This document shows, one piece after another, positions 1-35,389 of a DNA stretch of 35,389 bases. The stretch covers positions 1 to 35,389 of the forward strand of contig JAHWJI010000015.1 of assembly GCA_019348495.1 (NCBI GenBank), read 5' to 3'. Source of the DNA: Actinomycetota bacterium (GTDB lineage Bacteria > Actinomycetota > Acidimicrobiia > Acidimicrobiales > CADCSY01). How positions within the stretch are numbered: position 1 is the first letter of the stretch; every line of letters begins with the position of its first letter. The notes beneath the pieces are model-generated. The model saw only the letters and a program-made list of their open reading frames with translations. It did no database searches and was not told the DNA's origin. Position numbers and translations under genes: made by a program.

Positions 1-231
1 GGCCCTGGCATGCGGGCGGTGATCGAACGCTTGCTGGCCTCGCTGCCTGTTCCGGTCGTCGTCGACGCCGACGCGCTGAACCTGCTCGGCACCGAGCTCG
101 TGCGCGTGACCGCCGGGGCCGCCGGTCCTCGCGTGTTGACACCACACCCCGGGGAGATGGCGCGCCTGCTCGGCGTCGAGATCCCGGACGTGCAGCGCGA
201 TCGCCTGGGAGCGGCCCGGCGCCTCGCTGCC
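1..231 (+). pseudogene. nnrD: NAD(P)H-hydrate dehydratase fragment (NnrD, interior piece)
   Basis: The frame is open from base 1 and reads like the ribokinase-type domain of ADP-dependent (S)-NAD(P)H-hydrate dehydratase, which repairs hydrated NAD(P)H. Visible signatures are [12 protein letters not shown] (about residues 19-30) and [13 protein letters not shown] (about 46-58), both typical of this family. The 5' part lies outside the window. After the residues [11 protein letters not shown] (near base 230) family-like sequence stops. The expected VVLKG stretch and the GxxD catalytic region are missing, and the frame continues only as low-complexity read-through of an opposite-strand gene until a stop at 381. 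The gene is therefore broken here, by rearrangement or by an assembly join. The identity of the fragment is fairly secure; the cause of the break is not. Confidence 0.7.
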
Positions 232-345
232 GGAGCTGCCCAGGGCCCACACCAGGGCAGCCATCGCAGCGAGGCCGGCGACGACGATGAACGGCGTCGT
301 ACCGCTCCTGGTGGCGCGCCGGGGAGAACGCTTCTTCTTGGTCAC
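220..345 (-). pseudogene. 5' end of a membrane-anchored protein, truncated at the nnrD junction
   Basis: On the minus strand a GTG at 345 follows a strong Shine-Dalgarno (AAGGAG, 6 nt away). It opens a frame with a textbook anchor N-terminus: a basic stretch [15 protein letters not shown], then a hydrophobic segment beginning at [17 protein letters not shown], then a Gly/Ser linker. After about 40 residues the frame runs into the antisense of the nnrD fragment, so only the start of the gene remains. It lies downstream of csoR-copA and the small CxxC protein on the same strand, 157 bp after the latter. Short-anchored thioredoxin-fold or DUF3105-like proteins begin this way, but nothing diagnostic is left. 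The exact end of its own sequence, somewhere in 205-235, cannot be fixed. Confidence 0.55.
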
Positions 346-392
346 GAGATGCTCCTTGAACAGAGTTGGGGGCGCCCATGAAGGCGACGGGT

Positions 393-407
393 AGGTCGAC
401 TCGACCT
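393..407. promoter_or_regulatory. 15-bp palindrome upstream of the truncated minus-strand gene
   Basis: AGGTCGA and TCGACCT flank a single C, giving 7-bp perfect arms. It sits about 50 bp upstream of the GTG at 345, in the 346-502 gap that otherwise shows no gene. The position suits an operator, but this is inference and the regulator is unknown. Confidence 0.3.
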
Positions 408-473
408 GATCGAACCTGACGGCGACGGTCGCCCCCCGAAGGCGGAGACGGCACCGAGCCGACGACGGCTACA

Positions 474-488
474 GCCCTCGCTGAGGGC
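474..488 (-). terminator. Possible hairpin after the small membrane protein gene
   Basis: GCCCTC-GCT-GAGGGC forms a perfect 6-bp stem 15 nt past the stop of the 503-760 gene on the minus strand. No T-run follows, so an intrinsic terminator is only a weak suggestion. Confidence 0.25.
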
Positions 489-502
489 GCGCGCGTGCGG
501 CG

Positions 503-760
503 CTAGGCCAGTTGCGGGGGTCGGTCGAAGACGGCCGCTCGCAGCAGGCCGGTCATGACCAGGCGTCGGAGGCGCACTCGCTGCTCCAAGAGCACGGCGA
601 CGTAAGCGAACCCTGCGAGCACCACGAAGGTGCACAGGGGGCCAGCGGCGGTGGCTGGGCCACAGTCGCCGCAGGGGGCCGCGCCCATGCCGGGCATCAG
701 CACGGGCAGCCCGATGATCACCACCAGCACCACCAGGGCGACGAGGAGAACCTTCTTCAT
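503..760 (-). CDS. Small two-span membrane protein with an extracytoplasmic CxxC, in the copper operon
   Basis: An 85-residue protein starting [20 protein letters not shown] first hydrophobic span covers about residues 4-24, followed by a Met/Cys loop ([16 protein letters not shown]) with a CGDC pair and another Cys at about 43. A second span covers about 43-60, and the tail is basic. Its ATG at 760 overlaps the TGA of copA by 4 nt, so translation is almost certainly coupled to the copper ATPase. I do not recognise a named family. Met and paired Cys in a loop next to a Cu(I) exporter suggest metal handling or a role as an exporter accessory, but this is inference from position and composition only. 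Confidence 0.75.
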
Positions 761-3054
761 GGTCGCTTCATGGACGCTTCATGGTCGTGTCCCAAGGTAG
801 GGGTGTAGGAACCGGCGGCCACGGCCGGACGGGGCGGGCGGCGGAAGCGGTAGAGGCGCAGGCTGTTGGTGACGACCGACACGCTCGAGAACCCCATGGC
901 GGCGCCGGCCAGGATGGGGTTGAGGAGCCCGAGGGCGGCCACGGGGATGAGCACCACGTTGTAGCCGAAGGCCCAGCCGAGGTTCTGGAGGATGGTACGG
1001 AACGTCCGGCGGGAGAGGCGGATGGCGGTGGCCACGCCCTCGAGCTCGGCCGACAGCAGGGTGATGTCGGACGACTCGATGGCGACGTCGGTACCCGTCC
1101 CGATGGCGATGCCGAGGTCGGCCTGGACCAGGGCGGGGGCGTCGTTCACGCCGTCACCGACCATGGCCACGACCCGTCCCTCCTCCTGCAGCCGGCGGAC
1201 CTCGTCCACCTTGTCTTCGGGCAGCACCTCGGCGAGCACCCGGTCGATGCCGACCTGGGCGGCGATGGACGCCGCCGTGCGTTGGTTGTCGCCGGTGATC
1301 ATCACCACCTCGATCCCCAGCGCCTGAAGGTCGGCGACGACCGCCGGAGCGTCGTCGCGGAGGGTGTCGGCCACGGCCAGAACACCGCGGACCCGGCCGC
1401 CCCAGCCGGCGAGGATGGCGCTCTTGCCCTCGCCTTCCAGGCGCTCGGCAGCGGCATCGACATCGGTACAACCCATTAGCCCCGCTTCGGCCATGAGCTT
1501 GCGCCGGCCGACGTGGACCACCTCGTCGTCGACGGTGGCTCTTACGCCGTGGCCGATGATGGCCTCGAAACGAGCGGCGGCGGGCACCGAGCCCCACCGC
1601 TCCCTGGCGCCGTCGACGACCGCCCGGCCAACGGGGTGCTCGGAGCCCTGTTCCACGGCGGCGGCTCGGCGCAACAGGTCCTCGGCGTCGACGCCGTCGG
1701 CAGGCACGACGTCGGTGAGGGCCATCTCGCCTCGAGTCAGGGTGCCGGTCTTGTCGAACACCACGGTGTCGATGCGCTTGGAGCGCTCCAGCACCTCGCC
1801 ACCCTTGATGAGCACGCCCATGGACGCCCCCCGGCCGGTGCCGACCATGATGGCGGTGGGGGTGGCCAGCCCCAGCGCACAGGGGCAGGCGATGATCAGC
1901 ACGGCCACCGCCGCCACCAGCCCGGCCGTGGCGTCGCCGCCGATCAGCCACCAGGCCAGGAGCGTGAGCACGGCGACGAGCGCCACCACGGGCACGAAGA
2001 CCCCCGAGATGCGATCGGCCAGGCGCTGGACCGGCGCCTTGGTGCCCTGGGCGTCCTCCACCAGGCGCACGATCTGGGCCAGCGCCGTGTCGGACCCGAC
2101 CGCTGTCGCCTGCAAGGTCAGCACGCCCTGGGCGTTGACGGTGCCCCCCGCCACCCGGTCGCCAGCCTTCTTGTCGACCGGCACCGACTCGCCCGTGAGC
2201 ATGGACTCGTCGACCGCCGAGGCGCCGTCGACCACCTCGCCGTCGACCGGGATCTTCTCGCCGGGGCGGACCCGGAGCAGATCGCCGACCCGGACGTCCT
2301 CGACCGGCACCATCCGCTCCTCGCCGTCGGTGACCACGCGGGCCTCCTTGGCACCGAGCTCGAGCAGGGTGCGGATGGCCCGGGAGGCTCGTCCCTTGGC
2401 CCGGGCCTCGAAGTACCGGCCGAGGAGCAGGAAGGCGATGATCAGGGCGGCGGTGTCGAAGTAGTGATCGGCGTGGGGCGGGCCGAGCACCACCTGGTAG
2501 ACGGAGAAGCTGAAGGCGGCCAGCGTGCCCATGGCGATGAGCGTGTCCATGTTGGCTTGGCGGCTCCGGGCCCGCACCGCCGCCTGGTGCAGGAACGGCC
2601 ACCCCGCCCAGAACTGCACCGGGACGGTGAGGGCGAGCGCGCTCCAGCGGGCCCACGGCTCGTGCATGAAGGCCATGGACAGCACCAGCACCGTGATCCC
2701 GAGCGGCCAGGCGACCAGCACCCGGCGCAGCCACATCCGCTGAAGGATGTCCTCGGTGTCGACCTCCTCGGCCTCATGGGAGGGCTCCGCCGGGCTGAGG
2801 CCGTACCCGGCCTTGCCCACGGCGGCGACCAGGTCGTCGGCTGACACCTGGTCGGGGTCGAAGGCGATGGTCGCCTTGCCGGTGGCGAAGTTCACCCTGG
2901 CCTCGGCCACGCCCGGCTGGCGGGCCAGCACCTTGTTGACGCGCGCCGCGCACGACCCGCAGGTCATGCCCGACACGGTGAACTCCAGCTCGGTGGTGTC
3001 TCCCGGCACCCGGCTCTCGGTCTCGGTCTGGGTCTGGGTCTGGGTCTGGGTCAT
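757..3054 (-). CDS. copA: Copper-exporting P1B-type ATPase (CopA/CtpV type)
   Basis: A 765-residue ATP-driven Cu(I) exporter of the inner membrane. Domains in order: a short Thr/Gln repeat at residues 2-14, an N-terminal heavy-metal-associated domain with GMTCGSC at 29-35, and membrane spans from about 110 to 215. Then come the actuator domain with TGES (287-290), the metal-binding CPC (390-392), phosphorylation motif DKTGT (434-438), the HP pair (473-474), TGDN (587-590) and GDGVND (633-638). YN at 699-700 and Met720-SS at 723-724 match the Cu(I)-selective subgroup. The ATG at 3054 is chosen because AGGAGGAG precedes it and it overlaps the csoR stop by 4 nt; the frame is open 43 codons further upstream, inside csoR. 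The C-terminus has a GHDHE stretch. It is followed by a coupled small CxxC protein. Confidence 0.95.
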
Positions 3055-3365
3055 CGATTCTCCTCCTGCGCCAGCGTCAACTCGGGACCGGGACCGGTGG
3101 CGATGCGGTCGTAGCGCAGCGCCTCCATGAGCTCGTCGACGATCTCCTCGGTCCGCCCGGCGACCATGGCAGCGGCCACGCACGTCTCCAGGTGGTTGCG
3201 AAGGACGATCCGGCTGGCCCGTTCCAAGGAGCCCTGTACCGCCGAGAGCTGCTTCATGACCTCGGGGCAGTAGGTGTCGTCCTCGACCATCCTGAGCACG
3301 GCGTCGAGATGGCCCCGCGCCGTCTTGAGGCGGTTCACCACCGCTCCTTGATGAGCTTCCTTCAC
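3051..3365 (-). CDS. csoR: Copper-sensing transcriptional repressor, CsoR family
   Basis: A 104-residue all-helical repressor that releases DNA when it binds Cu(I). With the GTG at 3365 as residue 1, the Cu ligands are Cys33, His58 and Cys62. The 25- and 4-residue spacings equal those of the M. tuberculosis CsoR Cys36-His61-Cys65 triad. The frame is open further upstream (ATG at 3434). That start would add an unrelated N-terminus and place the operator inside the coding region, whereas GTG at 3365 lies 7 nt after a TAGGAT box and gives the usual family length. It is the first gene of csoR-copA-CxxC protein and overlaps copA by ATGA. Autoregulation through the inverted repeat at 3379-3393 is expected. 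Confidence 0.9.
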
Positions 3366-3372
3366 ACCACTG

Positions 3373-3400
3373 ATCCTACCCACCTGGGGTGGGCCTTCCA
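3373..3400 (-). promoter_or_regulatory. csoR promoter with CsoR-type operator between -35 and -10
   Basis: Read on the minus strand: TGGAAG (3400-3395), a 16-bp spacer, then TAGGAT (3378-3373), with GTG 7 nt further on. That spacing implies a leaderless transcript. The spacer holds the inverted repeat CCCACC-TGG-GGTGGG (3379-3393), close to the known mycobacterial CsoR site with its CCCACC and GGTGGG arms. Repressor binding there would block RNA polymerase directly. Confidence 0.75.
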
Positions 3401-3646
3401 CCGTTGCTCGCCCTATGCTGATACGGACACTCATCTCGCTACCGGTGACCGTCGCGTGAAAAGGGGGGACTTGGCGAACGCCGCCATCCATCCCCTCGTC
3501 TCGTGCTCGAATGAGCTTGAGCAACGGGGTAGGGCCGGACGCCGGGACGAGTTCGCAGGCCTGGCTGCAGGAGGGATCGAGCCATCACCAACGATGAGCT
3601 GAGAGACGACCAACAGGGTTCTGAGGCTGGCGCTCGTCCTGCACTG

Positions 3647-3943
3647 ATGGCCGTCGGCTGCGCAGCATTCGTGATGACCGCGGTCGTCCTCGAGGCGGTC
3701 GCGGGCCGCGCAGCGAACTCGTCCGTCCCCTCTTGGGCTGTGGGCCTGTTCCCGATCAGTTGGCCGCATCCGGCTCGGGTCGGGTGGTGGTTGGCGGTCG
3801 CCGCCGCCGCCCTGGGGTTCCGCCTGGCGCTGGTGCGGCTCGGTCTCGGCCGCCACCACCTGGTGACCGCCTTCACCGTGCTCCCGTTCGTCGTCCTCGC
3901 CGCTGGCGTGGCGTTCAGCGCGGACTGGGCGACCTGGCACTGA
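3647..3943 (+). CDS. Small hydrophobic membrane protein
   Basis: A 98-residue protein with about three hydrophobic spans (residues 1-20, 43-62 and 70-90), separated by short loops; the second span begins near the pair GWWL. No recognised domain. The frame is open upstream of the ATG. A good Shine-Dalgarno (AGGAGGG, 3569-3575) lies about 70 nt before this ATG with no ATG/GTG/TTG at the right distance in frame, so the true start could be a rare codon (ATC at 3584), adding a hydrophilic N-terminus. It is divergent from csoR with about 280 bp between starts. It is immediately followed by a decayed PIN-domain gene. Function is unknown; membership of the copper segment is positional only. Confidence 0.55.
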   Translation: MAVGCAAFVMTAVVLEAVAGRAANSSVPSWAVGLFPISWPHPARVGWWLAVAAAALGFRLALVRLGLGRHHLVTAFTVLPFVVLAAGVAFSADWATWH

Positions 3944-3949
3944 CCCTCG

Positions 3950-4181
3950 AGGCACGACCAGGCGCGATCTCTCCTCGAGGGCCGACCTCCCGACCAGCTC
4001 GTGGTCCCCTCGCAGTGGCGGCGGGGGCCGCCTGGCTGACCGGCTCTCGGCTGTGGTCGACCACCGAGGCCGCCTTCGTCGCCTCCGTCGCCGACGACGA
4101 CTTCCGAACCACCGACTTGACCTCAGGGGACTGGGCGCGATGCAGGACCTGATTGAGCGCTACCGGAATCTCCGTCTAGGC
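3950..4181 (+). pseudogene. Remnant of a VapC-like PIN-domain toxin, two frameshifts
   Basis: Three consecutive reading frames join into a recognisable PIN-toxin middle. The first reads RHDQARSLLEGRPPDQLVVPS to about 4012. The second, beginning VAAGAAWLTGSRLW, runs from 4015 to about 4139 and includes ADDDFRTTDLTSGDWAR. The third is MQDLIERYRNLRLG from 4140 to 4181. VapC RNases typically have a LVVPSPVVAE-A-LLGSRL stretch followed by LT--DW-R---L-ERY--L-LG, matching this order. The N-terminal DTSAL and C-terminal DASVVALAER/TLDRRHF parts are absent, so catalytic Asp residues are lost. No VapB partner is visible. High G/C at third positions in each piece supports former coding. I place the frame changes near 4013 and 4139. 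Confidence 0.6.
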
Positions 4182-4436
4182 CGGTCCGGCCCTTGGGGGC
4201 GAGAGCCTCCTCTCGGCTCGTAGCGCCTGACCACACATGCCCCACGACCGTTCGCCACCCCGGCGCTGTGGCAGCAATCGACAGCGCACCCGCAGCTGCG
4301 CTGGTTGTTCGTCGCTGAAGATCGATCCAGGGTTGGCCACGCGGCCCGCCGGAGACAGCCCGGGCATACGACGGCGGCCTCCGGTGTTGTCGGGGCTGGA
4401 GACGTGTTCCACTGTCGACGTGGACAGGAGGTGGAG
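4182..4436. other. Gap with no supported gene
   Basis: About 255 bp between the PIN remnant and the next gene. Short frames occur on both strands but none has a start, Shine-Dalgarno or family resemblance I can support. It may hold further decayed sequence. The last 12 bases contain the AGGAGG ribosome site of the following gene. Confidence 0.4.
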
Positions 4437-4697
4437 ATGACGATGTCGATCGTGTCGATGGTGTTGGCCGCGGCCAGGCCCTGGACCTACTGGCTCGCTC
4501 CACCGCTGCTGGCCGCCGAGTTGATCGTGATCGTCGGCCTGGCGATCGGGTACCACCGCAAGGTGGTGGTACCCAGCTATCAGCGACAGCTGTACGAGCA
4601 GCAGCGCCAAGTCGAGCAGCTCTCGGAGCGTGGAATGGCGACGGTGCACCAACTGATCCCATCCGCCGGCCGGCCCCAGCGGCAGCGGGTGGCGTAG
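4437..4697 (+). CDS. Single-span membrane protein with a charged C-terminal helix
   Basis: An 86-residue protein. The ATG at 4437 is chosen because AGGAGG lies about 6 nt upstream; the frame is open back to 4305 without any ribosome site. One membrane span at about residues 17-38 (beginning WLAPPLLAAELIVIVG) is followed by a Gln/Arg/Glu-rich helix (YQRQLYEQQRQVEQLSERG) likely to form a cytoplasmic coiled coil. The stop is 3 nt before the thioredoxin start, so the two are surely co-transcribed. No family is recognised. It could anchor or partner the thioredoxin, which is inference from adjacency. Confidence 0.7.
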   Translation: MTMSIVSMVLAAARPWTYWLAPPLLAAELIVIVGLAIGYHRKVVVPSYQRQLYEQQRQVEQLSERGMATVHQLIPSAGRPQRQRVA

Positions 4698-4700
4698 CCC

Positions 4701-5147
4701 ATGACGGCGGGGTCGCCTACGCCGACCGCGGCATGCCCCTCGTGTGGGACCCGCAACCGCGTTCCGCCCGCGGCGTCCGGCAGCCCCCGCTGCGGTCGCT
4801 GCCAGGTGCCGCTGCCCTGGATCGCAGAGGCCGACGATGCGACCTTCACCGATATCGCCGAGCGTAGCCCCCTCCCGGTCGTGGTCGACCTCTGGGCGCC
4901 GTGGTGCGGTCCCTGCCGCACCATCGGCCCCATCCTCGAGCAGCTCGCCGGTGAGTTCGCCGGCCGCTGCAAGCTCGTGAAGGTCAACGTCGACGGGGCG
5001 CCGGCGACAAGGGCCCGCTTCGTCGTCCAGGGCGTCCCCACCCTCATCGGCCTGCGCGACGGTCGTGAGGTCGCCCGTCAGGTGGGCGCCGCCCCCGCCG
5101 ACCGCCTCCGCCATTGGATCAGCACCAGCGTCGCCAAGGCTGCCTGA
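4701..5147 (+). CDS. trxC: Thioredoxin with N-terminal zinc ribbon (Trx2/TrxC type)
   Basis: A 148-residue disulfide reductase. The N-terminal ribbon has two CxxC pairs (Cys12/Cys15 and Cys31/Cys34), as in thioredoxin 2 (TrxC), where they bind zinc. The thioredoxin fold follows from about residue 42, with the active site WCGPC at 68-72 and a cis-proline in the VPTLI motif. There is no signal peptide, so it is cytoplasmic. It begins 3 nt after the single-span protein gene. TrxC-type thioredoxins are linked to oxidative and metal stress in other bacteria, which suits the copper neighbourhood; that link is inference. The symbol rests on domain architecture. Confidence 0.9.
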   Translation: MTAGSPTPTAACPSCGTRNRVPPAASGSPRCGRCQVPLPWIAEADDATFTDIAERSPLPVVVDLWAPWCGPCRTIGPILEQLAGEFAGRCKLVKVNVDGAPATRARFVVQGVPTLIGLRDGREVARQVGAAPADRLRHWISTSVAKAA

Positions 5148-5217
5148 GCCCCGCAGGCGCAGCACCTGGTGACACCCTGATCCAGCCCGAAGTCACCGGC
5201 GGTCTCGACAACAGGGA

Positions 5218-5835
5218 TCAAGCGAAAGGGCCCTCACCGTCATGCCACTGGGCGTCCTGCCATGCCTGGTGGATCTCGCGGCGCAGCCGACCGCGATCGA
5301 GGACCGGGAGGCCCTGCTTTCGGCCCAAGCCCGGAGCTCGGCGGTCGATGGAGCAGGTTGAGGAGGGGCTTTGGCGGCGCCGTGCTCGCCCATCCCGATC
5401 CGCTCGAGGGTGGGGCGCTCGTCGCTTGCCCATGACCGGGCGGCGGCGAGGTAGCGGTAGGTCCACTCCTTGGCCAGCTTGCGGGTCTCGCAGAACGCGA
5501 TCGGGATGCTGGGCCAGCGGACCTGCAGCTCGGCCAGGCCGTCGGCGACGAGCGCCGGCCGTACTCGCTCGAGGGCGAAGATCTTGGAGTAGCGGTCCTC
5601 CACGACGACTGCGGCGCGGGGGCAGGGTGGCCAGCTCGCCAAGGCCGTAGCGCAGCCGGCCGCCGATCAGGCTGGCCACGAGATCGGGCACGGACTTGCG
5701 CTCGACCGCGACGATCAGCTTGCCGTCGACGAGGACCGCGTAGTCCCCGCAGGGCAGGCCCGCTCGCGGGTGCGCGGCGACTGCCAGAACTCAACGACGT
5801 GGTGGACCCGAGGAGCGCCTCTCGCCAGGCCACCG
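5218..5835 (-). pseudogene. Decayed ERCC4-domain nuclease gene
   Basis: Four minus-strand pieces form one protein when joined. (a) VVEFWQSPRTRERA, near 5800-5765. (b) LPCGDYAVLVDGKLIVAVERK through GGRLRYGLGELATLP, to about 5623. (c) RAAVVVEDRYSKIFALERV through AELRAWAE, about 5617-5320. (d) GLPVLDRGRLRREIHQAWQDA and on, to the TGA at 5218. Piece b-c carries the ERCC4 nuclease signature (GDY, then VERK, then VEDRYS), and piece d resembles an Lsr2-like C-terminal helix region. Between b and c there is one extra G in a five-G run (5618-5622). Between c and d one base is missing near 5316-5320. Between a and b about 40 codons expected in the family are gone. The two later shifts cancel each other, so sequencing error is possible for them, but not for the deletion. 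Confidence 0.7.
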
Positions 5836-5967
5836 GGCGTCGCCCGCGGCTGCTGAGCCAGAGCCACCTCGAGGGAACCCCGAGCTCGCCGTGGCGGTGG
5901 CCAGCCCCGTAGCCCTTTCCAGACGGCTGCGGCTCGGCCGGGTGGTGGGGGACGGGGAGGGCCGTGC

Positions 5968-6198
5968 TCAATGGGAACCGGCAGGCATCTCCTCGGTGAC
6001 GTCGGCACCCATGTTGGCGTGCCCTCCGGCCTGGAGCCGCAGGGCGATCATGCCCAGGGCAACGGCCGCGATCAGGGCGATGAACACCACCACGACCCTG
6101 CTTCCGTCCCTTACGGGGGGACCGGTGTACCGAGCCGGCCCCGTCTCCTGTCGCAGGCCGCCGGCACTCTCGTCGCTCGACACGCCCGGAGCGCTCAT
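5968..6198 (-). CDS. Small single-span membrane protein coupled to the DUF305 lipoprotein
   Basis: A 76-residue protein: a hydrophilic N-terminal half, one membrane span at about residues 34-54 (VVVVFIALIAAVALGM), and a short tail containing HANMGADVTEEM. Its ATG overlaps the TGA of the DUF305 gene (ATGA), so they are translated together. The short tail with His and Met just outside the span could contact metal or the lipoprotein; this is speculation. No named family recognised. Confidence 0.7.
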   Translation of the reverse strand: MSAPGVSSDESAGGLRQETGPARYTGPPVRDGSRVVVVFIALIAAVALGMIALRLQAGGHANMGADVTEEMPAGSH

Positions 6199-6770
6199 GC
6201 CTCGAGCAGCCGGTCGATCTCTTCGATCTCCGCTCGCTGGGTGTCGACGATCCTCTGGGCCAGGTCCTTGGCCGCGGGGAACTGGCCCGCCTCCAGCTCC
6301 TGTTCGGCCATCATGACGGCGCCGACGTGGTGCTCGCGCATCTGGGTGAGGAACATCTCGTCGAACTCGCCTCCGGACGCCGCTTGGAGCGAGGCCATCT
6401 GCTCCTCGCTCATCATCCCGTTCATCTCGCCACCACCGCCCATGTCCATACCGCCCATCGAGCCTTCGACCGGCTCGCCCCAGTCCTCCAGCCAACCTCT
6501 CATCATCTCGATCTCCGGTGCCTGTGCCGCCTTGATCTCGGCCGCCAGGTCCTTCACCTCCTGGGACTCGGCCCGCTCGGCCGCAAGGTCGGACATCTCG
6601 ACGGCTTGCTGGTGATGGGGGATCATCATCTGGGCGAAGGTCACGTCGGCGGTGTTGAAGCTCTCCGGGCTCGACTGCTCCCCCTGTTCGATGACCCCTC
6701 CGGTGTCCTGGCTGCCGCAGGCGGTGAGAAGAGCGGCGATGACGAGCAGTACGCCACCAAGACGTCTCAC
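6195..6770 (-). CDS. DUF305-family lipoprotein, Met/His-rich
   Basis: A 191-residue secreted lipoprotein. The GTG at 6770 is selected because GGAGGT lies 8 nt upstream and it gives a classical lipoprotein signal (RRLGGVLLVIAALLTACGS, lipobox Cys at 18). Two DUF305 repeats are visible: MMIPHHQQAVEMS with HisHis at 52-53 and MREHHVGAVMMAEQEL with HisHis at 147-148. Between them is a Met/Gly-rich linker (about residues 104-120). DUF305 proteins are ferritin-like four-helix proteins often found beside copper resistance genes. The paired His and Met residues suggest extracytoplasmic metal binding, consistent with copA and csoR nearby. The longer open frame upstream of this start lacks a ribosome site. 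It is coupled to a 76-residue membrane protein. Confidence 0.88.
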   Translation of the reverse strand: MRRLGGVLLVIAALLTACGSQDTGGVIEQGEQSSPESFNTADVTFAQMMIPHHQQAVEMSDLAAERAESQEVKDLAAEIKAAQAPEIEMMRGWLEDWGEPVEGSMGGMDMGGGGEMNGMMSEEQMASLQAASGGEFDEMFLTQMREHHVGAVMMAEQELEAGQFPAAKDLAQRIVDTQRAEIEEIDRLLEA

Positions 6771-6987
6771 GGGGGGGTACCTCCTGATCGGGGATGGCGA
6801 GGCGTTGGCCACCTCGACCTTGTGCACCGGGATGGTACCGACAGGAGGGGCCGGTTCGGCAGGGTAGGCCAGGCAGGGCCAGCGCCCGACACCTCCTCTT
6901 AGCATCCGGGGATGAGAGGTGGGTGGATCGCAGCGGGGATGACGTCGGCCGCTCCAGGCTGATGGCCGAGACCAGCAATAGCGCCAC

Positions 6988-7001
6988 TACCCTGGCCGCC
7001 G
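6988..7001 (+). promoter_or_regulatory. Putative leaderless promoter -10 of def
   Basis: TACCCT (6988-6993) lies 8 nt before the ATG of def, with no Shine-Dalgarno between them. This matches the TANNNT pattern seen before several other genes in the window. No convincing -35 box. Confidence 0.4.
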
Positions 7002-7544
7002 ATGGCCCCCTACGACATCCGCCTGGTGGGTGACCCGGTCCTGCGCCAGCCGGCGACCGAGGTGACCGACATCGACGCCCGCCTGGTGCGTCTGGCCGAG
7101 GACATGATCGTGACCATGCACGAAGCCCCGGGCATCGGCCTGGCTGCCCCCCAGGTTGGTGTGCAGAAGCGCATGTTCGTCTACGACCTGCACGACGAGC
7201 AGGGGTCCCACGTCGTGGTCAACCCGGTGATCAGCGAGACCCGGGGCGAGTGGGTCTACGAGGAGGGCTGCCTCTCGGTCCCGGGCCTGTCGTGGGAGAT
7301 CGTGCGGCCCAAGGAGGTGCACCTCAGCGGCATCGACCTCGACGGCAACCAGGTCTCCTTCGAGGCCGACGACCTGCTGGCCCGCATGTTCCAGCACGAG
7401 GTCGACCACCTCGACGGCATCCTGCTCCTGGAGCGCCTCGACCCCGCCCAGGCCAATGAGGCCAAGCGGGTGCTGCGCGAGCAGGCCCTGGCCGCCGGCG
7501 AAGGAGAGACCCGCCGGCGTCTGCGCATGCCCGGTCGAGCCTGA
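7002..7544 (+). CDS. def: Peptide deformylase
   Basis: A 180-residue metalloenzyme that removes the formyl group from the N-terminal methionine of new proteins. All three family motifs are intact: GIGLAAPQVG (residues 44-53), EGCLSVPG (about 88-95, Cys metal ligand) and HEVDHLDG (about 131-138, two His ligands and the catalytic Glu). The length is usual for the actinobacterial type. It is directly followed by and overlaps fmt, the enzyme that adds the formyl group, a classic pairing. A TACCCT box 8 nt before the ATG suggests a leaderless start. Confidence 0.97.
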   Translation: MAPYDIRLVGDPVLRQPATEVTDIDARLVRLAEDMIVTMHEAPGIGLAAPQVGVQKRMFVYDLHDEQGSHVVVNPVISETRGEWVYEEGCLSVPGLSWEIVRPKEVHLSGIDLDGNQVSFEADDLLARMFQHEVDHLDGILLLERLDPAQANEAKRVLREQALAAGEGETRRRLRMPGRA

Positions 7545-8439
7545 GGTCCTGGCCTCGCCGGCGCCGCCTCGGCGGCTCGTCTACCTGGGCAGCCCCGAGG
7601 CTGCGGTCGTCCCCCTGCAGGGCTTGGTGGCCGCCGGCTTCGACATCGCCCTCGTCGTCTCCCAGCCCGACCGGAAGCGGGGCAGGGGCTCGGGCCTCGT
7701 CGCCACCCCGGTGAAGATCGCCGCCCTCGAGCTCGGCCTGCCCGTCAGCGACCGGGTGGACGACATCCTCGCCGCCGGTGCCGACCTCGGCGTCGTGGTG
7801 GCCTACGGGCGCCTGATCCGGCCCCACGTGCTGGACCGCCTCGACCTCGTCAACCTCCACTTCTCCCTCCTGCCCCGTTGGCGGGGGGCGGCGCCGGTCG
7901 AGCGGGCCATCCTCGCCGGCGACAAGGAGACCGGGGTCTGCCTCATGGGCCTGGAGGAGGGCCTCGACACCGGACCGGTCTACGCCTGCGAGCGGGTGGT
8001 CATCGGGCCCGAGGAGACGGCCGACGAGCTGCGATCCCGCCTGGTGGCCCTGGGCAGTGACCTGCTGGTGACGGCACTGCACGCCGGGCTGGGCGAGGCT
8101 CGGCCCCAGGCCGGCACGCCCACCTACGCAGCCAAGCTCGAAAGTGGCGAGCTCCGTCTCGACTGGACCCGACCGGCGGTGGAGCTGCACCGGTTGGTCC
8201 GACTCGGGGGAGCATGGACGACGTTCCGGGGCCGGCGCCTCAAGGTGCGACGGGCCCGGCTGGTCCCGCCCGGACAGGGTGCTGACCTCGCACCCGGGGT
8301 CCTCGACGACACCCGGGTCGGGGCCGGTGCGGGCAGCCTGGAGCTCGTGGAGGTCCAGCCTGAAGGCAAGGCGCCCCAGGCGGCGGCCGCGTGGCGCAAC
8401 GGCGCCCGACCCGTCGCCGGTGAGCGCCTGGGTGATTGA
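7456..8439 (+). CDS. fmt: Methionyl-tRNA formyltransferase
   Basis: Transfers a formyl group from 10-formyltetrahydrofolate to Met-tRNA(fMet). The family core begins at RRLVYLGSPEAAVVPL. The catalytic region reads NLHFSLLPRWRGAAPV (Asn-His pair), followed by ETGVCLMGLEEGLDTGPV with the catalytic Asp; the C-terminal tRNA-binding domain covers about the last 100 residues. The start is a problem. From the ATG at 7456 (89-nt overlap with def) to the conserved core there is no ATG, GTG or TTG in frame, so either this ATG is used, giving about 36 extra unrelated residues, or a rare start such as CTG at 7549 just past the def stop is used. The coordinates follow the only standard start. Function is certain; the start is not. 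Confidence 0.88.
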   Translation: MRPSGCCASRPWPPAKERPAGVCACPVEPEVLASPAPPRRLVYLGSPEAAVVPLQGLVAAGFDIALVVSQPDRKRGRGSGLVATPVKIAALELGLPVSDRVDDILAAGADLGVVVAYGRLIRPHVLDRLDLVNLHFSLLPRWRGAAPVERAILAGDKETGVCLMGLEEGLDTGPVYACERVVIGPEETADELRSRLVALGSDLLVTALHAGLGEARPQAGTPTYAAKLESGELRLDWTRPAVELHRLVRLGGAWTTFRGRRLKVRRARLVPPGQGADLAPGVLDDTRVGAGAGSLELVEVQPEGKAPQAAAAWRNGARPVAGERLGD

Positions 8440-8464
8440 GGAGGGCCGGTAGCTATCGTCGCCG

Positions 8465-8477
8465 TAGGCTCTGAAGC
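8465..8477 (+). promoter_or_regulatory. Putative leaderless promoter -10 of the MoaB-like gene
   Basis: TAGGCT (8465-8470) is 7 nt before the GTG at 8478 and no Shine-Dalgarno is present. No good -35 at 16-18 bp; a TTGAGG at 8436-8441 is too far away. Confidence 0.45.
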
Positions 8478-8963
8478 GTGCACGCGGGAGAAGACGAGCC
8501 CCTGTCGGCCAAGGTGCTCACCGTCTCGGACGGGGTGGTGGCAGGCACGAGGGCCGACCGCTCCGGGGCGGCACTGGTCCAGCGACTCGGACTCGCCGGC
8601 TTCGACGTCGTCGACCACTCGTCGGCGGCCGACGGGATCGACTCGGTGTCCTCTGCCCTGGTCGGTCACTGTCGCGACTTCGCAGGGTTGGTCGTGACCA
8701 CGGGAGGGACCGGCTTCAGCCCCCGTGACCTGACCCCCGAGGGCACCCGGGCGGTGCTCGAGCGGGAGGCCCCCGGGCTGGCCGAGGCCATGCGCCTGGT
8801 CAACCCGCTGGGCCGGCTCTCGAGGGGCGTGGCCGGCACCGTGGGCCGGGCCGTCGTGCTCAACACACCGGGGTCCACGTCGGGGGCGGTGGAGTGCCTG
8901 GAGGCGGTGCTCGACATCGTGCCCCACGCCCTCCGCCTCTTGGCCGGCCGGCGGGAGCACTGA
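8478..8963 (+). CDS. Molybdenum cofactor biosynthesis protein, MoaB/MogA family
   Basis: A 161-residue single-domain protein of the family that adenylates molybdopterin before molybdate insertion. Signatures: VLTVSDGVVAGTRAD at the start, TTGGTGFSPRDLTPE (about residues 74-88) and the late PGSTSGA motif (about 136-142). No other molybdenum cofactor gene is in the window, so MoaB and MogA cannot be separated from context. GTG start behind a TAGGCT box; the next gene, ribD, begins 2 nt after its stop, so it may lead the riboflavin operon. Confidence 0.88.
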   Translation: MHAGEDEPLSAKVLTVSDGVVAGTRADRSGAALVQRLGLAGFDVVDHSSAADGIDSVSSALVGHCRDFAGLVVTTGGTGFSPRDLTPEGTRAVLEREAPGLAEAMRLVNPLGRLSRGVAGTVGRAVVLNTPGSTSGAVECLEAVLDIVPHALRLLAGRREH

Positions 8964-8965
8964 CG

Positions 8966-10048
8966 GTGGCTGGCGTGCCCCTCTCGGATGTCGACACCCC
9001 CACGTCGGTGCCCGGCGACGAGCAGGCCATGGCCGCAGCCCTAGCCCTGGCCGCGGGTGCCCGAGCCCGGGCCCATCCCAACCCGTGGGTCGGCGCCGTA
9101 CTGCGAAGCGTCGACGGGGGGGTCTTCGTGGGGGCCACCGCCGCGCCCGGTGGTCCCCACGCCGAGGTGGCCGCCCTGGCCGGCGCCGGAGGTGCCGCCC
9201 GGGGGTCGACCATCTGGTCCACCCTCGAGCCCTGCGCCCACCACGGCCGTACCCCCCCTTGCGCCGACGCCCTGATCGCCGCCGGGGTCAGCCGGGTGGT
9301 GGTTGCCCTAGAAGACCCCGACCCCCGTGTGGCGGGGCTGGGACTGCAACGGTTGCGCGACGCTGGCATCGACGTCGTGTCGGGCGTGGGCGTCGAGGCC
9401 GCCACGGACCAGCTCGCCCCCTACCTCAAGCACCGCCGCACGGGCCGTCCCTGGGTGGTGCTCAAGCTGGCGGCCACCCTCGACGGGCGCACGGCCGCCG
9501 CCGACGGGTCCTCCCGGTGGATCACCGGTCCCGAGGCCCGGGCCGACGCCCACCGCCTGCGGGCCGAGAGCGACGCGGTGATCGTGGGCGCGGGCACGGT
9601 GCGCAGCGACGATCCCAGCCTCACCGTCCGCCTGGCCGAAGGGCCTGACCCGATGCGCGTGGTGCTCGGTCGTGCCCCGGTGGAGGCGAAGGTGCATCCC
9701 GCCCTGGAGCTGGAGGGAGACCTCGGCGCCGTCCTCGACCGGCTGGGGGAGCGGGGCTGCGTCCAGGTGCTCGTCGAGGGGGGCGCGCACGTGGCCGGCG
9801 CGTTCCACCGAGCGGGACTGGTCGACCGCTACGTCCTCTACCTTGCGCCCCGGCTGCTCGGGGGCGACGACGGGCGGGCCCTGTTCGCCGGCGTGGGCGC
9901 GGCCACCCTGGCCGATGCCTGGGAGGGTGACATCGTCGAGGTCAGCCGCCTCGGTCCCGACCTCAGGGTCGAGCTCGCCCCCGCAGTCGAGCCCGCCGAG
10001 CTGGCCCCCGCAGTCGAGCCCGCCGCGGTCGAGCCGGAACGGGCATGA
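8966..10048 (+). CDS. ribD: Bifunctional riboflavin biosynthesis deaminase/reductase
   Basis: A 360-residue enzyme for riboflavin steps two and three. The N-terminal cytidine-deaminase-like domain has the zinc site HAE at residues 65-67 with Cys90 and Cys99 in EPCAHHGRTPPC. The C-terminal RibD reductase domain begins near RPWVVLKLAATLDGRTAA and has the NADPH-binding VLVEGGAHVAGAF motif. The middle of the reductase domain is shorter than in classical RibD. GTG at 8966, 2 nt after the upstream stop, is chosen; GTG at 9008 is an alternative. The last 26 residues come from a tandem DNA repeat (LAPAVEPAE twice) and look like an added tail. First gene of ribD-ribE-ribBA-ribH. Confidence 0.95.
   Translation: MAGVPLSDVDTPTSVPGDEQAMAAALALAAGARARAHPNPWVGAVLRSVDGGVFVGATAAPGGPHAEVAALAGAGGAARGSTIWSTLEPCAHHGRTPPCADALIAAGVSRVVVALEDPDPRVAGLGLQRLRDAGIDVVSGVGVEAATDQLAPYLKHRRTGRPWVVLKLAATLDGRTAAADGSSRWITGPEARADAHRLRAESDAVIVGAGTVRSDDPSLTVRLAEGPDPMRVVLGRAPVEAKVHPALELEGDLGAVLDRLGERGCVQVLVEGGAHVAGAFHRAGLVDRYVLYLAPRLLGGDDGRALFAGVGAATLADAWEGDIVEVSRLGPDLRVELAPAVEPAELAPAVEPAAVEPERA
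9971..10024 (+). repeat. Two tandem 27-bp units in the 3' end of ribD
   Basis: Units 9971-9997 and 9998-10024 differ at one base (GAGCTCGCC versus GAGCTGGCC). They encode ELAPAVEPA twice, producing a Pro/Ala/Glu tail after the folded domain. Confidence 0.85.
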
Positions 10049-10050
10049 GC

Positions 10051-10095
10051 GTCGCCGGAGGCGACGCCTTGCCCTTCCCGGCGAGCGAAGCGAGC
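10051..10095 (+). repeat. Dispersed hairpin-plus-core repeat, copy A (ribD-ribE gap)
   Basis: A hairpin GTCGCC-GGA-GGCGAC (10051-10065) is followed 15 nt later by the core GCGAGCGAAGCGAGC (10081-10095), filling the 53-bp gap between ribD and ribE. The same core lies at 24064-24078 and, inverted, at 25753-25767, each next to a GC-rich hairpin. Confidence 0.75.
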
Positions 10096-10101
10096 CTGTA
10101 G

Positions 10102-10665
10102 ATGTTCACCGGCCTGGTAGAGGAGGTGGGCACGGTCGCGGCCCACACCGGAGCCCGCCTGCGCATCACCGCCGGCAAGGTCCTCGCCGACGCCGGCGTA
10201 GGCGACTCCATCGCCGTCGACGGCTGCTGCCTCACCCTGGTGGCCATGGGGCAGAGATGGTGGGAAGCCGACCTCAGCGACGAGACGCTGCGCCGCACCA
10301 CCCTGGGCATGCTGGCGCCGGGCGACCCCGTCAACCTGGAGCGCCCGCTGCGCCTGGCCGACCGCCTGGGGGGCCACCTGGTCCAGGGCCACGTCGACGC
10401 CGTGGGCGATGTCCTCGCCCCCCCTCCCACCCTGGGGGTCCGTCTGCCCGGCCACCTCGCCCGCTACGTGGTCGAGAAGGGTGCCGTCGCCGTCGACGGC
10501 GTCAGCCTCACCGTGGTCGAGGCCACCGACGATGCCTTCACCGTCGCCATCGTTCCCCACACCGCGGCGGCCACGACGCTGGGGTCCAAGCGTCCCGGTC
10601 ACCAGGTCAACCTCGAGGTCGACCTGGTGGCCAAGTACGTGGAACGCCTGGTGGCCGCCCGATGA
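10102..10665 (+). CDS. ribE: Riboflavin synthase alpha subunit
   Basis: A 187-residue enzyme that dismutates two 6,7-dimethyl-8-ribityllumazines to riboflavin. It starts with the diagnostic MFTGLVEEVG and is built of two lumazine-binding repeats: the first about residues 1-90 with AVDGCCLTLV, the second about 95-185 beginning GGHLVQGHVDAVG with AVDGVSLTVV. Length and both halves are normal. It follows ribD after a 53-bp gap filled by a hairpin repeat; its TGA overlaps the ribBA ATG. No Shine-Dalgarno of note; GAGCC precedes the ATG. Confidence 0.96.
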   Translation: MFTGLVEEVGTVAAHTGARLRITAGKVLADAGVGDSIAVDGCCLTLVAMGQRWWEADLSDETLRRTTLGMLAPGDPVNLERPLRLADRLGGHLVQGHVDAVGDVLAPPPTLGVRLPGHLARYVVEKGAVAVDGVSLTVVEATDDAFTVAIVPHTAAATTLGSKRPGHQVNLEVDLVAKYVERLVAAR

Positions 10666-11924
10666 GCCTGCCCCGCAGCACCCGCCTGGCCGGCATCGAC
10701 GAGGCGGTGGCCGCCATCGCCCGGGGTGAGGTCGTGGTGGTGGTCGACGACGAGGACCGCGAGAACGAGGGCGACCTCGTCATGGCGGCCGAGTTCGCCA
10801 CTCCCGAGCGCATCACCTTCTTCGTGCGCCACACCTCCGGGGTCATCTGCATGCCCCTGGAAGGATCGCGCCTCGACGAGCTGGAGCTGCCGCTCATGGT
10901 GGCCGACAACACCGAGAGCCAGCGCACCGCCTTCACCGTGTCGGTCGACTACCGGCCCACCACCACCACCGGCATCTCCGCCGCCGACCGCTCGGCCACC
11001 ATCCGGGCCCTCATCGACCCGTCCACCCGACCCCACGACCTGGCCCGACCCGGCCACATCTTCCCGTTGCGCTACCGCACCGGGGGTGTCCTCAAGCGGG
11101 CCGGCCACACCGAGGCGGCGGTCGACCTGGCCCGTATGGCCGGGCTGCGACCCGCAGGCGTGTTGTGCGAGGTCGTCAACGAGGACGGCACCATGGCCCG
11201 GATACCCGAGCTCGAGCGCTTCTGCGCCACCCACGGACTGCTCATGATCTCCATCGCCGACCTGGTGCGCCACCGGCGCCAGTCCGAGCGCCTGGTGCGA
11301 CGCATCGCCGAAGCCCGCATTCCCACGGAGTGGGGCGACTTCACCTGCTACGTCTACGAGTCGGTCCTCGACGGCGAGCAGCACGTAGCCATGGTCAGAG
11401 GCGCGGTCCAGGGCCAGGACGACGTGTTGGTCCGGGTCCACAGCGAGTGCCTGACCGGTGACGTCTTCGGCTCGCTGCGTTGCGACTGCGGGGTCCAGGT
11501 CGACGCGGCCATGCAGCGCATCGCCGACGAGGGCCTCGGCGTGGTGGTCTACCTGCGGGGCCACGAGGGGCGGGGCATCGGCCTGGGCCACAAGATCCGG
11601 GCCTACGAGCTCCAGGACCGGGGACGCGACACCGTGGACGCCAACGTCGAGCTGGGATTCCCGGCCGACACCCGGGAGTACGGCATCGGCGCCCAGATCC
11701 TGGTCGACCTGGGGATCACCACCATGCGCTACATGACCAACAACCCCGCCAAGTACGGCGGGCTCGAGGGCTACGGCCTCAAGATCGTCGAGCGCGTGGC
11801 GCTGGAGTCGATCCCCAACCCGGAGAACATCCGCTACCTGCGCACCAAGCGGGAGCGCATGGGCCACCTGCTACCCCATCTGGATGGCCGTGGCGCCGAC
11901 GACGTGGAAGGCTCTGAACCATGA
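10662..11924 (+). CDS. ribBA: Bifunctional DHBP synthase / GTP cyclohydrolase II
   Basis: A 420-residue fusion that supplies both riboflavin precursors. The N-terminal RibB domain (about 1-205) makes 3,4-dihydroxy-2-butanone 4-phosphate from ribulose 5-phosphate and shows DDEDRENEGDL with acidic metal ligands plus the HTSG and HIFPL motifs. The C-terminal RibA domain (about 208-400) opens the GTP imidazole ring. Its zinc cysteines sit in HSECLTGDVFGSLRCDCG, and the GHEGRGIGL loop holds the catalytic Arg. The start overlaps ribE by 4 nt (ATGA) and the stop overlaps ribH by 4 nt, so the set is translated as a coupled unit. Confidence 0.97.
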   Translation: MSLPRSTRLAGIDEAVAAIARGEVVVVVDDEDRENEGDLVMAAEFATPERITFFVRHTSGVICMPLEGSRLDELELPLMVADNTESQRTAFTVSVDYRPTTTTGISAADRSATIRALIDPSTRPHDLARPGHIFPLRYRTGGVLKRAGHTEAAVDLARMAGLRPAGVLCEVVNEDGTMARIPELERFCATHGLLMISIADLVRHRRQSERLVRRIAEARIPTEWGDFTCYVYESVLDGEQHVAMVRGAVQGQDDVLVRVHSECLTGDVFGSLRCDCGVQVDAAMQRIADEGLGVVVYLRGHEGRGIGLGHKIRAYELQDRGRDTVDANVELGFPADTREYGIGAQILVDLGITTMRYMTNNPAKYGGLEGYGLKIVERVALESIPNPENIRYLRTKRERMGHLLPHLDGRGADDVEGSEP

Positions 11925-12397
11925 GCACCTACGTCGGCCACCTGCGGGGCGAGGGCATCCGGGTGGCCCTGGCCTGCGCCCGCTTCAACGACCTGGTCAC
12001 CGAGCGCCTGTTGGCCGGGGCCCGCGACGGGCTGGCGCGCCACGGCGTGGACGAGGCTTCGATCACGGTGGTCTGGGCCCCCGGCGCCGTCGAGCTGCCC
12101 CTGGTGGCGCAGCGTCTGGCCGCCGCCGGTGAGGTCGACGCCGTCATCGCCCTGGGCGCGGTCATCAGGGGCGCCACCGACCACCACAGCCACGTGGGCG
12201 GTCAGTGCGCCGCCGGGCTCCAGCGCGTCGCCCTCGACACCGGGATACCCGTCGCCTTCGCCGTGCTCACCACCGACACCTTGGACCAGGCCCTGGAGCG
12301 GGCGGGGGCCAAGGCCGGCAACAAGGGCTACGAGGCGGCCGAGACCGCCCTGGAGATGGTCGACCTCCTCCGCCAGCTGCCCAAGGCCAGCCCCTGA
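11921..12397 (+). CDS. ribH: 6,7-dimethyl-8-ribityllumazine synthase
   Basis: A 158-residue enzyme that condenses the two riboflavin precursors; homologues form pentamers or icosahedral 60-mers. Family motifs: ARFND near residue 20, WAPGAVELPL for substrate contact, ALGAVIRGAT, then the loop with catalytic His, LTTDTLDQALERAG, and the GNKG phosphate site. The loop reads GATDHHSHVGGQ instead of the usual TPHYDYV type: the catalytic His position is kept but neighbouring residues are unusual. It overlaps ribBA by 4 nt and hisG by 1 nt (TGATG). Confidence 0.95.
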   Translation: MSTYVGHLRGEGIRVALACARFNDLVTERLLAGARDGLARHGVDEASITVVWAPGAVELPLVAQRLAAAGEVDAVIALGAVIRGATDHHSHVGGQCAAGLQRVALDTGIPVAFAVLTTDTLDQALERAGAKAGNKGYEAAETALEMVDLLRQLPKASP

Positions 12398-13272
12398 TGT
12401 TGCGGGTGGTGTTGCCCAAGGGGTCGCTGGAGCGGGCCACCCTGGAGCTGTTCGAGGCCGCCGACCTGGCCGTGAGCCGCAGCTCCGCTGTCGACTACAA
12501 GGCCACCATCGCCGACCCCCGAGTGGCCGACGTGCGCATCCTGCGTCCCCAGGAGATCCCCGTCTACGTGGCCGAGGGCCTCTACGACCTGGGCATCACC
12601 GGTCGGGACTGGATCGAGGAGACCGACAGCGAGGTCGTCACCCTCGGCGAGCTGCACTACTCCAAGGCGACAGCCCGTCCCATCAACGTCGTGCTGGCCG
12701 TGGCCGAGGAGGCGCCCTGGGCCAAGGTGGGCGACCTGCCTGCGGGGGTGCGGGTCTCCACCGAGTACCCCGGCCTGACCCGGCGCTTCCTCGCCACCCA
12801 CGGGGTCGACGCCGAGGTTCGCCTCTCGCACGGGGCCACCGAGGCCAAGATCCCCGACATCGCCGACGCCGTGGTGGAGATCACCGAGACAGGTCGGGCC
12901 CTGCGGGCGGCCAAGCTGCGCATCCTCGACACGATCCTGGTGAGCTTCACCGAGCTCATCGCCAACCCCGCCGCCTACGCCGACCCGGCCAAGGCCCACG
13001 CCATGCGCCAGCTCCACACCCTGCTCCAGGGTTCGCTGGAGGCGAGGGGCAAGGTGCTGGTCAAGCTCAACGTGGCCCAATCCGACCTCGAAGCGGTCAT
13101 CGCCATCCTGCCCTCCATGAAAGCCCCCACCGTGTCCAAGCTGTTCGGAGCCGACGGCTACGCGGTGGAGACGGTGGTGGCCAAGGTCGACATCAACGTC
13201 CTCATCCCCGCTCTGTCCGACGCCGGGGCCAGCGACATCATCGAGGTTCCCCTCTCCAAGATCGTCCACTGA
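12397..13272 (+). CDS. hisG: ATP phosphoribosyltransferase, long form
   Basis: A 291-residue first enzyme of histidine synthesis (ATP plus PRPP). It starts LRVVLPKGSLE, has the PRPP-binding EITETGRALRAA region, and carries a C-terminal regulatory domain of about 80 residues (from KAPTVSKLFGADGYAVETVV). This makes it the HisG_L type, which binds histidine itself and does not need HisZ. It overlaps the ribH stop by one base. No other his gene is in the window; its place at the end of the riboflavin operon is fixed by overlap, perhaps because both routes draw on the pentose-phosphate pool (inference). Confidence 0.96.
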   Translation: MLRVVLPKGSLERATLELFEAADLAVSRSSAVDYKATIADPRVADVRILRPQEIPVYVAEGLYDLGITGRDWIEETDSEVVTLGELHYSKATARPINVVLAVAEEAPWAKVGDLPAGVRVSTEYPGLTRRFLATHGVDAEVRLSHGATEAKIPDIADAVVEITETGRALRAAKLRILDTILVSFTELIANPAAYADPAKAHAMRQLHTLLQGSLEARGKVLVKLNVAQSDLEAVIAILPSMKAPTVSKLFGADGYAVETVVAKVDINVLIPALSDAGASDIIEVPLSKIVH

Positions 13273-13273
13273 C

Positions 13274-13486
13274 GTGCGCCGGTCGGCGGGATCGGTGGCC
13301 AGCTTCGACGAGCGGGCGGGGTGGGGGAGGGTTCGGGGCGACGACGGCCAGGAGCTGTTCTTCCACTGCACTGCCGTGGCCGACGGCAGTCGCAGCATCG
13401 CCCAGGGGGCTCGGGTGGACTACGAGGTGGTGCCCGGCCACCTCGGCCGCTGGGAGGCCTGGGATATCGAGCCCGCTCGTCGCTGA
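13274..13486 (+). CDS. Small cold-shock-domain-like protein
   Basis: A 70-residue protein with GTG start one base after the hisG stop. The whole length resembles a cold-shock (CSD) beta-barrel: GSVASFDERAGWGRVRGDDG, then ELFFHCTAV, then GARVDYEVVPG. The RNP1 equivalent is GWGRV rather than KGFGFI, and RNP2 is LFFHC rather than VFVHF, so several aromatic RNA-contacting positions are changed. It probably binds single-stranded nucleic acid weakly or has diverged. It is the last gene of the plus-strand run, converging on the ABC transporter operon 27 bp away. Confidence 0.75.
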   Translation: MRRSAGSVASFDERAGWGRVRGDDGQELFFHCTAVADGSRSIAQGARVDYEVVPGHLGRWEAWDIEPARR

Positions 13487-13513
13487 CGCCTGCCCGAGGG
13501 GGCGGTGCTGCCG

Positions 13514-14392
13514 TCAGACGCCGACGTTCTCCTTGCGGGCGGCGGTCTCGGGCGCCACCAGGTCCTCGGGCCCGCCCTTGACCTCGATGGAGCCGCCGTA
13601 GCGCCGGCGCTGGCGGACCTCCAGGCGCCGGGCCACCCGGCTGAGCGCCATGTTCACGGCGATGTACATGACGGCCACCGCGATCAGGGCCTGGAGGAGG
13701 TTGCCGTCGAAGTTGCCGGTGAGCTGACCCCGGCGCAACAGCTCCTCGTACTGCACGAAGAAGCCCAACGACGTGTCCTTGAGCAGGGCGATGAACAGCC
13801 CCACGTTGGCCGGGATCACGTCGCGCAGGGCCTGGGGCAGGACCACCAGGCGCATGGCCTGGCCGTCGGTCAGGCCCACGGCCACGGCTGCCTCGCGCTG
13901 GCCCCGGTCGAGGGAGAGGATCCCGGCCCGGAAGATCTCGGCCAGCACTGCGCTGTTGTAGACGGCCAGGCCAAGGACCAGGTACCAGAACAGGGGCAGA
14001 CGGACCCCCAACCGGGGCAGCCCGAAGGCGGAGAACAGGATCAACAGCAGCAACGGGAAGCCCCGGAAGAACTCCACGTACGAGGCCGCCAGCCAGCGGA
14101 CGGGGCGGTTGCGGGACAACCGGCCCAGGGCCATGACGGCGCCGATGGTCACGGCTCCGACCATGCCCGCGGCCGCAGCCTTGACGGTGTTGGCCAAACC
14201 CCCGAGCAAGAAGCCCACGACGGCGGGCTCGGCCAAGATGGACCACTTCTCGGCGTCGAGCTGGCCCCGGTCGGCGAAGCGTTGGATCGCCACCACGACC
14301 AGGGCGGCGACCCCGAGTGAGGCGACCACCGATCCGACCAGGACCCGGCGCCGCCCCCGCGGGCCCAACTCGTCACCGATCAGCGCCGTCAC
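13514..14392 (-). CDS. Polar amino-acid ABC transporter permease (GluD-like)
   Basis: A 292-residue inner-membrane subunit of a His/Glu/Gln-type uptake system. An N-terminal span at about residues 18-37 is followed by an extra loop, then the transmembrane core. The EAA loop that docks the ATPase reads EAAVAVGLTDGQAMRLVVLPQA. The signature SYVEFFRGFPLLLLILFSAFG matches the HisM/GlnP family. GTG at 14392 overlaps the TGA of the upstream permease (GTGA). The C-terminus has a basic stretch (RRLEVRQRRRYGGS). With the next three genes it matches the order gluA-gluB-gluC-gluD of Corynebacterium; the substrate cannot be fixed from sequence. Confidence 0.92.
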   Translation of the reverse strand: MTALIGDELGPRGRRRVLVGSVVASLGVAALVVVAIQRFADRGQLDAEKWSILAEPAVVGFLLGGLANTVKAAAAGMVGAVTIGAVMALGRLSRNRPVRWLAASYVEFFRGFPLLLLILFSAFGLPRLGVRLPLFWYLVLGLAVYNSAVLAEIFRAGILSLDRGQREAAVAVGLTDGQAMRLVVLPQALRDVIPANVGLFIALLKDTSLGFFVQYEELLRRGQLTGNFDGNLLQALIAVAVMYIAVNMALSRVARRLEVRQRRRYGGSIEVKGGPEDLVAPETAARKENVGV

Positions 14393-15033
14393 CGCTTGAT
14401 CGCCACCCGGCGCTCGATGACGCCGACGACCAGGCCCGTGGGCAAGGTGAGCAGGAGGTACGCCACTGCTGCTGCGACGAAGACGGGGATGAACTCGGCG
14501 GTCTCGGTGGCGATCTGGAACGTCGTTCCGGTCAGCTCGATGACGGAGATGGAAAAGGCGATCGAGCTGTTCCTGATGAGGGCCGACAGCAGGCTCCCCA
14601 GGGGCCCCACCACCGCCCGCAACGCCTGGGGTAGCACGACCATGCCCAGCATCTGTGCGAAGCTCAGCCCCAGGGTGCGAGCCGCCTCCACCTGCCCCCG
14701 GGCCACGGTGTTGAAGCCCGCCCGCACCGTCTCGGCCACGAAGGCCCCGGTGTAGACCGACAGGATGATGACCGCCGAAGCGAACTTCGGCAGGATGATA
14801 CCGATGCTCGGGAAGCCGAAGTAGAACACCACGAACAGCACCGTCAGCGGGCAGTTGCGCACCACCTCGACGTAGACGGCGCCGGCGCCTCGCAACGGGG
14901 GGATGGGACCCACCCGCAACGAGGCGACGGCGACGCCGATGACGAAGGCCCCCACCCACGACAGCGCCGTGAGCGAGAGCGTCGTGGTGAGGCCTTGGAC
15001 GAAGCGGTCGAAGTTCTCCAGGACGATGTCCAC
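14389..15033 (-). CDS. Polar amino-acid ABC transporter permease (GluC-like)
   Basis: A 214-residue membrane subunit with the HisM/GlnP signature YVEVVRNCPLTVLFVVFYFG and the EAA docking loop VEAARTLGLSFAQMLGMVVLP. About five spans are expected. The GTG start at 15033 lies 43 nt downstream of the binding-protein gene. The stop overlaps the second permease start, so the two permeases are made in equal amounts and probably form a heterodimer. Confidence 0.92.
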   Translation of the reverse strand: MDIVLENFDRFVQGLTTTLSLTALSWVGAFVIGVAVASLRVGPIPPLRGAGAVYVEVVRNCPLTVLFVVFYFGFPSIGIILPKFASAVIILSVYTGAFVAETVRAGFNTVARGQVEAARTLGLSFAQMLGMVVLPQALRAVVGPLGSLLSALIRNSSIAFSISVIELTGTTFQIATETAEFIPVFVAAAVAYLLLTLPTGLVVGVIERRVAIKR

Positions 15034-15076
15034 GGGCGGCCGACCTGGAGCGGACTACTGGGCTGGCGGGGCGGGC

Positions 15077-15970
15077 CTAGTAGCGGTCGACCGGCGGCGG
15101 CTCGGGGATCTCGTCGGTCACCGCGCCCACCGTGCGCTTGAAGGCTTCGGTCCACTCGCCGTTGGCGTAGATCTCTTCGAGTCGGTCGTTGATGAAGGTG
15201 CGGAACTGGTCGTCACCCTTGGGGATGCCGATGCCGTAGGGCTCGGTGGTGAAGGGATCGCCCACGACCTCGAACACCTCGGCCCCGTACTGCTCCACCA
15301 GACCGAGGAGGATGACGTTGTCGGTGGTCACGGCGTCGACCCGGCCGTCGCGCATGGCGTCGGCGCACTTGGTGTAGACGTCGAACTCGGTGACCTCGGC
15401 CCCGGGTGCGTTGGTCCGCACGTTCTGGAGGGGCGTGGAGCCGGAGACCGAACACACCCGCTTGCCGTTGAGGTCATCGAGGCCGCCGATGTCCAGTGGG
15501 TTGCCGGTCGGCACCATGATGTCCTGGCCGGCCACGTAGTAGGGGCCGGCGAAGTCGATCTTCTCCTTGCGGGCATCGTTGATGGTGTACGTGGCCACCA
15601 CCATCTGCACCGTGCCCTCCTGGATGGCCGTCTCCCGGATGGCCGACGGCGTCTCCACGAACTCGATCTCCACGTCGGGCCCGATGGCCTCGACGATGAG
15701 CTTGGCGATCTCCACGTCGAAGCCTTCCACCTCACCCGTGCGGGGGTTGGTCTGGCCGAAGAGGCGCTGGTCGAACTTGGTGCCCACGGTGATGGTGCCG
15801 GCCTCTTGGATCTCGGCCATGGTCGAGCCTTCGGGGTGCTCGGGCACTTCGGTGGCGTCACCGGCGCCCGTCCCGGTGTCGACCTCGTCGTCGCCGCCGC
15901 CGCAGGCGGCGACGAGCACGACCAAGACCAGGACGAGCAGGCCCAGGCGGTGGCTTCGGATGCGGGACAT
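15077..15970 (-). CDS. Amino-acid ABC transporter substrate-binding lipoprotein (GluB-like)
   Basis: A 297-residue extracytoplasmic binding protein. The lipoprotein signal is LGLLVLVLVVLVAACGGG with lipid-attachment Cys at about 23, followed by an Asp/Glu/Thr-rich linker. The type-3 solute-binding fold begins at AGTITVGTKFDQRLFGQ and has GFDVEIAKLIVEAIG and the YYVAGQDIMVP hinge region. Two Cys residues (in GKRVCSVSG and VYTKCADAM) could form a disulfide. The ATG at 15970 has AAAGGAG 8 nt upstream; the open frame further upstream is not coding-like. The family takes up glutamate, glutamine or aspartate; specificity is not decided here. Confidence 0.94.
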   Translation of the reverse strand: MSRIRSHRLGLLVLVLVVLVAACGGGDDEVDTGTGAGDATEVPEHPEGSTMAEIQEAGTITVGTKFDQRLFGQTNPRTGEVEGFDVEIAKLIVEAIGPDVEIEFVETPSAIRETAIQEGTVQMVVATYTINDARKEKIDFAGPYYVAGQDIMVPTGNPLDIGGLDDLNGKRVCSVSGSTPLQNVRTNAPGAEVTEFDVYTKCADAMRDGRVDAVTTDNVILLGLVEQYGAEVFEVVGDPFTTEPYGIGIPKGDDQFRTFINDRLEEIYANGEWTEAFKRTVGAVTDEIPEPPPVDRY

Positions 15971-16031
15971 GTCATGTCTCCTTTGTTGGGTGGGATGGGG
16001 AGGTCCGGTGAGGGTGGGCGGGCCAGGATCG

Positions 16032-16775
16032 TCAGTGGGCCAGGATCTTGGACAGGAAGTCTCGGGCCCGGTCGGTCTCAGGGGCGGAGAAGAACCGATC
16101 GGGGGACGCCGTCTCGACGATGCGACCGTCGTCCATGAACACGACACGCTGGGCGGCGGAGCGGGCAAAGCCCATCTCGTGGGTGACCACGATCATGGTG
16201 GTGCCCTCGCTGGCCAGCCCGATCATCACGTCGAGCACCTCGGCGATCATCTCGGGATCGAGGGCGGAGGTGGGCTCGTCGAAGAGCATGAGCGTGGGCT
16301 CCATGGCCAGGGCCCGGGCGATGGCCGCCCGTTGTTGCTGGCCCCCCGAGAGCTCGGCCGGGTAGCGCTCCGCCTTGTCGGCGATGCCCACCCGCTCGAG
16401 CAGGGCCATGGCCCGCTCCCGGGCGGCCGCCTTGGGCACGCCCTTGGCCTTGACCGGCCCGAGGGTGACGTTGGCCAGGACGCTCTTGTGGGCGAAGAGG
16501 TTGAAGCTCTGAAAGACCATCCCCACCTGGGCCCGGACCCGGGCCAGCTCCTTGCCCTCGTCGGGCAGCGGGACGCCGTCGAGGTGGATCGTGCCGCTGT
16601 CGATTGCCTCGAGGCGGTTGATGCAGCGACAGAGCGTGGACTTGCCCGAGCCGGAGGGACCGATGACCACGACGACCTCGCCGGCGTCGACCGACAAGTC
16701 GATGTCGCGCAGCACGTGGAGCTGGTCGAACCACTTGTTGACCTTGTCCAGGACCACAACCGGCGTGCCCGTCAT
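16032..16775 (-). CDS. Polar amino-acid ABC transporter ATP-binding protein (GluA/GlnQ)
   Basis: A 247-residue cytoplasmic ATPase. Walker A GPSGSGKST (about residues 39-47), Q-loop VFQSFNLF, signature LSGGQQQR, Walker B LMLFDEPTSALD and the switch His in VVTHEMGFA are all intact and follow the GlnQ/HisP wording. The start follows GGAGG closely. It is the first transporter gene; the binding protein, two permeases and their couplings follow on the same strand. The DUF1844-like gene lies 32 bp upstream and may share its transcript. Confidence 0.95.
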   Translation of the reverse strand: MTGTPVVVLDKVNKWFDQLHVLRDIDLSVDAGEVVVVIGPSGSGKSTLCRCINRLEAIDSGTIHLDGVPLPDEGKELARVRAQVGMVFQSFNLFAHKSVLANVTLGPVKAKGVPKAAARERAMALLERVGIADKAERYPAELSGGQQQRAAIARALAMEPTLMLFDEPTSALDPEMIAEVLDVMIGLASEGTTMIVVTHEMGFARSAAQRVVFMDDGRIVETASPDRFFSAPETDRARDFLSKILAH

Positions 16776-16807
16776 CCACCTCCAAGAAGCGTCGGCGGCA
16801 GGCTATC

Positions 16808-17236
16808 TCAGCTCGGCTTGTCCTCTTCGGCTGCGCTGAGCTGGACGAAGGCCATGCGCAACTGGCCCAGGCCGTCGCGCAGGGCCTGCTCCTCGTCGCC
16901 CAGGCGGCCGGCCATGCCCTCGACGAGCGCGCCCATGGCGTCGATGGCCACGCGGCCCTCGGCCAGGTTGGGTGGCCGACGGTTGAGGTGGATGGCGGCG
17001 AGCTGGAACAGGCCCACGGCGTGGTTGGCCACGACCACCGCCGCCGGGGCGGACGCCACCTCCTCTTGCATGGCCCTCAGCTCCTGCTCCATCGCCGCCT
17101 GGTCGGCATCGGGCTCGGGACCCGGGCCTCGAGGAGGCGCAGTGGCCGCGCCACCGGGGGGCGGAGAGGCTGCCCGGGGCCGATCGGGTTCGGGGTTGAC
17201 GGGACGCTCCCCACCAGGTGTCCAGATCGAGCTCAT
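16808..17236 (-). CDS. DUF1844-like small protein
   Basis: A 142-residue protein. The first 60 residues are Pro/Ala/Glu-rich and probably disordered. The C-terminal helices (AAVVVANHAVGLFQLAAIHL, then VAIDAMGALVEGMAGRL and LRDGLGQLRMAFVQLS) match the DUF1844 pattern of a hydrophobic helix followed by a helical hairpin, a family of unknown function commonly near infC in actinobacteria. Here it is divergent from infC with about 150 bp between them. TATCCT ends 6 nt before the ATG, pointing to a leaderless transcript, though an AGG also precedes the ATG. Confidence 0.75.
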   Translation of the reverse strand: MSSIWTPGGERPVNPEPDRPRAASPPPGGAATAPPRGPGPEPDADQAAMEQELRAMQEEVASAPAAVVVANHAVGLFQLAAIHLNRRPPNLAEGRVAIDAMGALVEGMAGRLGDEEQALRDGLGQLRMAFVQLSAAEEDKPS

Positions 17237-17242
17237 CCTGGT

Positions 17243-17248
17243 AGGATA
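17243..17248 (-). promoter_or_regulatory. Putative leaderless -10 (TATCCT) of the DUF1844-like gene
   Basis: TATCCT on the minus strand is 6 nt from the ATG at 17236, matching the recurrent TANNNT spacing in this window. Confidence 0.45.
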
Positions 17249-17277
17249 GGGCGCGGAGCATGACGAGAAACCATGAT

Positions 17278-17383
17278 GAGAAGCAGGTTTGCCCTCGAGA
17301 AGGCCGCTTCTTGGTACTCCATCGGTCAGTTCGCTCCGGCGGTTCCCAACCCTTGTAGCAGGAGATCTCAGGAGTGATGCGCG
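17278..17383 (+). promoter_or_regulatory. infC leader with alternative stems, double ribosome site and short uORF
   Basis: GCTTCTT (17306-17312) can pair with GAGAAGC (17278-17284, one G-U) or its CTTCT with AGAAG (17298-17302), so the two stems exclude each other. Two AGGAG boxes (17360-17364, 17370-17374) flank a GAGATCTC palindrome. An ATG at 17377 opens a six-codon frame ending at 17397, across the infC start. infC leaders are often autoregulatory; this structure is suggestive only. Confidence 0.35.
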
Positions 17384-18103
17384 ATAGCCACCGCTGACAG
17401 CAACGAGCTTCGAGTCAACGATCGCATCCGGGCCCGTGAGGTGCGCCTCGTGTCGGCCGAGGGTGAGCAGGTGGGCATAAGGGCCCTCGCCGACGCCCTC
17501 AACCTGGCTCGGGACCTCGATCTCGACCTCGTCGAGGTGGCGCCCCAGGCCAGCCCCCCCGTGTGCCGCATCATGGACTACGGCAAGTTCAAGTACGAGG
17601 CGGCGCAGAAGGCCAAGGAGTCCCGGCGCAAGACCAACCAGATCTCCATCAAGGAGATGAAGTACCGGGTCAAGATCGGCAAGGGTGACTTCGAGACCAA
17701 GACCAGCAAGGTCACCAAGTTCCTGGAAGAGGGCCACAAGGTGAAGATCACCATCATGTTCCGGGGGCGGGAGGTCCATCACCCCGAGCTGGGCATGCGC
17801 ATCCTCGAGCAGGTGGCCGTGGACAACAACCAGCTGGCCAAGGTGGAGGCGTCTCCCAAGCTCGACGGCCGCAACATGACCATGGTCCTGGCCCCCGACA
17901 AGAGGGTGCAGGCGGCAGCCGAGGCTGTACGCAAGAAGGCCGCAGCCGAGCAGCGCCGGGCCGAGCGGATGGCGGCCGGCAACGGGGCGGCGCCCGTGGT
18001 CGACGACGCCAGCCCGCTCCCGGCTCCACAGGCCCCCTCCACGCCCGCCGGCACGGCCGACGAAGCCATGAGGGTCACCGCCGACGAGGCCGGGAGGGAC
18101 TGA
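17384..18103 (+). CDS. infC: Translation initiation factor IF-3 with a probable ATA start
   Basis: A 239-residue factor that keeps ribosomal subunits apart and checks the initiator tRNA and start codon. The N-domain reads [16 protein letters not shown], with the conserved [15 protein letters not shown] linker and the C-domain [10 protein letters not shown] end. An in-frame TGA at 17375-17377 limits the start, and no ATG, GTG or TTG occurs before GTG at 17441, which would delete the conserved NDRIRARE segment. ATA at 17384 lies 9 nt after AGGAG and gives [13 protein letters not shown], the expected N-terminus. Rare starts (AUU in E. coli) let IF-3 control its own translation. The C-terminal 60 residues (Ala/Pro/Glu) extend beyond the usual 180. 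It is followed by rpmI after one base. Confidence 0.9.
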
Positions 18104-18104
18104 C

Positions 18105-18302
18105 ATGCCCAAGATGAAGACGCACCGCGGTGCAGCCAAGCGGTTCAAGGTCACCGGGACCGGCAAGGTGATGCGTCGCCAGGTGGGGATGAACCACATC
18201 CTGGAGAAGAAGCCCACCAAGCGCACCCGGCGCCTCAAGCGCGAGGAAGCCATGACCGGAGGCGATCGTCGCCAGGCCAACCGCCTGCTCGGTCGCGCCT
18301 AG
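18105..18302 (+). CDS. rpmI: 50S ribosomal protein L35
   Basis: A 65-residue, highly basic protein. [20 protein letters not shown] is the family start, and the late [15 protein letters not shown] matches L35. It starts one base after the infC stop and ends 12 nt before rplT, giving the standard infC-rpmI-rplT order. Its TAG stop overlaps a TAGACT that lies 9 nt before rplT. Confidence 0.97.
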
Positions 18303-18314
18303 ACTGGCGCTCCT

Positions 18315-18716
18315 ATGGCAAGAGTGAAGCGAGCGGTCCACGCCCGCAAGCACCACCGGGCGATCCTCGAGCAGGCGCAGGGGTACTACGGCAACAAGAG
18401 CCGCTCGTACCGGGCGGCCAACGAGCAGGTGATGCACTCCCTGCGTTACGCCTACCGCGACCGGCGGGCCCGCAAGGGAGACTTTCGCCGCTTGTGGATC
18501 CAGCGCATCAATGCCGCCGCTCGCCAGCACGACATGAGCTACAGCCGCCTGATCGACGGACTACGCCGGGCCGGCGTCGAGGTCGACCGCAAGATCCTGG
18601 CCGACCTGGCCGTGCGGGATGCCCCCGCCTTTGCCGCGCTGGTGGAGGTGGCCAGGGCCGCGCCGACAACCGGTGCCGACGCCTCGGTGTCGCCCGAGAC
18701 CGCACCAGCCGGGTAG
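18315..18716 (+). CDS. rplT: 50S ribosomal protein L20
   Basis: A 133-residue assembly protein of the large subunit. [20 protein letters not shown], the [20 protein letters not shown] core and [15 protein letters not shown] are typical. The last 20 residues ([16 protein letters not shown]) exceed the usual 115-120 residues and look unstructured. L20 binds 23S rRNA and, in several bacteria, its own operon leader. The trmH-family gene starts 12 nt after its stop. Confidence 0.96.
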
Positions 18717-18728
18717 CGGCCGCCCCCG

Positions 18729-19532
18729 TTGGCCGGGCCCGGGCCGCTCGGCGCCCGGCACCAGAAGGTCGTCCGCCTCCGCCGCCTGGTCGCCCGCCGC
18801 GGCGTGCGAGCGGCCGAGCGCGCCTTTGTCATCGAGGGCGAGACGCTGGTGTCGGAGGCCCTCTCCGCCGGTGTCGTGGTCGAGGCCCTCTTCGTCGCCG
18901 ACGGCAGCCAGGATCTTCCCGTGGTCCGTCGGGCGGGGGCCGACGGCTACCGCGTCCACCGGCTGGACCCCGGGGTCCTGGAACGGGTGGCGGGCACCGT
19001 CACCCCCCAGCCGGTCCTGGCCGTGGCCCAGGCCTGCGACGTGGCCCTCGAGGCCGTGGTGGGCACCGGCCTGGTGATGGTCTGCGTGGATGTGCGGGAC
19101 CCGGGCAACGCCGGCAACATCCTGCGCAGCGCCGAAGCGGCCGGGGCAGGGGCGGTAGTGTTCTGCACGGGTTCGGTGGACGTGTTCAACCCCAAGACCG
19201 TCCGTTCGTCCGCCGGCTCGCTGTTCCACGTTCCGGTCGTGTCGGGAGGCGATCCGGTTGAGGTGCTGCAACGCATGTATCACTGGGGGTTCCGCCGCCT
19301 GGCGACCGTGGCTCGGGGCGGTCGGCCCTTCGACGAGGTCGACCTGGTCGGCGCCGTGGCCGTGGTCGTGGGCAACGAGGCCCACGGGTTGCCGGCCGGT
19401 CTCGACACCCACGTCGACGAGCACGTGACCATCCCCATGGCCGGCCGGGCCGAGTCGCTCAACGTGGGCATGGCCGCGGCGCTGATCTGCTTCGAGGCGC
19501 TGCGCCAACGCAGGACCGGCAGGCCGGCGTGA
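18729..19532 (+). CDS. TrmH/SpoU-family RNA 2'-O-methyltransferase
   Basis: A 267-residue SPOUT methyltransferase. The N-terminal RNA-binding segment (about 10-100) includes AFVIEGETLVSEAL. The catalytic domain contains all three SpoU motifs: DVRDPGNAGNILRSAEAAGA, VVVGNEAHGLP and IPMAGRAESLNVGMAAAL (the deep trefoil knot that binds SAM). Genes of this kind sit between rplT and pheS in many Gram-positive bacteria and modify 23S rRNA; the exact nucleotide is not known here. TTG at 18729 is the first start after rplT. The stop overlaps the next gene by 4 nt (GTGA). Confidence 0.92.
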   Translation: MAGPGPLGARHQKVVRLRRLVARRGVRAAERAFVIEGETLVSEALSAGVVVEALFVADGSQDLPVVRRAGADGYRVHRLDPGVLERVAGTVTPQPVLAVAQACDVALEAVVGTGLVMVCVDVRDPGNAGNILRSAEAAGAGAVVFCTGSVDVFNPKTVRSSAGSLFHVPVVSGGDPVEVLQRMYHWGFRRLATVARGGRPFDEVDLVGAVAVVVGNEAHGLPAGLDTHVDEHVTIPMAGRAESLNVGMAAALICFEALRQRRTGRPA

Positions 19533-20566
19533 CCACCCACATCGCCCTCGACGACCTCGCAGTCGCCGCCCTCGTCGTCGACCGCGAGGGCCGGGTGCAG
19601 GCGGCCAACACCGTGGCCGCCGAGCTGGTGGGTGCCCCGGCCGAGGGCCTCGTCGGCACCCGCCTCGACGACCTGCTCGTGCCCGTCGGCCCGGATCGCG
19701 CCCCTGGCGCCGAGCCCGGGCCCGGTGGCTCCGACGTGTGCCTGCGCTGCGCCGATGGTCGAGACGTGCCCGTGAGCGTCGATGCCCGCTCGAGCGCCGG
19801 GGACAGCGCGGGAGCGGGCACCAAGGTGATGGTCCTGCGCCCGCTCGCAGTCGGCGGTCGCAGCGACGCGATGGCCGGCCCCTCAGGCATAGAGGTGATC
19901 TCCACCGTGAGCCACGAGCTGCGGTCGCCCTTGACGTCGGTCAAGGGGTACACCTCGCTGCTGCTCAGTCGCTGGGACCGCCTGAGCGACGAGCAGAAGA
20001 AGACCATGCTCGAACAGGTCCACCACGACGCCGACAGGGTCACCCGCCTGGTCAACGAGCTGCTCGACATCAGCCGCCTGGAGACCGGTCACCTCCAGCT
20101 GCGGTTCCAGACCGTCGTCCTGCCCGTCATCGCCTCGTCGGTGGTCGAGAAGGTGGCTCTGGAGTACCCCGAGCTGGAGTGCGGGCTCGACTTCGTAGAG
20201 GGCTTCCCGTCGGTCCTGGCCGACCCCGACAAGGTGGAGCAGGTGCTGACCAACCTGGTGGAGAACGCGGCCAAGTACGCCAGCCTCAAGGGCATGACGG
20301 TGTCGGGCACGGTTTCGGGCGACTCGGTGGCGGTGGCGGTGGCCGACACCGGAGAAGGCATCCCCGTGGCCGACCTCCCTCACATCTTCACCAAGTTCTA
20401 CCGCCGGGACCAGGGCCGACCCAGTGGCTCGGGGCTGGGGCTGTGGATCAGCCGCGGCCTGGTCGAGGCCCACGGTGGCCGCCTGGACGCCCACAGCGTC
20501 GTCGGCCGGGGCAGCGTGTTCCGCTTCACCCTCCCCCTCGACGCCAACGGTCGGACGCCGTCGTGA
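19529..20566 (+). CDS. Soluble PAS-domain sensor histidine kinase, orphan
   Basis: A 345-residue kinase without membrane segments. A PAS-like domain spans about residues 5-105 (AALVVDREGRVQAANTVAAE), with two Cys at 71 and 74 (CLRC). The HisKA domain has phospho-acceptor His129 in SHELRSPLTSVKGY. The ATPase domain has the N box NLVENAAKY (Asn246), G1 DTGEGIP (273-279) and G2 GSGLGL (300-305). All catalytic boxes are intact. No response regulator lies nearby; the gene is locked between the trmH-family gene and pheS by 4-nt overlaps at both ends. The signal is unknown. Position suggests a link to translation or amino-acid status, which is inference. Confidence 0.93.
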   Translation: MTTHIALDDLAVAALVVDREGRVQAANTVAAELVGAPAEGLVGTRLDDLLVPVGPDRAPGAEPGPGGSDVCLRCADGRDVPVSVDARSSAGDSAGAGTKVMVLRPLAVGGRSDAMAGPSGIEVISTVSHELRSPLTSVKGYTSLLLSRWDRLSDEQKKTMLEQVHHDADRVTRLVNELLDISRLETGHLQLRFQTVVLPVIASSVVEKVALEYPELECGLDFVEGFPSVLADPDKVEQVLTNLVENAAKYASLKGMTVSGTVSGDSVAVAVADTGEGIPVADLPHIFTKFYRRDQGRPSGSGLGLWISRGLVEAHGGRLDAHSVVGRGSVFRFTLPLDANGRTPS

Positions 20567-21600
20567 GCGAGCGCGACGATCACGAGGTCATCGTGGTCGA
20601 GGCCCTGGCCCGGGTGGCCGCGGTCACCACCACCGAGGAGCTGCGGGAGCTCGGCACCGAGCTGTTGGGCAGGCGTTCGCCCCTGGCCCGGGCCAAGGCC
20701 GGCCTTTCCTCCCTGGAAGCCGGGGACCGGCGGGCGGCGGGCATGGCCCTCAACGCGGCCCGCCAGCGCATCGAGCAGGCCCTGGACGCCCGCAGCCAGG
20801 AGCTGGTGGCGGCCGAGCGGGCCTCCCGCATCGCCGCCGAACGCCTGGACCTGAGCGAGGTCGTCCCCAACCGTCGCCGGGGCCACCTCCACCTGGTGAC
20901 ACAGGCCCGGGACCGGCTGGAGGACACCTTCGTGGCCATGGGCTACACGGTGGCCGAGGGGCCCGAGGCCGAGAGCGACTGGTACAACTTCGAGGCGCTG
21001 AACTTCCCCGCCGGCCACCCCGCCCGGGAGATGTACGACACCTTCTACCTCGAATGGGGTAGCCCGGAGTCGACGTTGTTGCGCACCCACACCTCGCCCG
21101 TGCAGATCCGGGTGATGGAGCGCAGCGAGCCCCCGATCTACTCGGTCATGCCCGGGCGTTGCTACCGCCTGGACACCCCCGACGCCTCCCACCTCCCCGT
21201 GTTCCACCAGATCGAGGGTTTGGTGGTCGATCGGGGCATCACCTTCGGCTCCCTCGCCGGCACCCTCGATGCCTTCACCGAGGCCTACTTCGGCCCGGGG
21301 TTCCGCTCCCGGTTGCGGCCGTCGTACTTCCCCTTCACCGAGCCGTCGGCGGAGTTCGACATCACCTGCGTGTTCTGCAAGGGCGAGGGGTGCCGGACCT
21401 GTGGGCGTACGGGGTGGCTGGAGCTGGGCGGTTGCGGCATGGTGCACCCCAACGTGTTCGCCGCCGTGGGCTACGACCCGGAGGTGTGGTCGGGCTTCGC
21501 CTTCGGCTTCGGCATCGACCGCCTGGTCATGATGCGCCACGGCATCGACGACATCCGCGAGCTGATCACCAACGACGTCCGGTTCCTGGAGCAGTTCTAG
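20563..21600 (+). CDS. pheS: Phenylalanyl-tRNA synthetase alpha chain
   Basis: A 345-residue catalytic subunit of the (alpha-beta)2 enzyme. The N-terminal coiled coil (about 1-85) binds tRNA. The class II catalytic core has HTSPVQIRVM, the motif 2 loop, RPSYFPFTEPSAEFD, the Cys-rich insert CVFCKGEGCRTCGRTGW (four Cys, a likely zinc knuckle) and the motif 3 region GFGIDRLVMMRHGIDDIR. GTG at 20563 overlaps the histidine kinase stop by 4 nt; the frame is open far upstream inside the kinase gene but that part is antisense-like noise. pheT follows after 2 nt. Confidence 0.96.
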   Translation: MSERDDHEVIVVEALARVAAVTTTEELRELGTELLGRRSPLARAKAGLSSLEAGDRRAAGMALNAARQRIEQALDARSQELVAAERASRIAAERLDLSEVVPNRRRGHLHLVTQARDRLEDTFVAMGYTVAEGPEAESDWYNFEALNFPAGHPAREMYDTFYLEWGSPESTLLRTHTSPVQIRVMERSEPPIYSVMPGRCYRLDTPDASHLPVFHQIEGLVVDRGITFGSLAGTLDAFTEAYFGPGFRSRLRPSYFPFTEPSAEFDITCVFCKGEGCRTCGRTGWLELGGCGMVHPNVFAAVGYDPEVWSGFAFGFGIDRLVMMRHGIDDIRELITNDVRFLEQF

Positions 21601-21602
21601 AG

Positions 21603-24113
21603 GTGCGCGTCCCGCTGTCCTGGCTGCGCCAGTTCACGCCCCTCGACGTTCCCGTCGAGGAGGTGGTGGCCACCCTCGACGACCTCGGCCTGGCCGTGGA
21701 GTCGGTCACGCGCGTGGGGGACGGGCTCGAGGGGGTGGTCGTGGCGCGCGTGTTGGAGATCTCCGCCATCGCCGGCGCCGACCGCATCCAGGCCGTGCGG
21801 GTGGATGCCGGCGCCGGCCAATCCGTGCCCGTGGTGTGCGGGGCGTGGAACTTCGCCGTGGGGGACCTGGTTCCCCTGGCCACGGTGGGCACCGTGCTCC
21901 CCGGGGGGATGGAGATCGCCGCCCGCAGGATGAGGGGAGTGCCGTCGGAGGGGATGCTGTGCGCCCCCGACGAGTTGGGCCTACCCGGTGGCCATGACGG
22001 CATCCTCGTGCTGGACGATCTGGAGGAGGGGGAGGGGTCGGCGCCGGGCACCCCCCTGGCCGACGCCCTGGGGCTGGCCCCCGACACCGTGCTCGAGCTC
22101 GAGGTCAACGCCAACCGGCCCGACGCCATGTCGGTGGCCGGGGTGGCCCGTGACCTGGCCGCCCGCCTCGGCCTTGGCTTCAGCCTGCCCGAACCCGAGG
22201 TGGGGGGGCGACAGGAGCCCCGGCGCGTCGAGCCGGTCTCGGTGCGCGTGGACGACCCCGAGCGCTGCGGGCGCTTCGTCGCCCAGGTGGTCGCCGGCAT
22301 CACGGTGGGACCCTCGCCGGCCTGGATCGCCCGGCGCCTGGAACGAGCGGGGATGCGGGCCATCAACAACGTGGTGGATGCCTCCAACTACGTGATGCTG
22401 GAGCTGGGCCAGCCCACCCACCCCTACGATCTGGCCCGCCTGCCCGGACGGGGGTTGGGGGTCCGGCGGGCTCGTACCGGCGAATCGCTGGTCACCCTCG
22501 ACGGCATCACCCGCACCCTCAGCGTGGACGACCTGTTGATCTGCGACGGCGAGGACCAGCCGGTGGGCATCGCCGGGGTGATGGGAGGTGCCTCGTCCGA
22601 GATCGACAGCGCCACCACCGAGGTCGTCCTGGAGGCGGCCTGGTTCGAGCCACTGTCGGTGTCGCGCACGTCCCGGCGCCTCAAGCTGCGCAGCGAGGCG
22701 TCGGCCCGTTTCGAGAAGGGATGCGACTGGACCGGCATCGACCGGGCCGTGGCCCGCTTCTGTGAGCTGCTGGCCCCCGCCGGCGCCGTGCTCGCCGGGT
22801 CGCCCGTCGACGTCGTCGGCCGCCTCCCCGACCGCCCACCCGTGGTGCTGCGCGTCGCCCGGGTGGAGGAGCTGTTGGGCACCAGCCTCGGTCCCGACGA
22901 GATCACCCGCCTGCTCGACCCCATCGGCTTCACCACCACGCCGGCCGGCGACGGCTGCCTCGAGGTCGTCCTACCCCCCTGGCGCCTGGACAGCACGGCC
23001 GAGATCGACGTGGTCGAGGAGATCGCCCGCCTCCACGGCTACCGCCGTATCCCGCCGACGGTGCCCCGCAGCCCCCTCGCCGGTGGGCTCAGCCCCTACC
23101 AGCGTGATCGTCGTCAACTGCGCCAGCTCCTGGCCGGTGCCGGCGCCGACGAGGCTTGGACCACGACGTTCCTCTCGCCGTCCGACCTGGCCCGCTGCCG
23201 GCTCGATGCGGGCGACGCCGTGGCGGTGACCAACCCCCTCGTGGCCGAGGAGTCCCGGCTGCGCACCTCGCTGCTGCCCGGCCTGGTCGGCGCCGTGGCC
23301 TACAACGCCCGGCACCGCCAGACAGGGGTGTCGCTGTTCGAGGTCGGCCACACCTTCCGGCGCCGAGCGGCGTCGTGCGACCAGCAGCTGCCCGAGGAGG
23401 TCGAGGCCATCGCCTATGCGGGGGCAGGTCGAGACGCCACCGAGGCGGTCACCGTGTGGCACCTGGTGGCCGACGGCCTGGTGCTCGACGATTGGCGCCT
23501 CGAGGCTGTCACCGCCCCGGGCCTGCATGCCACCCGGACCGCCCGGCTGTGGTGCGGTGACGTCGATGTCGGCCTGGTTGGTGAGATCGACCCGGACGTG
23601 CTCGCCGCCCACGACATCACCGAGCGGGTGGCCTGGCTGGAGCTCGACGTGGCCCGGGTGCTGGCCACCCCCCACGGTGGGGGCAGCTACCGGCCCGTGA
23701 GTCGCTTCCCCTCCAGCGACGTCGACCTCGCCTTCGAGGTCGACGAGGCCACGCCGGCGGCCGAGGTGGAAGCCACGCTGCGGGGCAGCGGCAGCCCACT
23801 GCTCGTAGGCCTGCGTCTCTTCGACGTCTACCGGGGTGATCGAGTTGCGCCCGGGCGCCGGGGCCTGGCCTGGACGGCACGCTTCCAGGCGCCCGACCGC
23901 ACCCTCACCGACGAGGACGTCGCCGAGGCCCGTCGCCGCCTGGTGGCCGCGGTCGAACAACGCCACCCCGCCACCTTGCGCGGCAGCCGACCAGGCGTCG
24001 AGCGGATCGAGGCTTCTGCCGGAACGGCAGGCAACGCCGCCCAAGGTGGCGCCGCGTCCTCCGGCGAGCGAAGCGAGCCTGGGGTCCACCGACCAACCGG
24101 GGGCTCCTCCTAG
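21603..24113 (+). CDS. pheT: Phenylalanyl-tRNA synthetase beta chain
   Basis: An 836-residue beta subunit. In order: the N-terminal start MRVPLSWLRQF, a tRNA-binding OB domain (about 40-150), the B3/B4 editing domain (FEKGCDW and NVVDASNYVMLELGQPTHPYD regions), B5 (about 400-480), the inactive synthetase-like core, and the C-terminal FDX-ACB anticodon domain starting near SYRPVSRFPSSDVDLAF. GTG at 21603 is 2 nt after pheS. The last 35-40 residues (from about EASAGTAGN) lie past the normal end and are encoded by a copy of the dispersed hairpin repeat, giving SGERSEPGVHRP. The TAG stop is also the first bases of the thyX-like promoter box. Confidence 0.95.
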   Translation: MRVPLSWLRQFTPLDVPVEEVVATLDDLGLAVESVTRVGDGLEGVVVARVLEISAIAGADRIQAVRVDAGAGQSVPVVCGAWNFAVGDLVPLATVGTVLPGGMEIAARRMRGVPSEGMLCAPDELGLPGGHDGILVLDDLEEGEGSAPGTPLADALGLAPDTVLELEVNANRPDAMSVAGVARDLAARLGLGFSLPEPEVGGRQEPRRVEPVSVRVDDPERCGRFVAQVVAGITVGPSPAWIARRLERAGMRAINNVVDASNYVMLELGQPTHPYDLARLPGRGLGVRRARTGESLVTLDGITRTLSVDDLLICDGEDQPVGIAGVMGGASSEIDSATTEVVLEAAWFEPLSVSRTSRRLKLRSEASARFEKGCDWTGIDRAVARFCELLAPAGAVLAGSPVDVVGRLPDRPPVVLRVARVEELLGTSLGPDEITRLLDPIGFTTTPAGDGCLEVVLPPWRLDSTAEIDVVEEIARLHGYRRIPPTVPRSPLAGGLSPYQRDRRQLRQLLAGAGADEAWTTTFLSPSDLARCRLDAGDAVAVTNPLVAEESRLRTSLLPGLVGAVAYNARHRQTGVSLFEVGHTFRRRAASCDQQLPEEVEAIAYAGAGRDATEAVTVWHLVADGLVLDDWRLEAVTAPGLHATRTARLWCGDVDVGLVGEIDPDVLAAHDITERVAWLELDVARVLATPHGGGSYRPVSRFPSSDVDLAFEVDEATPAAEVEATLRGSGSPLLVGLRLFDVYRGDRVAPGRRGLAWTARFQAPDRTLTDEDVAEARRRLVAAVEQRHPATLRGSRPGVERIEASAGTAGNAAQGGAASSGERSEPGVHRPTGGSS
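24036..24078 (+). repeat. Dispersed hairpin-plus-core repeat, copy B (inside pheT 3' end)
   Basis: GCCGCC-CAA-GGTGGC (24036-24050, one G-U pair) is followed by the core GCGAGCGAAGCGAGC at 24064-24078. It is translated in the pheT frame, where the core reads GERSE. Confidence 0.7.
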
Positions 24114-24116
24114 GAT
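24111..24116 (+). promoter_or_regulatory. Putative leaderless -10 (TAGGAT) of the ThyX-like gene
   Basis: TAGGAT overlaps the pheT stop codon and ends 8 nt before GTG 24125. No Shine-Dalgarno in between. Confidence 0.45.
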
Positions 24117-24124
24117 CGTCCGCC

Positions 24125-25750
24125 GTGTCGGTCCCCAGTGTCGCCACCTACGTGCGGGAGGAGTTCAGCCCCGCGGAGACCGACGTGCTGCGGCGCTACG
24201 TCACCAACGTCGAGGGCCCGGTCTTCGCCCTAGTGAACCTGCCCGAGGTGGTCAAGGGCGCGCTCTTCGCTCGCTACAGCCGCACCCACAAGAGCTTGCG
24301 CCGCCTGTTCCTGGACGAGTTCGTGGGTGACCTCGACATCGAGGGTGACCTGTCCATCGACGCCACCGTGGGCCTGGAGCGGGCCGAACGCCTCTACGAC
24401 CGGGTCTTCCTGGAGTACGGCGACGACTCCGTGGCCCAGCTGGGCGGGGTCCACCTGGCCTGCGAGCAGGCCTCCAACATCCTCACCAAGGTGCTGGAGT
24501 GGGGTCGGCTCATGTCCTACCTGGAGCAGTCCACCCGCTACATCGCCTACGACGATCGCCTCGGCGGCCGCTACCGCTACTACCGCGACCCCGAGCTGTT
24601 GGCCTCGCCCCTCGGCACCCGTTACGTGGGCGACATGGATCGCCTCTTCGACACCTACGCCGAGCTGGTGCCCCTGGTCCAGGAGTGGTGCCGCCAGCGC
24701 TACCCCAAGCAGGCGGGGGACTCCGACTTCGTGCACCGCCAATCGACCCGGGCCAAGGCCCTCGACGCCGTCCGGGGCGTCCTGCCTGCGGCGTCGCTGT
24801 CGAACGTGGGCATCTACGGCAACGGCCAGGGCTACGAGGCCCTGCTCATGCGCATGCGGGCCCATCCTCTCCCCGAGGCCCGGGCCTACGCCGAGCTCAT
24901 GCTGAGCGAGCTGCGCAAGGTCATCCCCTCGTTTCTGACCCGCATCGACCGGCCCGAGCGGGGCGGCGCGTGGACCGGATACCTGCGTTCCACTCGGGAG
25001 GCCACCGCCGAGGTGGCCGCCAAGCTCTTCGCCGGCTCCGGTCCCCCAGACGACGAGCCCTCACCCGAGGTCACGCTGGTCGACTTCGACCCCGACGGCG
25101 AGGACAAGCTCCTCACCGCCATGCTCTACGGCCACCTCGACGTGTCCGAGGTCCGCATCCTCGACCGGGTGCGGGAGCTGAGCGCGGCCGAGCGTTCGGC
25201 CGTGGTCGCTGCCTATGTGGGGGAGCGCACCAACCGGCGTCACAAGCCCGGGCGGGCCCTGGAGCGGATCTCCTACCGCTTCGACGTGTGCGCTGACTAC
25301 GGGGCCTTCCGCGACCTGCAGCGTCACCGCATGTTGACCATCGAGTGGCAGCCCCTGTCACCGACGCACGGCTACAGCCTGCCCGAGACGGTGATGGAGG
25401 CGGGTGGCCAGGGCCGTTTCGCCGAAGCCATGGAGCGGTCGGCCGCCCTCTACGACGAGCTCGAGCCGGTCTTCCCTCAGCAGTCGTCGTATGCGGTGTC
25501 GCTGGCGTACCGGTTGCGCTTCTCCCTCCAGCTCAACGCCCGTGAGGCGATGCACATGCTCGAGCTGCGCACCACGCCCCAGGGCCATCCCTCCTACCGG
25601 CGGCTGTGCCAACAGATGCACCGACTCATCGCCGAGCAGGCCGGACACCGGGCCGTGGCCGAGCTCATGCGCTTCGTGGACCACGGCGAGCCCGAGCTGG
25701 AGCGCCTGGAAGCCGAGCGCCAGGCCGAGACCCGCCGTCTACGGGGCTGA
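24125..25750 (+). CDS. Tandem-domain ThyX-like flavoprotein
   Basis: 541 residues, about twice the length of flavin-dependent thymidylate synthase (ThyX, 220-250). Both halves resemble ThyX. The N-half has VFLEYGDDSVAQLGG and RLMSYLEQSTRY (128-139), which fits the second part of the RHR-x7-S signature but lacks the RHR. The C-half has RDLQRHRMLTIEWQPLS (397-412) with RHR (400-402) but Pro where the signature Ser is expected, and SLQLNAREAMHMLELRTTP, the substrate-binding NAREA-LR stretch. Double-length homologues exist in other bacteria, often called thymidylate synthase complementing proteins. Whether this one makes dTMP is doubtful, since neither half has the full signature. It follows pheT by 11 nt, probably with its own TAGGAT promoter. 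Confidence 0.82.
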   Translation: MSVPSVATYVREEFSPAETDVLRRYVTNVEGPVFALVNLPEVVKGALFARYSRTHKSLRRLFLDEFVGDLDIEGDLSIDATVGLERAERLYDRVFLEYGDDSVAQLGGVHLACEQASNILTKVLEWGRLMSYLEQSTRYIAYDDRLGGRYRYYRDPELLASPLGTRYVGDMDRLFDTYAELVPLVQEWCRQRYPKQAGDSDFVHRQSTRAKALDAVRGVLPAASLSNVGIYGNGQGYEALLMRMRAHPLPEARAYAELMLSELRKVIPSFLTRIDRPERGGAWTGYLRSTREATAEVAAKLFAGSGPPDDEPSPEVTLVDFDPDGEDKLLTAMLYGHLDVSEVRILDRVRELSAAERSAVVAAYVGERTNRRHKPGRALERISYRFDVCADYGAFRDLQRHRMLTIEWQPLSPTHGYSLPETVMEAGGQGRFAEAMERSAALYDELEPVFPQQSSYAVSLAYRLRFSLQLNAREAMHMLELRTTPQGHPSYRRLCQQMHRLIAEQAGHRAVAELMRFVDHGEPELERLEAERQAETRRLRG

Positions 25751-25752
25751 CA

Positions 25753-25797
25753 GCTCGCTTCGCTCGCTCCAAGGCCACGGCGCCGCCTGTCGGCGCC
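25753..25797 (-). repeat. Dispersed hairpin-plus-core repeat, copy C (inverted, after thyX-like gene)
   Basis: Read on the minus strand, the hairpin GGCGCC-GACAGGC-GGCGCC (25797-25779) is followed 11 nt later by GCGAGCGAAGCGAGC (25767-25753). It starts 3 nt after the ThyX-like stop, where it could also act as a 3' end or terminator for that gene. Confidence 0.72.
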
Positions 25798-25846
25798 CGC
25801 CCGCGGTTCCCACGAGGCCGGCGAGCCTGCGCGCCGGCCACGACGG

Positions 25847-25875
25847 TTGCCCGGTACGGGAGACTCAGCCATACT
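25847..25875 (+). promoter_or_regulatory. Sigma-70-like promoter of the LysM-transglycosylase gene
   Basis: TTGCCC (25847-25852), a 17-bp spacer and CATACT (25870-25875) match 4/6 and 4/6 of the consensus. A start about 7 nt later leaves a leader of about 28 nt with GGAGG 6 nt before the GTG. Confidence 0.5.
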
Positions 25876-25909
25876 GTGGCCGTCCGGCGGGCGGATCTGG
25901 AGGACATTC

Positions 25910-26824
25910 GTGCGCGCCACCAAATCCGGAGCCAGCCATGGCCGCCCCCGGCACCGCCGCCCCCGGCGCCGCCTCCTCTTGCCCATGGCGACGGTCGTCG
26001 CCGTCGCCGTTGCCGGATCGGCGGCCACCGGCGGCCACACCGTCGCCCCGGGAGAGACGCTCTCGCAGATCGCCTCCGACCACAAGGTGAACATGGCCGA
26101 GCTGGCCGAGGCCAACGGCATCGACGACGTCGACCGGCTCCGGGCCGGCCAGCTCCTCACCATGCCGGGCGAGGGCGCCGACCCAGCCGCGCCGGCCGCC
26201 CCGGTACGGTTCCACACCGTCGCCCCCGGCGACACCCTCTCGGCCATCGCCCGCACCTACGGCGTGACCGTGGCCAAGCTGGCCGCGGCCAACGGCATCG
26301 ACGACGTCCACCGCATCCGCGTCGGTGACAAGTTGGCCATCGACGACGCCGCCCCAGGGGCCGGAACCGCAGCCGGTGGGGGAAAGGTCGACACCTCCCG
26401 GTTCCCGGCTCGGTTGCAGGCCTCACCCGAACGCCTGGCCCTGGTGCCGATCTTCGAGCACTGGGCCGGGCACTACGACACCCCGCTCGACCTGCTCATG
26501 GCCATGACGTGGCTGGAGTCGGGGTGGCAGCGAGATGTCGTCTCCTCGGCCGGCGCCATTGGCATCGGACAGCTCATGCCCGACACGGTCACCTGGATGG
26601 AAGACGTGCTGATCGGTGTACCTCTCGATCCCTACGATCCCGACGACAACATCCGCATGTCAGCCCGCTACCTGAGCTGGCTCCTCGACCGCACGGGCGG
26701 TGATGTCGCCACCGCGCTGGCCGGGTACTACCAGGGCCTGGGCGCGGTGCAGACCTCGGGCATCTTTCCGTCAACCCGTGCCTACGTCGCCAATGTCCTT
26801 GCCTTCCGTGATCAGCACTTCTGA
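25910..26824 (+). CDS. Secreted LysM-domain lytic transglycosylase
   Basis: A 304-residue cell-wall enzyme. GTG at 25910 is preceded by GGAGG at 6 nt. An Arg-rich N-terminus (RPRHRRPRRR) and a hydrophobic stretch (about 22-40) form a signal peptide. Two LysM domains follow (about 42-86 and 101-145), each of the form HTVAPG-TLS-IA and ending G-KL or GQLL; they bind peptidoglycan. The C-terminal SLT domain (about 165-300) has catalytic Glu203 in WLESGW, GAIGIGQLMP, and ALAGYYQG, as in soluble lytic transglycosylases that cut MurNAc-GlcNAc bonds. It stands alone with its own promoter. Likely a role in wall remodelling or spore/cell separation; the specific role is not seen. Confidence 0.93.
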   Translation: MRATKSGASHGRPRHRRPRRRLLLPMATVVAVAVAGSAATGGHTVAPGETLSQIASDHKVNMAELAEANGIDDVDRLRAGQLLTMPGEGADPAAPAAPVRFHTVAPGDTLSAIARTYGVTVAKLAAANGIDDVHRIRVGDKLAIDDAAPGAGTAAGGGKVDTSRFPARLQASPERLALVPIFEHWAGHYDTPLDLLMAMTWLESGWQRDVVSSAGAIGIGQLMPDTVTWMEDVLIGVPLDPYDPDDNIRMSARYLSWLLDRTGGDVATALAGYYQGLGAVQTSGIFPSTRAYVANVLAFRDQHF

Positions 26825-27263
26825 TCCCGGGCAACATTTTTGTGCCCACCCTGACCAGCCTCGACGCGCGTCGCGGCAGGTCAGGCCCCCGTTTTCGCCC
26901 AAGCCATCTCCTTGACACCCGGCCTCCAGCCGTGGCAAGAAGGGTTCGTTCCTCCACCGCCGGGTTGCTCGCCGTTCGTTCGACGTGGTGATGGAGGTGC
27001 CGGGGCCGAGGGGCCCAGCGCAGCTCAGTAGCAAACGTCTCATGGTCTGATCGGTGCAGGGAGCTACGGCTGCTCGCGCCGAGCGATCCGATCGACGGCC
27101 CCAACGGCTCGCTGGGCACCTCTCACCCGCCGCCTGACCTCCACACACAAGGTGGTCGGCGGGTGCGGCCATCCCGGCAGGGAATGGTCCGGGCAGGGAA
27201 TGGATAGAGTCCGGCGCCGGTTCTCCCGCCTGACCACCTGCTCACTCTCCCATGAAGGATCGA
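26825..27263 (+). other. Intergenic stretch with an imperfect hairpin and a short direct repeat
   Basis: No coding frame is supported on either strand. Near the start (26828-26846) GGGCA and TGCCC bracket a T5 stretch, a weak terminator candidate for the transglycosylase. At 27175-27187 and 27191-27203 there are two copies of SGGCAGGGAATGG 16 bp apart, followed by ATAGAGT, just upstream of the DUF4193 gene. They could be paired protein sites; this is inference. Confidence 0.35.
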
Positions 27264-27779
27264 ATGGCCGACGACCTCGATGACGACGAAGTTGACGCTG
27301 GCCCCGAGGACCCCGAGGGCCTCGACGAGGATGCCGAGGTGCTGGAGGACGCCGACGCCGCCTTCATCGTCGACGAAGAGTTCCCCGACACCGACGACGA
27401 CGACCTGGACGACGACGACGAGGACGAGGAGGCGGAGAGCGTCGAGGTCGAGCCTGTCGCACCGCCCCGTGCCAAGGCGACCAAAGCCAAGGCGGCGGCG
27501 TCGGGCGAGGAGGAGGAGGGCGGCGAGGACGACGATGACGAACCCGACCCTGACGATGTCGAGGCCGACCTCGACACGATCCTGAAGGACCGCCTGGTCG
27601 TCGCTGAAGACGACGAGGACGAGGACGAGGACGAGCCGCTCGAAAGTGAAGAAAAGGGCGAGGGAGGCAACGTCCGGCCCCGGGCCCCGGGTGAGTTCGT
27701 CTGCCAGTCCTGCTTCTTGGTCAAGCACCCGAGCCAGCTCGCCGACGAGACCCTGTTGTTGTGCCGAGACTGCGTGTAG
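27264..27779 (+). CDS. DUF4193-like acidic protein with C-terminal zinc ribbon
   Basis: About 171 residues. The first 140 are extremely acidic (long Asp/Glu runs), probably unfolded, with one basic patch (RAKATKAKAAA) and the conserved DDVEADLDTILKDRLVV segment. The end EFVCQSCFLVKHPSQLAD, then CRDCV, is the DUF4193 ribbon with two CxxC pairs. DUF4193 is an actinobacterial family of unknown role; members are usually about 100 residues, so the acidic part is enlarged here. ATG at 27264 follows AAGGA; ATG at 27252 in the same frame is an alternative. Confidence 0.82.
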   Translation: MADDLDDDEVDAGPEDPEGLDEDAEVLEDADAAFIVDEEFPDTDDDDLDDDDEDEEAESVEVEPVAPPRAKATKAKAAASGEEEEGGEDDDDEPDPDDVEADLDTILKDRLVVAEDDEDEDEDEPLESEEKGEGGNVRPRAPGEFVCQSCFLVKHPSQLADETLLLCRDCV

Positions 27780-27787
27780 GAGCCCAC

Positions 27788-27793
27788 TAGCCT
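27788..27793 (+). promoter_or_regulatory. Putative leaderless -10 (TAGCCT) before the 27801 gene
   Basis: TAGCCT ends 7 nt before GTG 27801 and there is no true Shine-Dalgarno. Confidence 0.45.
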
Positions 27794-27800
27794 GGGGTCC

Positions 27801-28412
27801 GTGACTGAGACCAAGAGCGCACTCGATCAGGCCGTCGATCTTTTCGTGTACGCCCCGATCGGGTTGGCGGTGGCCGCCCGAGACCTCGTGCCCACCCTGG
27901 CCGAGCGGGGTCGTCAGCAGCTCGACCCGCAGGTCGGTGTGGCCCGGATGGTGGGCCAGCTGGCGGTGGCCCAGGGCCGCAACCAGGCGGAGAAGGCTGT
28001 GGAGAGGGCTCTGGCGCAAGCCCGAGCCACGCTGCAACAGCTCGGCATCCTTCCCGACGAGCCCGGGGCAGGACCCCGGGAAGGGGCCGACCACATGCCC
28101 GCCTACGAGGAGCCCACGCCCGGGGTGGTCGTCCCCGAGCGCTCCGCGGCCTCGGCCGTGGTGGCCACGCCCCCCGCCCCGGCTCCGGCCCCGACCTCGG
28201 CCATCCCCATGCCCGCCAGCACCTCCGCCCCTGACCACACGGCCAGCGTGGCCCTGGCCATCCCCGACTACGACTCGTTGTCCGCCTCTCAGGTGGTGCC
28301 CCGCCTGTCGAGTCTCTCTCCCGAGGAGCTCGAAGCCGTTCGGGCCTACGAGGACGCGCACCGGGGCCGCAAGACCATCCTCAACAAGATCGCCCAGATC
28401 AGGACCGTCTAG
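27801..28412 (+). CDS. Conserved hypothetical protein with SPEELEAVRAYE C-terminal motif
   Basis: A 203-residue protein. The N-terminal third is helical (SALDQAVDLFVYAPIGLAVA, then an amphipathic helix to LQQLGILP). The middle is a Pro/Ala-rich linker (about 92-150). The C-terminal 45 residues read YDSLSASQVVPRLSSLSPEE and then LEAVRAYEDAHRGRKTIL, a stretch I associate with actinobacterial proteins that end in a helix-rich tail of unknown function. No signal peptide. It is followed directly by a GNAT gene (TAG then TTG). Function not recognised. Confidence 0.75.
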   Translation: MTETKSALDQAVDLFVYAPIGLAVAARDLVPTLAERGRQQLDPQVGVARMVGQLAVAQGRNQAEKAVERALAQARATLQQLGILPDEPGAGPREGADHMPAYEEPTPGVVVPERSAASAVVATPPAPAPAPTSAIPMPASTSAPDHTASVALAIPDYDSLSASQVVPRLSSLSPEELEAVRAYEDAHRGRKTILNKIAQIRTV

Positions 28413-28937
28413 TTGTCACCGACCTCGGGGGAGGACGCACGCCTCGCCGGCGTGGAAGACCTTCCCCGGTTGGCCGAGTTGGCCGAAGAGGCGGTGGCCG
28501 AGCAGGCCGACCACCGAGGGGGGGCGGTGTGGGCCCGCCGCGAGACCCGCCCCCGGCCTGCCCTGCCGTCGCTGGCCGCGGCCCTCGAAGATCCCCTGCA
28601 ACTGGTCCTGGCGGGCACCATCGACGACGTGGTGGTGGGCTACGGCGTCGTCCGGCTGGAACGCTTGCGCACCGGGGAGCTACTTGGCATCGTGAGCGAC
28701 CTCTACGTCGAACCCGAGGCTCGGGAGGTGGGGGTGGGGGAGGTCCTGATCGACCGGGTGCTGGCGTGGTGCGCCGAGCACGGGTGCTGCGGCGTCGACG
28801 CCCTGGCCTTGCCCGGCAACCGCAACACCAAGAACTTCTTCGAGACCTTCGGCTTCACTGCCCGGGCCCTCATCGTCCACCGTTCCCTGGTCGACGTCGA
28901 CACGGGCACGGGACGGGAACCGGTGCCGGGGCAGTGA
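28413..28937 (+). CDS. GNAT-family N-acetyltransferase
   Basis: A 174-residue acetyl-CoA-dependent transferase. Motif A is present as IVSDLYVEPEAREVGVGEVL (acetyl-CoA pyrophosphate loop R-x-x-G-x-G in modified form) and motif B as GNRNTKNFFETFGFTARALI. TTG at 28413 immediately follows the previous stop, so this start rests on frame and position rather than a ribosome site. The TGA overlaps the Nudix ATG (TGATG). Substrate unknown. Confidence 0.85.
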   Translation: MSPTSGEDARLAGVEDLPRLAELAEEAVAEQADHRGGAVWARRETRPRPALPSLAAALEDPLQLVLAGTIDDVVVGYGVVRLERLRTGELLGIVSDLYVEPEAREVGVGEVLIDRVLAWCAEHGCCGVDALALPGNRNTKNFFETFGFTARALIVHRSLVDVDTGTGREPVPGQ

Positions 28938-29341
28938 TGTCGGACGCACCGGAGGTCTGCGTGGGCGCCATCGCCGTCGACGACGAGCGCCTGTTGCTGG
29001 TGCGACGGGGCCGGGGGCCGGCCGCCGGGTGGTGGTCGGTCCCCGGTGGGCGGGTGGCGTTGGGCGAGACGCTGGCCGAGGCCGTGGTCCGGGAGCTGGC
29101 TGAGGAGACCGGCCTGGAGGGTGTGTGCGGTGAGCTCGTCGACTGGGTCGAGCGGGTCGGCGACGATCACCACTTCGTCATCTTCGACTTCTTGGTTCAG
29201 GTGCTCCCGGGCACCCCGACCGCCGGCGACGATGCGGCCGAGGCCGCCTGGGTCCCCTTGAGCGAAGTCGCCGACCTGGCCCTGGTCGACGGTTTGGCTG
29301 AGTTGCTCCACGCCCACGGCATCCTCGACGTCATCGCCTGA
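28937..29341 (+). CDS. Nudix hydrolase
   Basis: A 134-residue pyrophosphohydrolase. The Nudix box GX5EX7REUXEEXGU is complete: the G and E of GGRVALGE at about residues 38-45, then REL-EETGL. The N-terminal strand VCVGAIAVDDERLLLVRRG and PGGRVALGE are typical of MutT/ADP-ribose pyrophosphatase-like proteins. Coupled to the GNAT gene by a one-base overlap. Substrate not decided; it is the last gene of the plus-strand run 27264-29341. Confidence 0.92.
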   Translation: MSDAPEVCVGAIAVDDERLLLVRRGRGPAAGWWSVPGGRVALGETLAEAVVRELAEETGLEGVCGELVDWVERVGDDHHFVIFDFLVQVLPGTPTAGDDAAEAAWVPLSEVADLALVDGLAELLHAHGILDVIA

Positions 29342-29395
29342 GGGCCCGACCGAGGACAGGCACAGCCACACACCCCCAGCTGACAGGGCCTGGCG

Positions 29396-30865
29396 CTACG
29401 GCACCCCCGGCTCGGGGTGCTCGGGTGCGGGGGCGACCTCCTGGTCGGGTGCAGACGGGGTGGCCTCGACTACGGGCACCGGCGGCGGGGTGACCACGGG
29501 GGGCGGAGGGATCCGCCGGGCCCGAGGACCGGCCCCCCCAGGGGGCGCGGTCGAAGCGCCGGGAGAAGCGGCCACCCGAGCTGGCGACACCGCCACAGGC
29601 GGGCGCCGTCGAGGTGCTCGCCGCCCGGGGGCGGCTGGAGCCTCGATGCCGAAGAGCCCGGCGATGGCGGGGACCCGCCCGGCGTGCTTGCGCACCTGGC
29701 CCAGGAGCTCGTCACCGGGCTCGGCCGGGACGCCGGCGGGTGTGACCGAGCGTCGCACCGCCGAGTAGGCGACGGCATCGAGCAGCGTGGCCCAGCGATC
29801 GACGCCGATGTCGGCGGTCATGGCCGTTCCCGCCGCCTCGGCCAGGCGGCTGGCGACGTCGGGAGCCAGACGCTCACCCGGCTGGGGAGCACGAGAGGAC
29901 AGCCGTAGTGCCCGCACCACCCTTCCGCTCTCCAAGGACTGTTCCAGGTCCCGTTGCCAGAGCGCTTGTTCGGCTTCGGTTCGACGCTCGAGCACGGCCC
30001 GGAGCTTGGCTGCGGGCTGGCGCGTCTGCTCATCCCTGGCCACGTCCTCGGCACTGACCACCACCGAGCGGAGGTCGCGCAGGGCGAGGTCGTCGGCGTC
30101 GGCCAGGGCTGCTTCCGCCCGGTCCAGCCACTCGGCGACACGGAGACGGGGCAGGAGCCGTTCGGCGATGGCCAGCACCGCGTTGTTGGGGGCTTCGGGC
30201 AACCCTTCCTTGCGGGCCTTGGCGTTCTGCTCCGCGAGTGCTGTCCGCACCGCCGGAATCCCCCCCCGCAACGCCTGCTCGACAATGGGCTGCTGCTCCT
30301 GGGGCAACCCCGCCAGCAGGGCGTCGCGGTGCACTCGCCGGGGTCGCAACTTCCTCGCCTTGGGTCGGGGGGCGACTTCGGGGCGCGGCGGACGGGCCCG
30401 GCGCTCGGGCCTGGCGGCCCCGCCGTCGCCCTCGGCTGGGCGGCCGCTGGGTCGGGGCCTATGGGCGTGGTCACGGGGTGCGCGATCCCGCTCGGGGCGG
30501 GGGCGCGGTGATCGACGGGCGCCGGCAGCACCGTCGGGGCGACCGTCAGGTCCCTCGTGGGGCCGTGCCCCGCCCCGGCCGCGCTCGACCCCGGTGGTGG
30601 TGACGGCGGTCTCGTCTCGTGGCGGTCCGATGACCTTGAGGCGCTCGGGCTCCCGGCGCTCACCCTTCGGCGGCAACACGGTGGTGACGGTGATGCCCTC
30701 GATGTCGATGTCGGCCTCCGCCCGCAGGACATCGCCGATGCTGGCTCCTGCCGGAAGGAGCTTGCCGTCCAGGACCCCCTTGGGCTGGCGGGCGCCGGCG
30801 GCGCGCCACGTCCAGGTCCCGTCAGGGCGTGCACTGGTCAACTCGACGGCTATCCGGGGTGACAC
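29396..30865 (-). CDS. Large Arg/Pro-rich protein of unknown function
   Basis: A 489-residue protein in four parts. First, an N-terminal beta-rich domain of about 75 residues (IAVELTSARPDGTWTWRAA, then GASIGDVLRAEADIDIEGI). Second, an Arg/Pro/Gly-rich linker (about 80-180) likely disordered and nucleic-acid-friendly. Third, a helical middle (about 180-400), starting near RRVHRDALLAGLPQEQQPIV. Last, a Pro-rich tail. I do not recognise a named family. The start is GTG at 30865, 8 nt after TAGCGT and without Shine-Dalgarno; ATG at 30892 in frame is the alternative. Divergent from the yjbQ-like gene, 41 bp apart. A role in RNA or nucleoid binding is a guess from composition. Confidence 0.7.
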   Translation of the reverse strand: MSPRIAVELTSARPDGTWTWRAAGARQPKGVLDGKLLPAGASIGDVLRAEADIDIEGITVTTVLPPKGERREPERLKVIGPPRDETAVTTTGVERGRGGARPHEGPDGRPDGAAGARRSPRPRPERDRAPRDHAHRPRPSGRPAEGDGGAARPERRARPPRPEVAPRPKARKLRPRRVHRDALLAGLPQEQQPIVEQALRGGIPAVRTALAEQNAKARKEGLPEAPNNAVLAIAERLLPRLRVAEWLDRAEAALADADDLALRDLRSVVVSAEDVARDEQTRQPAAKLRAVLERRTEAEQALWQRDLEQSLESGRVVRALRLSSRAPQPGERLAPDVASRLAEAAGTAMTADIGVDRWATLLDAVAYSAVRRSVTPAGVPAEPGDELLGQVRKHAGRVPAIAGLFGIEAPAAPGRRAPRRRPPVAVSPARVAASPGASTAPPGGAGPRARRIPPPPVVTPPPVPVVEATPSAPDQEVAPAPEHPEPGVP

Positions 30866-30873
30866 GGGGTGAC

Positions 30874-30879
30874 ACGCTA
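30874..30879 (-). promoter_or_regulatory. Putative leaderless -10 (TAGCGT) of the 29396-30865 gene
   Basis: On the minus strand TAGCGT ends 8 nt before GTG 30865, inside a GTGTCACCCC direct duplication. Confidence 0.4.
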
Positions 30880-30906
30880 CCCGTCCGCCCATGGCAAGCT
30901 GAGGCC

Positions 30907-31332
30907 ATGGCCCCGATGAACCCCTGGCGCCGCCGCGACATCTCGGTGGACACGACCGCGCGCCGAGTCGTCGACCTGACCGAGGAGGTGGCGGCATTCT
31001 GCCGGGAGGGGGGTTCGGGTCTGTTGAGCGTCTTCGTCCCCCACGCCACAGCAGGGGTGGCGCTGATGGAGACGGGCTCGGGTTCCGAAGCCGATCTGGT
31101 GGAGACGTTGGGTCGCCTGCTTCCTCGGGACGACCGCTACCAGCACCGCCACGGTGCCCCTGGCCACGGCGCCGATCACCTGCTGCCCGCCCTGATCGGC
31201 CCGTCGGTCGTCATCCCGGTGGAGGAGGGTCAGATGCTGCTCGGCACGTGGCAGCGGATCGTGCTGGTCGACCTCAACGCCGACAACCCCAACCGTCGCG
31301 TCCGTCTCAGCCTGCTCGGAGGGGGCGGCTGA
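30907..31332 (+). CDS. YjbQ-family (UPF0047) protein
   Basis: A 141-residue single-domain protein. It matches the YjbQ/UPF0047 family: HATAGVALMETGSGSEAD, then the His-rich metal region around RYQHRHGAPGHGADHLLPAL, IGPSVVIPVEEGQMLLGTWQ and VDLNADNPNRRVRL. Some members have thiamine-phosphate synthase activity in vitro; the physiological role is not settled. ATG 30907 is taken after a TGAGG; an in-frame upstream ATG would run into the divergent gene's promoter. It converges on the second csoR-family gene, 6 bp apart. Confidence 0.9.
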   Translation: MAPMNPWRRRDISVDTTARRVVDLTEEVAAFCREGGSGLLSVFVPHATAGVALMETGSGSEADLVETLGRLLPRDDRYQHRHGAPGHGADHLLPALIGPSVVIPVEEGQMLLGTWQRIVLVDLNADNPNRRVRLSLLGGGG

Positions 31333-31338
31333 GGGGAC

Positions 31339-31620
31339 TCAGGCCTTGAGCAGGCGCTCGATGGCAGCCGTGGCCTCGGTGACCTTGGCGGTGCCTTCGA
31401 CATCACCGGCCCGCACGGCGACACTGACGCAATGGCCGAGATGGTCGTGCAACAGACCGACGGCCACACCCTGCAGCGCCCGGTTGACCGCGGCGATCTG
31501 GGTGAGGACGTCGATGCAGTAGGTGTCCTCGTCGATCAAGCGCTGGATGCCTCGCACCTGGCCCTCGATGCGCCGCAAGCGACGTTGCACGTCGTCCTTG
31601 TGCATCTCGTAGCCGGGCAT
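31339..31620 (-). CDS. Second CsoR-family metal-sensing repressor
   Basis: A 93-residue DUF156/CsoR repressor. The metal ligands are Cys35, His60 and Cys64 with the same 25/4 spacing as the csoR at 3051-3365, so Cu(I) is the likely ligand. The wording differs (DTYCIDVLTQIAAVNRALQ, HDHLGHCV) and matches the group often annotated as metal-sensitive repressor. ATG at 31620 has GGGGAGG about 6 nt upstream. Its promoter and operator lie within the 3' end of the upstream flavoprotein gene. It is alone, so autoregulation is visible but its target genes are elsewhere. Confidence 0.9.
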   Translation of the reverse strand: MPGYEMHKDDVQRRLRRIEGQVRGIQRLIDEDTYCIDVLTQIAAVNRALQGVAVGLLHDHLGHCVSVAVRAGDVEGTAKVTEATAAIERLLKA

Positions 31621-31641
31621 GGTGCCTCCCCTCTTCTCCCC

Positions 31642-31669
31642 AGAATACCCCTAGGGGGTAGTCTTTCCA
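31642..31669 (-). promoter_or_regulatory. Promoter with perfect CsoR-type operator, overlapping the flavoprotein stop
   Basis: Minus strand: TGGAAA (31669-31664), 16-bp spacer, TATTCT (31647-31642). The inverted repeat TACCCC-TAG-GGGGTA (31646-31660) fills the spacer and -10 start. The TAG at its centre-right is the stop codon of the flavoprotein gene (31651-31653). The layout is the same as at 3373-3400. Confidence 0.75.
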
Positions 31670-32673
31670 CCTGGGGACGGGGACGACCGAGCGGTGGCAG
31701 GCACCTCGGGCATGAACAGCCCGGCCTCGATGTGGGTGAAGGGGGAGAACAGGTCGGTGGCCACGAAGCGGGCCCGGATCTCGGCCAAGGTGGCCGGCTG
31801 GGCACGGTAGCGCACGTTGAAGTAGGCCTCCCGGTAGACGTCGCGCCGGTTGACACCGAGGTCGGACAGCACGTCGGTCATCTCTTCGATCATGGCCCCG
31901 TTCCCCACGAGGTAGTAGCGCGTGCCGCCGAGGGTCTCGAGCAGCTGGGGCACGCTCTCGGTCACCCGACCGCACAGCCCGTCCCAGTTGGGGGGGGGCT
32001 GCGACAGCGAGATCCGGTACTCGAAGTTCGCGTAGGTGTCGGTGAGGGCTTCGAGCTCGTCGACCAGGCACAGGTCGTCGAGGTGGCGCAGCCCCCAGAA
32101 GAGCCGGACGGGCTGGTCGAAGCCCAGCTCGAGCAGGTAGGGGAGCAGTGAGAGGAACGGGCCGATGCCGACCCCGGTGGCCAGCAGCAGCAGCGCCCGC
32201 TCGTCGTCCTTGGGGATCATCGATTGACCGCTCGGGCCCCGGAAGCTGATGACATCGCCCAGATCGAGGCTGCCCAGGTGCCCTGAGAGCTCACCGTGGA
32301 CGAGGCGCAGGAGCAGGCGGAAGCGACGCCCGCCGTCCGGCGGCGAGGTGATGCAGTAGGGGCTGCGGCGCTTGCCCAATGTCTCGTCGTCGGCCCGGAT
32401 GGCGATGAAGTAGCCCGGGAGAAAGTGGAAGGGCTCGGAGTCGATCACCTCGAAGGTCAGGCCCAGCGTGCCCGGGCACAGCACCCGGCGCTCGACGAGC
32501 GTGGCCCGCCGGTCGTAGCGGTTGACCCGTCCCAGCTTGCGCTCGGGTGCGCCGCGGGAGACGGGGAAGGCTCCCTGGGGAGGCAGGATGTCGATGTCGG
32601 ACGCCAGCCGCTGGTAGCCGGGCAGCGGTTCCTCCGCCTCTTCGCCCAGCGAGCCCGCTTCCTCGGAGGTCAT
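31651..32673 (-). CDS. Ferredoxin-NADP reductase-like flavoprotein
   Basis: A 340-residue oxidoreductase. After a hydrophilic N-terminal extension (about 1-55) comes an FAD-binding barrel with YFIAIRADDETLGKRRSPYC and ITSPP, the FAD motif (R-x-Y/C-S/T) in modified form. The NAD(P)-binding domain has LLATGVGIGPFLSLLPYL, LFWGLR and YLVGNGAMIEEM. The end YREAYFNV resembles the bacterial Fpr ending. It moves electrons between NADPH and a ferredoxin or flavodoxin; no partner is next door. ATG at 32673 is chosen over a more upstream ATG (32796) that would overlap the divergent promoter. The final codons overlap the promoter of the second csoR-type gene, tying the two. Confidence 0.87.
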   Translation of the reverse strand: MTSEEAGSLGEEAEEPLPGYQRLASDIDILPPQGAFPVSRGAPERKLGRVNRYDRRATLVERRVLCPGTLGLTFEVIDSEPFHFLPGYFIAIRADDETLGKRRSPYCITSPPDGGRRFRLLLRLVHGELSGHLGSLDLGDVISFRGPSGQSMIPKDDERALLLLATGVGIGPFLSLLPYLLELGFDQPVRLFWGLRHLDDLCLVDELEALTDTYANFEYRISLSQPPPNWDGLCGRVTESVPQLLETLGGTRYYLVGNGAMIEEMTDVLSDLGVNRRDVYREAYFNVRYRAQPATLAEIRARFVATDLFSPFTHIEAGLFMPEVPATARSSPSPGGKTTP

Positions 32674-32728
32674 CGTCAGTGCTGTCCTCGCCCTGTCGCT
32701 CAGGATCCGGCGTCGGCCACGAGTGGTC

Positions 32729-32745
32729 AGCCGTATTCTACGGCT
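32729..32745 (-). promoter_or_regulatory. Strong -10 (TAGAAT) embedded in a 17-bp inverted repeat
   Basis: AGCCGTA-TTC-TACGGCT has 7-bp perfect arms. On the minus strand its centre reads TAGAAT (32740-32735), a near-consensus -10 for the flavoprotein gene, about 62 nt before its ATG. A repressor bound to the repeat would cover the -10. No clear -35 seen. Confidence 0.45.
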
Positions 32746-32848
32746 ACCCCGCCGCTGACACAGCCACCTCTTGGGAAAGGTCCTCCGGGGCGACATCGCT
32801 CCGGCCGGGGGGGGCGGACCGCCCCAGGCGGTCGGTCGTGCTCACCGG

Positions 32849-32854
32849 TAGCCT
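32849..32854 (+). promoter_or_regulatory. Putative -10 (TAGCCT) of the DUF4230 gene
   Basis: TAGCCT ends 8 nt before ATG 32863; GAGGGGG in between could also serve as ribosome site, so leaderless status is uncertain. Confidence 0.4.
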
Positions 32855-32862
32855 TGAGGGGG

Positions 32863-33573
32863 ATGATGCGACTGCGCCCGCCCGGCCCCACGGTTCCGGG
32901 CCCGCAGCGGTCGCCTCTGAGGTCCCCGTGGTCGAAGCTCTCTCTGGCAGTGCTGGTGGTGCTGGTCCTCGGGTGGGGCGTCACCAGGTTGGCCGGATTC
33001 ATACCTTCCTTTCCTTCCTTCGCCAACCCCTTCGCCGGCGAGACGGTCGACCGCAGTCAGCCGGCCCTGCTCCAGGCCATCGAGGACCTGGCCGAGTATC
33101 GGGCGGCCACCGGGCAGTTCCAGGTCGTCATCGATGTGGAGGACGACACCCGCTTCGTGCCGTCGTTCATCCGGGGGGAGCGCACGGTGTTCCTCGCCGG
33201 AGGCACGGTGGATGCCTTCGTCGACTTCGCCGGCTTGGCCGAGGGGGCGATCGACGTCTCCGACGACGGCTCGTCGGTCACCGTGCGCCTGCCGCCCGCA
33301 CGGTTGTCCGAACCGAGGATCGATCCGGAGCGAAGCTACGTGGTGTCGCGGGAGCGGGGACTACTCGATCGTGCCGGTTCGGCCTTCGCCGACAACCCCA
33401 CCGGGGAGCGTGAGCTGTACCTGGCGGCCGAGGGCAAGCTGTCGGCCGCGGCGCGCGAGGCCGCCCTGGTGGATCGGGCCGAGGCCAACACCCGAGCCAT
33501 GCTCGAATCGATGTTGAGCTCGCTCGGCTTCGATGACGTCACCGTGGTCTTCGGTGGCGGCCCTGTCTCCTGA
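32863..33573 (+). CDS. DUF4230-family membrane-anchored protein
   Basis: A 236-residue protein: short basic N-terminus, one membrane span (about 27-46, LSLAVLVVLVLGWGVTRLAG), then an extracytoplasmic DUF4230 domain of about 180 residues (ALLQAIEDLAEYRAATGQFQ, FVPSFIRGERTVFLAGGTVD, then the later AEANTRAMLESMLSSLGF). DUF4230 proteins are widespread in Gram-positive bacteria and of unknown function. Two ATGs in a row; the first is taken. It converges with the SRPBCC-YihY gene, sharing a hairpin at 33589-33620. Confidence 0.88.
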   Translation: MMRLRPPGPTVPGPQRSPLRSPWSKLSLAVLVVLVLGWGVTRLAGFIPSFPSFANPFAGETVDRSQPALLQAIEDLAEYRAATGQFQVVIDVEDDTRFVPSFIRGERTVFLAGGTVDAFVDFAGLAEGAIDVSDDGSSVTVRLPPARLSEPRIDPERSYVVSRERGLLDRAGSAFADNPTGERELYLAAEGKLSAAAREAALVDRAEANTRAMLESMLSSLGFDDVTVVFGGGPVS

Positions 33574-33588
33574 CCTCCTGACGGTTAT

Positions 33589-33620
33589 GACGCTGAAGGC
33601 CTCAGGCGGTGCTCAGCGTC
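33589..33620. terminator. Hairpin between convergent genes
   Basis: GACGCTGA (33589-33596) and TCAGCGTC (33613-33620) form an 8-bp stem around a 16-nt loop, 15 nt past the DUF4230 stop and overlapping the last codons of the fusion gene. No T-run, so function as a bidirectional terminator is only likely. Confidence 0.45.
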
Positions 33621-35079
33621 GAGCGGAGCCGGCCAGATCTTCCTCGGAACCCACCGTGTCGGCGGCGTAGGCCTGGCGCTGGCCCAGGGGCTTCGACGGT
33701 CCCCGGGTGGAGTCCCGCTCGGTCTGGCGCTCGGTCTCGGCGTCGAGCTCGGCGCCGAGGACGACGGCGTAGGCGCTGAGGAGCAACCACAGCAACAACA
33801 CCACGACGGCACCGAGGGTCCCGTAGGTCTCGTTGTAGTTCCCGAAGTTCCTGACGTAGATGGAAAAGGCGATGGAGCCCACCAGCCACAACACGGTCGC
33901 GGCCAGCGCCCCCGGCGTCACCCATCGCCACCTCGGGGCGTCCCGATCGGGCGCGTACCGGTACAGCGCGGCCAGAACGAGCACCACCAACGCGGCCAGC
34001 GCCGGCCAGCGCAGCACACCCACAGCCGCCTCGCCGAAGGTGCCGAGGCCGGCGGCGGCCAGGTTGCGGACGACGACCATGCCCCCGACGCCGGCGACGG
34101 TGGCGATCGACAGTGCGACGGTGAGCAGCAGGGCCAGGCCCCTCAGCCGGAGGAACTTGCGGGTCTCCTGCTCGTCGTAGGCGATGTTGATGGCGGCCAC
34201 CAAGGCGAGCATGCCCTTGGAGGCGCCGACCAGGGCCACGACCACACCCACGACCAGACCGAGGCCGAGGCTGGATTCCTCCTGGCTGGCGATGGTCTCC
34301 ACCTGGGCCCGCACCAGGTCTGCGGCTTCCGGAGGCAGCGCGGCCAGGAACGGTCCGAGCTGAAGTTCCACGTCGACGGGGTTGGCCACCAGGCCGTACA
34401 GCGAGATGACGGCGATGAGGGTCGGCACCAGCGCCACGAAGACGTAGAAAGCGACACCGCCGGCGACGATGGAGACGTTGTCGGCCACGAGCTGGCGACC
34501 CGTGCGCTTGAGGATCTCGAACCACCCCCTCGACGGGATCTCGGTGGGGGACTCGGCACTTCGTCCGTCATCGGTCGACGGATCCCCGGAGGCGGGCTGC
34601 TCGTTCCCGGCGCCGGTGACCGGCCGATGGCCGTTTCCGGTGGGGGTCGACCCAGTCACAGGCGCTCGCCCGGGGGAGCCGGTGGCCGGGTCGTCGCGGA
34701 AGCACTCGAGCTCGAGTTGGAGTTGGCGGCGGAGGACCAGAAGGTCGGCGAGGGCGGCACCGGCGACCGGTTCCCAGTCGAGATCCACGGTGATGCGAGA
34801 ACGATCGCCTCCCAACGGAACGAAGGAGACGATGCCGGCGTGAGGACGCCCCCGCCCCGTCCAGGCAATGGTCTCGCCCTCGACCCGCTCGGTCACCTCG
34901 GCCTGGAAGTCCTGGGCGCGACCTTCGATCATGGTCACCCAATCCACCGAGACCGGGTCAGCGGGGCGCGCCGCCGACGTCCCGCCCATGAACGTCGGGA
35001 TCCGAGGTGAACCGGACCAGGCGTCGTAGGCGGCGCGGACCGGTTGGTCGATGTCGATGGCACAGCTGACCGATGTCAT
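33613..35079 (-). CDS. SRPBCC domain fused to YihY/BrkB membrane protein
   Basis: A 488-residue protein with two unrelated parts. Residues 1-130 form an SRPBCC/cyclase-type lipid-binding fold (AIDIDQPVRAAYDAW, IPTFMGG, TERVEGETIAWTGRG, GIVSFVPLGGDRSRITVDLD). A hydrophilic linker (131-183) leads to a YihY/BrkB domain (about 184-455) with six spans, starting LVADNVSIVAGGVAFYVFVA and containing FGNYNETYGTLGAVVVLLLW and AYAVVLGAELDAE. YihY proteins are inner-membrane proteins of unknown transport role. Stand-alone SRPBCC and YihY genes are common; the fusion suggests a soluble lipid-binding head on a membrane base (inference). ATG at 35079 lacks a strong ribosome site. Confidence 0.88.
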   Translation of the reverse strand: MTSVSCAIDIDQPVRAAYDAWSGSPRIPTFMGGTSAARPADPVSVDWVTMIEGRAQDFQAEVTERVEGETIAWTGRGRPHAGIVSFVPLGGDRSRITVDLDWEPVAGAALADLLVLRRQLQLELECFRDDPATGSPGRAPVTGSTPTGNGHRPVTGAGNEQPASGDPSTDDGRSAESPTEIPSRGWFEILKRTGRQLVADNVSIVAGGVAFYVFVALVPTLIAVISLYGLVANPVDVELQLGPFLAALPPEAADLVRAQVETIASQEESSLGLGLVVGVVVALVGASKGMLALVAAINIAYDEQETRKFLRLRGLALLLTVALSIATVAGVGGMVVVRNLAAAGLGTFGEAAVGVLRWPALAALVVLVLAALYRYAPDRDAPRWRWVTPGALAATVLWLVGSIAFSIYVRNFGNYNETYGTLGAVVVLLLWLLLSAYAVVLGAELDAETERQTERDSTRGPSKPLGQRQAYAADTVGSEEDLAGSARR

Positions 35080-35113
35080 GGCCCTGGTGTTCCCCTTCGG
35101 TCAGCAAACGAAG

Positions 35114-35154
35114 AGCCCGCCCGAGTGAGGCAACTGCGCCTCACGGCCGGGGCT
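35114..35154 (-). terminator. Long hairpin downstream of the Hsp20 gene
   Basis: GTGAGGC-AACTGC-GCCTCAC (35125-35144) is extended by AGCCC (35114-35118) pairing with GGGCT (35150-35154). On the minus strand it is followed by TCTTCGTTTGC, moderately T-rich. It probably ends the Hsp20 transcript before the fusion gene. Confidence 0.6.
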
Positions 35155-35205
35155 CCCGGCGGGGCGACGCCCTGCGCCAGCCCCGTCGGGAAGCACTGCG
35201 CCGCC

Positions 35206-35389
35206 TCAGCTGGCCGAGGACTCGGCGTCGATGGCCTTGGACTTGCCGCCGCCGCCGGAGATCTCCACTCGACGGGGCTTGGCCTGCTCGGCCACCGGCA
35301 CCGTGAGGCTCAACACGCCGTTGTCGTAGTGGGCCTCGATGCCATCGGGGTCCAGGCCCTCGCCCAAGAAGAGCTGGCGGCTGAAGCTG
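35206..35389 (-). CDS. Hsp20 small heat-shock protein, C-terminal part (5' end outside the window)
   Basis: The last 61 codons of a small heat-shock chaperone. FSRQLFLGEGLDPDGIEAHY and DNGVLSLTVPVAE is the end of the alpha-crystallin domain, and the following short tail (PRRVEISGGG) corresponds to the position of the I-x-I/V anchor. The stop is TGA at 35206. The protein continues beyond the window, so length and start are unknown. Hsp20 proteins hold unfolding proteins for refolding. Confidence 0.9.
   Translation of the reverse strand, partial: SFSRQLFLGEGLDPDGIEAHYDNGVLSLTVPVAEQAKPRRVEISGGGGKSKAIDAESSAS

Follow-up and report, generated by a model that had tools for sequence, protein, structure and literature searches.

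A probable inter-organism assembly join between an nnrD fragment and a copper segment at a contig end

Metagenome assemblies are subject to chimeric contamination within a contig, in which the sequence of two organisms is present in one contig (PMC10978663). The junction analysed here lies between a fragment of an NnrD-type gene and a truncated gene at the edge of a copper segment. NnrD, which corresponds to the C-terminal NAD(P)H-hydrate dehydratase part of YjeF, is recognised by the Pfam Carb_kinase domain PF01256; the fragment shares the central part of this domain, including the DADAL motif. It differs from a complete NnrD in holding only profile positions 92-150 of 242, roughly one quarter of the domain, with both domain ends missing. 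The truncated gene probably codes for an F510_1955 family glycosylhydrolase (NCBIfam NF045728), a family name for which no paper was found in the literature library searched.

The window, i.e. the whole stretch of DNA analysed, comprises 35389 bases and is contig C66 in its entirety; its base 1 is base 1 of the contig. C66 belongs to a genome assembly of 2.21 Mb in 161 contigs, with an estimated completeness of 98% and an estimated contamination of 1.5%; its G+C, fragmentation and gene content suggest an actinobacterium-like metagenome assembly. Judged from the sequence, the join at about base 231 is most likely an artefact, an inter-organism assembly chimera at the contig end.

Two genes cut at one point

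The foreign-looking nnrD piece occupies positions 1..231 of the plus strand. Frame 1 is open from base 1, has no stop within its 77 codons, and matches PF01256 with an E value of 1e-10 and 41.9 bits against a cut-off of 27. Since window base 1 is also the first base of C66, the piece of about 231 bp is cut on both sides, its left end being the contig start and its right end the junction, and it would not be expected to yield a working enzyme. The right-hand limit was mapped by tblastn with the whole 126-residue plus frame as query. Of 118 nnrD-bearing loci offered, 113 aligned, and in 86 of these alignments the homology stops at residue 76 or 77, which corresponds to base 228-231. Five alignments that extend past residue 77 were picked for a residue-by-residue comparison; they show 38-45 identities in 69-76 aligned residues (54-61%) up to residue 77, but only 6-8 in 28-31 beyond it. 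The loss of homology at about base 231 agrees with the first-pass annotation, which had placed the end of the nnrD sequence near 230.

The opposite strand codes, at 232..345, for the N terminus of a membrane protein, made up of a charged tail and a hydrophobic anchor. The reading frame begins with a GTG at 345-343, and AAGGAG lies six bases before it (357-352). Its product has a positively charged tail followed by a single long hydrophobic stretch, after which the frame runs into antisense nnrD. The good minus-strand start noted earlier, with a run of some 40 codons, is present, the cut falling at about codon 38. Two unrelated genes, nnrD and the minus-strand gene, are both cut at about 231, as had been claimed from the first reading of the sequence.

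The remaining 47-aa minus-strand piece has no NCBIfam match and so does not reach the cut-off of NF045728, a model that covers residues 56-275 of the corresponding protein of the same-genus genome G003, i.e. the part beyond the cut point. A search of 98 related genomes returned no clear relative of the 47-residue piece, only the piece itself and one weak match. This weak match, in genome G057 (E 0.0057, 35 residues), was rejected as a relative, as it covers only the anchor and the G057 ORF encodes a different, 338-aa protein; a match in the host genome itself (contig C159, E 0.28), which contains a stop, was discarded as chance.

The assignment of the cut gene derives from its surroundings. 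Upstream of it lies the gene for a small membrane protein of 85 aa (503..760, minus strand), which is 58% identical to its G003 homologue over 84 residues. In G003, an intact gene for a 307-aa protein with a similar tail-plus-anchor start lies 156 bp beyond this small gene; the corresponding gap in the window measures 157 bp. NF045728 assigns this 307-aa protein to the F510_1955 family glycosylhydrolases, at 224 bits against a cut-off of 175. Among three genomes of the same genus, G003 is the only one with an F510 match, and it has the order and spacing seen in the window. In the fetched stretches of G006 and G011, no such small protein was found next to the F510 gene; the G011 contig starts at that gene. 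It is fairly likely that the cut gene belongs to the F510_1955 family, given its spacing, its overall layout and a gene order shared with one genome.

The host genome yielded no remainder of either cut gene. With the G003 protein as query, no remainder of the F510-type gene was detected there at E 0.01; the same query returned relatives in 7 of 40 genomes at E 1e-5, its own source included, those in G003, G006 and G011 being strong and the others weaker. Likewise, the missing part of nnrD, which the first-pass annotation had proposed to seek elsewhere in the genome, did not turn up: Carb_kinase matches occur at only two places in the host genome, the piece itself and an intact nnrD on contig C95.

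The junction zone extends over 221..241, with the likeliest breakpoint at about 228-235. It is very GC-rich, and as both genes read plausibly through about 221-240, they may overlap briefly there. Both strands keep an open frame across the join, which would also be compatible with a real junction. No second exact copy of the 24-mer 218-241 exists in the host genome, the nearest sequence, with 3 mismatches, being located on C95; nor was a shared k-mer that would account for the join found in that genome. A 21-mer of the junction is absent from viral contigs. An imperfect palindrome spans 221-275 and pairs in two blocks, of about 10 and about 7 bases; its left arm is formed by positions 221-230. 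A palindrome-driven mechanism was considered and not adopted, because the folding energy is ordinary (25 of 200 shuffles were as good); it is retained only in connection with a real junction, discussed below.

The copper segment and the conserved part of the contig

The first gene that clearly belongs to the copper segment encodes a CopA-like, copper-type P1B ATPase (757..3183, minus strand), with TIGR01525 and TIGR01511 above cut-off and the Pfam domains E1-E2_ATPase and HMA. A CsoR/RicR-type metal-sensing repressor is encoded at 3051..3524 of the same strand (Pfam PF02583, E 4.3e-24; an NF052430 match is far under its cut-off). The truncated minus-strand ORF adjoins the small membrane protein, an arrangement seen also for the F510 gene of G003, and the CopA gene comes next, in keeping with the initial proposal that the copper segment begins at the junction. 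The copper genes have relatives on contig C23 of G003, on contig C220 of G002 and in G013. The G002 contig (L165 1-631), related to the ATPase/CsoR region at 2755-3401 of the window, likewise starts inside the ATPase, as if copper regions tended to break assemblies, and the G003 copper ATPase (C23, L029 4847-7318) appears split over several frames.

From 6984 onward, C66 is syntenic with contigs of all three same-genus genomes: C6 of G003 (86% identity over 6984-16500), C18 of G001 (79-82%) and C111 of G002 (77-79%). The shared order runs to about 27250 in G003, where C6 ends, to 29300 in G001 and to 35000 in G002, and DNA identity across the syntenic part is 69-87% overall. This synteny indicates that the host side of the contig is genuine. 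Left of 6984, the gene order is not common to the fetched parts of the three contigs, save for 5253-5757, which is shared with G001. The copper region is therefore variable, and perhaps acquired, and positions 1-231 stand out from it.

Synteny with all three genomes begins at one place (6982-6984), beside a formyltransferase gene. Most of the sequence to the left is variable, and 6984 may be an insertion site for acquired genes. A nuclease-like gene at 5193-5971 of the minus strand is split over at least two frames (ORFs 5193-5642 and 5218-5691), while it forms a single 323-aa ORF in G001 (L162 1247-2218), which suggests decay of the gene or errors in the sequence. At the edge of the variable region away from the junction, a DUF305 protein (PF03713) is encoded at 6195-6905 of the minus strand; members of this family are often found near metal genes.

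The variable nature of the region bears on the strongest alternative to an assembly chimera, namely a real genomic junction, in which the copper segment would have moved into, or captured, a foreign nnrD fragment by illegitimate recombination and both genes would have been cut in the living organism. In favour of it, the contig is unlike its three same-genus counterparts left of 6984, apart from the short stretch shared with G001, which points to a variable and perhaps acquired copper region. Of 70758 centres in the window, the palindrome at 221-275, whose left arm coincides with the junction, is one of the three best, yet its folding energy is unexceptional (z -1.1). Several observations weigh against a real junction. 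The foreign part meets the contig end after only about 231 bp, and the copper-side genes that adjoin the junction have same-genus relatives. None of 72,556 plasmid records matches 80% of the first 8 kb by megablast; 35 records match parts of it, the five listed all within the ATPase. The window contains no tRNA genes either. Taken together, a real junction is unlikely. Its most specific form, an acquired copper segment with a trapped foreign nnrD fragment, joined by short-homology recombination at the palindrome within the anchor sequence of a surface protein of the copper island, is slightly more doubtful still. If a fragment had been trapped in this way, the join would record a transfer between distant lineages; if the join is real at all, it would illustrate, on a small scale, how illegitimate recombination can create an island edge.

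The lineage of the nnrD piece

The host genome has its own intact nnrD, coding for 456 aa, on contig C95, near genes whose ORFs read like a glmS-type gene, a CBS-domain protein, alanine racemase and tsaE. This copy is 68-78% identical to the three same-genus copies, compared with 59% identity, over aligned residues, between it and the nnrD piece. The piece was compared with 26 nnrD copies of the host's own genus, family and order, namely that of the host and 25 of 29 relative loci; L157, L159 and L160, which are partial, L158, which is weak, and loci from the class-wide DNA search were left aside. The piece contains the motif TPHPGE, which is present in none of the 26 copies. Their equivalent motif reads TPHDGE in 19, TPHEGE in 3, TPHLGE in 1 and TPHQGE in 1, and the pattern is unmatched in 2. 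TPHPGE is also absent from all 7 distinct readable places of the class or order that were initially omitted, and L036, L042, L158 and L159, which do not align at the motif region, are not counted there. In addition, the piece has a three-column insertion after RLLG that is absent from all 26 aligned copies.

The mean alignment score of the piece to the 12 copies of the host family is 132.3, versus 168.0-222.5 among those copies themselves; by mean score to all 26 it is third lowest of 27, and the two lower copies both come from outside the family. By motif and score, the nnrD piece therefore looks foreign to the host lineage, as far as can be read from its sequence. When identity is computed over aligned residues, with gaps ignored, its best single partner is nevertheless a same-family copy (L142 in G004, 46 of 72 residues, 64%), whereas the best outside sequence reaches 61%. 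By alignment score, L142 ranks far down and the best-scoring relative is 68th of 106. A tree of 107 sequences places the piece among the outside sequences with weak supports (0.63-0.92). The outside set of 80 sequences, all with TPHPGE, was chosen for likeness to the piece, partly via that motif, and both the tree placement and the score rank are therefore given little weight.

As to the source, the best 80 of 304 confirmed places in a species collection belong mainly to Deltaproteobacteria/Desulfobacterota, Acidobacteria and Rokubacteria, and also include Magnetococcales, Moorella and Paenibacillus. The first six protein matches listed show 49-57% identity; this taxon list is a lead rather than a placement, and the host's own genome may be absent among the matches listed. 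No near DNA match to the piece exists among 395 genomes of the class, the best match other than itself being 71% over query positions 15-175. Against plasmids, its protein matches 3 records, all from Vibrio and below 60% identity, with no near-identical source.

These comparisons also address the idea that the piece is native, in which case the host would have a further nnrD copy, in decay, next to the copper segment. Besides the main copy, 12 extra Carb_kinase matches occur in 11 of 30 genomes searched, 3 of them over cut-off, and the 64% identity to the same-family copy would suit a native origin. However, only one of the 12 extras is a strong match (G009, 81 bits), and it does not align with the piece at the motif. 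TPHPGE and the insertion after RLLG, both absent from the 26 aligned copies, a frame free of stops through 77 codons, and a mean family score lower than any of the 12 family copies has render a native copy very improbable.

A probable chimeric contig end and its known counterparts

Even less credible is that the whole of C66 is a contaminant of the bin and both genes stem from another organism. The estimated assembly contamination of 1.5% speaks for this reading, but the gene order from 6984 is that of the G002, G001 and G003 contigs at 69-87% DNA identity. The first-pass annotation had offered two readings of the junction, an insertion or rearrangement boundary and an assembly chimera. The contig-end position, the intact nnrD on C95, the unlike motif and score of the piece, and the fact that no remainder of either cut gene was found in the genome favour the chimera, and a rearrangement is less likely. 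Two lineages are apparent in one contig: a piece whose TPHPGE motif occurs in 0 of 26 relatives and whose family score lies below that of every family copy, and a contig that is syntenic with the host genus from 6984. The piece extends to the contig end at base 1 of C66, and the host possesses an intact copy of the intruding gene.

In an assembly chimera of this kind, the assembly would have broken within the minus-strand gene, and a short stretch of foreign sequence would have been attached at the end of C66. This piece would derive from a co-sampled bacterium of another lineage, joined either by the assembler or in a chimeric library molecule, presumably through a short shared GC-rich stretch somewhere within about 218-241. 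The true continuation of C66 would then be the rest of the minus-strand F510_1955-type gene, missing from the assembly, and no biological mechanism would be needed for the join. For annotation, this means that the first ~231 bases of the contig should not be read as biology, that no nnrD should be annotated beside the copper segment, and that the truncated minus-strand gene should be regarded as left incomplete by a contig break, not as a pseudogene.

With the F510_1955 family glycosylhydrolases (NF045728), the cut gene shares its position after a small protein, the spacing of 157 versus 156 bp, and the charged tail with one hydrophobic segment; this neighbourhood is common to the window and G003 only. 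It differs from them in that the anchor alone, about 38 codons, remains, without significant similarity to the anchors of G003, G006 and G011. The join as a whole resembles the chimeric within-contig contamination described in PMC10978663, in that the sequence of two organisms is joined, and beside it appears as an ordinary case with nothing distinctive.
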